Of a stretch of DNA of 64,000 nucleotides, positions 1-64,000 are shown piece by piece. Position numbers and translations under genes: made by a program. The stretch lies in assembly GCF_003382285.1 (NCBI RefSeq), contig NZ_QTJR01000002.1, positions 124,001 to 188,000 of the forward strand, read 5' to 3'. Position 1 is the stretch's first letter, and the number at the start of each line of letters is the position of its first letter. The notes under the pieces are model-generated. The model searched no databases. It was not told where the DNA came from and saw nothing but the letters and a program-made list of their open reading frames with translations. Source of the DNA: Lysobacter soli (GTDB taxonomy: Bacteria; Pseudomonadota; Gammaproteobacteria; Xanthomonadales; Xanthomonadaceae).

Positions 1-2
1 AC

Positions 3-650
3 GCGTGGCTGGTGAAGCAGGGTCGCATCGCGGCCAGCCCCGCCGCGTCGATCCGTTCGCCCAAAGCGCCACGCAAATTGCCGCAGGTGCTCGATCCCGA
101 CGAAGCCAAGGCGCTGGTCGAAGTGCCCACCGACGCGCCGCTGGGCTTGCGCGATCGCGCGCTGCTGGAACTGTTCTATTCCTCGGGCCTGCGACTGTCG
201 GAGCTGTGTTCGCTGCGCTGGCGCGATCTGGATCTTTCCGATGCGCTGGTGAACGTGCTCGGCAAGGGCAACAAGCAGCGCAGCGTGCCGCTGGGTTCGC
301 ATGCGCGCGCGGCGCTCTCCGAGTGGCGCGCGTCCACCGGTGCGGCGAACGATGCGCACGTGTTTCCCGGTCGCGGCGGCGGGGCCATCACGCCGCGCGC
401 CGTGCAGCTGCGCATGCGTCACCTCGCGCAGCAGCAGGGGTTGTTCAAGCGCGTGCATCCGCATCTGCTGCGGCATTCCTTCGCCAGCCACATCCTCGAG
501 TCGTCCGGCGACCTGCGCGGCGTGCAGGAACTGCTCGGCCACGCCGATATCGCGACGACGCAGATCTATACCCACCTGGACTACCAGCACCTGGCGAAGG
601 TGTACGACGACGCGCATCCGCGCGCGCGCCGGAAGGGCGGCCAGGGCTGA
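3..650 (+). CDS. xerC: Tyrosine recombinase XerC, C-terminal part (5' end outside window)
   Basis: Site-specific recombinase that, with XerD, resolves chromosome dimers at dif. The reading frame is open from the first bases of the window, so the start and most of the N-terminal SAM-like DNA-binding domain are missing. The catalytic set of the family is visible: Arg in GLRLSEL, Lys in [10 protein letters not shown], the HLLRHSFA box (His-x-x-Arg), His in LLGHADI and the nucleophile Tyr in QIYTHLD. The protein ends with a basic tail. It lies 144 bp upstream of hslV, the xerC-hslVU order known in xanthomonads. XerD is the alternative, but the hslVU context favours XerC. Confidence 0.93.
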
Positions 651-794
651 ACCTGAGCCGCTAGCGGCGATCCCGGGTGTAAGGATTCCGTTTCGGCGAG
701 CGCCCCGGCCCGCGATCGAACCGCCGCATCGCCGCCCGCCGGCTTGAACCGGCCCGTCCGTGCCCCCACCGATGGGAAATCCCCCGGAGGTCGC

Positions 795-1346
795 ATGGAC
801 CCGAGTCAGAACCCCAACGTTTTCCACGCCACGACCATCGTCTCGGTTCGCCGCGACGGCCACGTCGCCGTCGCCGGCGACGGACAGGTCACCCTTGGCC
901 ACACCGTGATGAAGGGCAACGCACGCAAGGTGCGCCGTCTCGGCCGCGACGGACAGGTGCTGGCCGGCTTCGCCGGCGCCGCCGCCGATGCCTTCACGCT
1001 GTTCGAACTGTTCGAAGCCAAGCTCGAGAAGCATGGCCAGCTCACACGCGCCGCGGTCGAGCTCGCCAAGGATTGGCGCACCGAACGCCGCCTGGGCAAG
1101 CTCGAAGCGCTGCTTGCCGTCGCCGACAAGGAGACCTCGCTGATCATCAGCGGCACCGGCGACGTCATCGAACCGGAAGACGGCATCATCGCCATCGGTT
1201 CGGGCGGCATGTACGCGCTCTCGGCGGCGCGCGCGCTGATCGCGCACACGCAGCTGGACGCACGCACCATCGCCACCGAGGCCATCGGCATCGCCGGCGA
1301 CGTGTGCATCTACACCAACCGCAACGTGGTGGTGGAAGAGCTCTGA
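795..1346 (+). CDS. hslV: ATP-dependent protease subunit HslV (ClpQ)
   Basis: Peptidase subunit of the two-component HslVU protease; a dodecamer with an N-terminal threonine nucleophile in the cytosol. The start at 795 is set by GGAGG about six bases upstream; an in-frame ATG at 744 has no such site. The 183-residue product carries 12 residues ([12 protein letters not shown]) before the TTIVSVRR segment that begins the mature protein in E. coli. No start codon lies immediately before that Thr, so the leader must be cut off to free Thr13. The rest ([33 protein letters not shown]) is typical. hslU follows 138 bp downstream, with a hairpin repeat between them. Confidence 0.96.
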
Positions 1347-1352
1347 AAGCAG

Positions 1353-1460
1353 CCCCCTCTCCCGCTCGCGGGAGAGGGATGGGGTGAGGGCAGAAGTACC
1401 TCACGCCCTAACGCCCTCATCCGCCCTCCGGGCACCTTCTCCCGCAAGCGGGAGAAGGGA
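1353..1460 (+). repeat. Composite GAGAGGGG/GAGAAGGG hairpin repeat, copy 1
   Basis: Two linked hairpins lie between hslV and hslU. The first has arms CCCTCTCCCG and CGGGAGAGGG followed by TGGGGTGAGGG. The second reads CGCCCTCATCCGCCCTCCGG and then CTTCTCCCG with CGGGAGAAGGG. Other full or half copies are at 2884, 15409, 17401, 40721, 43261, 43528 and 45784. It occupies nearly the whole intergenic gap inside the hslVU operon. Confidence 0.85.
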
Positions 1461-1484
1461 CGACCCCGATACGACGACAACGAC

Positions 1485-2873
1485 ATGCCCATCAAGCCCG
1501 ACAATTCCAACGCCACCATGACGCCGCGCGAGATCGTGCAGGAGCTGGACCGACACATCGTCGGCCAGCATTCGGCCAAGCGCGCCGTCGCCATCGCCCT
1601 GCGCAACCGCTGGCGCCGCATGCAGCTGCCGGCCGAGCTGCGCAATGAGGTGATGCCCAAGAACATCCTGATGATCGGCCCCACCGGCGTGGGCAAGACC
1701 GAGATCGCGCGGCGGCTGGCGACGCTGGCCAACGCGCCGTTCGTGAAGGTGGAAGCCACGCGCTTCACCGAGGTCGGCTACGTCGGCAAGGACGTCGAGC
1801 AGATCGTGCGCGACCTCGCCGACACCGCGGTCAAGCTGTATCGCGAACAGGCCAAGCAGCGCGTGCGCACGCAGGCCGAGGAGCGTGCGGAAGAACGCAT
1901 CCTCGACGCGCTGCTGCCGCGCCGCCAGGGCGCGCCGACCGTGTTCGGCTTCAACGCCACCGAGGAAGCGAAGGACGAACCGTCTTCCCAGGAGAACGAA
2001 ACCCGCGCGAAGCTTCGCAAGCAGCTGCGCACCGGTGCGCTGGACGATCGCGAGATCGAGATCGAAACGGCGGTGAACGTCGGCGTCGACATCATGGCGC
2101 CGCCCGGCATGGAAGAGATGGGCCAGCAGCTGCGGCAGATGTTCTCGCAGGTGGCCGGCGCGAAGACGCACAAGAAGACGCTGCCGATCCGCACCGCACG
2201 CACGCAGCTGACCGAAGAGGAAGCCGGCAAGCTCGTCAACGAGGACGAAGTGCGCGAGGCGGCGATCGAAGCCTGCGAGCAGCACGGCATCGTCTTCATC
2301 GACGAGATCGACAAGGTGGCCAAGCGCTCCGAGGCCGGCGTGACCGGCGGCGACGTCAGCCGCGAAGGCGTGCAGCGCGACCTGCTGCCACTTGTGGAAG
2401 GCTCGACCGTGAGCACGAAGTACGGCCCGGTGAAGACCGACCACATCCTCTTCATTGCGTCCGGCGCGTTCCACCTGGCCAAGCCGAGCGACCTGATTCC
2501 CGAACTGCAGGGTCGATTCCCGATCCGCGTGGAGCTTTCCGCGCTGAGCAAGGACGATTTCGTACGCATCCTCACCGAGCCCAAGGCCGCGCTGACGACG
2601 CAGTACGTCGAACTGCTGCGCACCGAAGGCGTGGGGCTGGAGTTCACCCCCGATGCGGTGGACCGTCTGGCCGAAATCGCCGCGCAGGTGAACGAGCGGC
2701 AGGAAAACATCGGCGCGCGTCGCCTGCACACCGTGCTGGAGCGCCTGCTCGACGTGCTGAGCTACGAAGCGCCGGATCGCGACGGGCAGTCGGTGAAGAT
2801 CGATCGCGCCTATGTCGATTCGCACTTGGGCGAGCTGGTGCAGGATCCGGATCTGAGCCGTTACATCCTGTAA
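1485..2873 (+). CDS. hslU: HslU (ClpY) ATPase, unfoldase of the HslVU protease
   Basis: AAA+ ATPase that unfolds substrates and feeds them to HslV. At 462 residues it has the usual HslU length. Visible are the N-terminal HIVGQ motif, Walker A GPTGVGKT at residues 65-72, the central I-domain (about 110-240), Walker [10 protein letters not shown] near 268-276, the RDLLPLVEG segment, and the sensor-2 region [10 protein letters not shown]. The C-terminal tail ends SRYIL, the part that in this family inserts into HslV to activate it. It is the second gene of the hslVU operon. Nothing unusual in the coding region. Confidence 0.97.
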
Positions 2874-2883
2874 CTGCTCTGAA

Positions 2884-2996
2884 GCCCCTCTCCCGTTTGC
2901 GGGAGAGGGGTTGGGGTGAGGGCAGGCAGTTGCAGAAGCAGGAACAGCGCCCTCATCCGCCCTCCGGGCACCTTCTCCCGTGAACGGGAGAAGGGA
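2884..2996 (+). repeat. Composite hairpin repeat, copy 2
   Basis: Same two-hairpin element as at 1353, immediately after the hslU stop codon. Arms CCCTCTCCCG/CGGGAGAGGG are followed by CGCCCTCATCCGCCCTCCGG and CTTCTCCCG/CGGGAGAAGGG. The spacer between the two hairpins differs in length and sequence from copy 1. It lies between convergent genes, where a hairpin could also stop transcription. Confidence 0.85.
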
Positions 2997-3007
2997 ACGC
3001 AGACCCC

Positions 3008-3454
3008 TCAGCGCGGCTCCACCACCACTTCCGTCTTCACCGAACTGGCGATGAAGCAGTTGCGGTGCGCCGACTCGTGCAGTTTCTCCAGCGCAGCCGA
3101 ATCCGGCGCGTCGCCTGCGAACGTGATCTTCGGACGCAACGTCACGTGCGTGACCGCCGCGCGACCCTCCGCGTTCTTGCCGAGCGTGCCGACGGCGTCG
3201 TCCTCGTAGGCGTCGATGGTGAAGCCCTTCTTCGCCGCGATCGCCAGCAGCGTCAGCATGTGGCACGACGACAGCGCGGCCACCAGCATCTCTTCCGGAT
3301 CCACGCCATCCGCGCTGCCGAAGTACGCCGGCGCGGCCGAACCGGTGATGCGCTGCCCGCGCTCGAAACGCACGTCGTGGTCGCGCGGGTAGTGTTCGTA
3401 GTCGAACGGCTGGCCGTTGCGGGTCCAGCGGATCGAGGCGAGGTGTTCGGACAT
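3008..3454 (-). CDS. OsmC/Ohr family peroxiredoxin-like protein
   Basis: A 148-residue protein of the OsmC superfamily, small cytosolic thiol peroxidases acting on organic hydroperoxides. The two conserved cysteines are present: Cys64 in SSCHMLT and Cys133 in HRNCFIA, with Glu56 in the DPEEML segment before the first. The start at 3454 (MSEHLASIRW) is chosen because the family begins there; an in-frame ATG at 3487 adds eleven low-complexity residues. Whether it is OsmC, Ohr or the YhfA-like subgroup cannot be settled by eye. It converges on hslU and stands alone. Confidence 0.88.
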   Translation of the reverse strand: MSEHLASIRWTRNGQPFDYEHYPRDHDVRFERGQRITGSAAPAYFGSADGVDPEEMLVAALSSCHMLTLLAIAAKKGFTIDAYEDDAVGTLGKNAEGRAAVTHVTLRPKITFAGDAPDSAALEKLHESAHRNCFIASSVKTEVVVEPR

Positions 3455-3499
3455 GGTGGCGGCTACCGTGGGGCGGGCCGCCACCATGCCACAGCGGCT

Positions 3500-4570
3500 T
3501 CAGCGCGCGACAGCCTCCGCGCCCGGAGCCGCCGCCTTGCGACGTGCGGTGTCCTCCGCGAGCTGGTCGCGCGCGGCCTGCTGCAGGCGCTCGATGCTCA
3601 CCTTGTCCGGCGCCGCGCCCAGCTTCGCGGTGAGGTCGGCGACCACGCGCTTGTTCGCGTAGGTGTGCGGCGAATCGGGGTCATCGCCCTGCGCGGTGAT
3701 GAACGAGCCCAGTCGCTTGGCGCTGACCTCGCGCGCCTGCGCCAGTTCGACCAGCTTGGCGCGGTATTCCAGCTCCCACGACGCCATGCCCGGGAACGCG
3801 TTCTGGTCGGCGAAGTGCTGCGTTTCGTGGCCGAGGAACACCACGCGGAACGCTTCGCTGTCGAGTCCCTCGGTGTAGCTCGGCACGACGGCGTACAGCG
3901 CTTCGGCCGTCGCCCAGCCGCCGGCGGAGCCGCGTTCGCAGCGGCCGTACGAGGTCCAGCCGCGGCTGACCCAGTCGTCGAGCAGTTCGACCTTCACCGT
4001 GTACGGGCCTTCGGGCAGCTCGACCTTCCACGGCCGCGTTTCCTGCTTGCGCCACATCATCAGCTCGCGCAGCGGCAGCGTGCGGCCCAGCTGCGCGCGA
4101 TAGCCGTGCGCCAGCAGCTGCCCCTGCAGGATCGGCTCCAGTGCGTCCATGTCCTTCGCATCGTTCGCATCGGGACCGATGCGCTTGCGCAGCGTCGCGA
4201 GCAATTTCGCTTCCAGCTGCGCGCGCTGCTGCGGTGCCTTCATCGCGTGCCACCAGTAGTCCTGGTAGTCGTGCAGTACCTGGCGGGCGAAACCGTCGGC
4301 GATGGCGTCGGTGGCGAACACCGGCGCGTCGCCGTGCCGCGCGAGCATGCAGGCGCGATACACCGCGTCCTTGTCGACGAAGCCGGCGGCCGGCGATGCG
4401 CGCAGCGCCGTCACCGCGCGCTGGCTGTCGCCCTGCAGGATGGCGTTGGTGGATTCGGCGATCGCGGCGGTAGCCGCCGGTGTGGACGCGGGCGGGGCGG
4501 CATGTGCGGCCGACACCGCGGCGGTGAGCGCGAACACCAGCGGGGCGATGCGGAACGTCGTGCGGGGCAT
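3500..4570 (-). CDS. Secreted HExxH putative zinc metalloprotease, uncharacterised
   Basis: A protein of 356 residues with an N-terminal signal peptide (residues 1-24, cut after AAHA). The mature part is mostly helical and carries HETQH at residues 248-252, the HExxH zinc site of metallopeptidases, followed by FADQNAFPGM and a WELEYR segment. Glu266 or Glu268 could be the third ligand. No named family is recognised. An upstream in-frame ATG at 4615 overlaps the stop codon of the AraC-type gene as ATGA, so translation may begin there and be coupled; the start at 4570 gives the cleaner signal peptide. Proteolytic function is inferred only from the motif. Neighbouring strand order suggests a two-gene operon with the regulator. 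Confidence 0.75.
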   Translation of the reverse strand: MPRTTFRIAPLVFALTAAVSAAHAAPPASTPAATAAIAESTNAILQGDSQRAVTALRASPAAGFVDKDAVYRACMLARHGDAPVFATDAIADGFARQVLHDYQDYWWHAMKAPQQRAQLEAKLLATLRKRIGPDANDAKDMDALEPILQGQLLAHGYRAQLGRTLPLRELMMWRKQETRPWKVELPEGPYTVKVELLDDWVSRGWTSYGRCERGSAGGWATAEALYAVVPSYTEGLDSEAFRVVFLGHETQHFADQNAFPGMASWELEYRAKLVELAQAREVSAKRLGSFITAQGDDPDSPHTYANKRVVADLTAKLGAAPDKVSIERLQQAARDQLAEDTARRKAAAPGAEAVAR

Positions 4571-4611
4571 GGGGAATCCGTTCGTGCGACGGCCGGCGGC
4601 CGCCTTCGCGC

Positions 4612-5325
4612 TCATTGCAGCGCGGTCGCCAGGGCGGCGTCTTGAACGGATTTGATCTTCCGGCGCAACCGCGAGGGCGGGGCGCCCGTCGCCGCGCGCA
4701 GGGTTCGCGTGAGGTGCGCCTGGTCGGCGAAACCGCTGATCGTGGCGATCTCGACCAGCGGCCATCCTTCGACCAGCAGGCGCAACGCGCGACGGCAGCG
4801 CAGTTCGCGACGCAGCAGCTGCGGCGCCATGCCGTGCGATTTCACGAAGGTGCGCGAGGCGTGCGCGAGCGACACGCCGGCCGCCTGCGCGAGCGAGGCG
4901 ATGTCCTGCTCGCCGTGTTCGAGCTCGTGCAGGAACGTGCGCTGCCACGGTTGCAGCGTCGGCGTCGGCGTCGGCGCGGCATCGCACGCGGCGATCAGCT
5001 CCGGCAGCCGGTGCGGCGCGTGCGTGAACACCGCGAGCGCGTCCTTCGCATCGTGCACGCGCAGCACGCGCAACGTGTCGCCGACGGCATCGCCGTCCAG
5101 ATCGAGGTTCACCACCTTCGCGCCGAGCCGCCCGAAGCGGTTGCCGTGCGCGTGCCAGCGCGGATGCAGCACCAGCGTGCCGGGCACGCAATCGACCGGG
5201 CCGTCGGCACTCGCCTCGACATGGCTGCCGTCGATCACCAGCGCGGCGTACGCCCCGTCGTGCCGGTGCGTGCGCAGCACGTCGCAGGCGTCATGGCGGG
5301 TCTCGAAGCCGGTGTGGGCGTGCAT
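4612..5325 (-). CDS. AraC family transcriptional regulator
   Basis: A regulator of 237 residues. The N-terminal half is a small cupin-like AraC ligand domain (HRHDGAYAALVIDG, PGTLVLHPRWHAHG). The C-terminal half has the two AraC helix-turn-helix motifs: DIASLAQAAGVSLAHASRTF and the second around LVEIATISGFADQAHLTRT. The start at 5325 (MHAHTG) matches the beginning of the cupin domain; the longer frame upstream is repetitive non-conserved sequence. Its stop codon overlaps an in-frame ATG of the next gene, the HExxH protein, so it may control that gene. The ligand is unknown. Confidence 0.88.
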   Translation of the reverse strand: MHAHTGFETRHDACDVLRTHRHDGAYAALVIDGSHVEASADGPVDCVPGTLVLHPRWHAHGNRFGRLGAKVVNLDLDGDAVGDTLRVLRVHDAKDALAVFTHAPHRLPELIAACDAAPTPTPTLQPWQRTFLHELEHGEQDIASLAQAAGVSLAHASRTFVKSHGMAPQLLRRELRCRRALRLLVEGWPLVEIATISGFADQAHLTRTLRAATGAPPSRLRRKIKSVQDAALATALQ

Positions 5326-5460
5326 GCGTGGATCCTGACGAAGGCCGCGGCCGCAGGCCAGTGGCAGAGGTTGGGCCCTGCTTGTGATGCCGCACTCGGG
5401 CGAGGGGTTGAAGGCCGCGGCGGCCGGGCCCTCCAACGCAGGCCACCGTGCCGCGGACCC

Positions 5461-6102
5461 TCAGCGTTCCGGAATGACCGCAGCGGCCATAGGCGCCAGC
5501 ACGGTCCAGCCCAGCGTCTCGTAAAGCGCGCGCCCGTCTGCCGTGGCGACCAGCAGTTGCGGGGTGGTCGCCGATTCCTTCGTCGAAGCGAGCGCGGCCA
5601 TCACGGCCATGCCCAGGCCTTTGCGGCGATGGTCGGGCGAGGTCTCGATGCGGTCGTAGATGAAGGCGTCGCCCGTCTGCGCCGCGGTGCCGTGGGCGGC
5701 AATGCCACCGTCGGGCGCGAGGATGCTGGCCCGGTTGACGGGCCCGGCGCGATGAACTTCAAGCCGATAGCCGTGCGCCAACGGCCTTGGGTCCAGGAGC
5801 GCCGCCGTCGCGATCATGAAATGGTTCGTCGGCTGGATCTCCCAGCGATCGGGCAGCGCGCTTCTCAGCGCCTCGTCGGTGCCGCACAGCTTCAGCACGT
5901 GCCGTGGCGCCGTGATGGCCTGCGCGATCTCGCGCAGGCCATCGCACATCCGCGGGAACACCCAGCGCGTGGTTTCCGTCTCCGATCGCGTATCGACACG
6001 AATGCCGCCGCGATCGTGCACCGGCGCCGGCGAGCCACGCGCGATGGAGTGCGCGGCCTGCCAGGCGAATACGAGTTGGCTGTCGACGTGGAACGAAGTC
6101 AT
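5461..6102 (-). CDS. GNAT family N-acetyltransferase
   Basis: A 213-residue protein with a GNAT fold in its C-terminal half. The acetyl-CoA binding loop is visible as RRKGLGMAVMAAL (the family's R/Q-x-x-G-x-G/A), followed by TADGRALYETLGW, the usual last strand and helix. The N-terminal 90 residues (MTSFHVDSQL onward) are not recognised and may hold the acceptor site. The start at 6102 is the first ATG that gives a sensible N-terminus; upstream codons run into low-quality arginine-rich sequence. Substrate unknown. It stands alone among minus-strand genes. Confidence 0.82.
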   Translation of the reverse strand: MTSFHVDSQLVFAWQAAHSIARGSPAPVHDRGGIRVDTRSETETTRWVFPRMCDGLREIAQAITAPRHVLKLCGTDEALRSALPDRWEIQPTNHFMIATAALLDPRPLAHGYRLEVHRAGPVNRASILAPDGGIAAHGTAAQTGDAFIYDRIETSPDHRRKGLGMAVMAALASTKESATTPQLLVATADGRALYETLGWTVLAPMAAAVIPER

Positions 6103-6206
6103 GGAGATGCCCGGAAGTCGGTTGGAGATGCTGCGCGCATCGCACTTGATCACGACGCCGTCTCCCGCGACGAGACGACTCGGCCGCAGTGCACGGGAGG
6201 CGCGGC

Positions 6207-6467
6207 CTACCCCGCGTTCCGGAACACGATCTGCCGGACGCCTTCGGCCGACATCCACGCTCCGGCAAGAACACCGATGCCGTGTTGCATGAGCGCCATC
6301 TCACCCGTGACCTGACGCGGGGATGATCCCCAACTGATGTGGCCCGTCGCGAAGTAGTGCTGGATTACGTCCAGGCTGCCGTACAGGAAGAAGGCACCAA
6401 GACACAGCAGGCATAGTCCCCAGATGCCGCGCGCCGCCGGCGTCCTCAAGCGTTGTTCCCTTGCCAT
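6207..6467 (-). CDS. Small membrane protein, hypothetical
   Basis: An 86-residue protein. After a short basic N-terminus (MAREQRLRTPAARG) it has one clear membrane segment at about residues 15-36 (GIWGLCLLCLGAFFLYGSL). A second weaker hydrophobic stretch lies near residues 60-75 (ALMQHGIGVLAGAWMSAEGV). Codon use matches the host. No family is recognised, and nothing in the neighbours (a GNAT protein downstream, arr upstream) gives it a job. Confidence 0.6.
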   Translation of the reverse strand: MAREQRLRTPAARGIWGLCLLCLGAFFLYGSLDVIQHYFATGHISWGSSPRQVTGEMALMQHGIGVLAGAWMSAEGVRQIVFRNAG

Positions 6468-6537
6468 TCGTCCATCCCCCCGTTGCTGCGTCCCCTCGCC
6501 GTTATACCTCCAGTGCGATCGGCTCCGGCATTCCGCA

Positions 6538-6939
6538 TCACTCCTCGATCGCCTCGACGCCCGCCTGCCGCAGTTTCTCCAGATGCGCGCGCATTTCCGC
6601 CAGGCGCTCGGGCGGGTGGCCTTCCCAGCCGATGATCTCGCCAACCACGCGGAACGGGTGCGCCGAGCGGTACGACTTTGTGGGATTGCCGGGGAAGCGC
6701 TTGTCGGTGAGGTTCGGATCGTCCTCTATCGGCCCGGTCGGCTCGACGATGTAGACGTGGCCACGGCCTTCGCCGACGGCCAGTTCCGCGCCCCAGATGG
6801 CCGCATCGAGCGTCGCGCTGAGGTACACGAACTTCGCCGGCGCGCGCTTTCCGTAGTTGGAAGCGCGCCCGGGCTCGATCAGCGCGCCGATGGCGAGGTC
6901 GGCCTTGGTGCCGTGGTAGTAGGTCGTGCTATCGCCCAT
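6538..6939 (-). CDS. arr: Rifampin ADP-ribosyltransferase (Arr)
   Basis: Enzyme that inactivates rifamycins by transferring ADP-ribose from NAD+ to the ansa-chain hydroxyl. The 133-residue protein carries the whole Arr signature: YYHGTKADL, GRASNYGKR, VYLSATLDAAIWGAELA, VYIVEPTGPIEDDPNLTDK and FPGNPTKSYRS, with the RVVGEIIGW segment near the end. It has the length of known Arr proteins. An ATG two codons upstream (6945) is also possible. No integron or transposon feature was found next to it, so it looks like a resident chromosomal gene. Confidence 0.93.
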   Translation of the reverse strand: MGDSTTYYHGTKADLAIGALIEPGRASNYGKRAPAKFVYLSATLDAAIWGAELAVGEGRGHVYIVEPTGPIEDDPNLTDKRFPGNPTKSYRSAHPFRVVGEIIGWEGHPPERLAEMRAHLEKLRQAGVEAIEE

Positions 6940-7001
6940 GTGCATCGCTCCGCTTGGCTGCCCGTTCGACAGGCCGGCGATGCTGCACCACGCGCCGCGG
7001 C

Positions 7002-7030
7002 TTGCCGCAAGCCCCGGGGCGTTATATAAA
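7002..7030 (+). promoter_or_regulatory. Candidate sigma-70 promoter directly before a terminator
   Basis: TTGCCG (7002-7007), a 17-bp spacer and TATAAA (7025-7030) on the plus strand. This is close to consensus in a GC-rich genome. The expected start near 7037 falls at the 5' foot of a strong terminator, so only a tiny RNA would result. The AT-rich block could instead serve minus-strand arr. Confidence 0.4.
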
Positions 7031-7038
7031 TTGGTTGT

Positions 7039-7064
7039 GGGAGGCGCCGGGCGCCTCCCTTTTT
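7039..7064 (+). terminator. Rho-independent terminator
   Basis: Stem GGGAGGCGC (7039-7047) with GCGCCTCCC (7051-7059), loop CGG, then a run of five T. The T-run is on the plus strand, yet no plus-strand gene lies upstream within several kilobases. On the minus strand it sits after the cytosine deaminase stop but lacks a U-tract there. Confidence 0.75.
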
Positions 7065-7089
7065 CGTTTTCGGCGTGATCGAGTTGCGA

Positions 7090-7545
7090 TCAATCCTCGC
7101 CGATGTCCTCGTTCCACACGGCCGGATTCGCGGCGATGTAGTCGCGCAGCATGCCGATGCATTCGGCGTCTTCCAGATCGATCACCTTGACGCCGTTCTC
7201 GCGCAGCCAGTCGATGCCGCCGCGGAAGTTCACCGATTCACCCACCACCACGGTGCCGATGTTGAACTGCCGCACCAGCCCGCTGCAGTACCAGCACGGC
7301 GCGAGCGTGGTGACCATGATCGTGTCGCGGTAACGGCGCTGGCGACCGGCCTTGCGGAAGGCGTCGGTTTCGCCGTGCACGGACGGGTCGTTCTCCTGGA
7401 TGCGGCGGTTGTGGCCGCAGCCGAGCAGGCGTCCGTCGTCGTGATACAGCGCCGCGCCGATCGGAATGCCGCCTTCGGCGAGGCCCTTGCGGGCTTCTTC
7501 CACGGCGGTGGCGAGCAGGGCGCGGTAGTCGGGGGTGTCGATCAT
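7090..7545 (-). CDS. Cytosine deaminase, fungal (FCY1-like) zinc type
   Basis: A 151-residue zinc-dependent deaminase that most likely converts cytosine to uracil. The zinc site is complete: HGETD (His and the catalytic Glu) and PCWYC (two Cys). The GIPIGAAL, GHNRR, VVVGESVNF and C-terminal WNEDIGED segments resemble, from memory, yeast cytosine deaminase rather than tRNA or CMP deaminases or bacterial CodA of the amidohydrolase fold. The start at 7545 overlaps the stop of the upstream acetyltransferase gene as ATGA, so the two were translated together before that gene broke. Guanine or another nucleobase as substrate cannot be excluded. Confidence 0.87.
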   Translation of the reverse strand: MIDTPDYRALLATAVEEARKGLAEGGIPIGAALYHDDGRLLGCGHNRRIQENDPSVHGETDAFRKAGRQRRYRDTIMVTTLAPCWYCSGLVRQFNIGTVVVGESVNFRGGIDWLRENGVKVIDLEDAECIGMLRDYIAANPAVWNEDIGED

Positions 7546-8022
7546 GGGGTGGCTCCAGCGGCGCGCAACATGTCGATGTGCGGGATGCCGTCGTCGAGGT
7601 AGTTATCGGAATTACGCACGAATCCATGCCGCGCGTAGTAGTGCTCAAGATGCGCCTGCGCGCCGATCTGCACGTCGCTGCCGGGCCAGCGGCGTTCGAT
7701 TTCGTCCAGCGCGATGCGCACCAGCGGATCGCCCAGGCCTCGCCCGCGACAGGCCGGCGCGGTGAGTACGCGGCCGAAGCTGACCTGCGGATAGCTCAGG
7801 CCGGCCGGCAGGATGCGCAGGTACGCGGCGATGCTGCCGTCGTCGGCGCGACCGATGACGTGCGCGACGTCCGGGTGCGCGTCCTTGCCATCTGGATCCA
7901 GATAGACGCACTGCTGTTCGACGACGAACCTCCGAACGCAGCTTCAGCAGTGCGTAAAGCGTGCCGCCATCGAGTTGCGCGAAGGTGCGGACATCCCAGC
8001 GAATGGTTGGAACTGCGGTCAT
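7542..8022 (-). pseudogene. ElaA-like GNAT acetyltransferase, frameshifted
   Basis: The gene starts at 8022 (MTAVPTIRWDVRTF) and reads as an ElaA-like acetyltransferase up to LYALLKLRSEV. Near 7930 the frame breaks: the continuation FVVEQQCVYLDPDG, the acetyl-CoA loop CRGRGLG and the end HIDMLRAAGATP lie in another frame. The total length of 481 bp is one more than a multiple of three, fitting loss of two bases or gain of one. The stop codon still overlaps the start of the cytosine deaminase gene. The rest of the sequence looks undamaged, so the break is recent or a sequencing error. Confidence 0.8.
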
Positions 8023-8044
8023 GCGTGCATGATGCCAGCGCGGC

Positions 8045-9151
8045 TCAGCGTCGCGCATCCCGTCGCGCATCCGATGTGTCGATGCGTACTTCGACCGACA
8101 TCCCCGGATGCAGTCGCGCCTTGAGCGGCTGGTCGGCGTCGATGGCGATCTTCACCGGGATGCGCTGGGCGATCTTCACGAAATTGCCGGTGGCGTTGTC
8201 GGCCGGCAGTACGGCGAATTCGGAGCCGGTCGCGGGGGAGATCTCCTCCACGCGCCCGCGCAGGCGCGCGCCGCCGAGCGCATCGACGGTGAACGTCGCC
8301 GGCTGGCCGATGCGCACGAACTCCATCTGCGTCTCCTTCATGTTCGCCACCACCCACATGCGCTCGGGCACCAGGCCCATCAGCTGCGTGCCGACGTTGA
8401 CGTACGCGCCAACGCGCACCGCGACCTGTCCCAGCTGTCCGTCGCGCGGCGCGAGGATGCGCGTGTTTTCCAGATCGATCTCCGCCAGCCGGATCGCCGC
8501 CTGCGCGCTCGCGACGGCGGCTTCTAGCACGCCGGTGTTGACGGTGACGCTGCGCGCGTTCTGGCGTGCGATCTCCAGCGCCGCCTGCGCTTCCGACACG
8601 CCGGCCAGCGCCTGCGTGCTCGCCGCCTGCGCCTGGTCGCGATCGGCCTGCGAGAGCAGGCGCTGGCGCGCGAGCGGCTCGATGCGCGCCAGGTCGGCCT
8701 GCGCCTTCTTCTGCAGCGCCTGCGCGTTGCGCACGGCTGCTTCGCTCTGCGCGATGCCAGCCGCGGCGCTGGCCTGCTGCTGCGTGGCGTTGGCCAGCGC
8801 GGCCTGTTCGCTCTGCAGCTTCGCCTGCGCCTGTTCGAGCCGCTGCCGGTAGATGCGGTCGTCGATCTGCACCAGCAGCTGGCCCTGCTTCACGTGCTCG
8901 AAATCCTGCACCGCCACCTTCGTGACGTAGCCGGCGAGCTGCGGCGCGATGATCGTCACCTGGCCGTGCACCGCCGCGTTCTCGGTGGTCTGGATCGCGC
9001 TGCGGAACGGCGGCAGGCGCCAGGCGTAGAGCACGATCAGCACGCCGGCCAGCGCGACACCGGCGAATGCGGCCATCTGCCAGCGACGCCGGCGCTTGCG
9101 TGCGGCGGTCTGCGCGGAGGCGGCGGGGTCGATCGGAGCGGGGGAATTCAT
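8045..9151 (-). CDS. emrA: HlyD/EmrA family membrane-fusion (adaptor) protein
   Basis: Periplasmic adaptor that links an inner-membrane MFS pump to an outer-membrane channel. The 368-residue protein has a short cytosolic N-terminus, one membrane helix at about residues 25-45 (AAFAGVALAGVLIVLYAW), a lipoyl half-motif (TIIAPQLAGYVTKVAV), a long alanine- and glutamine-rich coiled-coil hairpin, and the second lipoyl half and beta-barrel (ILAPRDGQLGQVAVRVGAYV). This is the EmrA layout. Its start overlaps the stop of the pump gene (ATGA). No outer-membrane partner lies nearby, so a TolC encoded elsewhere is presumed. Symbol by family resemblance. Confidence 0.88.
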   Translation of the reverse strand: MNSPAPIDPAASAQTAARKRRRRWQMAAFAGVALAGVLIVLYAWRLPPFRSAIQTTENAAVHGQVTIIAPQLAGYVTKVAVQDFEHVKQGQLLVQIDDRIYRQRLEQAQAKLQSEQAALANATQQQASAAAGIAQSEAAVRNAQALQKKAQADLARIEPLARQRLLSQADRDQAQAASTQALAGVSEAQAALEIARQNARSVTVNTGVLEAAVASAQAAIRLAEIDLENTRILAPRDGQLGQVAVRVGAYVNVGTQLMGLVPERMWVVANMKETQMEFVRIGQPATFTVDALGGARLRGRVEEISPATGSEFAVLPADNATGNFVKIAQRIPVKIAIDADQPLKARLHPGMSVEVRIDTSDARRDARR

Positions 9152-10806
9152 GGAGCGGGCGTCGGCAGCGGAGCAGGGGAAGAGGCGACGCGTGCGAGCG
9201 CGCGGTCGCGCTTCAGCAGGCGCAGGCGATGGATGAGCATCCACACCATGGTCAGCAGCGCGATGGCGGCGATCAGCATGAACACATCGTTGTAGGCCAG
9301 CACGTTCGCCTCGCGTGAAGCCGCGGTGCCCAGCGCCCGCATGCCCAGCGCGTTGCGCGTGGCCGGGTCGGCGACGACGGGCGCGTAGGCTGCGGCGCCG
9401 GCCTGCACGCGCGCGGCGACGAGCGGGTCCTGCAGCGTCAGGTGTTCGACGAGCTGGCTGGAGTGGTACTTCTCGCGCGCGGTCTGGAAGGTGCCCAGCG
9501 CGGCGGTGCCGACCAGGCCGCCCAGGTTCTGCGCCATGCCGAACAGCACCACGAAGGTGATGAGGTTGCGCGGCTGCGCGATCACCTGGCCCATGCCGAG
9601 AATCATCGCCGGGCCGAGGAAATACGTGCTGCCGAAGCCGATCAGGAACTGGCTCAGCATCATGTCCTGCGGGCGCGTCTGGTTGGTCGAGTGCGCGTCG
9701 AGCAGGGCGCCGATGGCGATGCAGGCAAGCGCGATCGACGACGGCACGATCATGCGGCCGGGCACCAGCGTCAGCGCGCTCGCAACGATGCCCAGCGCGC
9801 AGCCGAGCGCGACCATCGCGAACATTCCGTGCATCTGGTCGTTGGTCAGGCCCAGCGCCTGCATGAAGCCCACCGCGCCGGTGCTCTGTTCCGACAACGC
9901 GAAGCGGATCAGCAGCACCGACACGCCCAGCCGCACCATCGTGCCGCTGGCGAGCCAGCGCGTGTTGATGAGCGGATTCGCGCGGAAATGCTCGACCGCG
10001 ATCGCGCTGGTGAGCAGCACGATGGCGCCGGCGAGCGCCCAGCCGATCCATTCGGCGTCGAACCACCAGTCGATGCGACCCAGCGACAGCACCGCGCACA
10101 GCAGCGCCATCCCCGGCGCGAACAGCACGAAGGTAAGGAAGTCGGTCTTCTCGAACGCCTTCATGCGATCGCTCGGCGGCAGCCGCAGCATCAGCACGCC
10201 GGCCAGCGCGATCAGCGCCAGGCCCAGCTCGAACAGGTACAGCCCGCGCCACTCACCGAACTCCAGCAGGTCGGCCGAGAAGATGCGCGCCAGTGGCGTC
10301 GCCAGCTGCGCCACGCCGATGCCGACCACGAGCCCGCGCAGGCGGTGCTCGGCGCTGAAGGCCTGCATCATGTAGTACAGGCCCAGCGTGCTCAGCGCCG
10401 CGCCCGCGATGCCATGCGCCGCGCGCACGGCGATGGCCGATTCGAGCCCGTGCACGAACAGGTGCGCGAACGCGACCAGCGCGTACAGCCCGAGGAAAAC
10501 CTCGGTGAAGGCGCGCAGCCCGAACTGCTGGCGGAACTTCACCAGGATCAGGTTCACCGAGACGTTGGTCATCACGTAGGCCGCAGGCAGCCATTGCACC
10601 TCGGCCGACGTCGCGCCGAGCGCGCCCTGCAGGTTGAGCAGGTTGGCCGTCACCAGCGCGTTGCCGAGGCCGCCGGTGATCGCCACGATGAAGCCCACCA
10701 CGGCGAAGGCCACCCGGCGGCGCGGCGTGTGCAGCGGGGTGGAGGGCGAGCCCGGAAGCTTCGGGCGTTCGTGCTCGGCCCATTCGCGCGGCGCGTAACG
10801 GCTCAT
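9148..10806 (-). CDS. emrB: MFS drug efflux transporter, DHA2 (EmrB-like) family
   Basis: A 552-residue inner-membrane antiporter with about 14 hydrophobic segments, the DHA2 layout. Typical features are the first helix with GGLGNALVTANL, the VQWLPAAYVMT loop of motif type D, RAAHGIAGAALSTLG, and a large loop before the last helix. It lacks the strongest DHA2 proline/glycine motif, so it belongs to a divergent branch. It forms an operon with the adaptor gene downstream and faces ubiE across 96 bp. No regulator gene is adjacent. Exported compound unknown. Confidence 0.87.
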   Translation of the reverse strand: MSRYAPREWAEHERPKLPGSPSTPLHTPRRRVAFAVVGFIVAITGGLGNALVTANLLNLQGALGATSAEVQWLPAAYVMTNVSVNLILVKFRQQFGLRAFTEVFLGLYALVAFAHLFVHGLESAIAVRAAHGIAGAALSTLGLYYMMQAFSAEHRLRGLVVGIGVAQLATPLARIFSADLLEFGEWRGLYLFELGLALIALAGVLMLRLPPSDRMKAFEKTDFLTFVLFAPGMALLCAVLSLGRIDWWFDAEWIGWALAGAIVLLTSAIAVEHFRANPLINTRWLASGTMVRLGVSVLLIRFALSEQSTGAVGFMQALGLTNDQMHGMFAMVALGCALGIVASALTLVPGRMIVPSSIALACIAIGALLDAHSTNQTRPQDMMLSQFLIGFGSTYFLGPAMILGMGQVIAQPRNLITFVVLFGMAQNLGGLVGTAALGTFQTAREKYHSSQLVEHLTLQDPLVAARVQAGAAAYAPVVADPATRNALGMRALGTAASREANVLAYNDVFMLIAAIALLTMVWMLIHRLRLLKRDRALARVASSPAPLPTPAP

Positions 10807-10902
10807 CGGCGCGGTCGTCCTCCTGGCGCGGCATGGGCGTGAAGAGGGCGTAAGGCCCGGCCGGCGGCGGTGAATTCTCGCACGGGGTGCGATAATCGCC
10901 GC

Positions 10903-11676
10903 ATGAACGATCCCCGCCAGAAGCCAGACGCCATATCCGGCACGACCCACTTCGGTTTCCGCGACGTCCCCACCGGCGAGAAGCAGAAGCTCGTCGGCCA
11001 GGTCTTTTCGTCCGTCGCGAGCAACTACGACCTGATGAACGACCTGATGTCGATGGGCATCCACCGCGTGTGGAAGCGCTATTTCGTCGGCACCAGCCAG
11101 GTCAAGCGCGGCGACCGCGTGCTCGACCTCGCCGGCGGCACGGGCGACATCGCGCTGCTGCTGCGCGACCGCGTGGGCGAGGCGGGCAGCATCGTGCTGG
11201 GCGACATCAACGGCGCGATGCTGCGCACCGGCCGCGACCGCATGACCGACATGGGCAAGGTCGCCGGCTTCGAATACGTACAGATGAACGCCGAGAAGCT
11301 CCCGTTCCCTGACGCGAGTTTCGACCTGGTGACCATCGCCTTCGGCCTGCGCAACGTCACCGACAAGGACGCCGCGCTGCGCGAGATGCATCGCGTGCTC
11401 AAGGTCGGCGGACAGGCGCGCGTGCTGGAGTTCTCGGAAGTGAAGGCCGAATGGTTCAAGCCGATCTACGACTTCCATTCGTTCAAGGTGCTGCCGCGCC
11501 TGGGCAAGCTGTTCGCCAACGACGCCGACAGCTACCAGTACCTGGCCGAGAGCATCCGCAAGCATCCGCCGCAGGACGAACTGAAGGCGATGATGCAGTC
11601 GGCCGGCTTCGCGCGCTGCGATTACCGCAACCTGTCGGCCGGCATCGTGGCGATCCACACCGGTTACAAGGTCTGA
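10903..11676 (+). CDS. ubiE: Ubiquinone/menaquinone biosynthesis C-methyltransferase UbiE
   Basis: SAM-dependent methyltransferase that methylates the ring carbon in ubiquinone (and, where present, menaquinone) synthesis. The 257-residue protein has the UbiE N-terminal signature [19 protein letters not shown] and [21 protein letters not shown] motif DLAGGTGD at residues 75-82, and the second UbiE signature [20 protein letters not shown]. It ends with the typical [11 protein letters not shown]. The start at 10903 is chosen over an ATG at 10870 because the family begins near here. It is divergent from the efflux operon. Confidence 0.96.
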
Positions 11677-11687
11677 CGTCTGACGCC

Positions 11688-11707
11688 GTCCCGGCGAAAG
11701 CCGGGAC
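11688..11707. repeat. Short palindromic repeat (CCCGGCGAAAGCCGGG type)
   Basis: Inverted repeat GTCCCGGC-GAAA-GCCGGGAC, between the convergent ubiE and trehalase genes. Close relatives are at 37992, 38062, 38108, 43107, 43377 and 52776. It may also act as a transcription stop for both genes. Confidence 0.7.
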
Positions 11708-11712
11708 CATGA

Positions 11713-13386
11713 TCACGGCGATTGCGGATACCGCACCAGCAACGCCCGCACCACGCCGTTGGTCCAGCCGAATCCGTCCTGCAACGGATACTCGCCGCCG
11801 CCGCCGTGCGCCTCGCCCGTCGCGTCGTACTTCTCGACGAGCTTGTGCTGGTCGTCGAACACGCGCTGCACCTCGCCGAGGAAGTTCGTCGCGACATGCT
11901 TCGCCAGAGCGTCTTCGCCGTAGCGATGCAATCCCTCGACCGCGACCCACTGCAATGGCGCCCACGCGTTCGACGCATCCCATTGCTGCCCGGTGCGCAG
12001 TGTCGTGGTCAACAGGCCACCGGGCTGCAACAACTGCGTGCGCACCGTCACCGCGGTGAGCTTCGCGCGCTGCTGTGACGCGATGCCGACGAACAGCGGA
12101 TACAGCGACGCCGCCGTCACCTTCGTGCTTATCTGGCGACGCTGCCAGTCGTAATCGGCGTAAAAGCCGTCGGTGTTCCACAGATGCTTCTCGATCGCCG
12201 CAGCGCGTTGCGATGCGCGCTCGTCGAACTCGCGCACGCAGTCCGGCTGCGCCGCCTTGCGACAGGCGAAGGCGATGGTCGCTTCGAGGTGATGCATCAG
12301 GCTGTTGAGATCGACCGGTACGAATGCGGTGGTGCGGATCGTGCCAAGCGTGTTGCCGTCGCCCAGCCAGCGGCTGGAATAATCCCAACCGCTCTCCGCA
12401 CCGGCGCGCAGCTCGCGGAACACTTCCGTCGGCGGACGCTCCGGCACGCTCGCTGCGGTGCGCACATCGTGCAGCCACGCTTCCGGACGCGGCGTGTCGC
12501 GGTCGTCCCAGTAGCGATTCAGCACGCTGCCGTCGTCCAGGCGCACGACGCGCCGCGAGGCCTGTCCGGGCGCGAGCGACGACGCGCCCTGCATCCAGAA
12601 CGCATGTTCGCGACGCAGCTGCGGCAGGTAACGGCGATACACCGTGTCGCCCTCGATGCGCGCCTCCAGCTCGACCATGTGCGAGAAGTACGGCGGCTGC
12701 GAGCGGCTGAGGTAATAGCTTCTCGCGCCGTTCGGAATGTGGCCGTAGGCGTCGATCAGCGCGGCGAAGTTGGCGACCATGTCGCGCGCGCGATCCCGCT
12801 GTCCGCTTTCGACCAGGCCGAGCATCGTGAAGTACGAGTCCCAGTAATACATCTCGCGGAAACGTCCGCCGGGCACGACATACGCATGCGGCAAGGTCAG
12901 GCGGCTGTCGTACGGCAGCGGCGCCGGATCGATGCGCGTGAGTTGCGGCCACAGGCCGTCGATGTGCGCTTCGAGCGTGCGCCCGACCTTCACCTGCGAG
13001 GTCGCGACCTGCGCGGGCACGTCGAAATTCGCCCTCACGAATGTCGCCAGTTGGAAGTCCGGCGCGTCGCGCAGCGCGAGGAAGTCGGCCTCGATGTCCG
13101 CCGGATCGCGCAGCGGTCGTGCGTCGGCGAAGGTCTTCTGGTCGTCGAACAAAGGCACCTGTTGCACCGCGGCGAACAGCGCCGGCATTGCGAGATCGGG
13201 CGTTTCGACAGGCGTTTCGACACGCGCGGTCGCAGGCGCGTCCGCGCGCTGCGGTGCCAACGCGGTGCAGGCGGCGAGGCCGCCGACGAGCAGGGCGGCA
13301 AGGCCAGGCCGAAAGGCGGTTTCCAGGGCGCAGCGGTTCAATACGGGCTCCGGGCGAGGCTCCGGGCAGGGTAGGCGTCCGTGCAT
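11713..13386 (-). CDS. treA: Periplasmic trehalase (GH37), predicted lipoprotein
   Basis: Glycoside hydrolase family 37 enzyme that splits trehalose into two glucoses outside the cytoplasm. Both trehalase signatures are present: PGGRFREMYYWDSYF and QWDASNAWAP, plus the NGARSYYLSRSQPP segment and a glycine-rich GGGGEYPLQDGFGWTNG end. The N-terminus has a hydrophobic segment and a lipobox (GGLAAC), so lipid anchoring is likely, unlike the soluble E. coli TreA. The start is uncertain: ATG at 13386 gives 557 residues, while a TTG at 13341 has GGAG six bases upstream and gives a shorter, more normal signal peptide. It is divergent from the M1 peptidase gene. Confidence 0.9.
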   Translation of the reverse strand: MHGRLPCPEPRPEPVLNRCALETAFRPGLAALLVGGLAACTALAPQRADAPATARVETPVETPDLAMPALFAAVQQVPLFDDQKTFADARPLRDPADIEADFLALRDAPDFQLATFVRANFDVPAQVATSQVKVGRTLEAHIDGLWPQLTRIDPAPLPYDSRLTLPHAYVVPGGRFREMYYWDSYFTMLGLVESGQRDRARDMVANFAALIDAYGHIPNGARSYYLSRSQPPYFSHMVELEARIEGDTVYRRYLPQLRREHAFWMQGASSLAPGQASRRVVRLDDGSVLNRYWDDRDTPRPEAWLHDVRTAASVPERPPTEVFRELRAGAESGWDYSSRWLGDGNTLGTIRTTAFVPVDLNSLMHHLEATIAFACRKAAQPDCVREFDERASQRAAAIEKHLWNTDGFYADYDWQRRQISTKVTAASLYPLFVGIASQQRAKLTAVTVRTQLLQPGGLLTTTLRTGQQWDASNAWAPLQWVAVEGLHRYGEDALAKHVATNFLGEVQRVFDDQHKLVEKYDATGEAHGGGGEYPLQDGFGWTNGVVRALLVRYPQSP

Positions 13387-13456
13387 CGGCGCGGCGTGAG
13401 GTGGGCCGGCGGGCCGCGCTACACTCGCCCGCTCACCCGCCAGAACCGGTTCTCCC

Positions 13457-15394
13457 ATGCGTTATTCGATGCTGACCCTGTGCCTTGCCGCCGCCCTCGC
13501 CGCCGGTTGTTCGCGCGACGCCGCGCCACCCGCCGGCACCGCCGCGAAGGACACCGCCGCCGTGACCACCGCTGACCAGAAGACGACCGCCACCGTTGAC
13601 GAATACTCCTTCGCGCAGCCCGACAAGGTGCGCATCGACGACCTCGCGCTGGAGCTGAAGGTCGATTTCGACAACAGGCAGCTCGGCGGCAGCGCGACCT
13701 ACACGCTGGAGTGGCTCGACAAGAACGCCACGCAGCTGGTGCTGGATACGCGCGACCTGACCATCGAGAAAGTCGTCGGCGAACGCAGCGACGGCAAGTG
13801 GGAAGACCTGAAGTTCGCGCTCGCCGACAAGGACAAGGTGCTCGGCAGCAAGCTCACTATCGAGGCGCCGCAGCGCAATCCGCGCATCCGCGTGACCTAC
13901 CACACCTCGCCCGATGCCTCGGGCCTGCAGTGGCTCACGCCGGAGATGACGCAGGGCAAGAAGACGCCCTTCATGTTCAGCCAGTCGCAGCAGATCCACG
14001 CGCGTTCGTGGGTGCCGCTGCAGGACACGCCGCAGGTGCGCTTCACCTACACCGCGCACGTGACCGCGCCACAGGACGCCATGGTGCTGATGAGCGCCGA
14101 CAACGATCCCAAGGCCGCGCGCGATGGCGACTACACGTTCAAGATGCCGCAGAAGATCCCGTCGTACCTGCTGGCGATCGCCGCGGGCGACCTGGTGTTC
14201 CAGCCGATCAGCGGACGCGCCGGCGTGTGGGCCGAGCCGGGCATGGTGAAGAAGGCGGCCGACGAGTTCGCCGATACCGACAAGATGATGCAGACGGCCG
14301 AACGCCTGTACGGCCCGTACCGCTGGGAGCGTTACGACATCCTCGTGCTGCCGCCGTCGTTCCCGTACGGCGGCATGGAGAACCCGCGCCTGACCTTCGC
14401 CACGCCGACGGTGATCGTGGGCGACAAGTCGCTGGTGTCGCTGGTCGCGCATGAGCTGGCGCACAGCTGGTCGGGCAACCTGGTGACGTTCTCCACGCCG
14501 AAGGACAGCTGGCTCAACGAAGGCTTCACCAGCTACGTCGAGAACCGCATCGTCGAGGACCTGTACGGCAAGGAAGCGGCCGACATGGAGAAGGTCATCT
14601 CGCGCAACGAACTGGCCGCCGAGTACAAGGAGCTCGATCCGAAGCTGCAGGTGCTGGCGCTGCGTCCGGGCACGCTGGCCGATCCGGATGGCCAGAGCAG
14701 CTCGACCGTCTACACCAAGGGCGCGTGGTTCCTGCAGTTCCTGGAGGAGCGTTATGGCCGCGAGGCGTTCGATCCGTTCCTGAAGGAATACTTCAACCAC
14801 TTCGCGTTCCAGTCGATCCCGACGACGACCTTCGTCGAGTACGCGAAGAAGAACCTGCTCGAGAAGTACCCGGGCAAGGCGACCGAAGCCGAGCTCGACC
14901 AGTGGATCTACGAACCGGGCGTGCCGGATACCGCGCCCAAGACCGTGTCGCCGCGCTTCAACGCGGTGGACGCCGCGCGCAAGGCGTGGCTCGACAGCGG
15001 CACGCTTCCGGCGAAGGACGCAACGTCGAAGTGGAGCACGCAGGAATGGGTGCACTTCATCGACGGCATGCCGGAAACGCTCAAGCCCGAGCAGCTGGCT
15101 GCGCTGGATGCCGCGTTCCATTTCACCGGCACGCCGAACGGCGAGATCGCGCAGCGCTGGTACCCGCTGGCGGTGCGTAGCGGCTACACGCAGGCGAACG
15201 CGGCCGCGGCGGAGTTCATCGCGCGCGTGGGCCGCCGCAAGCTGATCATGCCGACCTACGCCGAACTGGTGAAAACGCCGGAAGGCCTGAAGCTCGCCGA
15301 AGACACCTTCGCCAAGGCGCGCGCCGGCTATCACCCGATCACCACGCAGTCGGTGGAAGAGACGATCGCGAAGGCGAAGCAGCCGAAGTCGTAA
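13457..15394 (+). CDS. M1 family aminopeptidase, predicted lipoprotein
   Basis: A zinc aminopeptidase of 645 residues. It begins with a lipoprotein signal (LAAALAAGC, lipid Cys18). The M1 signatures are complete: the substrate loop GGMEN at residues 305-309 and the zinc site HELAH (332-336) with the third ligand Glu355 in WLNEGF, exactly 18 residues on. The C-terminal helical domain resembles the leukotriene A4 hydrolase branch (WIYEPGVPD, FTGTPNGEIAQRWYPLAVRSGY). It probably trims peptides in the periplasm. The start is the first ATG after the divergent trehalase promoter region. Confidence 0.93.
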   Translation: MRYSMLTLCLAAALAAGCSRDAAPPAGTAAKDTAAVTTADQKTTATVDEYSFAQPDKVRIDDLALELKVDFDNRQLGGSATYTLEWLDKNATQLVLDTRDLTIEKVVGERSDGKWEDLKFALADKDKVLGSKLTIEAPQRNPRIRVTYHTSPDASGLQWLTPEMTQGKKTPFMFSQSQQIHARSWVPLQDTPQVRFTYTAHVTAPQDAMVLMSADNDPKAARDGDYTFKMPQKIPSYLLAIAAGDLVFQPISGRAGVWAEPGMVKKAADEFADTDKMMQTAERLYGPYRWERYDILVLPPSFPYGGMENPRLTFATPTVIVGDKSLVSLVAHELAHSWSGNLVTFSTPKDSWLNEGFTSYVENRIVEDLYGKEAADMEKVISRNELAAEYKELDPKLQVLALRPGTLADPDGQSSSTVYTKGAWFLQFLEERYGREAFDPFLKEYFNHFAFQSIPTTTFVEYAKKNLLEKYPGKATEAELDQWIYEPGVPDTAPKTVSPRFNAVDAARKAWLDSGTLPAKDATSKWSTQEWVHFIDGMPETLKPEQLAALDAAFHFTGTPNGEIAQRWYPLAVRSGYTQANAAAAEFIARVGRRKLIMPTYAELVKTPEGLKLAEDTFAKARAGYHPITTQSVEETIAKAKQPKS

Positions 15395-15408
15395 GCGCAG
15401 CTTCAAGG

Positions 15409-15447
15409 CCCCTCTCCCGCTAGCGGGAGAGGGGTTGGGGTGAGGGC
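15409..15447 (+). repeat. GAGAGGGG hairpin repeat, half copy
   Basis: First hairpin of the composite repeat only: arms CCCTCTCCCG and CGGGAGAGGG, then TTGGGGTGAGGG. It follows the M1 peptidase gene. Confidence 0.8.
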
Positions 15448-15503
15448 TGGTACGCGAGGTGCAGTGAGGTGCCTCACGTCCCAACCTCAAGAGAATCTAC
15501 GAG

Positions 15504-16481
15504 GTGACCGTGCCGCGCCATCGCCGCCTCCGCGTCATTTCCACCGCACTGCTCGCGCTGCTGCTCCTGGCGGCGGCGCTTCTCTGGCACAACCCCTACG
15601 CGATCATCAGTGGCGACTTCGCCCGCCAGCGCATCGCCGCTGGCCTGTCGAAAGCCAGCGTGCAGATCGGCGAAGACCATTGGGTCTACGCCTACAACGA
15701 CGAAGCGCCGCGCAATGCGCCCACCGTCGTAATGCTGCACGGCTTCACAGGCAGCAAGGAAAACTGGTTTCCGCTGGCGCGCCGCTTGCGTGAGCGTTAC
15801 CGCGTCGTCGTGCCCGACCTTCCCGGCTGGGGCGAATCGAATCGCATCGACGACGCGAACTACGGTTTCCTCGCGCAGAGCGAGCGCGTCGCGCATTTTC
15901 TCCAGGCCGTATCGCCGGACGAACCCGTCGTGCTGCTCGGCCATTCGATGGGCGGCGGCATCGCCGCGCTGACCGCCGCGCGGCATCCCGATCGCGTCGC
16001 GCGCGTGGCGTTGATCGACGCGGCGGGCGTGCGTTTCCGCGACAACCGCTTCGGCATCGACGTGCTCGCCGGAAGGAATCCATTCGCCGTGCACGATGAA
16101 GCATCGCTGCAACGCTATCTCGACACGGTGTTCTTCGACGATGTCGCGAAGCCGACGATTCCCTGGCCGGCAGACCGCGTCTACATCGCGCGCCGAACGC
16201 AGGACGCTGCATTCGAACAGGCTGTGCTCGATCGCATCGGTCGCAGCGACGAGCGCTTCCTGCCAGGCGGTGACGCCGTGCGCATCCGCCAGCCGGCGCT
16301 GCTGCTATGGTGCCGCCAGGACGCGGTGATCGACGCGAGCGCGCTCGCGCTGTACGCGCAGCGCATCCCGCAGGCGCAGCGCGTCATGCTGGAAGGCTGC
16401 GGCCACATGTCGATACTGGAAAAGCCCGACGCGGTCGCGAACGCCGTCGTCGAACTGATCGAACGAGGAAGGCAACGATGA
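15504..16481 (+). CDS. Alpha/beta-fold hydrolase, membrane-anchored
   Basis: A 325-residue hydrolase with an N-terminal membrane segment at about residues 12-28 (ISTALLALLLLAAALLW), so it is probably tethered to the inner membrane facing the periplasm. The oxyanion strand MLHGFTGSKENW, the nucleophile elbow GHSMGG with Ser148, and a late histidine (EGCGHMSILEKP) define the family; the acid is probably Asp in CRQDAVID. It starts with GTG (15504; a second GTG at 15510). Lipase or esterase activity is likely but the substrate is unknown. Its stop codon overlaps the next gene's start (ATGA). Confidence 0.87.
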   Translation: MTVPRHRRLRVISTALLALLLLAAALLWHNPYAIISGDFARQRIAAGLSKASVQIGEDHWVYAYNDEAPRNAPTVVMLHGFTGSKENWFPLARRLRERYRVVVPDLPGWGESNRIDDANYGFLAQSERVAHFLQAVSPDEPVVLLGHSMGGGIAALTAARHPDRVARVALIDAAGVRFRDNRFGIDVLAGRNPFAVHDEASLQRYLDTVFFDDVAKPTIPWPADRVYIARRTQDAAFEQAVLDRIGRSDERFLPGGDAVRIRQPALLLWCRQDAVIDASALALYAQRIPQAQRVMLEGCGHMSILEKPDAVANAVVELIERGRQR

Positions 16482-16537
16482 AACATGCCGCAATGAAACG
16501 CGCTGCAATCAAGCACGCTGCAATCAAGCGCGCCGCA
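16478..16537 (+). repeat. 15-bp tandem repeat, four copies, inside a signal peptide
   Basis: Four units of 15 bp of the form ATSAARCRYGCYGCA encode M/I-K-H/R-A-A in the start region of the lipoprotein gene. The unit length keeps the reading frame, so gain or loss of a unit would change only the length of the signal peptide's basic region. Confidence 0.8.
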
Positions 16538-17248
16538 ATCAGATGCTCCACCGTCGTGCTCGCAGGCGCGCTCGCCGCGTGCCAGCCGGCGAGCGATCCG
16601 AAGGCCGAAGCCGCCTCGCAGGCGGACGCGCAGGAGCAGGCCGCCGACGAAATGGCCAAGGCGTTCGAGGCCGAATACGGCAAGCAGAACTGGGAGCTCG
16701 CACGCGCGCACGGCGATGTGCTCGCGGCCATGTATCCGAACAGTGCGGCGTTCGGTCGCATCGAGATGCGCTACAACGAAGTGCGGGAAAAGGCCGCGCA
16801 GGCGCGCGAGCAGCGCCGCACCGCCGCGTTGTGGACGTACCAGACGCAACCGGTAGAGAAGGGCGAGCAGGTATCGGCGTCGATCTACGCGAAGGATCCC
16901 GTCGACACCGACGGCAGCGGTCCGCGCCCGGTGCAGCTGATCTTCCGCGATCGCCCCGACTGGGGCCGCAGCAGCTACCTCGTGCTGGAGAAGGGCGATT
17001 TCGACTGCTACGGCGGCTGCAAGGTGAAGCTGAAGGTAGACGATGCCGAGCCCAAGCGCGTGGACGCGAGCCGCCCGAAAACCGACGAGGCCATCGCGAT
17101 GTTCATCGAGGACGAGAAGATGCTGTGGAAGACGGTGAAGGCCGCGAAGGTCATCGCCATCGAATTCCCGGTGAAGGCCGGCGGCACGCGCACCGCGGTA
17201 TTCGAGGTGGGCGGGCTGGATGCTTCGAAGATGCCGAAGTGGAATTGA
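16478..17248 (+). CDS. Putative lipoprotein, hypothetical
   Basis: A 256-residue protein coupled to the hydrolase gene by an ATGA overlap. The N-terminus is a lipoprotein signal with lipobox GALAAC, but its basic region is unusually long because it consists of four 5-residue units (M/I-K-H/R-A-A). After a helical region rich in Ala and Gln the C-terminal half is probably beta-rich, with FDCYGGCKVKLKVDD. No known family is recognised. The coupling suggests it acts with the hydrolase in the periplasm. Confidence 0.72.
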   Translation: MKHAAMKRAAIKHAAIKRAAIRCSTVVLAGALAACQPASDPKAEAASQADAQEQAADEMAKAFEAEYGKQNWELARAHGDVLAAMYPNSAAFGRIEMRYNEVREKAAQAREQRRTAALWTYQTQPVEKGEQVSASIYAKDPVDTDGSGPRPVQLIFRDRPDWGRSSYLVLEKGDFDCYGGCKVKLKVDDAEPKRVDASRPKTDEAIAMFIEDEKMLWKTVKAAKVIAIEFPVKAGGTRTAVFEVGGLDASKMPKWN

Positions 17249-17615
17249 GCTGCCTGCTGCCCTCCTTGCGGCGACTGAAGGGAGTGCAGAGCTGAGAAGG
17301 TGCCCCAGCACCTGATCCGGGGCGGATGAGGGCAACGAAGGGTCAAAGGTGGAACGTGCAGTGCTTCACTGCACTGCACGTGTGAGGCTGCCGCTTCGTT
17401 GCCCCTCACCCCAACCCCTCTCCCGTCGGGAGAGGGGCTAAGGCGAGGGCGCCGTCGTGCACATCGCCTTACACGAACCTCCGTAAGCTCGATCCCGATG
17501 CCGGCGCACGTCGTCGCGCATCCGGCGGCACGCACACGGATGACGCGGGCCGGTCAGCAAGCCACGCGGTCGCGATCGGAACGCAGGCGGCATGGCCCAT
17601 CGGGTGGAGGACGCC
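17249..17615. other. Intergenic region with repeat fragments
   Basis: There is no gene here. From 17291 to 17335 lies a decayed copy of the GAGAAGG half of the composite repeat. At 17355-17380 there is a strong hairpin, CGTGCAGTG with CACTGCACG. A reverse-oriented GAGAGGGG hairpin is at 17401-17438. The remaining bases up to 17615 show nothing recognisable except GGAGG before the next start codon. Confidence 0.6.
17401..17438 (-). repeat. GAGAGGGG hairpin repeat, half copy, reversed
   Basis: CCCTCACCCCAACCCCTCTCC followed by the matching arm GGGAGAGGGG: the first hairpin of the composite repeat in reverse orientation. Confidence 0.78.
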
Positions 17616-18083
17616 ATGCTCTCCCCACGTCTGCACAACCTGCTCGACCAGGGCCAGGCGCCCTACACGACGCTCACGCATCCGCGCACGGTGACCGCGC
17701 ACGAGACCGCATCGGCGGTGCGCGTGGAGCCCAACCACTTCGCCAAGACGGTGATGCTCAAAGCCGACGGCCGACTCGCCATGGTGGTGATGCCGGCGGC
17801 GTATCGCGCGGATCTCTACCGCCTGTCGCTCGCGCTGGGCGGCGTGCCGGTGGAACTGGCGGAGGAGACGGAATTCCGCGATGCGTTCCCCGACTGCGAG
17901 CCGGGCGCGATGCCGCCGTTCGGCCATCTCTACGGCATGCCGGTCTATATTGATTCCCGACTGGCGCACCAGGAAGAGATCGCATTCAACGCCGGCAACC
18001 ACACCGAAGTGGTGCGCATGCCGTACCGCGAGTTCGAGCGCCTCGCCGCGCCGGAGATGCTCTGGCTGGCGCATATGATGTGA
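17616..18083 (+). CDS. YbaK/ProX-type aminoacyl-tRNA deacylase domain protein
   Basis: A 155-residue protein with the YbaK fold, whose members hydrolyse mischarged tRNAs such as Cys-tRNA-Pro or Ala-tRNA-Pro. Visible family features are the HPRTVTAHETASA segment, the lysine in HFAKTVMLKADG, the PFGHLYGMPVYID loop and IAFNAGNHTEVVRM near the end. The start at 17616 is supported by GGAGG seven bases upstream; an ATG at 17592 adds eight residues with a weaker site. It is a single gene ended by a strong bidirectional terminator. Confidence 0.85.
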   Translation: MLSPRLHNLLDQGQAPYTTLTHPRTVTAHETASAVRVEPNHFAKTVMLKADGRLAMVVMPAAYRADLYRLSLALGGVPVELAEETEFRDAFPDCEPGAMPPFGHLYGMPVYIDSRLAHQEEIAFNAGNHTEVVRMPYREFERLAAPEMLWLAHMM

Positions 18084-18098
18084 CGCGTGCGGATACGA

Positions 18099-18125
18099 AA
18101 AACCCCGCGAGATGCGGGGTTTTTC
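18099..18125. terminator. Bidirectional rho-independent terminator
   Basis: Stem AAAAACCCCGC (18099-18109) with GCGGGGTTTTT (18115-18125) and a five-base loop. T-runs are on both strands. It lies between the convergent YbaK-domain gene and the PfkB kinase gene and serves both. Confidence 0.92.
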
Positions 18126-18146
18126 GATCGCGTCCGATGCGGCGCG

Positions 18147-19079
18147 TTACAGCGCGTAACCGAACTGCTGCTTGAACTGTTCGTTGAACTCGTCGAAATC
18201 GAAGCGCTGGTTCTGCGTGCCCGGATGTTCGACCTTCAGCGCGCCCATCAGGTTGCCCATGCGGCCGATGGTGAGCCAGTCGTAGCCCTTCTCGATGCCG
18301 TAGATCAGGCCGGCGCGGAACGCATCGCCGCAACCGGTCGGATCGGTCACGCGGCGCTCGTGCGCCGGCGGGACGTCGATGGTCTTCTCGGGCGTGTGGA
18401 TCTGCGAGCCGTGCGGTCCGCGCGTGGTGATGTAGGCCTTCACGCGCTTGACGATGTCGTTCTCGCTCCAGCCGGTGCGTTCCTGCAGCAGGTTGGACTC
18501 GTAGTCGTTGACGGTGACGTAGTCGGCCAGCTCGATGAAGTTGCGCAGTTCCTCGCCGTTGAACAGCGGCATGGCCTGGCCCGGATCGAAGATGAAGGGA
18601 ATGCCCAACTCGGCGAATTCCTGCGCGTTCTGCAGCATGCCTTCGCGACCGTCGGGGCTGACGATGCCGAACGTCACGCCCGGGACATCACGCACGTGGT
18701 TCTCGTACGAACGCATCATCGCGCCCGGATGGAACGCGGTGATCTGGTTGTTGTCGTGGTCGGTGGTGATGAAGGCCTGCGGCGTGAAGAGCTCTTCGAT
18801 CTCCTTCACCTGCGACAGGTTGATGCCCTGCTGCTGGAAGTGCTCGCGATAGGGCGCGAAGTCCTGGCCGACGGTCGCCATCGGGATCGGATCGCCGCCG
18901 AGCAGCTTGAGGTTGTAGGCGATGTTGCCGGCGCAGCCGCCGAACTCGCGGCGCATCCGCGGGACGAGGAAGGACACATTCAGGATGTGCACCTTGTCGG
19001 GCAGGATGTGGTTCTTGAACTGGTCGGGGAACACCATGATGGTGTCGTAGGCCAGCGAGCCGCAGATCAGTGCAGACAT
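18147..19079 (-). CDS. PfkB family kinase, adenosine kinase-like
   Basis: A 310-residue sugar or nucleoside kinase of the ribokinase superfamily. The first PfkB motif is FGGCAGNIAYNLKLLGG and the second, with the catalytic Asp, is DPTGCGDAFRAGLIYG near the C-terminus. HNILPDK-type residues near the start and the overall sequence resemble proteins annotated as adenosine kinase in xanthomonads, which would make AMP from adenosine. Substrate assignment is by resemblance only. It is a monocistronic gene facing mreB across 300 bp and ended by a strong terminator. Confidence 0.85.
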   Translation of the reverse strand: MSALICGSLAYDTIMVFPDQFKNHILPDKVHILNVSFLVPRMRREFGGCAGNIAYNLKLLGGDPIPMATVGQDFAPYREHFQQQGINLSQVKEIEELFTPQAFITTDHDNNQITAFHPGAMMRSYENHVRDVPGVTFGIVSPDGREGMLQNAQEFAELGIPFIFDPGQAMPLFNGEELRNFIELADYVTVNDYESNLLQERTGWSENDIVKRVKAYITTRGPHGSQIHTPEKTIDVPPAHERRVTDPTGCGDAFRAGLIYGIEKGYDWLTIGRMGNLMGALKVEHPGTQNQRFDFDEFNEQFKQQFGYAL

Positions 19080-20426
<1,347 letters not shown>

Positions 20427-20573
20427 TCGAACCGGGGACCGGCTCGGGCATCGCGTTTCGACGCCCCGGGCCGTCCTTTCCCCGAATGAACGCGCATCGC
20501 GGCCGGCCGATGGGGATTCCCGCCCGGCCGCGAACGTCGAAGTCCCACACCTGATCCGCCTCTTCCGGCCCCG

Positions 20574-21746
20574 ATGCCCACCTACGCCGGCCCTCCCGCT
20601 TCCGCACGCCCCGGTGACGTGGCCGGCACGCTCAAGCTGCTCGCCTACCTGGCGCTGGCGGTGGTGCTGATCGTGCTCGACCACCGCGGCGGCTGGCTTG
20701 CGCAGGCGCGCCGGCAGGTGACGCTGCTCGTGCAGCCGCTGTGGATGGTCGCCGGCTGGCCCGGACAGGTCGTCGACCGCGTCCGCGAGGACGCCGGCAC
20801 GCTGGCCCAGCTCACCGCCGAAAACCGCCGGCTTCGCAACGACCTCATGCTCAACCAGGCGCGCATGGCCCGGCTGGCGACGCTCGCCGCCGACAACGCG
20901 CGTCTGCGCGGGCTGCTCGAGGCGTCGCAGTCCGGCAACCTCGACGTGGTCCTCGCGCCGGTCCTGGACATCGACCTCGATCCCGCCCGGCAGCGGCTCG
21001 TCCTCAATGCCGGCTCGCGCGAGCGCGTGCAGGTCGGGCAGAACGTGATCGACGCCAACGGCCTGCTCGGCCAGGTCATCGCCGTCACGCCGATGTACGC
21101 CAACGTGCTGCTGCTGACCGATCCCTCGCACGCGGTGCCGGTGGCGGTCGCGCGCAACGGCGTGCGTCTGGTGGTGTATGGCGAAGGCCGCAGCGACAAG
21201 CTGCGCCTGACCAGCGTGCCGCTCTCCAGCGACGTGAAGGTCGGCGACGTGCTGGTCACGTCCGGCCTGGGCGGCCGTTTCGCACCGGGCTTCCCGGTGG
21301 GCAAGATCGCCTCGCTCAAGCCGGACGACAGCCGCGCCTTCCTCATTGGCGAAGTCACGCCGGCGGCGCAGCTCGACCGCGGCCGCGAAGTGCTGGTGCT
21401 GCTTTCGATGCCCAATCCGCTGCCGGGCGCGACGGCCTTCACGCCGTCGGATGCGGCCGCCGCAGGGGCCGTCTCGGCTACCGCGCCGGGCGCAGCGCCC
21501 GCAGCAGTCCAAGGCGCTGCTTCGACGCAGCCGGGTAGCCCCGTCGCGAACGGCGCAGCGAATCCGCCGGCCGCAGGCGCGCCGGGCAACAGCACGCCCG
21601 CGACCCGCGCCGCCCCGGCGAGCAGCGGCACGAACACGCGTCCCGCCAGCACCCCACCCGGGCAGCAACCGACCACGCCTGCCGCACGCACGCCCGCGGC
21701 AAATCCGCCGCCCAGCCAGCCGACGCCGTCGGAGACTCGCCGATGA
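20574..21746 (+). CDS. mreC: Cell shape-determining protein MreC
   Basis: Bitopic inner-membrane protein that links MreB to the periplasmic wall synthases. The 390-residue product has a membrane helix at about residues 22-38 (LKLLAYLALAVVLIVLD), a coiled coil (AENRRLRNDLMLNQARMARL), and the beta-domain with NVIDANGLLGQV, LLLTDPSHAVPV and TSGLGGRFAPGFPVG. From about residue 283 a low-complexity tail of some 100 residues rich in Ala, Pro and Thr follows, longer than in E. coli MreC and typical of xanthomonads. The stop overlaps the mreD start. Confidence 0.96.
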   Translation: MPTYAGPPASARPGDVAGTLKLLAYLALAVVLIVLDHRGGWLAQARRQVTLLVQPLWMVAGWPGQVVDRVREDAGTLAQLTAENRRLRNDLMLNQARMARLATLAADNARLRGLLEASQSGNLDVVLAPVLDIDLDPARQRLVLNAGSRERVQVGQNVIDANGLLGQVIAVTPMYANVLLLTDPSHAVPVAVARNGVRLVVYGEGRSDKLRLTSVPLSSDVKVGDVLVTSGLGGRFAPGFPVGKIASLKPDDSRAFLIGEVTPAAQLDRGREVLVLLSMPNPLPGATAFTPSDAAAAGAVSATAPGAAPAAVQGAASTQPGSPVANGAANPPAAGAPGNSTPATRAAPASSGTNTRPASTPPGQQPTTPAARTPAANPPPSQPTPSETRR

Positions 21747-22228
21747 CCCGCGCCCGTCCGCAATGGGTACTGCCGGTCAGCATCGTCGTGGCCCTGATGC
21801 TGATGCTCCTGCCGCTGCCGGCTTCGGTGCAGCCGCTGCGTCCGTACTGGCTGGCGCTGGTGCTGGCGTACTGGGTGATCGAAGACCCTGATCACGTCGG
21901 GCTCGGCCTGGCCTTCGTCATCGGTCTGCTGGGCGATCTGGTCACCGGCAGCCTGTTCGGCGAACAGGCGCTGCGGCTGGTGGTGATGGCCTACATCCTC
22001 CAGCGCTTCCGCGCGCGGCTGCGGTTCTTCCCGGTGTCGCAGCAGGCGCTGGCGATCGGCGGCCTGCTATTGAACGACTGCATCGTCACCGCGGCGATCC
22101 ACATCGCCGTCGGCGTTGCGCCGCTCCATCCGCTGCGCTGGGCCTCGCCGGTCACCGGAATGGTGCTGTGGCCGCTGGCCTACGTCGCGCTGGACTCGCT
22201 CCGCCACGGTCGATGGAGGGCGCGCTGA
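21743..22228 (+). CDS. mreD: Rod shape-determining protein MreD
   Basis: Polytopic inner-membrane partner of MreC. The 161-residue protein has about five hydrophobic segments and family features LALVLAYWVIEDP, GLLGDLVTGSLFGEQAL and FPVSQQALAIGGLLL. Its start overlaps the end of mreC (ATGA), and mrdA begins two bases after its stop, so translation is tightly coupled. Confidence 0.94.
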   Translation: MTRARPQWVLPVSIVVALMLMLLPLPASVQPLRPYWLALVLAYWVIEDPDHVGLGLAFVIGLLGDLVTGSLFGEQALRLVVMAYILQRFRARLRFFPVSQQALAIGGLLLNDCIVTAAIHIAVGVAPLHPLRWASPVTGMVLWPLAYVALDSLRHGRWRAR

Positions 22229-22229
22229 G

Positions 22230-24293
22230 ATGGGCCCGCGTCGTCGCGTCCTGAAGAACAGCGCAGCCGAAGCCAACCAGTTCCGATTGCGCTCCGCCAT
22301 CGCCTTCGCTTGCGTGATGCTGGCATTGGCGGGACTGGGCTTCTGGTACTTCCGCCTGCAGGTCTGGCAGCACGACGACTACGCCACGCGTTCGGAAGCC
22401 AACCGCATCAAGCTGCGGCCGGTGGTGCCGGGGCGCGGGCTGATCCTGGATCGCAAGGGGCGCGTGCTCGCCGACAACGTGCCGGCGTACCGCATCGAAG
22501 TGACGCCCTTCGAAGCCGGCAAGAGCGAAACGTGGCTGCCGGCGCTGGGGAAGATCATCGCCCTCACGCCGGAGGACATCGCGCGTTTCGAGGACGAACG
22601 GCGCGCCACCCGCGGCTACAAGCCGATCACGCTGAAGCTGCGCGTCACCGAGGAAGAGGCCGCGCGCTTCGCGGTCGATCGCTGGCGCTATCCCGGCGTG
22701 GACCTGGTGCCGTACCTCAATCGCCGTTATCCGTACGGCGAGCTGCTTTCGCACGTGATCGGCTACGTCGGCCGCATCGACGCGGACGACCTGAAGGAAT
22801 TGGGCGAAGGCGGCGCTGCGCTCACGCACATCGGCAAGACCGGGCTGGAGCGCTATTACGAGGAAGCGCTGCGCGGCAAGGTCGGCTACGAGCAGATCGA
22901 AACCAACGTCGACGGCCGCCCGATGCGCCAGGTCGGCCACGTGCCGGCCACGCCCGGCGCGGACCTGCGCCTGAGCATCGACCTGGACCTGCAGCAGGCG
23001 ATGGTGACGGCATTCGGCGACATGGACGGCTCGGCCATCGCGATGGATCCGCGCACCGGCGAAATCCTCGCCATGGTCAGCCTGCCGGGCTACGACACGA
23101 ACCTGTTCGTCAACGGCATCTCCAACGTCGATTACCGCGCGCTGATGGACAACCCGTCGCGCCCGCTGTTCAACCGCAACGTGCTCGGCGGCGGCCCGCC
23201 GGGCTCGACGGTGAAGCCGCTGATCGGCCTGGCCGGCCTGGACAGCGGCCTGCGCACGCCGGAGTCGAAGGTGTTTTCGACCGGCACGTTCTACATCCCC
23301 GGCCAGAAGCGCGGCTGGCGCGACGCCCACGGCGGCGCCGGCTGGACGGACCTGCGCAAGTCGATCGCCGCGTCGGTGAATTTCTATTACTACAAGCTCG
23401 CCTACGACATGGGGATCGAGCGCTTCGACGAGTACATGCGCAAGTATGGATTCGGCGACAAGACCGGCATCGACCTGGCCGGCGAGAACAAGGGCGTGGT
23501 GCCGTCGCCGCAGTGGAAGCGCACGCGCAGCAAGGAGCCGTGGTACGCCGGCGAGACGGTGAACGCGGGCATCGGTCAGGGCTACTGGATCGCCACCACG
23601 TTGCAGCTCGTGCGCGGCACGGCGGCGATCGCCAACGGCGGCCACCTCGTGCGTCCGCACCTGGTCGCCGAACGTCGCGACGGTTACGACACGCCGTGGG
23701 TGCCGCTCAAGCAGCCCGAGGCGCCGCGCATCACCGACAACGCGAACAATCTGCGCGCCGTGCAGGAAGGCATGATGGCGACGATGGGCCCGGGCGGCAC
23801 CGGGCGCGCGATGGCCGCCGGCGCGCCGTACCTGATGGCGGGCAAGACCGGTACGGCGCAGAAGATCAGCCGCAAGGGCAGCCAGAGTTTCGATCCGCAT
23901 TCGTTGCCGTACCACCTGCGCCACCAGGCGCTGTTCGTCGGCTATGCACCGGCGGACAACCCGACGATCGTGGTCGCCATCTCGGTCGAACACGGCGGCT
24001 TCGGCGGCAGCACGGCGGCGCCGATCGCGCGCAAGATCTTCGACGCGTGGCTGCTGGGCAAGATGCCCGAGCCGGTGCCGACCGATCCGAAGTACACCCG
24101 TCCGGCGCAGCCGCATGCGGCGCCGGTTGTGGCGGCCGCGGCGACGCAGGGCGCGCCGGTGGTGCCGATCCTGCCGACGCCGCGCGCCGTCGTCGCAACT
24201 CCGCCTGCCGCGAGCGGGACAACGCAAGCGCAGCCGCAACCGCCGCAGCCGCAGACGCAGACACAGACACCGCCCCAGGAGCCCACCCGATGA
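22230..24293 (+). CDS. mrdA: Penicillin-binding protein 2, peptidoglycan DD-transpeptidase
   Basis: Monofunctional transpeptidase of the elongasome. The 687-residue protein has a short cytosolic part, one membrane helix (residues 30-45), the pedestal domain (RGLILDRKGRVLADN) and the transpeptidase domain with all three motifs: STVK with Ser326, SVN at 382-384 and KTGT at 539-542. The last 65 residues or so form a proline-, alanine- and glutamine-rich tail ending in a QPQTQTQTPP run, absent from E. coli PBP2. It begins two bases after mreD and overlaps rodA by ATGA. Confidence 0.96.
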   Translation: MGPRRRVLKNSAAEANQFRLRSAIAFACVMLALAGLGFWYFRLQVWQHDDYATRSEANRIKLRPVVPGRGLILDRKGRVLADNVPAYRIEVTPFEAGKSETWLPALGKIIALTPEDIARFEDERRATRGYKPITLKLRVTEEEAARFAVDRWRYPGVDLVPYLNRRYPYGELLSHVIGYVGRIDADDLKELGEGGAALTHIGKTGLERYYEEALRGKVGYEQIETNVDGRPMRQVGHVPATPGADLRLSIDLDLQQAMVTAFGDMDGSAIAMDPRTGEILAMVSLPGYDTNLFVNGISNVDYRALMDNPSRPLFNRNVLGGGPPGSTVKPLIGLAGLDSGLRTPESKVFSTGTFYIPGQKRGWRDAHGGAGWTDLRKSIAASVNFYYYKLAYDMGIERFDEYMRKYGFGDKTGIDLAGENKGVVPSPQWKRTRSKEPWYAGETVNAGIGQGYWIATTLQLVRGTAAIANGGHLVRPHLVAERRDGYDTPWVPLKQPEAPRITDNANNLRAVQEGMMATMGPGGTGRAMAAGAPYLMAGKTGTAQKISRKGSQSFDPHSLPYHLRHQALFVGYAPADNPTIVVAISVEHGGFGGSTAAPIARKIFDAWLLGKMPEPVPTDPKYTRPAQPHAAPVVAAAATQGAPVVPILPTPRAVVATPPAASGTTQAQPQPPQPQTQTQTPPQEPTR

Positions 24294-25402
24294 GGCAGAT
24301 CCTGCGCTGGCTGTTCGACCTGCTGGTGCGCTTCGCACGCACGCTCGACCTGCCGCTGCTGGGCGCGTTGCTCGCGCTGATGGTGATCGGGCTGGCCGTG
24401 CTGTACAGCGCCGCCGACCATGCCATGGGCCTGGTCGTGCGTCAGGGCGCGTTCTTCGTCGCCGGGCTCGGCGTGATGTGGGCGCTCTCGCGCGTGCCGC
24501 CGAACCAGCTGCGCAACTGGACGCCGTTCGTGTTCGCGGCCTCGCTCGTGCCGCTGCTGCTGGTGCTGCTGATCGGCACCGGCAAGCACGGCCGGCACTG
24601 GATCAACCTCGGCGTCGTCTACGTGCAGCCGGCGGAACTGCTCAAGCTGAGCCTGCCGATGATGGTGGCGTGGTATCTGGACCGTCAGGCCTTGCCGCCG
24701 CGCTTCCGCACCGTGCTGCTCGCCGGATTGCTGATCGCCGCGCCGACCGGGCTGATCCTGCTGCAGCCGGACTTCGGCACCGCGATGCTGGTCGCCACCA
24801 GCGGCGCGTTCGCGCTGTACCTGGCCGGCTTGCCGTGGTGGTGGTTCGGCATGGCCTTCGGCGCCGTGGCCGCGGTCGCGCCTGTAGCTTGGTTCTGGCT
24901 GCTGAGGCCGTACCAGAAGGACCGCATCCTGACCTTCCTCAACCCCGAATCCGACCCGCTCGGTACCGGCTGGAACATCATCCAGTCGAAGATCGCCATC
25001 GGCGCCGGCGGCCTCACCGGCAAGGGCTGGGGGCAGGGCTCGCAGTCGCATCTGAACTACCTGCCCGAACACACGACCGATTTCATCTTCGCCGTGCTCA
25101 GCGAGGAATTCGGCTGGATGGGCGTGGCGACGGTGCTGGCGCTGTACCTGTTCGTGATCGGCCGCTGCCTGTGGATCGCCTCCGAAGCGCGCGACGGCTA
25201 TTCGCGCCTGATCGCCGGCGCGCTGGGCCTGGCGTTCTGCGTGTACGTGATCGTCAACGGCGGCATGATCTCCGGCCTGTTGCCCGTGGTCGGCGTACCG
25301 ATGCCGCTGCTGAGCTACGGCGGCACGTCCGCGGTCTCGCTGCTGGCCGGCCTGGGCGTGGTGATGGCGGTCCGGGCGCACCGGCCGGTCTACGCGCGCT
25401 GA
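24290..25402 (+). CDS. rodA: Peptidoglycan glycosyltransferase RodA (SEDS family)
   Basis: SEDS polymerase that works with PBP2 in side-wall synthesis. The 370-residue protein has about ten membrane helices and the SEDS signatures: GKHGRHWINLG, VQPAELLKLSLP, LLQPDFGTAM, and the large loop with LNPESDPLGTGWNIIQSKIA, GGLTGKGWGQGSQ and LPEHTTDFIFAVLSEEFGW (the Asp/Glu important for activity). The end GVPMPLLSYGGTS is the SEDS C-terminal motif. The start overlaps the stop of mrdA. Confidence 0.97.
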   Translation: MRQILRWLFDLLVRFARTLDLPLLGALLALMVIGLAVLYSAADHAMGLVVRQGAFFVAGLGVMWALSRVPPNQLRNWTPFVFAASLVPLLLVLLIGTGKHGRHWINLGVVYVQPAELLKLSLPMMVAWYLDRQALPPRFRTVLLAGLLIAAPTGLILLQPDFGTAMLVATSGAFALYLAGLPWWWFGMAFGAVAAVAPVAWFWLLRPYQKDRILTFLNPESDPLGTGWNIIQSKIAIGAGGLTGKGWGQGSQSHLNYLPEHTTDFIFAVLSEEFGWMGVATVLALYLFVIGRCLWIASEARDGYSRLIAGALGLAFCVYVIVNGGMISGLLPVVGVPMPLLSYGGTSAVSLLAGLGVVMAVRAHRPVYAR

Positions 25403-25551
25403 GAAAACGTCGACGACGAACTTGCGTGCGCCGCGGACGAGACCGATCCGGGCCGCATGCGTCGAAGTGGGCGCAGCGAACCTGACTGTTGCCCGCGGCA
25501 AGGCTGAACACGCGGTTTTTGGCCTCGCAAGCGCGTGCTACCCTCGCGGCG

Positions 25552-26715
25552 ATGACCCGACGCCACCTCACTCGTAGCGCCGCGATCAGCGCGATTCTTG
25601 CCGCGTTGGCCGGTTGCGCCACCCAGACCCAGGCGCCCGCGCCGCAGACCCCGACCGCCACCGCTCCCGCAGCCGCCAAGCCGCGGCACGTGCCGGGCAC
25701 GCCTGCGTTGCCGGCGCCGGTCGTGCAGCAGCCGCTGGAGGTCGCGCGCGCCGCGTTCGTGCGCGAGACCGCCGCGCAGTACGGCATCGATCCGGCGTAC
25801 ATCGAGTCGGTGCTCGCGCGCGCCGAAATCCGCGACAGCATCATCGCCGCGATGTCGAAGCCGGCCGAAGCCAAGCCGTGGCGCGATTACCGCCCGATCT
25901 TCATCACGCAGTCGCGTATCGACGGCGGTCGCGCGTTCCTCGCCGAACACCGCGACGAACTCGCACGCGCCGAAGCGACCTACGGCGTGCCGGCCGAAGT
26001 GATCGTCTCGATCATCGGCGTGGAAACCAACTACGGCCGCAACACCGGTTCGTATCCGGTGCTCGATGCGCTGTACACGCTCGCCTTCGCGTATCCGCGC
26101 AGCGGCGACCCGGCCAAGCTCGATCGCGAGAACCGCCGCGAGGCGTTCTTCCGTGGCGAGCTCGCGCAGCTGTTCGCGCTGGGCAAGGAAACGGGACTGG
26201 ACATCACCACGCTCAAGGGCAGCTATGCCGGTGCGATGGGCTGGGGCCAGTTCATGCCGTCGAGCTACCGCGAGTTCGCGGTGGACGGCAACGGCGACGG
26301 CAAGCGCGACCTGTTCAACAACCTCGACGACGTCTTCGCGTCCATCGCCAACTACTTCGTGAAGAAGGGCGGGTGGGAACGCGGCGGCCCGGTGACGGTC
26401 CGCGCCAACGCGGCCGCGAACGCGCAGCCCATCGAGCCGGAAAGCCTGGATCCGCTCTACACGATGGATGACCTGGCCACGCGCGGCTTCCGCCCGCTCA
26501 CGCCGGTCTCGCCCGCGGGCGAACACGCCACGGTGGTGATGCTCGACGGCACCAGCGGTCCGGAATACTGGTTCGGTTTCCGCAACTTCTACGCGATCAC
26601 CCGCTACAACATCTCCAAGCATTACGCGATGGCGGTGTACCAGCTGAGCCAGGCCATCGCCGGGCGAGGCGATGCGGACGTCGCGACCGCATCCGACGGA
26701 CAGCCGTCCGCATGA
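25552..26715 (+). CDS. mltB: Membrane-bound lytic murein transglycosylase B
   Basis: Lipoprotein lytic transglycosylase (GH103) that cuts glycan strands with formation of anhydro-muramic ends. Lipobox LAALAGC near residue 20, then a Pro/Ala-rich linker. The catalytic Glu158 lies in IIGVETNYGRNTG, and YAGAMGWGQFMPSSY and DGNGDGKRDLFN are family signatures; WFGFRNFYAITRYN is in the C-terminal part. The start at 25552 gives the proper signal peptide; the longer frame upstream is not conserved. The stop overlaps the rlpA start (ATGA). Confidence 0.95.
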   Translation: MTRRHLTRSAAISAILAALAGCATQTQAPAPQTPTATAPAAAKPRHVPGTPALPAPVVQQPLEVARAAFVRETAAQYGIDPAYIESVLARAEIRDSIIAAMSKPAEAKPWRDYRPIFITQSRIDGGRAFLAEHRDELARAEATYGVPAEVIVSIIGVETNYGRNTGSYPVLDALYTLAFAYPRSGDPAKLDRENRREAFFRGELAQLFALGKETGLDITTLKGSYAGAMGWGQFMPSSYREFAVDGNGDGKRDLFNNLDDVFASIANYFVKKGGWERGGPVTVRANAAANAQPIEPESLDPLYTMDDLATRGFRPLTPVSPAGEHATVVMLDGTSGPEYWFGFRNFYAITRYNISKHYAMAVYQLSQAIAGRGDADVATASDGQPSA

Positions 26716-27908
26716 CGCGCCTGCCTGCCCTTGGCGCCGTGGCTGCCCGGGCCCTCCTGGCGGCCGCGGTGCTTACCCTCGCGGCGTGCGCGAGTTCGCC
26801 GAAGAAGTCGGGTTCGCAGCCGGTCGCCGCGCCCGATCGCGGTGGCGTGCACCACGCGCCGCTCCCCGGCGGAAAGAAGAAATCCCCGTACGCGCCCGCG
26901 CAGGAAGATCCGAGCACGCGCGGCCACTACACCGCCGGCGGCCTGTACAAGCCGGGCGTGAAGGACAGCACGCCGGACTACATCCCCGACGTCGACGCCA
27001 TTCCCGAACCCGAGGTCACCAACGAGCCGCGGTCGGCTATCGGCAATCGCCCGAGCTACGTCGTGCTCGGCAAGACCTACAAGGTGCTCGCCAACCCGAA
27101 GGGCTACGTCGAGCGCGGCACCGCGTCGTACTACGGCCAGAAGTTCCACGGACGGCGCACGTCCAACCTGGAGGTGTACGACATGTACGCCTTCACCGCC
27201 GCGCACAAGACGCTGCCGCTGCCGAGCTTCGCGCGCGTGACCAACCTGGACAACGGCAGGTCGGTGGTGGTGCGCGTCAACGATCGCGGCCCGTTCCACG
27301 ACGGCCGCGTGATCGACCTCTCCTACGCCGCAGCGGTGAAGCTCGGCATCACCGCGCGTGGCACCGGCAACGTCGAAGTGCGCGCGCTGACGCCGGACGA
27401 CGATGCACCGGTCTACGCCGCCGCGCCGCCGGCTCCGGCGCCTGCACCCGCGCCGGCCAAGCCGCCGAGCGCGATGGATCGCCTGGTCGCGGCAATCCCG
27501 GTCGGCTCGGCGAATGCCGCCGTACTTCCGCCCGGCGTGCGCATCGCCACGGGCAAGCCCACGCCGATGGCCAGCCAGGCCGGAAAGTTCGACGCGGCGG
27601 TCGCGGCCGCCACCGCGACGAAGCCCGCCATCGTCCCGGCGCCGGTTCCGACGCCAGCGCCGGCCCAGGTCGCCGGCGACGACGTCGTCTTCCAGATCGC
27701 CAGTTTTTCCGCCCGCGACAACGCCGACCGGGCCCTGACGCGCCTGCGCGCGGCCGGGATCGACGGCGCCCAGATCAGCGACGCCAGCGCCAACGGCCAG
27801 ACCGTGTGGCGGCTGCGCGTCGGCCCGCTGCAGGCCACGCAGGCCACGGAACTTGCACAGCGCATCGCGGGTCTGGGTTTCGGCCAGCCGCAGCGCGTCC
27901 GCGACTAG
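26712..27908 (+). CDS. rlpA: Septal ring lytic transglycosylase-type lipoprotein RlpA
   Basis: Lipoprotein that in Pseudomonas cleaves naked, stem-less glycan strands. Of 398 residues: lipobox LTLAAC, a double-psi beta-barrel at about residues 135-225 (GTASYYGQKFHGRRTSN with the conserved Glu/His region, VNDRGPF, IDLSYAAA), an Ala/Pro-rich linker, and a C-terminal SPOR domain (about 322-397, VVFQIASFSARDNAD and WRLRVGPLQ). SPOR domains bind denuded septal peptidoglycan, so it likely acts at division sites. Translationally coupled to mltB. Confidence 0.95.
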   Translation: MTRLPALGAVAARALLAAAVLTLAACASSPKKSGSQPVAAPDRGGVHHAPLPGGKKKSPYAPAQEDPSTRGHYTAGGLYKPGVKDSTPDYIPDVDAIPEPEVTNEPRSAIGNRPSYVVLGKTYKVLANPKGYVERGTASYYGQKFHGRRTSNLEVYDMYAFTAAHKTLPLPSFARVTNLDNGRSVVVRVNDRGPFHDGRVIDLSYAAAVKLGITARGTGNVEVRALTPDDDAPVYAAAPPAPAPAPAPAKPPSAMDRLVAAIPVGSANAAVLPPGVRIATGKPTPMASQAGKFDAAVAAATATKPAIVPAPVPTPAPAQVAGDDVVFQIASFSARDNADRALTRLRAAGIDGAQISDASANGQTVWRLRVGPLQATQATELAQRIAGLGFGQPQRVRD

Positions 27909-27967
27909 AATTCGTCCCACCCTTTGCCAATCGCCGGTCCCTGCCGGTGCCCGGAGCTTCGTAGAAA

Positions 27968-29182
27968 ATGAAAGTCCCCGCTCTCGCCAGAGCCGTCGTC
28001 CTCGCGGCCACCACGACCCTCGTGGCTGGTCTCGCCATCGCCCAGACCACCCCGACGCCGCGCACGCAGCTGCCGCCCGCGAGCCAGTCGCTGCCGGTCC
28101 CGCCGCCGCCGCAGATCACCGCCAGCGCCTGGGTGCTGATGGACGCCGCCAGCGGCAACGTCCTGGCCGGGGAGAACTACGACCAGCGCCTGGAACCGGC
28201 GAGCATCACCAAGGTGATGACCAGCTACGTCATCGCCGCCGAAATGGCGGCCGGCAAGGTCAAGCCCGACGACCAGGTGATGATGACCGAGAACGCCTGG
28301 CGCGTCGGCGGCGCCGGCACCGATGGCAGCTACTCCGGCTTCGAGGTCAACAAGACCGCGCCGTTGCTCGAGATGGAAAAGGGCATGGTCGTGCAGTCGG
28401 GCAACGACGCCGCGATCGCGCTGGCCGAACACGTCGCCGGCAGCACCGACGCGTTCGCCGCGCTGATGAACCAGTACGCGCAGCGCATCGGCCTGAAGAA
28501 CACGCATTGGGTGAACCCGACCGGCCTGTCCGCGCCGGAGCATTACTCGACCGCGCACGACCTCGCGCTGCTCGGCCGCGCGCTGGTGCACGATTACCCG
28601 GTTGCGTACTCGTACAACAAGATCAAGGAATTCACGGTCGGTCCCATCACCCAGCCGAACCGCAACCTGCTGCTGTGGCGCGACCCGTCGGTCGACGGCA
28701 TCAAGACCGGCCACCACTCCGGCGCCGGCTACTGCCTGATGGCCTCGGCCAAGCGCGGCGACCAGCGCCTGATCTCGGTCGTCATGGGTTCCAGCAGCGA
28801 GAACCAGCGCGCGGTGGACTCGCAGGCGCTGCTGAACTGGGGCTTCCGTTTCTTCGAGACGCACAACCTCTACGACGCCGGCAAGGCGATCGCGAAGCAG
28901 AAGGTGTGGAAGGGCGCGTCCGACGAAGTGCAGCTCGGCGTCGCCGAACCGCTGCTGGTGACGGTGCAGCGCGGCAAGTACGACCAGCTCAAGCCGACGA
29001 TGGACGTGCCCAAGCAGCTTGTCGCGCCGATCGCGAAGGGCCAGAAGATCGGCTCGGTGAAGGTCACGCTCGACGGCAAGGTCGTGGCCGAGCGCCCGCT
29101 GGTCGCGCTCAACGCGGTCGAGCAGGGCGGCTTCTTCAAGCGCCTGTGGGACGAGTTCTGGATGTGGTGGGAGTCGGAGTAA
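27968..29182 (+). CDS. dacA: D-alanyl-D-alanine carboxypeptidase (PBP5/6 type)
   Basis: Low-molecular-mass PBP that removes the terminal D-Ala from stem peptides in the periplasm. The 404-residue protein has a signal peptide (cut after GLAIA), SITK with Ser79, SGN at 144-146 and KTG at 246-248, then the beta-rich PBP5 C-terminal domain and an amphipathic anchor ending FKRLWDEFWMWWESE, which attaches it to the inner membrane. It completes the cell-wall block and is followed by a hairpin terminator. Confidence 0.96.
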   Translation: MKVPALARAVVLAATTTLVAGLAIAQTTPTPRTQLPPASQSLPVPPPPQITASAWVLMDAASGNVLAGENYDQRLEPASITKVMTSYVIAAEMAAGKVKPDDQVMMTENAWRVGGAGTDGSYSGFEVNKTAPLLEMEKGMVVQSGNDAAIALAEHVAGSTDAFAALMNQYAQRIGLKNTHWVNPTGLSAPEHYSTAHDLALLGRALVHDYPVAYSYNKIKEFTVGPITQPNRNLLLWRDPSVDGIKTGHHSGAGYCLMASAKRGDQRLISVVMGSSSENQRAVDSQALLNWGFRFFETHNLYDAGKAIAKQKVWKGASDEVQLGVAEPLLVTVQRGKYDQLKPTMDVPKQLVAPIAKGQKIGSVKVTLDGKVVAERPLVALNAVEQGGFFKRLWDEFWMWWESE

Positions 29183-29215
29183 CCCTCCGCGCAACGCAGC
29201 ATCCCGCGATGTGAA

Positions 29216-29241
29216 GAAGGCCGGCGCAAGCCGGCCTTCCG
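29216..29241 (+). terminator. Hairpin terminator after dacA
   Basis: Stem AAGGCCGGC with GCCGGCCTT and loop GCAA (29219-29240). The T-run is short, so termination may be partial; ybeD begins about 50 bases later. Confidence 0.6.
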
Positions 29242-29288
29242 CGTTACGGCGCCTTGGGTTTGCCGGGCCCCGGACCCATAATCCGGCC

Positions 29289-29567
29289 ATGGAAATCAAA
29301 TCCGACAACCCCGAGCACGGCTTCCAGTTCCCGGGCACGTTCGAGCTGAGCGCCATGGGCGCCGCCGAGAAGGACCTGGAAACGGTGCTGCCGACGCTGC
29401 TGCTCGATGCGGGCATCGAAGTGGTGCAGGAAACCGTCAACTGGAAGCTGTCCAGCAACGGCCGCTACGTCTCCGTGCGCATCACCTTCCGCGCGCGGGA
29501 TCGCGAGCAGTACGACCTGGCGCACCAGGTGCTGCGCGAGCATCCGGAAGTGAAGTGGACGCTCTGA
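29289..29567 (+). CDS. ybeD: YbeD/DUF493 family protein
   Basis: A 92-residue protein of the DUF493 family, a small ACT-like fold found next to lipB in many proteobacteria. Family features are [13 protein letters not shown] and the end [10 protein letters not shown]. The function is not established; regulation of lipoate synthesis has been suggested from its position. Its 3' end overlaps the GTG start of lipB by 13 bases. Confidence 0.92.
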
Positions 29568-30244
29568 GCGAGCCCGTCGTCGCGCCCGAACCGCTCCGCA
29601 CGCTGCCGCCGACGCAGCTGCGCGACCTCGGTCGCCGTGCCTACGAACCGGTCTGGCACGCCATGCAGGCCTTCACCGACGCGCGCACCGCCGACACGCC
29701 CGACGAGCTGTGGCTGGTCGAGCACGATCCGGTGTTCACCCTCGGCCAGGCCGGCAAGGACGAACACGTGCTGTTCCCCGGCGACATCCCGGTGATCCAC
29801 GTCGATCGCGGCGGCCAGGTGACCTATCACGGGCCGGGCCAGATCGTGCTGTATCCGCTGCTGGACCTGAAGCGCCTGAAGGTCGGCGTCAAGGAATACG
29901 TGCACCGCATCGAGCAGGCGATGATCGACACGCTGGGCGACTGGAACATCCACGCCGAGCGACGCGACGGCGCCCCCGGCGTCTACGTGAATGGGGCGAA
30001 GATCGGCGCGCTCGGCATCCGCGTGCGCCGTGGCTGCACCTTCCACGGCCTCGCCTTCAACATCGCGATGGACCTGGAGCCGTTCCGGCGCATCAACCCC
30101 TGCGGCTACCAGGGGCTGCAGGTGACCTCGATGCTAGACTTGGGCGGCCCTTCCGGGCTGGAGCCGGTCAAGCCGGTGCTGATCGGGCACGTCGCCCGCC
30201 AGTTCGGACTGACCGTCGAAACGGCCCCGCCGCCGACGTTCTGA
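29555..30244 (+). CDS. lipB: Octanoyl-ACP:protein octanoyltransferase LipB
   Basis: Transfers octanoate from acyl carrier protein to the lipoyl domains of 2-oxoacid dehydrogenases and GcvH. The 229-residue protein has the LipB signature [17 protein letters not shown], the catalytic Lys in [12 protein letters not shown] and the catalytic Cys in [17 protein letters not shown] at 29555 is taken as start, overlapping ybeD. It is followed by lipA after 58 bp; the two enzymes act in sequence. Confidence 0.95.
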
Positions 30245-30302
30245 CCTTCCCCGGCGCCGTCTTTTTCCGGCGCGTTCGCCGATCCAGAGATTCCCCCACG
30301 CC

Positions 30303-31316
30303 ATGTCCGAGACCGCCTCCAAGACCATCCCGCTTTCGGTCGTGAGCGGCGACGCCGCGTCGTCGTTGCAGCCGGGCGTGAAGCAGATCGCCGGCGACAA
30401 GATCGCCCGCTCGCCGGTGCAGTTCGCCGACGCACCGGTGCTGCGCAAGCCGTCGTGGATCCGCGTACGCATTCCGTCGGGCAACTCGGTGGCGCAGCTG
30501 AAGTCGAAGCTGCGCGAGAACCGCCTGGTCACGGTGTGCGAGGAAGCCAGCTGCCCGAACATCCACGAGTGCTTCAGCCACGGCACGGCGACCTTCATGA
30601 TCCTGGGCGAGGTCTGCACCCGCCGCTGCAGCTTCTGCGACGTCGCCCACGGCCGCCCGAAGCCGCCGGATCCGTCCGAGCCCCTGAGCCTGGCGACCAC
30701 CGTCGCCGACATGGGCCTGAAGTACGTGGTCGTCACCAGCGTCGATCGCGACGACCTCCGCGACGGCGGCGCCCAGCATTTCGTCGACTGCATCGCCGCG
30801 ATCCGCGAGCACAGCCCGCGCACGCGCATCGAGATCCTCACGCCCGACTTCCGCGGCAAGGGCCGCATGGAGCGCGCGCTGGAGATCATGGCCGCCAGCC
30901 CGCCGGACGTGTTCAACCACAACGTCGAGACCGTGCCGGACCTGTACCGCAACGTGCGTCCGGGCGCCGACTACCAGTGGTCGCTGACGCTGCTGAAGAA
31001 GTTCAAGGCGCAGCATCCGGAGGTCGCCACCAAGAGCGGCATCATGCTCGGCCTGGGCGAGACGATGGAGCAGGTGCAGGGCACGCTGCGCGACCTGCGC
31101 GACCACGACGTGGACATGATCACCATCGGCCAGTACCTCCAGCCCAGCGCGCACCACCACCCGGTGCTGCGTTACTGGACGCCGGAGGAGTTCAAGGCGC
31201 TGGAGGAGTACGGCTACGCGCTGGGCTTCACCCACGTCGCCTCCGGTCCGCTGGTCCGCTCGTCGTATCACGCCGACCGTTCGGCGCTCGAAGCCGGGGT
31301 CGTCGCGGCCGGGTGA
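30303..31316 (+). CDS. lipA: Lipoyl synthase LipA (radical SAM)
   Basis: Inserts two sulfur atoms into protein-bound octanoyl groups. The 337-residue enzyme shows both iron-sulfur clusters: the auxiliary cluster motif C-x4-C-x5-C in [12 protein letters not shown] and the radical SAM motif C-x3-C-x2-C in CTRRCSFC. The conserved Ser near the C-terminus that ligates the auxiliary cluster is in VRSSYHA. The first 40 residues are variable. Last gene of the ybeD-lipB-lipA operon. Confidence 0.97.
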
Positions 31317-31579
31317 TCGCCGCGCCAACCGTCGCATTGCGCTCACATCGTGTTGATCGGCAAAGGCCGAGGCTGAGTCGTGCCTGACCGCAGCCCGTCG
31401 CCCAGCTGAACGCACCCGGGTGAACGGGCGAAGTGCGGCGACTGGCACGCTAATTCCCACCCCCGGTGGGTGACACGTCCCGCAACTTTCGGCACTGTGG
31501 GGTTGTCGAACCGCACTCCATTCTGCGTTCGTCTCCTCAGGACCCCCATTCGGCCGCATGCGGTCGCGAAGCCTCCTCG

Positions 31580-33841
31580 ATGAAAGCCAAGACCACTCCC
31601 GCCTCCGTCCTCGTCGCCCTCGCGCTGGCCTCGCCCCTGGCACTGCTCGCGCAGTCCGACAGCGCGGCCGACAAGAAGACTTCGCAGGTTGAAGTTCCGA
31701 CGCACGAGAAGCCGAACCTGATCAAGTCGATGGAGGTCTCGCAGCTTCCGCGCGCGGCCACCGCCGACCAGACCACGGCGGCGAAACTCGTCTACGGCCT
31801 GCTGTCCGACAGCCGCTACGCGTACCGCCCGGTCGCGCTGGACGACACGCTCTCGGCCGACATCTACAAGCGCTATCTCGAATCGCTCGACGGCGGCAAG
31901 CAGTTCTTCACCGCGCAGGACATCGCCAAGTTCGATGCCTACAAGTTGAAGTTCGACGACGCGATCAAGAGCGGCGACCTCGCACCGGCCTACGCGATCT
32001 TCGCGACCTACAAGCAGCGCGTGGACCAGCGCGTGGGCTACGCGCGCGGCCTGCTCAAGCAGGACATGTTCGATTTCACCGGCAACGACCGTTACGAGTA
32101 CGACCGCGAGAAGGCGCCGTGGGCGACCGACGACGCGGCGCTCGACACGTTGTGGAAGGCCTCGGTACGCAACGACTGGCTGCGCCTGAAGCTCGCCGGC
32201 AAGAAGCCCGACGACATCCGCAAGACGCTCGACAAGCGTTACGCGAACATGGGCAAGTCCATCGCCGAGCTGAAGGGCGAGGACGTGTTCCAGACCTTCC
32301 TCAACAGCTACGCCAATTCGGTCGATCCGCACACCGACTACTTCACGCCGAAGACGGCCGACAACTTCAACGTGTCGATGTCTCTCTCGCTGGAAGGCAT
32401 CGGCGCCGTGTTGCAGAAGCAGGACGACGTGGTCGCGATCCGCGAGATCGTGCCCGGCGGTCCAGCCGGCAAATCCGGCAAGCTCAAGCCCGGCGACCGC
32501 GTGGTCGGCGTGGGCCAGGGCGAAAGCGGCGCGATGGAAGACGTGATCGGCTGGCGCATCGACGACGTCGTCGCCAAGATCCGCGGCAACAAGGGCACGA
32601 AGGTGCGCCTGGACGTGATCCCGGCCGAAGCGGGCCTGGACAGCCAGCCGCAGCGCCTGGTGCTGGTGCGCGACAAGGTGCGCCTGGAAGACCAGGCCGC
32701 CAAGTCGAAGGTCATCACCATCCCGGCCGCGAACGGCGCGCCGGAGCAGCGCATCGGCGTGATCGAACTGCCCGGCTTCTACCAGGACTTCGAAGGTCGC
32801 CGGAAGAACAGCAACGACTACGCCTCGGCCACGCGCGACGTCGCCAAGCTGCTGGAAGAGCTGCGCGGCAAGAACGTCGACGGCGTCGTGCTCGACCTGC
32901 GCAACAACGGCGGCGGCTCGCTCAACGAAGCCATCGAACTCACCGGCCTGTTCATCGACCGCGGTCCGGTCGTGCAGGTGCGTGAGTCCGGCGGCCGCGT
33001 GAGCGTGGAAGGCGACAGCGACACCGGCATCGCGTGGGAAGGCCCGCTCGCGGTGTTGATCAACCGCGGATCGGCTTCGGCGTCGGAGATCTTCGCCGGC
33101 GCGATCCAGGATTACGGTCGCGGTCTGGTCATCGGCGAAACGAGCTTCGGCAAGGGCACGGTGCAGAACCTGGTCGACCTCGACCGCTGGCCGGCGAATG
33201 AAGAAGCGCGCTTCGGCCAGGTGAAGCTGACCATCGCGCAGTTCTTCCGCGTGAGCGGCGGTTCGACGCAGAACAAGGGCGTCGTACCGGACGTGGCCTT
33301 CCCGGTCTCGGTCGATGCGAGCGAGTACGGCGAAAGCACGTACGACAACGCGCTGCCGTGGACGCGCATCTCGGCCGTGCCGCACACCACCTACGGCAAC
33401 TTCTCGCCGCTGCTTCCGAAGCTCGAGGCGCTGCACACCACGCGCATCGCGAACGACAAGGAATTCCAGTGGTGGAGCGAGGACGTCGCGCAGTTCCGCG
33501 ACGAGCGCGCCAAGAAGTGGGTGAGCCTCAACGAAGCCGAGCGCCGCGCCGAGCGCGATGGCGAGGAAGCCAAGCGCAAGTCGCGCCAGGAACAGCGCAA
33601 GGCACTGGGCCTGGATCTCGACCCCCTGGCCGACGACTACAACGACGACGGCCTGGCCGCCAACGAGCGCGACATCGCGAAGGACGCCGAACGCGAGAAG
33701 CTCGCCGACAAGCGCCCGGACCCGCTGCTGCGCGAATCGGCCGCCATCCTCGCCGATGCGGTGCGCCTGCTGAACAACGATCGCCAGCTGTCGGCGCAGG
33801 TGCTGCCGACCGCGACGACGGCGGGCCACTGGGCCGACTGA
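31580..33841 (+). CDS. prc: Tail-specific (carboxy-terminal processing) protease Prc
   Basis: Periplasmic serine protease of family S41 that trims C-termini, such as that of PBP3, and degrades tagged proteins. The 753-residue protein has a signal peptide (cut near ALLAQ), the N-terminal helical domain, a PDZ domain (IGAVLQKQDDVVAIREIVPG) and the S41 domain with Ser in NRGSASASEIFAG and Lys in TSFGKGTVQ. The C-terminal DUF3340-like part is rich in charged residues. It stands alone, 263 bp after lipA; that gap shows no clear promoter by eye. Confidence 0.95.
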   Translation: MKAKTTPASVLVALALASPLALLAQSDSAADKKTSQVEVPTHEKPNLIKSMEVSQLPRAATADQTTAAKLVYGLLSDSRYAYRPVALDDTLSADIYKRYLESLDGGKQFFTAQDIAKFDAYKLKFDDAIKSGDLAPAYAIFATYKQRVDQRVGYARGLLKQDMFDFTGNDRYEYDREKAPWATDDAALDTLWKASVRNDWLRLKLAGKKPDDIRKTLDKRYANMGKSIAELKGEDVFQTFLNSYANSVDPHTDYFTPKTADNFNVSMSLSLEGIGAVLQKQDDVVAIREIVPGGPAGKSGKLKPGDRVVGVGQGESGAMEDVIGWRIDDVVAKIRGNKGTKVRLDVIPAEAGLDSQPQRLVLVRDKVRLEDQAAKSKVITIPAANGAPEQRIGVIELPGFYQDFEGRRKNSNDYASATRDVAKLLEELRGKNVDGVVLDLRNNGGGSLNEAIELTGLFIDRGPVVQVRESGGRVSVEGDSDTGIAWEGPLAVLINRGSASASEIFAGAIQDYGRGLVIGETSFGKGTVQNLVDLDRWPANEEARFGQVKLTIAQFFRVSGGSTQNKGVVPDVAFPVSVDASEYGESTYDNALPWTRISAVPHTTYGNFSPLLPKLEALHTTRIANDKEFQWWSEDVAQFRDERAKKWVSLNEAERRAERDGEEAKRKSRQEQRKALGLDLDPLADDYNDDGLAANERDIAKDAEREKLADKRPDPLLRESAAILADAVRLLNNDRQLSAQVLPTATTAGHWAD

Positions 33842-33888
33842 CACGACGTCGGGGGAAATCCCCACGCGAGGCACAACAAGGATCGGAT

Positions 33889-33912
33889 AGCGGGCGCCCT
33901 CGGGCGCCCGTT
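33889..33912 (+). terminator. Candidate terminator after prc
   Basis: Inverted repeat CGGGCGCC with GGCGCCCG followed by TTACTGTTT. The T-run is interrupted, so it is a weak candidate. Confidence 0.45.
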
Positions 33913-33924
33913 ACTGTTTGGGCC

Positions 33925-34755
33925 ATGAACACTGCCCGCCAACTTCGCGACAAGCTCGAACATGCCCGCCGCCTGATGGACGAAGGCGAGCCCACGCTTG
34001 CCGACCTCGCGGCAAGCGTCGGACTGAGCGCCTCGCATCTGCAGCGCCGCTTCGCCGAGCGCTTCGGCCTGAGCCCGGCCGAGTACCTCTCGCAACGCAA
34101 GCTCGGCACGCTGAAGGGCGCCCTGCGCGAAGGTAGCGACGTCAGCGCGGCGCTTTACGACGCGGGGTACGGTTCGCCGTCGCGCGTTTACGAAGGCGGC
34201 GCGGCGAAACTCGGCATGACACCGGCGCGCTATCGCGCCGGCGGCGCGGGCGAGCAGATCCGCTGGAGCATCGCCGACACCGCGCTCGGACAGGCGCTGG
34301 TCGCAACGACCGAGCGCGGCATCTGCATGATCGAACTGGGTGAGGATGCCGCCGCGCTCGAAGCGAAGCTGCACGCGGAATTCCCCAAGGCGCAGCTGGA
34401 ACGCGTCGATGCCGGGCGCGACGAATTCCTCGCGCCGCGCCTGCGTGCGGTCGCCGAGGCACTCGCCGGACGACAGGCGCAGGTTCCGGTGGATCTCATC
34501 GGCACAGCGTTCCAGAAGAAGGTGTGGGACGCGCTGATGAAGATCCCGCACGGGCAGACGCGCAGCTACACGCAGATCGCGGAGGAGATTGGCCATCCGC
34601 GTTCGATGCGCGCCGTGGCCAATGCATGCGCCAACAACCACGTCGCCATCGTCGTGCCGTGTCACCGCGTGGTACGCGGCGATGGCTCACTGGGCGGCTA
34701 TCGCTGGGGGCTACCGATGAAGCAGCGCGTGCTGGAGCGCGAGCGCGTGGCGTAA
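33925..34755 (+). CDS. Ada-like AraC/O6-alkylguanine-DNA methyltransferase fusion without the zinc domain
   Basis: A 276-residue protein. An AraC-type double helix-turn-helix comes first (TLADLAASVGLSASHLQRRF, then YDAGYGSPSRVYE), followed by the O6-methylguanine methyltransferase domain with acceptor Cys246 in VPCHRVV and the HPRSMRAVANACANN segment. The cysteine-rich N-terminal domain of E. coli Ada, which takes methyl groups from phosphotriesters and switches Ada to an activator, is absent: the protein begins at the linker. It can repair DNA, but methylation-triggered activation of its own gene by the classical route is not expected. Confidence 0.9.
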   Translation: MNTARQLRDKLEHARRLMDEGEPTLADLAASVGLSASHLQRRFAERFGLSPAEYLSQRKLGTLKGALREGSDVSAALYDAGYGSPSRVYEGGAAKLGMTPARYRAGGAGEQIRWSIADTALGQALVATTERGICMIELGEDAAALEAKLHAEFPKAQLERVDAGRDEFLAPRLRAVAEALAGRQAQVPVDLIGTAFQKKVWDALMKIPHGQTRSYTQIAEEIGHPRSMRAVANACANNHVAIVVPCHRVVRGDGSLGGYRWGLPMKQRVLERERVA

Positions 34756-34851
34756 GCGGGGCGCACCACGTCGTCGTCGAAGCGCTTGTAGCTCTTGCAG
34801 CCCCAGTGAGCGAAGCGCACTCCGGTTTCGGCGACCGCCTCAATCACCGCA

Positions 34852-35346
34852 TCACTTGCGACGCCGAACCGGCACGCGCGTGGGCACCTGCAATCCCGAC
34901 TTCACCACGTCGAACACCATCCGCGTCTCGTAACGCTTGATGTTGCCTTCGTCCATGAACAACCGGTCGGCGACTTCGCGGCAATGCGCGACGCCGGTGG
35001 TGCATAGGATCACCAGGTAGTCCCACTCGCCGGCCAGCGAGTAGCACTGCTGCACTTCCGGGGCGGCGCGCATGCGGGCATGGAAGGTAGCGTGGAGCTT
35101 GGCTGATTCGCGCTCCATCGCGACCAGCACCGTCGCCAGCGTGGTGGTGCCGAGCAGAGTGGAGTCCAGAACGGCGACCTCGCGCATCAGTCCGTGCTTG
35201 CGATAGCGCGTGATGCGCCGCTGCACGGCGCTCGCCGATAGCCCCACGGCTTCGCCGAGCGCGGTCAGCGTCGAGGCCGAGTCGCGCTGCAGCAGCTCCA
35301 GCAGCCGATGGTCGAACTCGTCCAGTACGACGGGTGTTTTGGCCAT
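34852..35346 (-). CDS. Lrp/AsnC family transcriptional regulator
   Basis: A 164-residue regulator with an N-terminal helix-turn-helix (LTALGEAVGLSASAVQRRI) and a C-terminal RAM ligand domain (VQQCYSLAGEWDYLVILCT). The start at 35346 (MAKTPVVLDEF) fits the family length. A palindrome GCAAAA-TTTTTGC touches the start codon. It is divergent from two EamA-type exporters, a common arrangement in which an Lrp-like protein senses an amino acid and controls its exporter. Ligand unknown. Confidence 0.9.
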   Translation of the reverse strand: MAKTPVVLDEFDHRLLELLQRDSASTLTALGEAVGLSASAVQRRITRYRKHGLMREVAVLDSTLLGTTTLATVLVAMERESAKLHATFHARMRAAPEVQQCYSLAGEWDYLVILCTTGVAHCREVADRLFMDEGNIKRYETRMVFDVVKSGLQVPTRVPVRRRK

Positions 35347-35359
35347 GCAAAATTTTTGC
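35347..35359. promoter_or_regulatory. Candidate Lrp-type operator
   Basis: AT-rich inverted repeat GCAAAA-TTTTTGC directly at the start codon of the Lrp-family gene, in otherwise GC-rich DNA. The position suits autorepression and perhaps control of the divergent exporter. Confidence 0.4.
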
Positions 35360-35595
35360 GTCAGGGCGCACGATTTATCAAGCATGTCGCGGCCGGTGCG
35401 CGTTACGCTTCACCCATCCGAACGACTCCCGGCACCGCGCGTGCGTGGCGTCCCGCCCGAACAGGGCAGAACGCTCCGACCGCACGGTGCCTCGATGTCG
35501 TCCGGCGCTCGCGGTCGCCGCAACGCTGTGTTGCCGATTGCCGCGTTCATCGAAGTAGAGCAGTGCCGCACCTCCACCCCACGCATGGAATCCGC

Positions 35596-36543
35596 ATGAG
35601 CACCGCTGCACCTCACGACCGGGCCGCGCCCGGCGCGCTCGCCGTCGCCTTCGCCCTGGCCTCGGTCTACATCCTCTGGGGCTCGACATACCTGGCCATC
35701 CGCTTCGCGCTGGAGAGCTATCCGCCGTTCCTGCTCGGCGCCGGCCGCATGTTCCTCGCCGGCCTCATCATGTACGTCGTGCTGCGCGCGCGTGGCGTCG
35801 CGTCGCCCACCGGCAAGCAATGGCGCACGTTGTGGATCCTCTCGATCTGGATGGTGCTGCTGTCCAACGGGCTGGTGAATCTGGCCGAGACCGAAGTCGG
35901 CTCGGGCCTCGCCGCGATCGCCGTCGCATCGATGCCGCTGTTCGCAGGCGTCTTCGCGATGCTGCGCGGGCGCCATCCGTCGAAGATCGAATGGGTCGGC
36001 CTGATCATCGGCTTCCTCGGCGTGCTCTGGCTCAATGCGGGCGGCGAACTGTCGTCCTCCACGCTCGGCCTGGTCTGCCTGGTGATCGCGCCGATCGCCT
36101 GGGCGTGGGGCTCGATCTGGAGCCGCGACCAGGACCTGCCGCAGCCCTTCATGTCCGCCGCCGGGCAGATGCTTACCGGCAGCATCTGGATGCTGATCGC
36201 CGCGGTGATCCACGGCGAGCGCATCACGCAGATGCCGACGCTATCGGCGACCGGCGCGATGCTCTACCTCGTCGTCGCCGGTTCGATCTTCGGCTTTACC
36301 GCCTACATCTGGCTCCTGCACCACGTGCGGCCGGCGCTCGCGACGAGCTACGCCTACGTCAACCCGCCGATCGCGGTGCTGTTCGGTGCTTTGATCGGCG
36401 GCGAGCACTTCACCGCGCATGACCTCGGTGCGATGGCGGTGATCCTGGTCGGCGTGGTGATCATCACGCTGGCGAAGGCGCGCGCTGCGAAGCCGGTAGC
36501 GCCTGCGCCGTCGGCCGCCTCGTCGTCGGAGCCGGCGGCATGA
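35596..36543 (+). CDS. EamA (DMT) family transporter
   Basis: A 315-residue inner-membrane protein with ten predicted helices forming two EamA repeats (YILWGSTYLAIRFALESYPP and later AYIWLLHHVRPALATSYAYVNP). It resembles YedA-type exporters of amino acids or metabolites. The start at 35596 is the ATG before the first helix. The stop overlaps the next gene's start by ATGA. The divergent Lrp-type regulator suggests amino-acid export. Confidence 0.9.
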   Translation: MSTAAPHDRAAPGALAVAFALASVYILWGSTYLAIRFALESYPPFLLGAGRMFLAGLIMYVVLRARGVASPTGKQWRTLWILSIWMVLLSNGLVNLAETEVGSGLAAIAVASMPLFAGVFAMLRGRHPSKIEWVGLIIGFLGVLWLNAGGELSSSTLGLVCLVIAPIAWAWGSIWSRDQDLPQPFMSAAGQMLTGSIWMLIAAVIHGERITQMPTLSATGAMLYLVVAGSIFGFTAYIWLLHHVRPALATSYAYVNPPIAVLFGALIGGEHFTAHDLGAMAVILVGVVIITLAKARAAKPVAPAPSAASSSEPAA

Positions 36544-37451
36544 ACACCGGTCACGACACCCGGAACGCGCTCTGGATCGCCGCTGCCTCCTTCGTGCTGT
36601 GGGGGCTGATGCCGCTGTACTGGCATGCACTCAAGGCCGTCCCGTCGCTGCAGATCCTGCTCCACCGCATCGTCTGGAGCGCGCTGCTCGTCTCCGCCTG
36701 GCTCGGCTGGAAGCACGGCCGCGGCTGGCTGAAGGCGACGCTCGCGCGGCCGCGCGCCGCGTGGATGCTGGCGCTGAGCGGCGTGCTGATCGCCTTCAAC
36801 TGGGGCCTGTACATCTGGGCGGTGAACGCCGGGCACGTGGTCGAAAGCAGCCTGGGCTACTTCATCAATCCGCTGATCAGCGTCGTACTCGGCGTGGTGT
36901 TCCTGCACGAGCGGCTCAACCGCGTGCAGTGGCTGTCGGTCGCCATCGCCGCCACCGGCGTGGCGTGGCTCACGTGGCAGTACGGGCAGCCGCCGTGGAT
37001 CGCACTCGGCCTGGCGCTGTCGTTCGGTCTGTACGGCCTGATCCGCAAGCTGGTCGCGGTGGATGCGGTGAGCGGGCTTGCGGTCGAAGGCGTGTACCTG
37101 TTCCTGCCGGCCCTCGCGCTGCTGCTATGGAGCGAGACGCACGGCGGTGGTGGATTCGGCGGCGGCTACGGCCTCGCGGCCGATGCGCTGCTGATCTTCG
37201 CCGGTGTGCTGACCGCGCTGCCGCTGATCGGCTTCGCCTATGCGGTACGACGCGCGCCGCTGTCGGTGGTCGGCCTGATGCAGTACATCGCGCCGACGAT
37301 CCAGTTCCTGCTCGGCGTGCTGTTCTTCAACGAAGCCTTCGATCGCGATCGCGCGACCGGCTTCGTCTTCATCTGGATCGCGCTGGCGATCTTCGCCGGC
37401 GAAGGACTGTGGCGGGCGCGGCGTCAGCCGGCGGTTCCCGCCACGGCTTGA
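36540..37451 (+). CDS. rarD: EamA family transporter RarD
   Basis: A 303-residue membrane protein with ten helices and RarD signatures: FVLWGLMPLYWHALKAVPS near the start, INWGLYIW-like FNWGLYIWAVNAGHVVESSLGYF (read in two parts here as FNWGLYIWAV and ESSLGYFINPL), and the C-terminal LMQYIAPTIQFLLGV. RarD was named from chloramphenicol sensitivity screens in Pseudomonas but its substrate is uncertain. Coupled to the preceding EamA gene. Confidence 0.9.
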   Translation: MNTGHDTRNALWIAAASFVLWGLMPLYWHALKAVPSLQILLHRIVWSALLVSAWLGWKHGRGWLKATLARPRAAWMLALSGVLIAFNWGLYIWAVNAGHVVESSLGYFINPLISVVLGVVFLHERLNRVQWLSVAIAATGVAWLTWQYGQPPWIALGLALSFGLYGLIRKLVAVDAVSGLAVEGVYLFLPALALLLWSETHGGGGFGGGYGLAADALLIFAGVLTALPLIGFAYAVRRAPLSVVGLMQYIAPTIQFLLGVLFFNEAFDRDRATGFVFIWIALAIFAGEGLWRARRQPAVPATA

Positions 37452-37461
37452 GGACATCACG

Positions 37462-37971
37462 ATGGACAAGACCACGCTGAACGCACTGGCGCTGTTCCCG
37501 TTGCAACTGGAGGCGCATTACAAGGCGATTCCCGTGTCGCATCGGCATTGGACGCCCACGAGTTGGGACGGCATTCCCAGCGAGCACTTCACCGCGATCG
37601 AGCAGTTGTGCCACGTGCGCGACATCGAGATCGAGGGCTACCAGGAGCGCATCCGCCGCACGCTGGACGAAGCGCATCCGCTGCTGCCGTCGATCGACAG
37701 CGAGCCGCTGGCGATCGAACGCCGCTACGGCGACGCCGATGCCGAGGCCGTGTTGCAGGCCTTCCGCGATGCGCGCGCCCGCACGGTGGAGACGATCGCG
37801 CGCCTGGACGACGCACAGCTCGCGCGCACGGCGGAGTTCGAAGGCTACGGCCCGCTCACGTTGCGCAGCCTGGTGCACTACCTGTGCAGCCATGACCAAC
37901 AGCACCTCGCGGGATTGCAGTGGTTGCTGGGGAAGATCGAAGCGGAGCGGGTATCGCAGCTTCGCGCGTAA
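37462..37971 (+). CDS. DinB superfamily protein
   Basis: A 169-residue four-helix-bundle protein of the DinB/YfiT type. Possible metal ligands are His in LCHVRDIE and the two His in HDQQHLAGLQWLL, in the positions used by the family for a divalent metal. Members include bacillithiol- or glutathione-type thiol transferases, but no specific function can be given. It starts ten bases after rarD and may share its transcript. Confidence 0.85.
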   Translation: MDKTTLNALALFPLQLEAHYKAIPVSHRHWTPTSWDGIPSEHFTAIEQLCHVRDIEIEGYQERIRRTLDEAHPLLPSIDSEPLAIERRYGDADAEAVLQAFRDARARTVETIARLDDAQLARTAEFEGYGPLTLRSLVHYLCSHDQQHLAGLQWLLGKIEAERVSQLRA

Positions 37972-37991
37972 CGCGTTTGCCATTTGCTTTC

Positions 37992-38135
37992 ATTCCCGCG
38001 AAGGCGGGAATCCGGCCGTCAGCCGTGGCAGCTCGTCCGTAGCTTGATGCGTCTGCCCCATGGATTCCCGCCTTCGCGGGAATGACAGCAAAAGGCGAAA
38101 GCTCCATGGATTCCCGCCGCCCTCGCGGGAACGAC
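37992..38135. repeat. Three palindromic ATTCCCGCGAAGGCGGGAAT-type repeats
   Basis: Three copies of the palindrome in 144 bp: 37992-38013 (GCGAAGGC core), 38062-38086 in the opposite orientation, and 38108-38135, which has an extra CGCC in the loop. They lie between convergent genes, just before a terminator. Confidence 0.85.
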
Positions 38136-38144
38136 AGCAGGAAA

Positions 38145-38176
38145 CAGAAAGGCCGCGATCGCTCGCGGCCTTTCTG
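38145..38176. terminator. Strong bidirectional terminator
   Basis: Stem CAGAAAGGCCGCGA (38145-38158) with TCGCGGCCTTTCTG (38163-38176), loop TCGC, 14 paired bases. T-rich on the plus side (CTGCTTTC) and on the minus side (TTTC). Serves the convergent DinB and ABC operons. Confidence 0.85.
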
Positions 38177-38196
38177 CTTTCAACGCAAGGCGGATA

Positions 38197-39528
38197 TCAC
38201 GCCGCCCGCAACGCCTCCGTCACCGGCAAGCGCGCCGCGCGCAGCGCCGGGAACAGGCCGCCGACCAGGCCGATGCCAAGCGCCCACTTGATGCCGTTCC
38301 ACAGCAGCTCCGGCGAGACCTTGAACTGGAACATCACCTGGCTGAAGTTGTTGCCCAGCGTCGACACGCTGTAGCCGTTGAACACCAGCCACGCGATCAG
38401 TCCGCCGAGCAGGCCGCCGATCAGCGCCAGCAACATCGTTTCCAGCATCACCGCCACCACCACCGGCAGGCCACGGAAGCCGATCGCGCGCATCGTCGCG
38501 ATCTCGCGCGAACGCCCCGCCACGGCGGCGTACATGGTGTTGAGCGCGCCGAACACCGCGCCCACCGCCATGATCGAGCCGATCACGATGCCCAGCACCC
38601 GCAGGAAACCGCTGAGCTGCTCGGACTGCTTGGCGTAGTAATGGCGCGTGGTGTCGACGTCGAGCTTCAGGCGTGGGTCGGCGGCCATCGCGGCCTTGAG
38701 CTTGTCGAAGCCGTCCTTGCCGTCGAGCTTCACCGTGATCGACTGGTACGCGCTGCGGCGATACGTCGAAGCCAGGGTTTCGGCGTCGGCCCACAGCTCC
38801 GAGTCGTGCGAATCGCCCGACGCGAAGAAGCCCACCACCGTCCACACCTGGTTCGCCAGTTCGATCTGCGTGCCCGGCTTGAGGTCGTTGAACTGCTGGT
38901 CGACGTACTGCTTGCGCGCGCCCTGGCCGATGATCAGCTCGCGCTTGCCCGGCTCGAACTTCCGGCCTTCGACGATCTTCACCTGCGGCCGCAGCGCCCA
39001 CGCCGCCTCGCCGACGCCGCGCAGCTGCGCGTTGGCGTCGGTATGGTCGGCGCGCGTGACCATGTTCACCACCTGCGACAGCTCCGGCGAAATCGCCGGC
39101 CGGCCGTCCGAACCGCGCGCGACGCCCGCCAGCGCACTCACCAGCGGCACTTGGTCGCGGGTGATGACCGAATTGGTCTCCGCCTGCGAACCGCCGCGCA
39201 AGATAATCGCGGTGCTGTCGTTGCCGGTCTGCTTCAGCGTCGCCTCGAAGCCCGCGCCCATGGCCAGCATCGCCACCAGCACGCCGACCACGCCGGCGAT
39301 GCCGACCACGATGACGCTTGAGGCGCCCCATCGCTGCGGCAGACTCGCGATGCCGATGCGCGTGGCTTCCAGCGCGAGGCGACCGCTGCGCGTGAGCAGC
39401 AGCCACAGCACCATCGCGACCACCAGCGCCAGCACGGCGTACCACGGCAGCATGATCCACGCGGCCAATCCCACGACCAGCGCCAGCACCACGCCGGCGT
39501 TGCCCAACCACTTCCTTGCACGGCTCAT
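38197..39528 (-). CDS. ABC transporter permease (FtsX/MacB-like), second permease
   Basis: A 443-residue membrane protein of the FtsX/MacB permease type. After two N-terminal helices (residues 10-45) there is another helix, a large periplasmic domain (about 95-300), and three C-terminal helices with REIATMRAIGFRGLPV, the coupling segment of this family, ending ALRAARLPVTEALRAA. It carries one more N-terminal hydrophobic hairpin than the usual MacB layout. Last gene of the operon adaptor-ATPase-permease-permease. Confidence 0.9.
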   Translation of the reverse strand: MSRARKWLGNAGVVLALVVGLAAWIMLPWYAVLALVVAMVLWLLLTRSGRLALEATRIGIASLPQRWGASSVIVVGIAGVVGVLVAMLAMGAGFEATLKQTGNDSTAIILRGGSQAETNSVITRDQVPLVSALAGVARGSDGRPAISPELSQVVNMVTRADHTDANAQLRGVGEAAWALRPQVKIVEGRKFEPGKRELIIGQGARKQYVDQQFNDLKPGTQIELANQVWTVVGFFASGDSHDSELWADAETLASTYRRSAYQSITVKLDGKDGFDKLKAAMAADPRLKLDVDTTRHYYAKQSEQLSGFLRVLGIVIGSIMAVGAVFGALNTMYAAVAGRSREIATMRAIGFRGLPVVVAVMLETMLLALIGGLLGGLIAWLVFNGYSVSTLGNNFSQVMFQFKVSPELLWNGIKWALGIGLVGGLFPALRAARLPVTEALRAA

Positions 39529-39541
39529 GTCGTGTCTCCTG

Positions 39542-40699
39542 TCAGCGGCCCGCGAGGGCATCGACGATGTTCAGGCGCATCGCGCGCAGCGCCGGCAGCA
39601 GGCCGACGACCACGCCGATGATCAGCATCAGCGCCAGGCCCAGGCCCCAGGTCGCGCCCGGCACGCTCGGCAGCTGGATCAGGCCGCGGCTGGCCGAACT
39701 CACGCCCGGCATGATCAGCGCCGCCAGCCCCAGGCCGATCAACCCGCCCAGCACTACCAGCAACGTCGCCTCGGCGAGCACCAGCCACAGCACGCTGCGG
39801 TTGGAGAACCCGATGGTCTTGAGCACCGCCAGTTCCGGGATGCGCTCGCGTACCGCCTGCGCCATCGTGTTGCCGGTGAGCAGGAGCAGGGTGAAGAACA
39901 CCGCGCCCATGATCGAGGTCACGATCATGCCGATGTCGCCGATCTGCTTGAAGAAGGCCTGGTTGAAGGCCGCTTCGGTCTGCGTCTTGGTCTCGTGGTC
40001 GGAGTTGTCCGACAGCTTGTCGATGGCCTGCGCGACGGCATTGGACTGGTCGGCATTGGCTACGTCGATCACGTACCAGTGCACCTGGCCCTTGATGTAG
40101 TCGTTGGCCTCGTCGAAGTACTTCCAGTTGAACATCAGCGTGTTCTCTTCGCCCTTGCGCTTGTTGTCGTTCACGCGGTAGATGGCGACGAGCTTGAAGT
40201 TCCAGTTGTTGCTGCCCTTGGTCGGGAAGATCGTCGCCTGCAGCGGGATCGTGTCGCCGATCTTCCAGCCGTGCTTGGTCGCCAGCGCCTCGCCGACGAT
40301 GGCGCCGTCCTGCGTGGCGTAGAACGCCTTGAGCTGGTCGGCGGGCACGACGTACTCCGGATACAGCTCCATGTAACCCGGGCCGACGGCGAAGTTCGGG
40401 AAGAAGTTCTTCGGGTCCTGGTAGATGCCGCCGAACCAGGTGGCATACGAGGCCTTCTTCACCCCCGGCACGCTTTCGATCTGCGACTGCAGCCGGTACG
40501 GCAGCGACGAGGTGATCGACAGCTTCGAGGTGGTGATGAGGCGGTTGGTGCCGGCGACGTTCGCGCTCGAACTGAACGCCACGCGGACCGAGTCGAGCAT
40601 GCCGAACAGCAGGAATGCCGTGACGACCGACAGCAGCGTCAGGAAGGTGCGCGTCTTGCTTCGGAACAGCGCGGCCCAGATCAGGTGCAGGTATTTCAT
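39542..40699 (-). CDS. ABC transporter permease (FtsX/MacB-like), first permease
   Basis: A 385-residue permease: N-terminal helix (TFLTLLSVVTAFLLFGML), a periplasmic domain of about 220 residues, and three C-terminal helices. RIPELAVLKTIGFSNRSVLW is the coupling segment and the end ALRAMRLNIVDALAGR matches the family. It pairs with the permease 13 bp downstream, so the transporter is probably a heterodimer. The product moved is unknown; the adaptor upstream points to export across the envelope. Confidence 0.92.
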   Translation of the reverse strand: MKYLHLIWAALFRSKTRTFLTLLSVVTAFLLFGMLDSVRVAFSSSANVAGTNRLITTSKLSITSSLPYRLQSQIESVPGVKKASYATWFGGIYQDPKNFFPNFAVGPGYMELYPEYVVPADQLKAFYATQDGAIVGEALATKHGWKIGDTIPLQATIFPTKGSNNWNFKLVAIYRVNDNKRKGEENTLMFNWKYFDEANDYIKGQVHWYVIDVANADQSNAVAQAIDKLSDNSDHETKTQTEAAFNQAFFKQIGDIGMIVTSIMGAVFFTLLLLTGNTMAQAVRERIPELAVLKTIGFSNRSVLWLVLAEATLLVVLGGLIGLGLAALIMPGVSSASRGLIQLPSVPGATWGLGLALMLIIGVVVGLLPALRAMRLNIVDALAGR

Positions 40700-40720
40700 C
40701 TCTGCGTCCTCAAGAATGTT

Positions 40721-40829
40721 CCCTTCTCCGCGCGCGGGAGAAGGTGCCCGAAGGGCGGATGAGGGCGGCTCGGCGGCAACGCCGGATCGGCCCTCACCCC
40801 ATCCCCTCTCCCGCAGGCGGGAGAGGGGC
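40721..40829 (-). repeat. Composite hairpin repeat, full copy, reversed, inside an operon
   Basis: CCCTTCTCC with GGGAGAAGG, then GGGCGGATGAGGGC, a spacer, and CCCTCACCCCATCCCCTCTCC with GGGAGAGGGG. It fills the 152-bp gap between the ATPase and first permease genes, so hairpins will be in the operon mRNA. Confidence 0.85.
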
Positions 40830-40851
40830 TACGGGAAGGTGGGAGTGAGCG

Positions 40852-41547
<696 letters not shown>

Positions 41548-41608
41548 TGCGACGTCCTCGAAACGATGAAAGGGGGACTGCTTCCTGCTCGTAAGGCTTG
41601 CTTGCTGC

Positions 41609-42862
41609 TTATTCGCTTGCGGGCTCCGCGTCGCCGCCTTGCGCGACGCGCACGCGGTCGCCGTCGGACAGCGAGGCCGGAGGATCCAGCACGACCGTCT
41701 CACCGCCTGAGAGACCCTGCGTGATCTCGCGATCCTCGCCCAGGCTGCGGCCCACGGTGACCTCGCGCTGCGAGGCCTTGTCCTCGGTCACGACGAACGC
41801 GACCTGCTTGCCCTCGCGCGCGACGATCGCCGCCGCCGGCGCGAGCGCGCCGGGCTTCTGCGCGGGCGCTTCATCCTTCTTCGGCTCCAGGAAGCTCACG
41901 CGCACGCCCATGTCGGGCACGATGCGCGGATCCTTCTGCTTCAGCGCGACGCGCACCTTCACCGTGGCCTTGCCGCGGTCGGCAGCGGGAATGATCGCGA
42001 TGACCTCGCCGGGGATCTTCCAGTCCTGGTACGCGTTGAGCGTGGCTTCCACCGGCATCTTCGGCTGCACGCGGCCGATGAAGGCCTCACCGACCTCGAC
42101 TTCGACTTCCAGCGAATCCATGTCGACGATGGTGCCGATGCCGGTGCGCGTGAAGCCGCCGGTGGCCAGCGGCGAGACGATCTCGCCCGGCTGCGCGGCC
42201 TTGGCGGTGACGACGCCGGCGAACGGCGCGCGCACGATGGTGTTGTCGACGCCGATGTCGGCGATGCGCAGGCGATCGCCGGCGACCTTGGCGTTGCGCT
42301 CGGCGGTGGTCAGCTCGGCTCGTAGCGAATCGCGCGCGGCGACGGCTTCGTCGTACTGCGCGTTCGACACGAGCTGCTGGTTCACCAGCGTCGACAGGCG
42401 GCGCGCGTTGGCTTCGGCTTCCGACAGCTGCGCGCGGACGCTTTCGACCTGGCTGCGGGCGGCGCTGTGCTGCGCGCTGGCGAGCGTGCGTTCGGCATCG
42501 GCGTCGAGCGGATCGAGCGTGGCCATGACCTGGCCTTCGTCGACCTTCATGCCTTCCTCGATGAACACCTCGCGCACCTTGCCGGTGATCTTCGCCGACA
42601 CCGTCGCCATGCGGCGCGCGACGATGTAGCCGGTGGCATCCAGCACCGAACCGCTTGCGCCGCCGTTGCCGATCGCCGTCACCGTGGCGGTGCGCACTTC
42701 CACGCCGCGCGCGCGGCCGAACGCGGCCCACGCGACGAGCGCGATCACGACCAGGACCGCGACGGCGGCCAACGCGATCCACAGACCGCGGCGCGAGGTG
42801 GGCGGCGGCGGTGCCGAGCGGTCTATGCGCAGTTCCTTGAGCAGGTCGGCAGAGTTGTTCAT
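41609..42862 (-). CDS. Efflux adaptor (HlyD/MacA-like) of the ABC exporter
   Basis: A 417-residue periplasmic adaptor. Basic N-terminus, membrane helix at about residues 27-47 (GLWIALAAVAVLVVIALVAW), lipoyl half VSAKITGKVREVFIEEGM, coiled-coil hairpin (TLASAQHSAARSQVESVRAQL), second lipoyl half IVRAPFAGVVTAKAAQPGE, and beta-barrel and membrane-proximal domains. It is first in the operon, 61 bp before the ATPase gene. With two MacB-like permeases it forms a tripartite-type exporter; no outer-membrane channel gene is adjacent. Confidence 0.9.
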   Translation of the reverse strand: MNNSADLLKELRIDRSAPPPPTSRRGLWIALAAVAVLVVIALVAWAAFGRARGVEVRTATVTAIGNGGASGSVLDATGYIVARRMATVSAKITGKVREVFIEEGMKVDEGQVMATLDPLDADAERTLASAQHSAARSQVESVRAQLSEAEANARRLSTLVNQQLVSNAQYDEAVAARDSLRAELTTAERNAKVAGDRLRIADIGVDNTIVRAPFAGVVTAKAAQPGEIVSPLATGGFTRTGIGTIVDMDSLEVEVEVGEAFIGRVQPKMPVEATLNAYQDWKIPGEVIAIIPAADRGKATVKVRVALKQKDPRIVPDMGVRVSFLEPKKDEAPAQKPGALAPAAAIVAREGKQVAFVVTEDKASQREVTVGRSLGEDREITQGLSGGETVVLDPPASLSDGDRVRVAQGGDAEPASE

Positions 42863-43106
42863 CGACGATCCGGACGATGGGGAAGGGGGGCAGTGTGGGC
42901 AGCGTCCCGCGCCGCGCCAAGGGGCCGGAAGTAACTTTCTACGGCCGCAACGCCGCCAAGCGTATGCGATGCGGGGGCGCGGGGTCACCTCGGCGGCCGG
43001 CGTACGCATGTGCCCGGAGCGCCATTCGGTGGTCGATAGCGCTATCAGGGTTCCTAAGGTTCAGCGCCTTGCGGCAGATCGAAGCAAGCTTGACCACTCG
43101 CGAACG

Positions 43107-43301
43107 TCATCCCGGCGAACGCCGGGACCCAGGCTGGCAGCGCTTCCGCACTTCGGTCGTCATTCCAGCGGAAGCTGGAATCCATTTGGCTCTATGTGTG
43201 TGGTGCGGAAGCAACAGCGCAGCGCTGTGCGGCAGCGACAGTTCACCTCCACCGCTCCGTTGCCCCTCACCCCAACCCCTCTCCCGGTGGGAGAGGGGCT
43301 T
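43107..43301. repeat. Composite repeat block, first copy of a direct duplication
   Basis: About 195 bp, from TCATCCCGGCGAACGCCGGG through GGAAGCTGGAATCCATTTGG to the reversed GAGAGGGG hairpin. The same order of elements recurs 267-270 bp downstream with scattered substitutions. Confidence 0.85.
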
Positions 43302-43327
43302 GAAGCGCCGTCACTCCATAGAGCGTG

Positions 43328-43372
43328 GCCACCCATGAAGCGCCGCCACCCATGAAGCGCCACCCATGAAGC
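43328..43372 (+). repeat. Three short direct repeats GCCACCCATGAAGC
   Basis: The 14-base unit begins at 43328, 43345 and 43359. It fills the gap between the two duplicated repeat blocks. Confidence 0.75.
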
Positions 43373-43376
43373 ACCG

Positions 43377-43567
43377 TCATCCCGGCGAACGCCGGGACCC
43401 AGGCTGACAGCGCTTCCGCACTTCGGTCGTCATTCAAGCGGAAGCTGGAATCCATTTGGCTCTTTGCGTTCGGTGCGGACGCAGCGCAGCGCTGTCAGGC
43501 AGAGGCAGCTCACCGTCACAGCTCCGTTGCCCCTCACCCCAACCCCTCTCCCGGTGGGAGAGGGGCT
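43377..43567. repeat. Composite repeat block, second copy of a direct duplication
   Basis: Second copy of the block at 43107-43301, same element order, with substitutions such as CATTCAAGCGGAAGC for CATTCCAGCGGAAGC, and small indels. Confidence 0.85.
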
Positions 43568-43620
43568 TCACAGCTCGTCGTTCCAGGACCGCAATACGAC
43601 CTGGACCTCTCAGTTGGACG

Positions 43621-45000
43621 TCAAACGCCCGCGTGCTGCTTCAACAACGCGTACGCAGCGCGCAAGCCCTGCGCTTCACCACCCGCCGGGCGGCCGGGGC
43701 GGTCGTTGTCGTTCCAGCTGTACACGTCCAGGTGCGCCCACTTCTGCGTCGGCGGGACGAAGCGGTCCAGGTACACCGCGGCGGTGATCGAGCCGGCCAT
43801 CTTCGACGGGCCGCCGTTGGCGATGTCGGCCACGTTGCTCACCAGGTAACGCACGTACGGGCGCCACAGCGGCATGCGCCACAGCGGATCGCGCAGCTGC
43901 ATGCCGGCGTCGAACCACTGCTGCGCCACTCTGTCGTCGTTGCTGTACAGCGCCGGCAGGTCCGGGCCGAGCGCGATGCGCGCCGCGCCGGTGAGCGTGG
44001 CGAAGTCCAGCAGCAGTTGCGGCTGCATCTCGGCGGCGTAGGTCAGCGCATCGCAGAGGATCACGCGGCCTTCGGCGTCGGTGTTGTCGATCTCGACCGT
44101 GACACCCTTGCGCGTGTCGACGACTTCGCCCGGACGGAACGCGTTCGGCCCGATCGCGTTCTCGACCGCCGGAACAAGCAGCGTGATGCGCAGCGGCAGC
44201 TTGCGCGCCATCACCAGTTCGGCCAGCGCGATCGCGTGCGCCGCGCCGCCCATGTCCTTCTTCATGTTGCGCATGCCGTCGGCGGGCTTGAGGTCCAGGC
44301 CGCCGGTGTCGAAGCACACGCCCTTGCCGACGATGACCACGTGCGGGTGCGATTCATCGCCCCAGCGCAGCGTGATGAGCCTCGGCGCGCGATGGCTCGC
44401 GCGGCCGACGGCGTGGATCGCCGGGAAGTTCTGCGTGATCAGGTCGTCGCCGCTCACCACTTCGATGCGCGCGCCGAAGCGTTCGGCGATCTCGCACGCC
44501 ACCTGCTCCAGCTGGTCCGGACCCATGTGCTCGGTCGGCGTGTTGACCAGGTCGCGCACGCGCACGCAGGCGGCCAACTGCGCGAAGGCGTCGGCATCGG
44601 CCTGCGCGATGGCCAGTTGCGCCGGCGCGCGCAGCGGCTGCCGATAGCGGGTGAAGCGATATGCACCCAGGCCCCAGCCCAGCTGCAGGGCGTTGCGGGC
44701 GTCGGCCGGCAGCTCGCCCGCCAGCGCGAACGCGCGCGCCGGCAGCGCGTACGGCGCGTGGCCGTAGGCGAACGGGTCGAGCATGTCGCCCACGCCGATC
44801 ACCGCGCCCGCGATGCCGCCATCGCTGCCCGGCAGCGTGATCGCGGAGAACGGCGAGCCGTCGAAGCCCTGCGCATCGAGCCATGCGCCGACGCCGGCCG
44901 GTTGCGCCGAACGCCAGGCGGCGAGGCTGTCGCGCGTGACGACGTGCAGCGGCAGCGCGTCGGCGGTGGTGGTGTCGGCAAATCCGGACGGCAGGCTCAT
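43621..45000 (-). CDS. M17 leucyl aminopeptidase family protein
   Basis: Cytosolic di-metal aminopeptidase, 459 residues. The metal-site motifs are VIVGKGVCFDTGGLDLKP (Lys and Asp ligands) and NTDAEGRV (the M17 signature with Asp and Glu ligands). The N-terminal domain is shorter than in E. coli PepA, closer to PepB-like proteins. The start at 45000 overlaps the stop of the HAD gene (ATGA), forming a two-gene operon. It probably recycles peptides. Confidence 0.94.
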   Translation of the reverse strand: MSLPSGFADTTTADALPLHVVTRDSLAAWRSAQPAGVGAWLDAQGFDGSPFSAITLPGSDGGIAGAVIGVGDMLDPFAYGHAPYALPARAFALAGELPADARNALQLGWGLGAYRFTRYRQPLRAPAQLAIAQADADAFAQLAACVRVRDLVNTPTEHMGPDQLEQVACEIAERFGARIEVVSGDDLITQNFPAIHAVGRASHRAPRLITLRWGDESHPHVVIVGKGVCFDTGGLDLKPADGMRNMKKDMGGAAHAIALAELVMARKLPLRITLLVPAVENAIGPNAFRPGEVVDTRKGVTVEIDNTDAEGRVILCDALTYAAEMQPQLLLDFATLTGAARIALGPDLPALYSNDDRVAQQWFDAGMQLRDPLWRMPLWRPYVRYLVSNVADIANGGPSKMAGSITAAVYLDRFVPPTQKWAHLDVYSWNDNDRPGRPAGGEAQGLRAAYALLKQHAGV

Positions 45001-45713
45001 GCGGCAACGGTTTCCATCGTGTGCGTCGAATCCAGCCAGTCGGCGAGTTCGGCGAGGGTGGTGAATTGAAGATCGGGGCGCACGTCCTCGTGCGGCCACT
45101 GCGCGCCGATGCGGTTGATCCAGCAGCTGCGCAGGCCCGCGCGATGCGCGCCGACGACGTCCATCTCGATGTCGTCGCCCACGTGCAGCACCTCATGCGG
45201 CGCGAACGGGAAGCGCGCACAGGCGGCGTGGAAGATGCCGGCGTGCGGCTTGGGCATGCCGTGTTCGCGCGCGCCCAGCTGGAAGGCGAAATGCGCGCCG
45301 ATGCCGACGCGGGCGAGGTCCGCATTGCCGTTGCTGATCGCCGCGAGCGGTACACGTGCGGCCAGGCGCGCGAGTGCGTCCAGCGTGTCCTCGTAGAAGT
45401 CCACGCGGTTGCGCTCGTCGTAGAACGCCTCGAACGCGGCGTCGGCGTGCAGCGGGTCGTCGCCGGCCAGTTCCATCGCCCGCACCAGGCTCAGCTTGCG
45501 CAGCTGGCTGAAGTCGTGGGCCAGGTCGGGGCGTTCGACGTACATGCGCTCGCGCAGTTCGCGCATCGCCTCGATCGGGAAGCGCTGCGCGGTGAGCGGG
45601 CAGTGCTGCGTCAGCCAGTCGTGCAGCACGCGTTCGACCCGCGCACCGATCGGTGCGAAGGGCCACAGCGTGTCGTCGAGGTCGAGGGTGATCGCGCGGA
45701 TGGGGAAAGCCAT
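44997..45713 (-). CDS. HAD superfamily hydrolase, YigB-like
   Basis: A 238-residue phosphatase. HAD motif I is LDLDDTLWPF (nucleophile and acid Asp), motif II is in AAISNGNADL, motif III is the Lys in GMPKPHAGIF, and motif IV is HVGDDIEMDVVGA. The sequence resembles YigB, which dephosphorylates FMN and a riboflavin pathway intermediate in E. coli; this assignment is by general resemblance. First gene of the operon with the M17 peptidase. Confidence 0.88.
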   Translation of the reverse strand: MAFPIRAITLDLDDTLWPFAPIGARVERVLHDWLTQHCPLTAQRFPIEAMRELRERMYVERPDLAHDFSQLRKLSLVRAMELAGDDPLHADAAFEAFYDERNRVDFYEDTLDALARLAARVPLAAISNGNADLARVGIGAHFAFQLGAREHGMPKPHAGIFHAACARFPFAPHEVLHVGDDIEMDVVGAHRAGLRSCWINRIGAQWPHEDVRPDLQFTTLAELADWLDSTHTMETVAA

Positions 45714-45783
45714 CCGGCGATTTTAGCCCCAGCCGGCGGCGGGGCTGGGTACGGCAGCCGGGAGGCCGCGAGGCGGGGATTGA

Positions 45784-45819
45784 AGCCCCTCTCCCGCCGG
45801 GAGAGGGGTTGGGGTGAGG
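45784..45819 (+). repeat. GAGAGGGG hairpin repeat, half copy
   Basis: CCCCTCTCCCGCCGGGAGAGGGG followed by TTGGGGTGAGGG, between the HAD gene and the AI-2E-type permease gene. The loop is minimal. Confidence 0.8.
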
Positions 45820-45864
45820 GTCGGGACGCGCGATGCCGCGAAGATCGTCACGAACGCCATTGCC

Positions 45865-46998
45865 TCACTCCAGCAACCGCGCCCACCCCGTCAGCCCTTC
45901 CACCCGCGCCAGCACCAGCTTCACGCACACCAGCAGCGGCACCGCGAGCAGCAGGCCGATGATGCCCCACAGCCAGCCGAACACCATCAGCGCCAGGATC
46001 AGCACCAGCGGCGACAGCCGCATGCTGTGGCCGAGGATGATCGGCGTGATGATCTGGCCTTCCAGCGTGTGCAGTGCCAGGTAGATGCCGGCCGGCAGCA
46101 ACGACGGCCACAGGTCGTCGAAGGCGACGAAGCCCATCAGCAGCATGATGATGATGCCGATCAGCGGACCCACGTACGGCGCGAAATTGAGGATCGCCGC
46201 CATCGTGCCCCACAGCAGCGCCTCCTGCATCGGCACGCCGAGCCAGTACAGCGCGCCCGACAGCGCCAGGCCCAGGCAGGTGTTGATGACGGTGATGGTC
46301 AGCACGTACCGCGAGATGGCGCGCTCGATCGACGTGAGGATCTCCACCGTCAGCTTCTTCTGCTGGCGCGTGGGCAGCAGCGCGAGCGCGTTCCGCTGCA
46401 GCTGCTCGCCATACACCATGAAGAAGAACGTCAGCAGCACGACCGCGAGCACCGACGCGATGCGGCGCGGCGTCGCGGTGAGGACCTTGTAGGGCTCGTT
46501 GGCCTCGGTGCGGATCACCTGCACCGGCCGGCTCGTGCTTTCGCCACCGGCCGCACGTGCGATGTTCTGCGCGGCCTTGTTCGCGTCGAGCATCGGCTTG
46601 TACAGATCGCGAAGTTTCGGCGCAACCTGCTTCATCTCGCGCGGCACCTGCCGCACCCATTCGCCGGCCGGTTCGATCAGCTGGTTGCCCAGCGCGCCGG
46701 CCGCGAACAGGCCGCCGAGCAACACGATCAGTGCGCCGATGAAGCGGGGCACATACACGCGCTGCAGACCGCGGATGATCGGGTTGCCGATCAGCGCGAA
46801 GAACATCGCCAGCAGGATCGGCAGCACCAGTTCCTGCGCCGCCCACAGGGTGAAGCCCACCGCGAGCGTCGCCAGCACCAGCGCCGCGCTGGACGAGCGC
46901 GGTCGCGGTGCGGGCGGCGGACTGGGAGGAAGTTCGCCGTCCTCGTCGAGCGATTCGACGTTGTCGGCCGCGGCCGGAACCAGCGGCAGCGCGCTCAT
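45865..46998 (-). CDS. AI-2E family transporter (PerM/YdiK type)
   Basis: A 377-residue membrane protein with about eight helices. Family features are FFALIGNPIIRGLQRVYVPR near the start, LGVPMQEALLWGTMAAILNF, APYVGPLIGIIIMLLMG and the C-terminal GHSMRLSPLVLILALMVFG. Members were named for export of autoinducer-2 but many act as sodium/proton antiporters or have unknown roles. A proline-rich cytosolic N-terminus precedes the first helix. It overlaps the preceding gene by ATGA and so belongs to the envelope cluster at 46995-48510. Confidence 0.9.
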   Translation of the reverse strand: MSALPLVPAAADNVESLDEDGELPPSPPPAPRPRSSSAALVLATLAVGFTLWAAQELVLPILLAMFFALIGNPIIRGLQRVYVPRFIGALIVLLGGLFAAGALGNQLIEPAGEWVRQVPREMKQVAPKLRDLYKPMLDANKAAQNIARAAGGESTSRPVQVIRTEANEPYKVLTATPRRIASVLAVVLLTFFFMVYGEQLQRNALALLPTRQQKKLTVEILTSIERAISRYVLTITVINTCLGLALSGALYWLGVPMQEALLWGTMAAILNFAPYVGPLIGIIIMLLMGFVAFDDLWPSLLPAGIYLALHTLEGQIITPIILGHSMRLSPLVLILALMVFGWLWGIIGLLLAVPLLVCVKLVLARVEGLTGWARLLE

Positions 46999-47489
46999 CG
47001 CGTCACCTGGTCGACGGTCGCGGTGCGCGCGGCGCGCGCACGGGCCTCGGCCTGGGCTAGGGCGTACGCCTCGTCGTCCAGGTCGTCGGCGACCGCATCG
47101 GGATGCACGCTCGCGACCGGCGTAGCCACGGGCTGCACCACCACGTCAGGCGTTGCGGCCTCTTCGGCGACCTGTTCCTTCGCTTCGGTCGCCTCGTCCG
47201 CCGCGACCTTCGCGCTGCTGCCGGCGAACAGGCTCGCCGCCATCGAGACGATCTGCATCAGCCCGCCGCTCTTGGCGACGGCGCGCATCGGTTCGGCTCG
47301 GCCGACGATGAAGCCTGCGGCGAGCCCCGCGATCACGATCCGCCACGGCGTCCACGCCGCCACCCAGGAGGCCTTGAGGTGGCGAACGTCGGCGATGGCT
47401 TCGCGCTCGCGCGCCTCCACCACGTCCTCGCACTGGTGGACCTTGGCGATGAGCTGCTTGAACGTCGGCTTTTTCTGCTTGAGGGCCAT
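46995..47489 (-). CDS. Small membrane protein, YqjK-like position
   Basis: A 164-residue protein with a charged helical N-terminus (FKQLIAKVHQCEDVVEARER), one membrane segment near residues 47-63 (PWRIVIAGLAAGFIVGR), another weak hydrophobic stretch, and an acidic, alanine-rich tail. It follows YqjE-like and YqjD-like genes in the order of the E. coli yqjDEK operon, where YqjK has a similar layout. Assignment is by position and layout only. Confidence 0.65.
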   Translation of the reverse strand: MALKQKKPTFKQLIAKVHQCEDVVEAREREAIADVRHLKASWVAAWTPWRIVIAGLAAGFIVGRAEPMRAVAKSGGLMQIVSMAASLFAGSSAKVAADEATEAKEQVAEEAATPDVVVQPVATPVASVHPDAVADDLDDEAYALAQAEARARAARTATVDQVTR

Positions 47490-47493
47490 GGCG

Positions 47494-48039
47494 TCAGGGC
47501 GGAGTGATGTCGATGCCGTTGTTCTGTTTCTTCGCCGCGTCGCCGTTTTCGCGCAGTTCCTGCGCGACGGTGCGCGCGGATTCGGGCGAATCGGCGGTGG
47601 GCATCAGGTCGGCCAGTTCGCCGATGCCCAGCCGCGCCAGCTGCCGGCGCGTGGCCTGCATGCGCGTGTGGTCGAAGTAATGCATCGCGCGCAGGCCGGC
47701 GTAGGCGGTGACGACGAGACTGAGGCCGGCGGCGATCAGCATCGACATCAGCCACGACAGACCGAAGTTACGAAGCAGCGTGACCAGCGTGGCCATGAGG
47801 AACAGCCACGCCGATGCCCCGAAGACGACCGCGACGCCGGCAAATGCGAGCGCGCGTCCCATCGCGCTGCGTGCCAGCGACAGATCGGCCGCCATCAGCG
47901 AGCGCAGGGCGCGCGCCGAATCGGCGGCCGCGCCCAGGCTGGCCTTGGCGGTGTTGCCGATGTCGCGCAGCGACTCGGCGAGGTCCGGCGGTGGCTGGTC
48001 CGCCGGGTCGTGGTCGTAGCGCTCGTCCCCTTCGCTCAC
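47494..48039 (-). CDS. YqjE-like (phage holin family / DUF1469) membrane protein
   Basis: A 181-residue protein with an N-terminal helical region (SLRDIGNTAKASLGAAADSA) and two adjacent membrane helices (FAGVAVVFGASAWLFLMATLV and WLMSMLIAAGLSLVVTAYAG), the layout of the YqjE/DUF1469 family. C-terminal part soluble and charged. It sits between YqjD-like and YqjK-like genes. Function not established; YqjD in E. coli is a membrane-anchored ribosome-associated protein. Confidence 0.8.
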   Translation of the reverse strand: MSEGDERYDHDPADQPPPDLAESLRDIGNTAKASLGAAADSARALRSLMAADLSLARSAMGRALAFAGVAVVFGASAWLFLMATLVTLLRNFGLSWLMSMLIAAGLSLVVTAYAGLRAMHYFDHTRMQATRRQLARLGIGELADLMPTADSPESARTVAQELRENGDAAKKQNNGIDITPP

Positions 48040-48051
48040 GTCAGCGCGCGC

Positions 48052-48510
48052 TTACTTGTCGCCGCTGCGGCCGAGCTTCGCGAGGATCCATCCCGCAGCG
48101 AAGGCGACGCCGAACGAAGCCAGCGGACGCTCGCGGATGAGCTCGGCGGCGCTGTCGACCAGGTCGCGGCCCTTGTCCATCAGCGCGTCCATCTGCTCGC
48201 GCGCGGCGCCACCGGCGTTCTCCGCAGCGGCGAGGCCGGCGAGCGCGCCATCGGCGAGGTCCGCCTTGACGTTCGCCTTGCCCACGCGCAGTTCCTCGCC
48301 CGCAGCGCTCGCCGCACCGCGCAGCGCGGAGCCGGCATCGCTGGCGGCCTGCTTCACGTGGCCGCCGGCCTGCGACAGGTTGCTGCGCACGCCATCGGTG
48401 TAGTTCGACGCCGTGCCGCTGCCGGCGTTGGTGCCGAGGCCGGAGCCAGTGCCCGTGCCGGTGTTGATGGCGCTGCCGCCGGGATTGGTCGGATCGGTGG
48501 GGGTATTCAT
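48052..48510 (-). CDS. YqjD/ElaB/DUF883 family inner-membrane protein
   Basis: A 152-residue protein with a Gly/Thr/Asn-rich N-terminus, an amphipathic alanine-rich helix (ADLADGALAGLAAAENAGG), the DUF883 signature (VDSAAELIRERPLASFGVAFAAGWILAKL) and a single C-terminal membrane helix. In E. coli such tail-anchored proteins bind stationary-phase ribosomes. The start at 48510 has AGGAG about ten bases upstream. First gene of the envelope cluster that ends with the AI-2E-type permease. Confidence 0.86.
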   Translation of the reverse strand: MNTPTDPTNPGGSAINTGTGTGSGLGTNAGSGTASNYTDGVRSNLSQAGGHVKQAASDAGSALRGAASAAGEELRVGKANVKADLADGALAGLAAAENAGGAAREQMDALMDKGRDLVDSAAELIRERPLASFGVAFAAGWILAKLGRSGDK

Positions 48511-48583
48511 CGAGCGGCTCCTGTATGTCGGAAGGACGTTCTGCTGAAAGACGTGGATCGAAGGCACTGCGCGGTGCGCGGCG

Positions 48584-50017
48584 TCACTGCATCAGCAGGT
48601 CGGCCCGGCGGTTGCCGCGAAGAATGCGCAGGACCAACTGTGCAGGACGCTGCGTGAAGCTCGCGCGGAAGCCCGGCAGATCCTCGAAGTTGCCCGCGTT
48701 GGACGCGATCACCACGTCGTCCTTGCGAAGCCCGTTGGCTTCGGCGCGGCTGCCGCGTGCCACCGAATCCACCATCACGCCCGAAAGACCCGCCTGGCGC
48801 AGGCGCTCGGGCAGGTCGGCGAAACTCGCACCGGTGAGACGCGGGTCCAGCTCGGTTCCCACGTACGAACGCGGCTGCTCACGCAGCGTTGTCGTCAGCG
48901 TCAACGGTTTGCCATCGCGACGCACGTCCAGCGCGATGCGGCTTCCCACCGACTGCAGGCCCTCGAAGTTGCGCAGCGCGTCGCGATCGTCGATGCGCTC
49001 GCCGTTCGCGGCGAGGATCACGTCGCCGACCTTGACGCCCGCCGCCGCCGCGGCGCCGCCGGAGAACACCTGCGTCACCACCGCGCCGCGCGCTTCGGGC
49101 AGTCCCAGCGCCTGCGCGAGGCGCGCATCGACGTCCTGCGATTCCAGCCCCATCGTGCCGCGGATCACCACGCCGTTGTTGGCGATCAGCTGGCCCATGA
49201 TGTTGCGCGCCAGGCTGGTGGGGATTGCGAAGCCCAAGCCGATGTTGCCCGCCATCGAGCCGCGGGGGTTGAAGCTGGCGGTATTGATGCCGACGAGCTC
49301 GCCGTTGAGGTTCACCAGCGCGCCGCCGGAATTGCCGGGATTGATCGAGGCGTCGGTCTGGATGAAGTTCTGGAAACCCAGCCCGCGCAGGCCGCTGCGG
49401 CCCACCGCGGACACGATGCCGGACGTCACCGTCTGGCCGATGCCGAACGGATTGCCCACCGCCACCACGAAATCGCCCACGCGCAGCGCGCTGGAATCGG
49501 CCAGCGGCAGCGCCGTCAGGCCCTGCGCGGGAATGCGCATCAGCGCCACGTCGGTGTCGGGGTCGGATCCGACGAAATCGGCCTTCAGCGTCCGGCCGTC
49601 GGCGAGCGTCACCGACACTTCGTCGGCGCCTTCGATCACGTGGTGGTTGGTCAGCACGAAGCCCTGCTTCGCATCGACGATGACGCCCGAGCCGAGCGAC
49701 TCGTTGATGCGCTCCTGGGTGAGCTCCGGGAACATCCGGCGGAACATCGGGTCGCTGCCGAACGGGCTCACGTTCACCCGCTGCTTGGTGTGCACGCTGA
49801 CCACGGCCGGCGTCACCTTCGCCAGCATCGGCGCGAGCGAAGGCAGCGGCTGTCCGCCGACCACGGCCGGCAGGGTGGCGACGGTCGGCGTCGCGGCGAC
49901 GGCGGACGCGGGCGCCGCCTGCGCCGGCGCTTCCAGGCCGTCGCGGATGGCGGTGGCGGCGAAGCCGCCGAAGGCGGCGGCGAGGGACAGGGTCAACAGG
50001 GTCGGCAGCGGGCGCAT
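48584..50017 (-). CDS. Periplasmic serine endoprotease, DegP/DegQ type
   Basis: An HtrA-family protease and chaperone of 477 residues. Signal peptide (MRPLPTLLTLSLAAAFGG), then the trypsin-like domain with His in LTNHHVIEGA, Asp in DTDVALMRI and Ser in NPGNSGGALVN, and two PDZ domains (about 275-365 and 390-475). Between signal and protease domain is an Ala/Pro-rich linker of about 30 residues. The start at 50017 gives the right signal peptide. It is divergent from the ribonucleotide reductase across 592 bp. Confidence 0.94.
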   Translation of the reverse strand: MRPLPTLLTLSLAAAFGGFAATAIRDGLEAPAQAAPASAVAATPTVATLPAVVGGQPLPSLAPMLAKVTPAVVSVHTKQRVNVSPFGSDPMFRRMFPELTQERINESLGSGVIVDAKQGFVLTNHHVIEGADEVSVTLADGRTLKADFVGSDPDTDVALMRIPAQGLTALPLADSSALRVGDFVVAVGNPFGIGQTVTSGIVSAVGRSGLRGLGFQNFIQTDASINPGNSGGALVNLNGELVGINTASFNPRGSMAGNIGLGFAIPTSLARNIMGQLIANNGVVIRGTMGLESQDVDARLAQALGLPEARGAVVTQVFSGGAAAAAGVKVGDVILAANGERIDDRDALRNFEGLQSVGSRIALDVRRDGKPLTLTTTLREQPRSYVGTELDPRLTGASFADLPERLRQAGLSGVMVDSVARGSRAEANGLRKDDVVIASNAGNFEDLPGFRASFTQRPAQLVLRILRGNRRADLLMQ

Positions 50018-50284
50018 CGCGTCGGTCGCAGGCAAGGGTGAATGGGGTGTGCGCGGGGCCGATGCGGTGCGGCGAATCTCGCTTCGCCGTGCGCGCCAGG
50101 CCCCGCCGCGGAGGCGTTCAGTTTCACTGAACCGCATTAAATACGCGATGAAGTTTTTCGCCCGCGCGGCCGGTCGGCAGGGCGTTGCGTTGCCTCCTCG
50201 TGCACGTTCCCGCCGGCTTCGGCAAGCGCGTCGATGAAGGCGTTTGACCGCCATCACAGCTGTGTGACTGCCATCAAAAAACCG

Positions 50285-50313
50285 TTGACACATCCCGGGG
50301 GCGGGGGTAGCTT
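50285..50313 (+). promoter_or_regulatory. Candidate nrdJa promoter, distal
   Basis: Perfect -35 TTGACA (50285-50290), a 17-bp spacer and TAGCTT (50308-50313). Predicted start near 50320. A second possible promoter, TTGAGT (50312-50317), 16 bp, TACATC (50334-50339), overlaps the NrdR-like box. Confidence 0.4.
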
Positions 50314-50329
50314 GAGTCCTCGCCTTCGC

Positions 50330-50345
50330 CCACTACATCTAGTGG
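50330..50345. promoter_or_regulatory. Candidate NrdR box
   Basis: CCACTACATCTAGTGG, with perfect 6-bp arms, matches 12 of 16 positions of the NrdR box consensus ACACWATATATWGTGT. NrdR is the known repressor of ribonucleotide reductase genes. It overlaps one candidate -10. The usual second box about three helical turns away is only weakly suggested near 50361. Confidence 0.5.
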
Positions 50346-50350
50346 TCACG

Positions 50351-50590
50351 ATGTCGACGGAAACCCAAACTTGGGGTTTTCGGCTTGGTTTTGCTGACTA
50401 CCGGCACCTTCGGGGGAGGGTCCGTGGCGGAGCAGGATGAGCGAAGGAATCCAGAAAAACCCATGCCGTCGCGACCGCTGAAAACGCGGTCGTGGGCATA
50501 GCCGTCGGCGGACGTCGTACACGACGCCGATGGTGCGGCAGCCAACATAAGAATCCACGGCGGCAAGGTTTCAGGGCCCGAACCGCCATT
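50351..50590 (+). ncRNA. Candidate structured 5' leader of nrdJa
   Basis: At least three inverted repeats lie in the untranslated leader: GAAACCC with GGGTTTTC (50360-50381), CGACCGC with GCGGTCG (50477-50496), and GCCGTCGGCG with pairing downstream, enclosing ACGTCGT/ACGACG (50503-50552). The order suggests a folded RNA element. No known riboswitch could be assigned by eye. Confidence 0.4.
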
Positions 50591-50609
50591 GAAAGGAGAC
50601 AGGACAGGC

Positions 50610-52763
50610 ATGAGCACAGTGCGCCTCGAGGCGGTCAAGACAGCCGCGGCCGAGCGGGAAATCCCGATGCAGCCCGCCTCCCAGGACATCTGGGACAAGA
50701 AGTACCGGCTGAAGACCAAGAACGGCACCGCGGTGGACGCCGACATCGACGCCACCTACCAGCGCGTCGCCAAGGCGCTGGCCGAAGCCGAGCCGTCCGC
50801 CGAGAAGCAGCAGTACTGGAACGAGCGTTTCGTCTGGGCGCTGCGCCGCGGGGCCATTCCCGCCGGCCGCATCACGTCCAACGCGGGCGCGCTCGAGCAC
50901 AAGCCCGCCACCTCGACCATCAACTGCACCGTGTCCGGCACCATCGAGGATTCGATGGACGGCATCCTGGAGAAGGTGCATGAAGCCGGCCTCACGCTGA
51001 AGGCAGGCTGCGGCATCGGCTACGAGTTCTCGACGCTGCGTCCGCGCGGCGCGTTCGTCGCCGGCGCCGGCGCGTATACGTCGGGCCCGATGTCCTTCAT
51101 GGATATCTACGACAAGATGTGCTTCACCGTGTCCTCCGCCGGCGGTCGCCGCGGCGCGCAGATGGGCACGTTCGACGTGTCGCATCCGGACGTGAAGGAC
51201 TTCATCCGCGCCAAGCGCGAGGACGGTCGCCTTCGCCAGTTCAACCTGTCGCTGCTGATCACCGACGGCTTCATGCAGGCGGTGGAGAACGACGCCGAAT
51301 GGCCGCTGGTGTTCCCGGTGAACATCAAGGAAAAGGGCGACCTCGACGTCAACGACGCCAACCAGGTCGTCTGGCGCGAATGGCCGACGCATCGCAACTA
51401 CATCGTGCGCGACGACGGCCTGGTGGCCTGCAAGATCTACGGCCACATCCGTGCGCGCCACCTGTGGGACATGATCATGGTCTCGACGTACGACTACGCC
51501 GAGCCGGGTTTCATCCTCATCGACCGCGTCAACGAGATGAACAACAACTGGTGGTGCGAGAACATCCGCGCCACCAATCCGTGCGGCGAGCAGCCGCTGC
51601 CGGCGTACGGCGCGTGCCTGCTGGGCTCGGTCAACCTGACCAAGTTCGTGCGCGACCCGTTCACCGACAAGGCCTCCTTCGACTGGGAGGAATACAAGGA
51701 AGTCGTGCGCGTGTTCACCCGCATGCTCGACAACGTGGTCGAAGTAAACGGCCTGCCGCTGCCGCAGCAGCGTGACGAGATCATGCGCAAGCGCCGCCAC
51801 GGCATGGGCTTCCTGGGCCTTGGCAGCACGGTGACCATGCTGCGCATGAAGTACGGTTCGAAGGAATCGTGCGAGTTCACCGAGCGCATCGCCCAGGAAA
51901 TGGCCGTGGCCGGCTGGGAGATGGGCCTGGCGCTGGCGAAGGAAAAGGGCGCCGCGCCGATCATGGAAGAGCGCTTCGAAGTCACCGCCGAGATGCTGCG
52001 CAAGCGTCCGGAGATGAAGAAGGACGGCTGGAAGGTCGGCCAGGAGATCCCGGGCCGCGTCCTGCACGCCAAGTACAGCCGCTACATGCAGCGCATCGCC
52101 ACCGTCGCGCCGGAACTGGTCGACGAACTGGCCGAGACCGGCGCGCGCTTCACGCACCACAGCTCCATCGCGCCGACCGGCACGATCTCGCTGTCGCTGG
52201 CCAACAACGCGTCCAACGGCATCGAGCCGTCGTTCGCGCACCACTACAGCCGCAACGTGATCCGCGAAGGCAAGAAGTCGAAGGAGAAGGTCGACGTCTA
52301 TTCGTACGAACTGCTCGCCTACCGCGAGCTGGTGAACGCGAAGGCGATGCCGTTCTCCGAAGAGCCCGAAGCGCAGCTGCCTGACTACTTCATCGCCGCC
52401 GACGACATCACGCCGAAGGAACACGTCGACGTGCAGGCCGCCGCGCAGAAGTGGGTGGACAGCTCGATCTCCAAGACCGCGAACGTGCCCACGGACTACC
52501 CGTACGAGCAGTTCAAGGACATCTACCGCTACGCGCACCAGCAGGGCCTCAAGGGCTGCACCACCTTCCGCTTCAACCCGGCCGCCTTCCAGGGCGTGCT
52601 GGTGAAGGAAGCCGACCTCGAGAACACCACCTACCGCTTCGAACTGGAAGACGGCAGCGTGCTCGAAGTGAAGGGCAACGAGCAGATCGAATACGACGGC
52701 GAAATGCACACCGCCGCCAACCTGTTCGACGCGCTCAAGGAAGGCTATTACGGCAAGTTCTAA
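50610..52763 (+). CDS. nrdJa: Adenosylcobalamin-dependent (class II) ribonucleotide reductase, subunit a
   Basis: Makes deoxynucleotides with a B12 radical and needs no oxygen. The 717-residue protein has active-site Cys106 in TINCTVSG, the radical-bearing Cys325 and Glu327 in NPCGEQP, and HHSSIAPTGTISL for phosphate binding. It ends EGYYGKF without the C-terminal cysteine pair that recycles the active site, so it is the N-terminal part of a split enzyme, as known for P. aeruginosa NrdJa. The partner lies at 53674. The start at 50610 is preceded by AAAGGAG. A candidate NrdR box and long leader lie upstream. Confidence 0.93.
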   Translation: MSTVRLEAVKTAAAEREIPMQPASQDIWDKKYRLKTKNGTAVDADIDATYQRVAKALAEAEPSAEKQQYWNERFVWALRRGAIPAGRITSNAGALEHKPATSTINCTVSGTIEDSMDGILEKVHEAGLTLKAGCGIGYEFSTLRPRGAFVAGAGAYTSGPMSFMDIYDKMCFTVSSAGGRRGAQMGTFDVSHPDVKDFIRAKREDGRLRQFNLSLLITDGFMQAVENDAEWPLVFPVNIKEKGDLDVNDANQVVWREWPTHRNYIVRDDGLVACKIYGHIRARHLWDMIMVSTYDYAEPGFILIDRVNEMNNNWWCENIRATNPCGEQPLPAYGACLLGSVNLTKFVRDPFTDKASFDWEEYKEVVRVFTRMLDNVVEVNGLPLPQQRDEIMRKRRHGMGFLGLGSTVTMLRMKYGSKESCEFTERIAQEMAVAGWEMGLALAKEKGAAPIMEERFEVTAEMLRKRPEMKKDGWKVGQEIPGRVLHAKYSRYMQRIATVAPELVDELAETGARFTHHSSIAPTGTISLSLANNASNGIEPSFAHHYSRNVIREGKKSKEKVDVYSYELLAYRELVNAKAMPFSEEPEAQLPDYFIAADDITPKEHVDVQAAAQKWVDSSISKTANVPTDYPYEQFKDIYRYAHQQGLKGCTTFRFNPAAFQGVLVKEADLENTTYRFELEDGSVLEVKGNEQIEYDGEMHTAANLFDALKEGYYGKF

Positions 52764-52775
52764 AACCTGCGTCCT

Positions 52776-52795
52776 CCCCGCGAAAGCGGGGATCC
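52776..52795. repeat. Short palindromic repeat (CCCCGCGAAAGCGGGG type)
   Basis: Inverted repeat CCCCGC-GAAA-GCGGGG followed by ATCCAG, 13 bases after the nrdJa stop. It could stop or stabilise the nrdJa transcript and so separate it from the downstream genes. Confidence 0.75.
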
Positions 52796-52967
52796 AGCGA
52801 CGTTGCTTCCGCAGCGTCGCCGCAGGAAGGCAGACCGGAACCGCATTCATCCTCCGGCCCGCCATCGCGTTAGAGTCGCTTCGCAACACCGCGTTTCCAG
52901 CAGTTTTTTGCAAGGCCCCGGTTACCGCAACGCCTTACGAATGAGACGCCCGTCAGGAGGGCATTAC

Positions 52968-53579
52968 ATGAGCAATGGCAACGGAGTGACGGCGACCCTG
53001 TCGCAGGCCGCCGACAACGTGAAAGAGACCGTGACCACCTTCAGCAGCGCCGTCATGCAGCGCGCCGATGAAGCCGTGGAAGCCGCGCGCAAGAACGTGC
53101 GCAAGGCGACCAAGGCGGCGAAGAAGGCCGTCGGCAGCGCGAAGAAGAAGCTCGAGAAGGCCTCCGCCGACGCGAAGAAGGAAGCCGCCAACCTCCGCCG
53201 CGAAGCGACCGCGGCGCGCAAGAAGGCGGCCAAGAAGGTCAAGGCTGCACGCAAGGCGGGCAAGACCGACGTCGCCAAGGCCAAGGGCACCGCCAAGCGC
53301 GATGTCGCCGCTGCCAAGCGCAAGGTCGCCAAGAAGACGACCAAGGCGAAGAAGGCCTTGGCCGCCACGCGTGGCAAGACCGCCGCGAAGAAGGCCACGA
53401 AGAAGGCCGCAACGAAGAAGGCCGCGACCAAGCGCACCACCACGCGTGGCGCCGCGACCCGCAAGGCCGTGACGAAATCCGCCGCATCGACGGCGAAGAA
53501 GGCGCCGGCCCGCAAGGCCAGCGCGAAGAAGGCAGTCAAGCGACCCGCCAAGAAGGTTGCTAAGAAAGCTGCCACGTAA
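52968..53579 (+). CDS. Lysine/alanine-rich histone H1-like protein
   Basis: A 203-residue, extremely basic protein. The first 40 residues form an ordinary helix (ATLSQAADNVKETVTTFSSA); the rest is Lys-, Ala- and Arg-rich with KKAA, KKAT and KKAV repeats, like AlgP or histone H1-like proteins that bind DNA or polyphosphate. AGGAGG eight bases upstream fixes the start. Codons for Lys are almost all AAG. It separates the two halves of the ribonucleotide reductase, and about 200 bp before it could hold its own promoter. Confidence 0.88.
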   Translation: MSNGNGVTATLSQAADNVKETVTTFSSAVMQRADEAVEAARKNVRKATKAAKKAVGSAKKKLEKASADAKKEAANLRREATAARKKAAKKVKAARKAGKTDVAKAKGTAKRDVAAAKRKVAKKTTKAKKALAATRGKTAAKKATKKAATKKAATKRTTTRGAATRKAVTKSAASTAKKAPARKASAKKAVKRPAKKVAKKAAT

Positions 53580-53673
53580 CAGCAAGCCCCGATTGGTGGC
53601 CGCGCCCGCGCGGCGCGGCCACCGCATTAACACCGAAAACCAGATCAGCAACACCGCACCAGGAGCGGGTCAC

Positions 53674-54465
53674 ATGGCCGTCAAGATCGACAAGAAAATC
53701 AAGGGCTACAGCGTCGTCACCCCGGAAGACAAGGCAGCCGCGGCGAACAAGCCTGCCGCCGCGCCGGTCGCCGAGCTGCCCACGGCCGATGTCATCCAGA
53801 TGCACGAGCGCATCGAGCGCCCGGAAATCCTGGTGGGCTCCACCTACAAGATCAAATCGCCGCTGTTCGAGCACGCGCTGTACGTAACCATCAACGACAT
53901 CGTGCTCAACGCCGGTACCGAACACGAGCTGCGCCGTCCCTTCGAGATCTTCATCAACTCGAAGAACATGGACCACTTCCAGTGGATCGTCGCACTCACC
54001 CGCATCATGTCGGCCGTGTTCCGCAAGGGCGGCGACGTCACCTTCCTGGTCGACGAAATGAAGGCCGTGTTCGACCCGCGCGGCGGCTACTGGAAGCCGG
54101 GCGGCGTCTACATGCCCTCGCTGGTGGCCGAACTCGGCGCGATCGTCGAGGACCACCTCAAGTCGATCGGCCTGATCCACGACCCCGAAATGAGCGACGC
54201 CCAGCGCGCGCTGATCGCCGAGAAGCGCGCCGCCTACGCGCAGCTCTCAAAAAAAAACAGTGAAGTAAGCGGAAGCTCCGCCGGCGACCTGTTCCCCGAC
54301 CCGCGCGTCTCCGACGAACCGCGCGTCGAAGACGTGGAAGTCACCGGCGAAGGCGCCGCCTTCCCGCCGTCGGCGACGATGTGCCACAAGTGCTCGACGA
54401 AGGCGGTCGTGATCATGGACGGCTGCGCGACTTGTTTGAACTGCGGTTACTCGAAATGCGGCTAG
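53674..54465 (+). CDS. nrdJb: Class II ribonucleotide reductase, subunit b (NrdJb)
   Basis: C-terminal half of the split class II reductase. The 263-residue protein has a conserved globular part (about 40-185: STYKIKSPLFEHALYVTIND, FEIFINSKNMDHFQWIVALT, LVDEMKAVFDPRGGYWKPGG) and a cysteine-rich tail with Cys237, 240, 251, 254, 257 and 262, which supplies the redox cysteines missing from NrdJa. Between them, codons 192-195 contain nine consecutive A residues. The start at 53674 has AGGAG eight bases upstream. Without NrdJb the first subunit should be inactive, as shown for Pseudomonas. Confidence 0.87.
   Translation: MAVKIDKKIKGYSVVTPEDKAAAANKPAAAPVAELPTADVIQMHERIERPEILVGSTYKIKSPLFEHALYVTINDIVLNAGTEHELRRPFEIFINSKNMDHFQWIVALTRIMSAVFRKGGDVTFLVDEMKAVFDPRGGYWKPGGVYMPSLVAELGAIVEDHLKSIGLIHDPEMSDAQRALIAEKRAAYAQLSKKNSEVSGSSAGDLFPDPRVSDEPRVEDVEVTGEGAAFPPSATMCHKCSTKAVVIMDGCATCLNCGYSKCG
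54249..54257 (+). other. A9 run: possible -1 frameshift site in nrdJb
   Basis: Codons TCA AAA AAA AAC contain slippery heptamers A AAA AAA and A AAA AAC. A -1 shift reaches TGA at 54261-54263, giving a protein of about 196 residues without the cysteine tail. Lysine codons nearby are nearly all AAG. Confidence 0.45.
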
Positions 54466-54485
54466 ACCAAGGATGACCAAACGTC

Positions 54486-54935
54486 ATGAACGCCAGCACG
54501 AAAGTAAAGTTCGGGGATGCCGAGTTCTCGGCTGAGGGAAGCCAAGAATGGGTGGCTGACCAATTAGACAAGTTCCTTTCCCACCTTCCTAGGCGGATTG
54601 AGCCAGCACATGGTGAAGCGGCTGCGCCGAGCCGCTCTAGTGGCGGTGGTGAAGCTGATGCCGGACAACGCGCGCTAGGTGCCTTCCTACGCGAAAAAAG
54701 CGCTACGGAAAGCCAGTCCAAGAAGTTCTTGGCCACAGCAGTCTGGCTTCATGCGAAGGGGAGGGGGCGTCTCAAGACGGGCGACGTCACGAATGCTCTT
54801 CGCGAGAACAACCAATCACGTCTTGGAAACGCATCGCAGTGTTTGGCTGGAAACATCACCCAAGGATATTGCGAGCGCGATGGCGACCAGTTTTTCGTGA
54901 CCGACGACGGTGTCGCATCTCTTAACGCTTCATGA
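54486..54935 (+). CDS. Hypothetical protein with winged-helix-like domain, module gene 1
   Basis: A 149-residue protein of unknown function, 20 bp after nrdJb. N-terminal part VKFGDAEFSAEGSQEWVADQL looks like two strands and a helix; a Gly/Ser/Ala-rich linker follows; the C-terminal part (FLATAVWLHAKGRGRLKTGD, ASQCLAGNITQGYCERDG, FFVTDDGVASL) resembles a winged helix. A similar segment appears in the next gene's product. Base composition is clearly less GC-rich than the flanking core genes, a sign of transfer. The stop overlaps the next start (ATGA). Confidence 0.7.
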   Translation: MNASTKVKFGDAEFSAEGSQEWVADQLDKFLSHLPRRIEPAHGEAAAPSRSSGGGEADAGQRALGAFLREKSATESQSKKFLATAVWLHAKGRGRLKTGDVTNALRENNQSRLGNASQCLAGNITQGYCERDGDQFFVTDDGVASLNAS

Positions 54936-55660
54936 GTTCGCTGCAGGAATTTGCGCGTGAGGCTGATCTGGCCGCTCAGTCCGAGGTGGAGCGGGTTCGT
55001 AGGCTTACCTACTTCCTGAGCACTACTTCCCAGCAATCAGAAGTACAGTTCGCCGCCGTCATGGCAGCGCTCGGCACCCTACATTTGCCTCAGCCCAATG
55101 CATCACGTCTTCGAGGCAAGCTCACGCTCGCGAATGGTTTTGTCAAGGCGTCCGCGGTCGGCTACGTCAAGCTGCACTTCAAGAAGCTCCGAGAATACGA
55201 GGACCTTTATCCTGGCTTGAAGGAGCCTGATGGCATCAAGTACAAGGTTGGGACGGTCGACGGACGGTATGTGTCACGCTCTAGGATCGAAGAGCTCGCG
55301 GAGATTAATAGTGCAAGCTTCGACCTACAAAAGCTTGTCGCGCTACTGAAAGAGCTGAACATCTGCGCTGTGGCTGACTGCTATTTTTCGGTGGCCATGT
55401 TGGTGCGGTCTATTCTTGATCACGTTCCGCCGATTTTCGGACAAAGGACGTTCAACGAGGTCGCAAACAACGCTGCGGGCACGAAGTCCTTTAAGGACTC
55501 CATGAAGCACCTAAACGAGGGAGCGCGAAAGATCGCCGACGCGCATTTGCATATCCCGATTCGCTCTCATGAAGTTCTACCTAACGAGCGTCAGGTAGAT
55601 TTTTCGCAAAGTCTCGATGTCCTGCTTGCAGAGATTGTTCGTCTCTTGCGTCAACGATAG
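54932..55660 (+). CDS. Hypothetical protein, module gene 2
   Basis: A 242-residue protein. Residues 20-85 (RRLTYFLSTTSQQSEVQF, PNASRLRGKLTLANGFVKAS) resemble the winged-helix part of the preceding protein, including the shared N-A-S and N-G-[YF] positions. The C-terminal half is helical, with VRSILDHVPPIFGQRTFNEV and LNEGARKIADAHLHIPIRS, then a Glu/Leu-rich end. Coupled to gene 1. Composition is AT-richer than the neighbourhood. No catalytic motif was recognised; a defence role is possible for such two-gene islands but not shown. Confidence 0.7.
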   Translation: MSSLQEFAREADLAAQSEVERVRRLTYFLSTTSQQSEVQFAAVMAALGTLHLPQPNASRLRGKLTLANGFVKASAVGYVKLHFKKLREYEDLYPGLKEPDGIKYKVGTVDGRYVSRSRIEELAEINSASFDLQKLVALLKELNICAVADCYFSVAMLVRSILDHVPPIFGQRTFNEVANNAAGTKSFKDSMKHLNEGARKIADAHLHIPIRSHEVLPNERQVDFSQSLDVLLAEIVRLLRQR

Positions 55661-55756
55661 CCGGCAAGCCGACGCGTACTCGCCCGTTACACAGCGCGTG
55701 ACGTCATTGACACGCATCTCCGGCGCGGCCTTCGGCATTGCCCGCCTCAGCAAGTA

Positions 55757-55816
55757 GGGCGCAACAACGTTGCGCCGAAGTAACGCATGAGTAGGCGCAT
55801 TGTCCGATGCGCCTAC
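55757..55816. repeat. Pair of adjacent perfect hairpins
   Basis: GGCGCAAC-AAC-GTTGCGCC (55758-55776) and TAGGCGCAT-TGTCCG-ATGCGCCTA (55792-55815, core arms GGCGCAT/ATGCGCC) lie between the two-gene module and the cold-shock fusion gene. They may end transcription of the module. The second shares its loop TGTCCG with the hairpin repeats downstream, probably by chance. Confidence 0.55.
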
Positions 55817-55898
55817 GCGCTCGTATCGATGCTCAAGTTCTAGCAGCGATAGGCGAAAACGCGCCGGGCATGTCTCCAACGAGGCGAAAGGGATTTCG

Positions 55899-56429
55899 AT
55901 GCGCAAGCACGGCACGCTGGAATCGTGGAACGACGAGCGCGGCTTTGGCTTCATCGCTCCGGCGCAAGCGGGCGAGAAGATCTTCGTCCACATATCGGCA
56001 TTCCCGCGTGATGGTCAGCGGCCGCGCGTCGGCGAGCTGATCTCGTTCGAAATCGAGACCGGGCCCGAAGGGAAATCACGGGCGACGCGTGTCATGCGAC
56101 CGGGCGCGCGGCCGCGTAATCGCGAGCTTGCCGAGCGTCCAAAGCGGCCCGCTCGCGCTCTCTCGGTGATCCTTTCGATGCTCTCCCTCGGCGTGATTGG
56201 CGCTTACGCGTACGGACGATGGAGCAGCTCCGCGGCACCGGAATCCGCCGCAGCTGTCCCGATATCGACCCAGCCGCTATCGGCACCGGCCTTCCATTGC
56301 GACGGACGCACCACGTGCTCGCAGATGACCTCGTGCGCTGAAGCCAAATACTTCCTCCAGCATTGCCCGCACACCACCATGGATGGCAACCACGACGGCG
56401 TGCCGTGCGAGCAGCAGTGGTGCCAGTGA
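55899..56429 (+). CDS. Cold-shock domain / Excalibur domain membrane protein
   Basis: A 176-residue fusion. Residues 1-66 are a cold-shock (S1-like nucleic-acid binding) domain with RGFGFI and IFVHIS motifs. A basic region and a membrane helix at about 88-108 (VILSMLSLGVIGAYAYGRW) follow. The end (about 130-176) is an Excalibur domain with paired cysteines and the calcium loop DGNHDGVPCE. The first domain would be cytosolic and the last periplasmic. The start at 55899 is where the cold-shock domain begins. Such fusions are known in several proteobacteria but their role is unclear. Confidence 0.87.
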   Translation: MRKHGTLESWNDERGFGFIAPAQAGEKIFVHISAFPRDGQRPRVGELISFEIETGPEGKSRATRVMRPGARPRNRELAERPKRPARALSVILSMLSLGVIGAYAYGRWSSSAAPESAAAVPISTQPLSAPAFHCDGRTTCSQMTSCAEAKYFLQHCPHTTMDGNHDGVPCEQQWCQ

Positions 56430-56445
56430 GCCGGCGGGCGCAGGC

Positions 56446-56874
56446 ATGGACGAACTGATCACCACGCTCGTCACCGTCGCCTTCATGGCCGTCGCCCTGT
56501 TTGCGGCGCGGGCCCATAGTCGAAAGGCGAGGGACGAGGTGATGCGCAGCTTCAACGCGCAGGCGTTCGACACGCCCGTTGGGCGCGTCACGGGCGAAGC
56601 CCTGAAGGTCGTCAAGATCAGCAGGCAGCCGATGCAGCTCCGGGGTGACGACCTCTCCACGCTGGGGCAACAAGACCAGCCCTCCGATGCCTTCCTCTAC
56701 TGCGTCGGGCCCGGCCCGTCGTACTTCGTTGCCATCGCGATCGCGCAGACCGGGATCGGCGCGGTGTCGGTGAAGTGGGTCGTCCGGCCGCTCACCGAGG
56801 AACGCATGCGAGGCGCGCTGGTGGGCGATCGCAAGGCGACTGCGCTGGCGTTCGGTCGCGCGACCGAGGCGTAG
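56446..56874 (+). CDS. Membrane-anchored hypothetical protein
   Basis: A 142-residue protein with an N-terminal membrane helix (residues 3-20, ELITTLVTVAFMAVALFAA) and a soluble domain of mixed strands and helices (PSDAFLYCVGPGPSYFVAIAIA, SVKWVVRPLTEERM). It starts 17 bp after the cold-shock fusion gene and may share its transcript. No family recognised. Confidence 0.65.
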   Translation: MDELITTLVTVAFMAVALFAARAHSRKARDEVMRSFNAQAFDTPVGRVTGEALKVVKISRQPMQLRGDDLSTLGQQDQPSDAFLYCVGPGPSYFVAIAIAQTGIGAVSVKWVVRPLTEERMRGALVGDRKATALAFGRATEA

Positions 56875-56921
56875 TCGTCGTCCCCTGTGGCGGCTCCCTC
56901 AAGCCGCGTCAGTGCCGGAGG

Positions 56922-57194
56922 CCGGCGCGCGAGTGATGAACACTGGAACGCGAGGCAAATTGGCTGGCGCGCCAGTGTTTGGGACTGGCGTTCGAGGCTC
57001 GGGAACTCGCGCGCCAGTAAATTTGCCTCGTGCGCCAGTGTCGGAGCCTGGCGCGCCAGGCAAAAACACTGGCGCGTCAGGCTCGAAGACTCGCGCGCCA
57101 GGCAAAATCACTCGTGCGCCACGTTCAAAGACTGGCGCACGAGTCTTTGGAACTGGCGCGTCACGCTTCAGCACTGGGCGCTGCGCCACGGCTC
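56922..57194. repeat. Thirteen 21-bp tandem units with a 12-bp palindrome
   Basis: Units begin at 56922, 56943, 56964 and every 21 bp to 57174, with no indel. Each has a 12-bp box close to CTGGCGCGCCAG, a perfect palindrome at 56964 and 57048, with variants CTCGCGCGCCAG and CTCGTGCGCCAG, followed by a variable 9-bp spacer (for example TGTTTGGGA, TAAATTTGC, GCAAAAACA). The outer units are degenerate. Read as protein, it gives heptapeptide repeats in several frames, none with a convincing start. Confidence 0.9.
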
Positions 57195-57340
57195 GACGTC
57201 CGGCTGTACAGGTTGCGTGCCCATCCCGCGCATCACGAATGTGAGACGCCGCTACCGTTCGCGACTTCGTCGCATTGATCGCGCTCTACGCGAGGAAGAA
57301 CACTCGCCGCCGGAGCCTGAGAACTCCGTACGAAGCGGTA

Positions 57341-57366
57341 ACCCACCTCCGTCAAGGTGGGTTTTT
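57341..57366 (+). terminator. Rho-independent terminator of an unidentified transcript
   Basis: ACCCACCT (57341-57348) with AGGTGGGT (57355-57362), then a T-run to 57366. No plus-strand gene ends within 460 bp upstream, so a small RNA or the array transcript may end here. Confidence 0.8.
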
Positions 57367-57492
57367 GTGCCCAGAACAGCGCGGGCGCAAACTCGACGCA
57401 GTCGCTCTGCGTCGGGAGGGCGGCAGCCATACAACACCCGAAAGGGAAAAGCTGTACGGCCGTTCTTCGTACGGTTTCTTAGCCTCCCGACA

Positions 57493-57517
57493 CCCCTGCG
57501 GCATTCCGCCGCAGGGG
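57493..57517 (+). promoter_or_regulatory. Leader hairpin before the XAC0095-like gene
   Basis: CCCCTGCGGC (57493-57502) with GCCGCAGGGG (57508-57517), about ten bases before AAAGGAG, the ribosome site of the next gene. It could affect its translation. Confidence 0.5.
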
Positions 57518-57540
57518 CACCGCAGTCAAAGGAGCGACTC

Positions 57541-57810
57541 ATGCCAACGAAGTCCCGTCCGGCGCCGGCCCGGACCCTCTGCTACGTCATCAGCGACCCC
57601 GCGCGCGACATCGTGTCGCGCACCCGCGACCAGCTGTCGCTACTCGCCCGCCTCACCGCCGCCCGCGTCCGCCACGACGACGCGGAACTCGAAATGCCCC
57701 AGCCCACGCTCTTCCACGTCCTGCAGACCCTGTGCAACGACCTGGATCACGCACTGCGCGACATGAAACTCCGCTGGCCGACCGGCGAGTCACCGCCGGA
57801 GCGGACGTAA
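57541..57810 (+). CDS. Small XAC0095-like family protein
   Basis: An 89-residue protein. The central part (YVISDPARDIVSRTRDQLSL, LARLTAARVR) resembles the XAC0095 family of small xanthomonad proteins, which have a short beta hairpin followed by an R-x-Q-L-x-L-L-A helix. A good ribosome site (AAAGGAG) precedes the ATG. Function of the family is unknown. Assignment is from memory of the pattern and is tentative. Confidence 0.65.
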   Translation: MPTKSRPAPARTLCYVISDPARDIVSRTRDQLSLLARLTAARVRHDDAELEMPQPTLFHVLQTLCNDLDHALRDMKLRWPTGESPPERT

Positions 57811-57893
57811 TCCGGCTATGCCGCGCACCGGCCTGCAGACGGTGCGCCGGCCAACATGCGGCGCAGACGTCGGCACGGAAGCCTGCGGATGCT

Positions 57894-57922
57894 AACGTCC
57901 GCTTTCGACCCAAAGCGGACAT
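57894..57922. repeat. TGTCCGCTT hairpin repeat A
   Basis: AACGTCCGCTT-TCGACCC-AAAGCGGACATT, immediately before the first orphan gene. First of the set A (here), B (58407-58494), C (58759-58842), D (59361-59386). Confidence 0.85.
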
Positions 57923-57968
57923 TGGCGTCGGACCAAACTGGTCATCTAATCAATGGTGGGCGTCAGGC

Positions 57969-58361
57969 ATGAGCATCGTGGATGAGATTGGGCGGCGTCT
58001 CGGCGTTCTAGCTTCACGCGCCGCACAGGATCGGTACATGGTGAATGCGACGTCAGATCAATACCTCCTCCCGGTAGAGGCCATCAATGATGCGCAGGAC
58101 GTGATCCGCGCACTCAGTGGTTCCGGTCCCATCTCTGCGCTTGAGGGTATGGAGTCAAAAGCCAGGGAAGCAGTGCAGAAGTTTGCGCTTGCTTGGCGGT
58201 CAGAAGAGAACCAGATTGACGCCATGCTCGAGCTGCCGTGGGATGAATTGGTCCTGCGCAATCAGCACTGGCACGCGCTTCGGGGAGCCGCACAGCTGTG
58301 CCTCGTCGAGATTGGGTTTGATCTGGCTCAGTGGGAGCGAGACGAAAGCTATGTGGCTTGA
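57969..58361 (+). CDS. Orphan hypothetical protein, cassette-like gene 1
   Basis: A 130-residue acidic, helical, probably cytosolic protein (DEIGRRLGVLASRAAQDRY, EAVQKFALAWRSEENQ, LEIGFDLAQWERDE-like end). Less GC-rich than core genes. The ATG at 57969 lies beyond hairpin repeat A; earlier in-frame codons run through the repeat and are not used. Flanked by repeats A and B. No family recognised; an immunity-type protein is one possibility. Confidence 0.65.
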   Translation: MSIVDEIGRRLGVLASRAAQDRYMVNATSDQYLLPVEAINDAQDVIRALSGSGPISALEGMESKAREAVQKFALAWRSEENQIDAMLELPWDELVLRNQHWHALRGAAQLCLVEIGFDLAQWERDESYVA

Positions 58362-58406
58362 AACCTCGATCAAGCGGAATCAAACCTCCTCATCGCACGG
58401 CCCATG

Positions 58407-58494
58407 AATGTCCGCTTCTGGCCGATAGCGGACGTTCGACCGGGACGCCCGGCAGCCGGGCTGCTAATGTCCGCTTTCGACCCGAAGCGGACAT
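58407..58494. repeat. Composite TGTCCGCTT repeat B (two hairpins)
   Basis: Hairpin 1: ATGTCCGCT-TCTGGCCGAT-AGCGGACGT (58408-58435). Hairpin 2: AATGTCCGCTT-TCGACCCG-AAGCGGACAT (58466-58494). The spacer of about 30 bases contains a CCCGGCAGCCGGG palindrome. Confidence 0.88.
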
Positions 58495-58520
58495 CGGGCC
58501 GAAGTCCTGGGAGCTGCGCC

Positions 58521-58745
58521 ATGGAAGATGGTGAAGTACTTACGAATTCGTTTCACGTTGAATTCGACGAGGCCACAAACTCATTCCTGATCTACACCAT
58601 CCATGAGGGAGACAAGGCAAGGTGGCCGATCAGAATTTCGCTCTCAACGCTTATGTCTATGGAACGGCTTGAAGCGGAGGCCTTTCTTGGCTCACGCCTA
58701 CTTCTCCTAGTGCCAAGCGCTCGGCGAGCCATTTACGATGCCTAG
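58521..58745 (+). CDS. Orphan hypothetical protein, cassette-like gene 2
   Basis: A 74-residue protein (MEDGEVLTNSFHVEFDEATN, SLSTLMSMERLEAEAFLGSR) that looks like two strands and helices in a soluble fold. It is AT-richer than the surroundings. The ATG at 58521 lies after repeat B; the longer frame translates the repeat itself. It is flanked by repeats B and C. No family recognised. Confidence 0.6.
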   Translation: MEDGEVLTNSFHVEFDEATNSFLIYTIHEGDKARWPIRISLSTLMSMERLEAEAFLGSRLLLLVPSARRAIYDA

Positions 58746-58758
58746 CGTTCTGCGCCGC

Positions 58759-58842
58759 ATGTCCGCTTCTGGCCGATAGCGGACATCGGCCCCGCGGGCG
58801 CACGGCCGATGATAATCTCCACCTACGACTCGAAGCGGACAT
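58759..58842. repeat. Composite TGTCCGCTT repeat C (second hairpin decayed)
   Basis: Hairpin 1: ATGTCCGCT-TCTGGCCGAT-AGCGGACAT (58759-58786). The second keeps its right part CGACTCGAAGCGGACAT (58826-58842) but its left arm has changed to AATCTCCACCT. Confidence 0.85.
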
Positions 58843-58891
58843 GCTCTTTCGGCTTCTGCTTCCCGCTATCCTCGAATATCCCGGGAAGATC

Positions 58892-59317
58892 ATGGCCAGA
58901 TTTTTCGCTCTTGAACCGGAAGTCGCCGGCGGCTGGGGCGATGACACCGAGGTCGACGTCACGGTTCACCCGCCTGTAGTGAAGTCACTTCACTACGCCT
59001 TCAACGGGTGGCTCGGTGACGAACTACTGGAATCGTTTCCGATCTTTCTGGTGTCGGAAGCGCTCGGCCACGCAATGAATGTGGCGAGCCTCACCGGATT
59101 CGTGTTGGCGCCCGTAAAGGTAAGCCTTACCGAGGAGTACCTGGAGATGCAGCCGGAAGTCGAGCTGCCGCCGTTCGTTTGGCTCCAGGTGACGGGCGTC
59201 GCTGGCGAGTCCGACATCGGCCTTTCGCCGAAACATCTGCTAGTGGCTTCCGAGCGCGCGATGGATGTCCTGAGAGCCCATGCCGTGAATCACTGCACCG
59301 TTGCGGCATGGCAATGA
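58892..59317 (+). CDS. Orphan hypothetical protein, cassette-like gene 3
   Basis: A 141-residue protein beginning MARFFALEPEVAGGWGDDTE, with SLHYAFNGWLGDELLESFPI, PPFVWLQVTGVAGESDIG and a C-terminal helix. It recalls a widespread uncharacterised family, often next to toxin genes, whose members may be immunity proteins; this is from memory and not certain. The ATG at 58841 lies inside repeat C, so the start at 58892 is preferred. Flanked by repeats C and D. Confidence 0.7.
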   Translation: MARFFALEPEVAGGWGDDTEVDVTVHPPVVKSLHYAFNGWLGDELLESFPIFLVSEALGHAMNVASLTGFVLAPVKVSLTEEYLEMQPEVELPPFVWLQVTGVAGESDIGLSPKHLLVASERAMDVLRAHAVNHCTVAAWQ

Positions 59318-59360
59318 TCGACCTGAGTGCGGTCCAGGACGCCGGCAGAGCTAGCGAGCT

Positions 59361-59386
59361 AATGTCCGCTCCTGGCCGATAGCGGC
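59361..59386. repeat. TGTCCGCT repeat D (hybrid, single hairpin)
   Basis: AATGTCCGCT-CCTGGCCGAT-AGCGG: the left edge matches hairpin 2 and the right part hairpin 1 of the composite repeat, as if formed by recombination between them. It is directly before the HIT gene. Confidence 0.8.
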
Positions 59387-59427
59387 CCCTCGACCCTCAC
59401 CCATCTCGACTCCACCGGAGACACCAG

Positions 59428-59940
59428 ATGATCGAGCTCCCCGTCCGAGACCCATGCGACCTGTGCGAAGTGGCGGGGCGCGAAGACCGGTGGGCGATCA
59501 TCGAGGAAGGCGAGCACACGCTGACGGTCATCAACCCGTGGCAGTTCGAAGTGGGGCAGTGCTGCGTCATCACGCGTCGGCACGTCGCGACGTTGCTGGA
59601 TCTCTCGGCCGAGGAATGCGCGACGGTGCTGGGCGCGGCGAAGCGGGTCGCGGAGGCGCTCGTCCGGAGTTACCGGCCGCTTGGCATCCTCACGTTCCAG
59701 AACAACGGGGTGTACAGCGGACAGGAAACCCCGCACTTCCACTTCCACGTCGTGCCGCGGCAGAACGGCAGCGACTGGGGGATCGGTCCGCCGCAACTGG
59801 CGACGTTCGATGGCGCCGGACGCAAGGCAGGCACTGCGCATGATCCGAGCGGCGATGCGCGACGTCGCGAACGCGTCCAGGTATCGGCCGCCCAACTTGC
59901 CGCCACCGCGGCCCTCATCCGATCGAACCTGCCGAACTGA
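59428..59940 (+). CDS. HIT family protein
   Basis: A 170-residue histidine-triad protein, nucleotide hydrolase or transferase. The triad is HFHFHVVP, with the QNNGVYSGQETPHFH segment before it. Near the N-terminus are two cysteines (DPCDLCEV), a possible zinc site as in some HIT proteins. It extends about 50 residues past the triad, longer than HinT. Substrate unknown. Codon use returns to the host pattern here. Confidence 0.9.
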   Translation: MIELPVRDPCDLCEVAGREDRWAIIEEGEHTLTVINPWQFEVGQCCVITRRHVATLLDLSAEECATVLGAAKRVAEALVRSYRPLGILTFQNNGVYSGQETPHFHFHVVPRQNGSDWGIGPPQLATFDGAGRKAGTAHDPSGDARRRERVQVSAAQLAATAALIRSNLPN

Positions 59941-60052
59941 CGGCGGCGAACCTGCTGGTCTGTCCGCGGCGAGGACTGCCTAACGCCGCACCGCTTCGCC
60001 TCGCCACCCGCGGCATACTTGCGAACATCGCCCAGCACCCACCGGAGGCTTC

Positions 60053-61306
60053 ATGCGTCGTCGCGATTTCCTCAGTGCCGCGGTCGCCTCCTGCGGCGCG
60101 CTCATGCTTCCCGCCGGGTTGGCGCTGGCGGCGCCGGCGGGCGTGGCCGGCCTGACGTCGCTCACGGTCGGCACGAAGCCGATCCCGCCCGAAGAGCGCA
60201 TCGCGCGCATCGCCAAGCTGCAGCGGCTGATGGTCGAGCAGGAGATCGGCGCGCTGATCGTCGAGTCGGGTTCGAGCCTGGATTACTTCACCGGCGTGCA
60301 GTGGCATCGCTCCGAACGCACGACGGCCGCGGTGATTCCGGCGCGTGGCGACGTTGTCATCGTGACGCCGGCGTTCGAGGAACCGTCGATTCGCGAGACG
60401 CTGGCCGTCAGCGGCGACGTGCGTCCATGGAACGAACACGAAAGCCCGTTCGACCTCATCGTCGGCGCGCTGCGCGACCGCGGGGTGAAATCGGGTGCGA
60501 TCGCCTTCGAATCCACCACGCGCTTGTTCATCGTCGATGGCGTGCGCGAGGCGAGCGCCGGCGCTTACCGTATCGTGTCGGGCGACGCGCTGGTGAAGGC
60601 CGTGCGGCTCATCAAGTCGCCGGCCGAACTCGCGCTGATGCAGGCGGCCAACAACGTCACGCTCGCGGCGCTGCGCTACGTGCACGACAACGTGCGCATC
60701 GGCATGCGGCCGGAGGAGCTCGGCGCGATGATCGATGCCGCCACCGCGGCGCTCGGCGGCGAGCCGGGCTTCGCGCTCGTGCTGCTCAACGAGGCCAGTG
60801 CGTATCCGCACGGTTCCAAGCAACCGCAGACCGTGCGCGAGGGCTCGGTCATCCTGATGGACGTGGGCTGCACGGTGCACGGCTACCAGTCGGACATTTC
60901 GCGCACGTGGGTGATGGGCAAGCCGACGGCGAAGCAGCGCAAGGTCTGGGACACCGTCAAGCGCGGGCAGGAACTCGCCCTCGCCACCGCGAAGCCGGGC
61001 GTCCCGGTGGGCGCGATCGACGACGCCGTGCGCGCCATGTACGAAAAGGAAGGCTGGGGCCCCGGCTATCGCCTGCCGGGCCTGTCGCACCGCACCGGCC
61101 ACGGCATCGGCCTGGACGGCCACGAGCCGCCGTACCTCGTGCACGGCGACGCCACGCCGCTCGCGCCCGGCATGTGCTTCTCCGACGAGCCGGGCGTCTA
61201 TATCCCCGGCGAATTCGGCATCCGCATGGAAGACTGCTGGTACATGACCGAAACGGGGCCGAAGCTGTTCACGCAGTTGGCGAAGTCGATCGACGATCCG
61301 ATCTGA
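60053..61306 (+). CDS. M24 family metallopeptidase (Xaa-Pro peptidase-like), Tat-exported
   Basis: A 417-residue protein. MRRRDFLSAAV followed by a hydrophobic stretch and ALAAP is a twin-arginine signal. The creatinase-type N-terminal domain comes next, then the pita-bread catalytic domain with all five metal ligands: Asp in LMDVGC, Asp in QSDISR, His in RTGHGIG, Glu in SDEPGVY and Glu in RMEDCW. Likely a periplasmic proline peptidase; being folded with its metals before export would explain the Tat signal. Single gene. Confidence 0.92.
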   Translation: MRRRDFLSAAVASCGALMLPAGLALAAPAGVAGLTSLTVGTKPIPPEERIARIAKLQRLMVEQEIGALIVESGSSLDYFTGVQWHRSERTTAAVIPARGDVVIVTPAFEEPSIRETLAVSGDVRPWNEHESPFDLIVGALRDRGVKSGAIAFESTTRLFIVDGVREASAGAYRIVSGDALVKAVRLIKSPAELALMQAANNVTLAALRYVHDNVRIGMRPEELGAMIDAATAALGGEPGFALVLLNEASAYPHGSKQPQTVREGSVILMDVGCTVHGYQSDISRTWVMGKPTAKQRKVWDTVKRGQELALATAKPGVPVGAIDDAVRAMYEKEGWGPGYRLPGLSHRTGHGIGLDGHEPPYLVHGDATPLAPGMCFSDEPGVYIPGEFGIRMEDCWYMTETGPKLFTQLAKSIDDPI

Positions 61307-61310
61307 CGAC

Positions 61311-61805
61311 TCAGTCGACGCGCCGCCACACCGACACGGGCACGCTGCCGTCCGGGCGCGGCGGCACCTTGTAGCGCAGCTCGGCGCCGTCGAGCGTGTA
61401 TTCGCGTTTCTGCGTCGTGCCTTCCCAGTTCGGGAAGGACGAACCCTCGATCGAGAAAACGAGCAGCCCGGCCGATGGGTCGATCGAAATCGCGCCGTAA
61501 TGCGTGCTGCTGCCCATCACGGCCGAGCGCATTTCGTCGACGCCGCCTTCGGCCTTGTTGTCGGTGGCGAAGCGCGCGCGCTCTGACTTGAAGATCTGCA
61601 GCGAATAGCGCCCCTGCGCGTCGACGATGAGCCTGCCTTTGGGCTTCTCGCCGTAATCGCGCGCGGTGGTGCCGTCCGGCAGGAGCTTGTCTGCGGCGAC
61701 CAGTGTCCAGGTGCCTTGCAGCGGGAAGGCGAGCGGCGCCGGATGCGCATCGCGCGCAGCCAGTCCCGCGAGCATGGCGACGAGTGCGCCGGTGAGCAGT
61801 TTCAT
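61311..61805 (-). CDS. Lipocalin-like domain protein, secreted
   Basis: A 164-residue protein with a signal peptide (MKLLTGALVAMLAGLAARDA) and a predicted beta-barrel of the lipocalin-like type: LQGTWTLVAADKLLPDG at the start, KPKGRLIVDAQGRYSLQIF, and YGAISIDPSAGLLVFSIEG. This family often appears in enzymes' neighbourhoods as a ligand-binding protein. It is divergent from a LysR regulator that probably controls it. Start at 61805; the upstream frame is not conserved. Confidence 0.82.
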   Translation of the reverse strand: MKLLTGALVAMLAGLAARDAHPAPLAFPLQGTWTLVAADKLLPDGTTARDYGEKPKGRLIVDAQGRYSLQIFKSERARFATDNKAEGGVDEMRSAVMGSSTHYGAISIDPSAGLLVFSIEGSSFPNWEGTTQKREYTLDGAELRYKVPPRPDGSVPVSVWRRVD

Positions 61806-61857
61806 GACGATGTGACCTCGTGGTCGGGAGCGAACCCCCACGATCCTAGGCCGCTTG

Positions 61858-61876
61858 ATGGATTCGAAAAATCCAT
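61858..61876. promoter_or_regulatory. Candidate LysR operator
   Basis: Perfect inverted repeat ATGGATT-CGAAA-AATCCAT in the 101-bp region between the divergent lipocalin-like and LysR genes. Its position suits both autoregulation and control of the target. Confidence 0.55.
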
Positions 61877-61906
61877 CTAGAACGATATCTGCCATTACGG
61901 AATCGA

Positions 61907-62755
61907 ATGATGCCCACCAAGGCGATGGACGTGGATGCCGTGCGTGCGTTTCTGCTGGCGGCCGACCTGCAGAGCTTCACGCGTGCGGCCGAAGTGCTGG
62001 ACACCACGCAGTCCGCCGTGAGCCTCAAGCTGCGCAAGCTGGAGGAACAGCTTGGGCGTCGCCTGCTGGAACGCACGCCGCGCCACGTGCGCCTGTCGGC
62101 CGAAGGTGTGGCGTTCCTCGGCATGGCGCGCGAACTGGTGAACTCGCACGATCGCGCCGCCGCCGCGTTCAACACCGAACAGCGGCGACTGGCGATCGGC
62201 ATCAACCAGCAGCTGGTCGGAAGCGAACTTCCGTCCCTGCTCAAGCGCATGCGCGATCACGATCCGAACCTGCAGGTCGAAATGCGCATCGGCGGCACGC
62301 AGGAGCTGATGCGCAGCCAGGCGCAGGGCGAACTCGATGCCGTGCTCGTGCTGCGCCCCGACGATCGCGGCAAGCGGGGCAGGGTGGTGTTCGCCGAGCC
62401 GTTCGCATGGTTCGCGGCGGTCGGCTGGGAGCCGCGCGCCGGACAGCCGTTGCCGCTGGCGACGCAGGGCGAATCGTGCCGCGTCCGCACGCAGGCCGTG
62501 CGCGCGCTCGATCGCGCCGGCATCGAATGGCGCGAAGTCTTCGTCGGGAAAGGCGCCGCGATCCTCGGCGCCGCTGCGGTCGCCGGGCTCGCGGTGGCGC
62601 TGCTGGCACGACGCGCCGCGCCGGCGGGGACGGTCGATGTCGGCGGCGTGCTGTCGCTGCCGTCGATCCGCGCGCAGGACGTGATGCTCTACACCAACCT
62701 CAGCGACCGCCGCACGCGCGAGGCGCTTCGCGTGCTGACGCTGGCGTTCCAGTGA
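61907..62755 (+). CDS. LysR family transcriptional regulator
   Basis: A 282-residue regulator. The N-terminal helix-turn-helix (AFLLAADLQSFTRAAEVLDT, QSAVSLKLRKLEEQLGRRLL) is typical. The ligand domain is of normal size but in its second half has a hydrophobic stretch GAAILGAAAVAGLAVALLAR, unusual in sequence though matching a helix of the fold. Two adjacent ATG codons (61907, 61910) are possible starts. It is divergent from the lipocalin-like gene with a palindrome between. Confidence 0.92.
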   Translation: MMPTKAMDVDAVRAFLLAADLQSFTRAAEVLDTTQSAVSLKLRKLEEQLGRRLLERTPRHVRLSAEGVAFLGMARELVNSHDRAAAAFNTEQRRLAIGINQQLVGSELPSLLKRMRDHDPNLQVEMRIGGTQELMRSQAQGELDAVLVLRPDDRGKRGRVVFAEPFAWFAAVGWEPRAGQPLPLATQGESCRVRTQAVRALDRAGIEWREVFVGKGAAILGAAAVAGLAVALLARRAAPAGTVDVGGVLSLPSIRAQDVMLYTNLSDRRTREALRVLTLAFQ

Positions 62756-62827
62756 GCGCCTTTCCCGCGGGGCCGGTCGCCGGGTAATCTCGCGAACACC
62801 TCAGCCAGCGCCGGGTGGCGGATCGAC

Positions 62828-63238
62828 ATGGAGTTCAATCCCTACCTTCCGCCGCGTGCGTCGGTCGATGGTCCGCCGCCCGTCAGCGCCAGGCTCGGCC
62901 GGCTGTACCGCGCGGTGAACAACGTCTATGCAGCCGTACTGATCGTCGCCACTGCCCTCCTGATCACGACTGGCCCTATCCCGCTGGATCGCCGGACCGC
63001 CAGCGTCGCGCTGTACTTCGGTGCCCCGGTTGCCTGCTACTTCGTGCTGCGATGGGCCACACCGGTCGTCGCGCGAAGGTGGCTCGCCGGTTACGGCGCG
63101 TACGCGGTGTATCTGACAGGCGTCTTCGTGTGGAACATGAGCTCATCCAATCCGGACGTGGGCATCGGCGCGCTGATACTGGGGATCAACCTGATCGCGC
63201 TGCTGGCGGCCCTCGTGCAGGTGTCGAGGTTCCGATGA
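62828..63238 (+). CDS. Small integral membrane protein, hypothetical
   Basis: A 136-residue protein with a proline-rich N-terminus ([16 protein letters not shown]) and four hydrophobic segments ([67 protein letters not shown]). The N-terminal FNPYxPP pattern is common in a family of unknown membrane proteins. Its stop overlaps the ynfA start (ATGA). Confidence 0.72.
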
Positions 63239-63573
63239 TCCGCACCACCGCCGTCTACATCGCCGCCGCCTTCGCCGAGATCGCCGGCTGCTTCGGTTTC
63301 TGGGCGTGGTTGCGCCTGGGGAAGACCGCTTGGCTGGTGCCTCTCGCGATGCTGTCGCTGGCGACGTTCGCGTGGCTGCTCACGCTGGTCGAAAGCAGCG
63401 CGGCGGGCCGTGCGTACGCGGCCTATGGCGGCGTCTACATCGCCGCGTCGCTGCTCTGGCTGTGGCAGGTGGAAGGCGTGAAGCCGGATCGCTGGGACGT
63501 CATCGGCAGCGTCGTGTGCCTGATCGGCGCGGCGATCATCGTGTTCGCGCCGCGTGCGCCCGCCGTCGCGTGA
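63235..63573 (+). CDS. ynfA: YnfA/UPF0060 family membrane protein
   Basis: A 112-residue protein with four helices and UPF0060 signatures: [36 protein letters not shown] and [18 protein letters not shown]. The family belongs to the drug/metabolite transporter superfamily and some members act as small multidrug exporters; here no substrate can be given. Coupled to the preceding membrane protein. Confidence 0.92.
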
Positions 63574-63585
63574 TGCACGCGGCCG

Positions 63586-63864
63586 CTATTCGGCCGCGAT
63601 CAGGTCCACCCACGTGATCCAGTCGTCGGTGCGCGAGTGGAACGGCTCGACGAGCGTACGCGCGCTGTCCACGGGCAGGCCGTTCTCGAAGCCCGCATCG
63701 GCCAGGCGCTGCTCGAGCTCGGCGGCGATGCGCTGGAACGCATCCTTCAGCTGGGCGCGATTGGGATGCGTGACGATCATCGCGCGCAGCAGGCATTCCA
63801 TCGCCAGGATCTGCGCCGAATGCAGCACGACGGCGCTTTCCAGTGCTGTGATCTGTTTCTTCAC
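63586..63864 (-). CDS. Small helical hypothetical protein
   Basis: A 92-residue protein, GTG start at 63864 preceded by GAGGAGA. Helical throughout (LESAVVLHSAQILAMECLLR, AFQRIAAELEQRLADAGF) with a tryptophan-containing end (DDWITWVDLIAAE). No family recognised. It converges on ynfA with only 12 bp between. Confidence 0.6.
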   Translation of the reverse strand: MKKQITALESAVVLHSAQILAMECLLRAMIVTHPNRAQLKDAFQRIAAELEQRLADAGFENGLPVDSARTLVEPFHSRTDDWITWVDLIAAE

Positions 63865-64000
63865 GAGGTCTCCTCGGTCGTCGCGACGAACGTAGCGTTC
63901 TCGATGTGAATGGATCGCGAGAGAAACGATGCATTCGTGAAACGTGGAAGAGGTCGTCGCGTGCGTCGTTCATCGCTCACCGCGACATGACGCGCGTGCG
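63865..64000. other. Window end without recognised gene
   Basis: Nothing recognisable beyond the promoter region of the gene at 63864. The next gene must start outside the window. Confidence 0.5.

Follow-up and report, generated by a model that had tools for sequence, protein, structure and literature searches.

Toward the end of the window, i.e., the 64-kb stretch of Lysobacter soli DNA analyzed here, a tandem array of short dyad-symmetric units is located between a protein-coding gene and the small RNA sRNA-Xcc1, which is followed by a gene for a small protein of the XAC0095 family (Table 1). The stop codon of the upstream gene lies 47 bp 5' of the array, and the XAC0095-family gene starts 350 bp beyond the array end. 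Throughout the text, G000 refers to the genome holding the window, the other G numbers to other genomes, and L numbers to array loci.

Table 1. Features at the array locus (positions within the window)
Feature	Position	Strand	Remarks
Upstream gene, 142 aa	56446..56874	+	codon-usage gene call; without Pfam match
Degenerate in-register unit preceding the array	56901..56921	.	8/12 matches
Array of 12 clear 21-bp units	56922..57173	.	12-bp dyad box near CTSGCGCGCSAG plus 9-bp spacer
Claimed unit 13	57174..57194	.	6/12 matches, decayed at most
sRNA-Xcc1	57411..57499	+	RF02221; downstream neighbor
XAC0095-family small protein gene	57541..57810	+	NF047335.1

From 56922 through 57153 a new unit starts every 21 bp with zero indels, and the two-helical-turn register that had been proposed in the preliminary description was thus borne out for 12 units. 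The thirteenth unit counted there is unconvincing, as it scores no higher than the next in-register position (57195, also 6/12 against CTSGCGCGCSAG). Four units match CTSGCGCGCSAG at 12 of 12 positions, four at 11, and four at 10, and the array contains two exact copies of CTGGCGCGCCAG (56964 and 57048). The box is rightly described as a 12-bp dyad element, but many copies are imperfect palindromes because positions 3 and 10 combine G or C freely, all combinations being found. Similarly, the 9-bp spacers are variable, as had been stated, but they are not random: a profile of 164 spacers from 16 arrays has K-S and S-M flanks and an A/T-rich middle. Matches of at least 9/12 to CTSGCGCGCSAG start at 485 positions in the whole window (~0.0076 per base, the array's 12 included), and 12 of them in strict register can thus not be due to chance. 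Single boxes are no commoner than expected, since 97 boxes with at most two mismatches were counted in the window vs 102 in shuffles. The unusual feature of the array is the strict register only; the single box is common in GC-rich DNA. Elsewhere in the window, a gene-free 15-bp repeat (AAACACGCCGCAATC) is present in four copies at 16481-16541.

The array is not alone. A two-box pattern matched 16 of 39 genomes (G000 included) and revealed further arrays in the same genome on contigs C1, C2, C14, and C22. Among the matches listed, those forming arrays come from G000, G009, G003, and G021, and the other ones are isolated and probably coding. With the sequence model R1, which represents this first type, 16 genomes out of 297 from the family, representing 7 of 54 genera, gave matches at E<=1e-6; the window array, from which R1 was partly built, reaches up to 62.7 bits among the matches listed. 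A second type (21/42-bp arrays, box GCTCSGNNNNCSGAGC plus 5 bp) was found by lag scans at the orthologous locus of G004 and G011, with weaker 21/42-bp arrays farther along that locus in G007 and G001. At E<=1e-4, the corresponding model R2 had matches in 9 of 12 genomes from the genus, including G000, where second-type arrays occupy at least six further places. A third sequence type (L176:6807-7065) was encountered in an unselected 400-kb sample of G000. The genome thus harbors at least 12 arrays (at least 5 + 6 + 1) of three sequence types at separate places, which does not support the single special partition, origin, or silencing site that had been suggested.

This search of related genomes, which the preliminary description had called for, revealed further arrays in the Lysobacteraceae and allowed copy number, spacers, and neighbors to be compared. 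An array followed by sRNA-Xcc1 is present in G000, G003, G004, and G011, and twice in G009 (L042 and L043), and the XAC0095-family gene behind both was confirmed in G000, G003, G011, and at L043. The window locus carries the first type in G000, G009, and G003 and the second type in G004 and G011. Arrays from different loci of one genome align only partly, with ~76-84% identity (16 loci compared); the exception is a block of ~1 kb common to L042 and L043 (84% identity), which contains the array, sRNA-Xcc1, and the small gene. No description of such arrays was among the papers listed in searches of an open-access library. The window array is a member of a dispersed, apparently non-coding family of tandem dyad-symmetric intergenic arrays with a unit spacing of 21 (sometimes 22) bp. 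Palindromic intergenic repeats as such are a known kind of element; what is new here is their tandem arrangement in helical register.

The arrays examined are intergenic. Using gene calls from our own codon-usage script instead of a standard gene finder, 49 of 60 arrays could be placed between two genes at distances of at most 800 bp (27 tandem, 11 convergent, and 11 divergent pairs), after leaving out four arrays without two flanking genes and seven with a neighbor more than 800 bp away. In a G000 sample, the background of gaps measuring 50 bp or more comprises 156 tandem, 31 convergent, and 51 divergent ones. Between tandem genes the stop codon is the nearer side in 22 of 27 cases, and the median distances are 64 bp to a stop and 170 bp to a start. 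Promoter avoidance alone may suffice to explain this nearness to stops; for comparison, only three REPs could be placed in the same way. The two named neighbors are an asd-like semialdehyde dehydrogenase gene (L036) and the gene for TrpF (L044), and at these two sites all 12 genomes of the genus were compared. Of the sites behind the asd-like gene, that of G000 holds an array and that of G002 a decayed one (below the scan threshold but visibly homologous), and 6 of the 10 genomes without an array (G001, G003, G004, G008, G009, and G011) have, judged by eye, a GC-rich inverted repeat shortly downstream of the stop. In G000 the array sits between the stop and such an inverted repeat. Behind trpF, only G009 of the 12 genomes has an array. 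Array sites are thus gained lineage by lineage, and this scattered presence again speaks against one special locus.

Changes in length between close relatives were also observed. At the window locus, G004 and G011 differ by one whole 42-bp unit and several substitutions, and at a second locus by a 7-bp gap and several substitutions. The contrast drawn earlier with an ordinary slipped minisatellite was therefore too sharp: like bacterial minisatellites (VNTR), the arrays consist of head-to-tail units whose number changes between relatives, although their dyad-symmetric units, the symmetric variation of their half-sites, and the occurrence of several types at about one period set them apart. A neutral or selfish minisatellite family, in which palindromic units slip and are tolerated wherever no promoter is harmed, is hardly less probable than the reading preferred below. 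In such a family the symmetry may itself aid expansion as slipped strands fold back. The whole-unit difference between G004 and G011, the runs of identical 42-bp copies in L194 and L199, where the lag match is 1.0, the patchy presence at the two sites (1/12 and 2/12 genomes, one copy decayed), the several sequence types, and the nearness to stop codons all agree with it.

With respect to spacing, the 241 box-center steps counted in 33 first-type arrays measure 21 bp in 201 cases, 22 bp in 33, 20 bp in 5, and another length in 2. Some boxes are 14 bp long, and the step is then 22 bp in 17 of 17 cases, which weakens the notion of a constant center spacing and indicates that the spacer length is what is kept. 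In one G004 array the register is broken by a 7-bp gap. Whether the period is a wider preference was surveyed in gene-free periodic stretches of the window and of 400-kb samples from G000, G011, and G126. The survey yielded 31 periodic stretches, the window array among them, and 0 in block-shuffled sequence; those with periods of 12, 15, or 18 bp may be missed genes. When the window array is excluded, the leading period is 21, 22, 43, 63, or 65 bp in 8 of 30 stretches (the 63-bp case having two copies only), some of them with unrelated sequences. Two of the eight, from G126, carry quite different palindromes (TCCGGACATATCGGGCCATATGTCCGGA and ATATGTCCGGACACAT). This excess is weak (P ~0.04 against evenly spread periods, the period class having been named after the data were seen), but the minisatellite explanation does not by itself account for it. 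The small control from other families (three genomes, 400 kb in all) yielded four periodic stretches, and in one of them 42 bp is the leading period. Long gene-free stretches worth mentioning are the arrays L269:12371-12828 and L266:19204-19570 in G126, whose 43- and 65-bp periods are built from palindromic steps of 21-22 bp, and L281:32-815 in G026, from another family, with a period of ~57-61 bp.

The symmetry of the units deserves closer attention. Across 434 boxes from 31 arrays, the left half and the reverse-complemented right half have a nearly identical base profile. By itself this proves little because the boxes were picked by a symmetric consensus and both orientations were pooled, which makes the pooled profile look symmetric and slightly lowers covariation. 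The stronger result is that covariation of the dyad letters is missing in the same 434 boxes: z is -0.81 inside the box, -2.16 over the spacer, -3.41 between neighboring boxes, -0.31 inside the spacer, and -1.74 for the stem when G-U pairs are admitted. Such a symmetric profile lacking covariation is the pattern of half-site recognition and not of a hairpin. Furthermore, the mean unit was symmetric in a column-permutation test with p<=0.05 in 48 of 60 arrays and p<=0.01 in 30 of 60, including the unselected L176. The test is not clean, as the control of stretches with a 21-bp lag taken as coding gave p<=0.05 in 4 of 7 (p<=0.01 in 0 of 7), and most of the 60 arrays were found by similarity to two models that are symmetric because they were built from both strands; the exceptions are L062, L064, L067, and L068, found through the lag scan of one locus, and L176. 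With these selection effects (symmetric consensus and pooled orientations) borne in mind, the arrays do present dyad half-sites in helical register. Their boxes are more conserved than their spacers, as had been proposed, and the two halves of a box vary independently, as dimer binding would predict. The minisatellite explanation by itself leaves symmetric half-sites without covariation unaccounted for, given that fold-back should favor paired letters.

The same data bear on the distinctly unlikely possibility that the arrays are RNA elements of 3' untranslated regions, i.e., rows of hairpins that stabilize or end transcripts. Their position mostly behind stop codons would suit this role, and the window array folds far more stably than its dinucleotide shuffles (z -9.72 and -10.06). 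Among 12 of the 60 arrays folded on both strands, the mean z was 0.09 vs unit-order permutations and only -0.51 vs column shuffles, the folds thus being no better than the former and hardly better than the latter. Moreover, pair 3-10 is Watson-Crick in only 196 of 434 boxes, and no terminator-like site was reported in 56800-57600. The missing covariation and the folding hardly above column shuffles thus argue against hairpins, which were set aside despite the strong fold, and fit half-site recognition on double-stranded DNA by a dimeric protein.

Species also differ in their half-site letters, and they do so in concert across unlinked loci. In the first-type arrays that were retrieved, half-site position 3 is T in 47 of 74 half-sites of G003 (3 arrays) and 43 of 62 of G194 (3 arrays) vs 0 of 92 in G000 (5 arrays) and 1 of 264 in G009 (12 arrays), where it is G or C in 92/92 and 263/264, respectively. 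At half-site position 1, G makes up 50 and 71% in the two arrays of G126. General CpG decay does not explain the change from CTCG to CTTG, as the central CGCG is retained, and the G003 arrays are hardly recent copies of each other since their spacers, compared by eye, differ. The minisatellite explanation does not by itself account for letters that are common to unlinked loci in arrays unlike recent copies. G021 holds both letter forms, and therefore the differences may also reflect which subfamily a species carries.

As 21 bp correspond to seven codons, heptapeptide (leucine-zipper-like) repeats of a protein had to be considered as well. The box reads Leu-Ala-Arg-Gln/Glu on either strand, position 3 being the wobble base of Leu, and in 58 of 60 arrays one or more frames are free of stops. 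In total, 175 of 360 frames are open compared with a mean of 47 in letter shuffles, an excess that is partly built in because such shuffles destroy the repeat. The window array itself is traversed by a GTG-started open frame (56887-57810) that continues into the XAC0095-family gene, so that a non-repeat part, which the earlier remark had denied to every frame, is present in this one. Against coding stand the frame-shifting 22-bp steps (21 of 185 counted) and the behavior of orthologous arrays, which have no common frame. With respect to the downstream gene, the boxes hold one frame in G000 and G003, but in G009 they run through frames 0, 1, and 2. At the other four array-sRNA-gene loci checked, the frame of the small gene is interrupted, with 5 stops inside the array in L043, 3 in L042, 2 in L048, and 7 in L068. 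The orthologs compared thus give no sign of the conserved translated frame that had been named as a refutation. The codon-usage caller placed no gene inside any of 40 arrays; with a retrained caller, gene calls extended over 351 bp of L049 and over 31, 23, and 5 bp of L194, L135, and L129, respectively. Coding is therefore very unlikely, and the non-coding nature assumed at the outset holds as far as testable. Farther on, open reading frames at 57732-58534 of the window encode peptides like NVRFRPKADI and MSAFDPKRT, which we take to be spurious translations of a dispersed repeat.

Several known repeat systems resemble the arrays in part. REP and BIME elements are, according to PMC3733652, intergenic, palindromic, dispersed, and sometimes clustered, and roles in supercoiling, termination, and mRNA stability are supposed for them. 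The arrays share the first three properties with these RAYT-associated elements, but they are tandem 21-bp units, and their boxes show no stem covariation. A GTAG or CGTC tag is absent from the consensus box and spacer profiles of the first type. At L043 and L048, the loci inspected for it, a RAYT gene lies near the array. True REPs (CCCGGGTGCG...GCTACG) do exist in these genomes with a sequence other than that of the arrays, and an origin of the arrays from them was rejected because only 10 of 60 arrays have a REP core at a distance of up to 200 bp. The surroundings of L067, the window locus of G004, contain numerous REP cores as well as tandemly arrayed 121-bp units that carry REPs.

The geometry of a 12-nt repeat with a 9-nt spacer is also what brought guide arrays of the TIGR-Tas kind into consideration. 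According to PMC12045711, TIGR arrays combine repeats of 8-12 nt with 9-nt spacers and UG and CCA motifs, so that both lengths agree and the TGG...CCA of the commonest box is reminiscent of the motifs. These letters are not kept, as position 3 may be T or C, and the spacers, despite their 9 nt, are not unique but recur and are homogenized (e.g., in L132). The Nop domain (PF01798) was not matched in any of the 9 genomes searched, where distant Tas forms could escape, while 4 of 14 control genomes were positive, all of them archaea. Considering also the at least 12 arrays in one genome, we regard a guide function as highly improbable and set it aside.

Iterons and parS/parC-type arrays are phased dimer-binding sites at one or few functional loci. 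The arrays described here would share the phased dimer sites with them, but are found at many loci and are lineage-specific. We consider it possible, with a probability of roughly 40%, that they form a dispersed family bound in register by a putative dimeric protein. Each half-site would be read by one subunit of this DNA-binding protein, and the two-turn spacing would align all dimers of an array along a single face of the helix, which may favor cooperative binding. The phased dimers could then form a compact intergenic block acting as a boundary, be it a transcriptional roadblock, a topological anchor, or an insulator. Such a role has also been postulated for BIMEs. The preference for 21-22 bp in unselected samples, including stretches with unrelated sequences, points weakly in this direction. 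Against protein binding speak the single boxes at chance level and the variation of the boxes between arrays and sequence types, the lineage-specific presence with decay in G002, and the interrupted register in G004. The conservation of spacer length over center spacing, the 11 of 49 placed arrays between divergent genes, and the possible subfamily origin of the letter differences likewise weigh against it. An extension of the dimer-bound reading, which we find rather unlikely, is that geometry is conserved and not sequence: dyads about two turns apart, realized by several sequences, would then constitute a chromosomal platform of a new kind. It would serve one or several rapidly evolving dimeric proteins, each co-evolving with its half-sites at the various loci of a species.

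On either reading, protein binding or a neutral repeat, the arrays deserve masking in genome annotation because open frames cross them by accident. If they are bound by proteins, the Lysobacteraceae would provide a naturally occurring set of helically phased platforms whose half-sites are species-specific, and the co-evolution of a DNA-binding protein and its sites could be traced directly in this set. If they are neutral, they would represent a class of repeats whose period and symmetry come from the mechanics of mutation rather than from selection.
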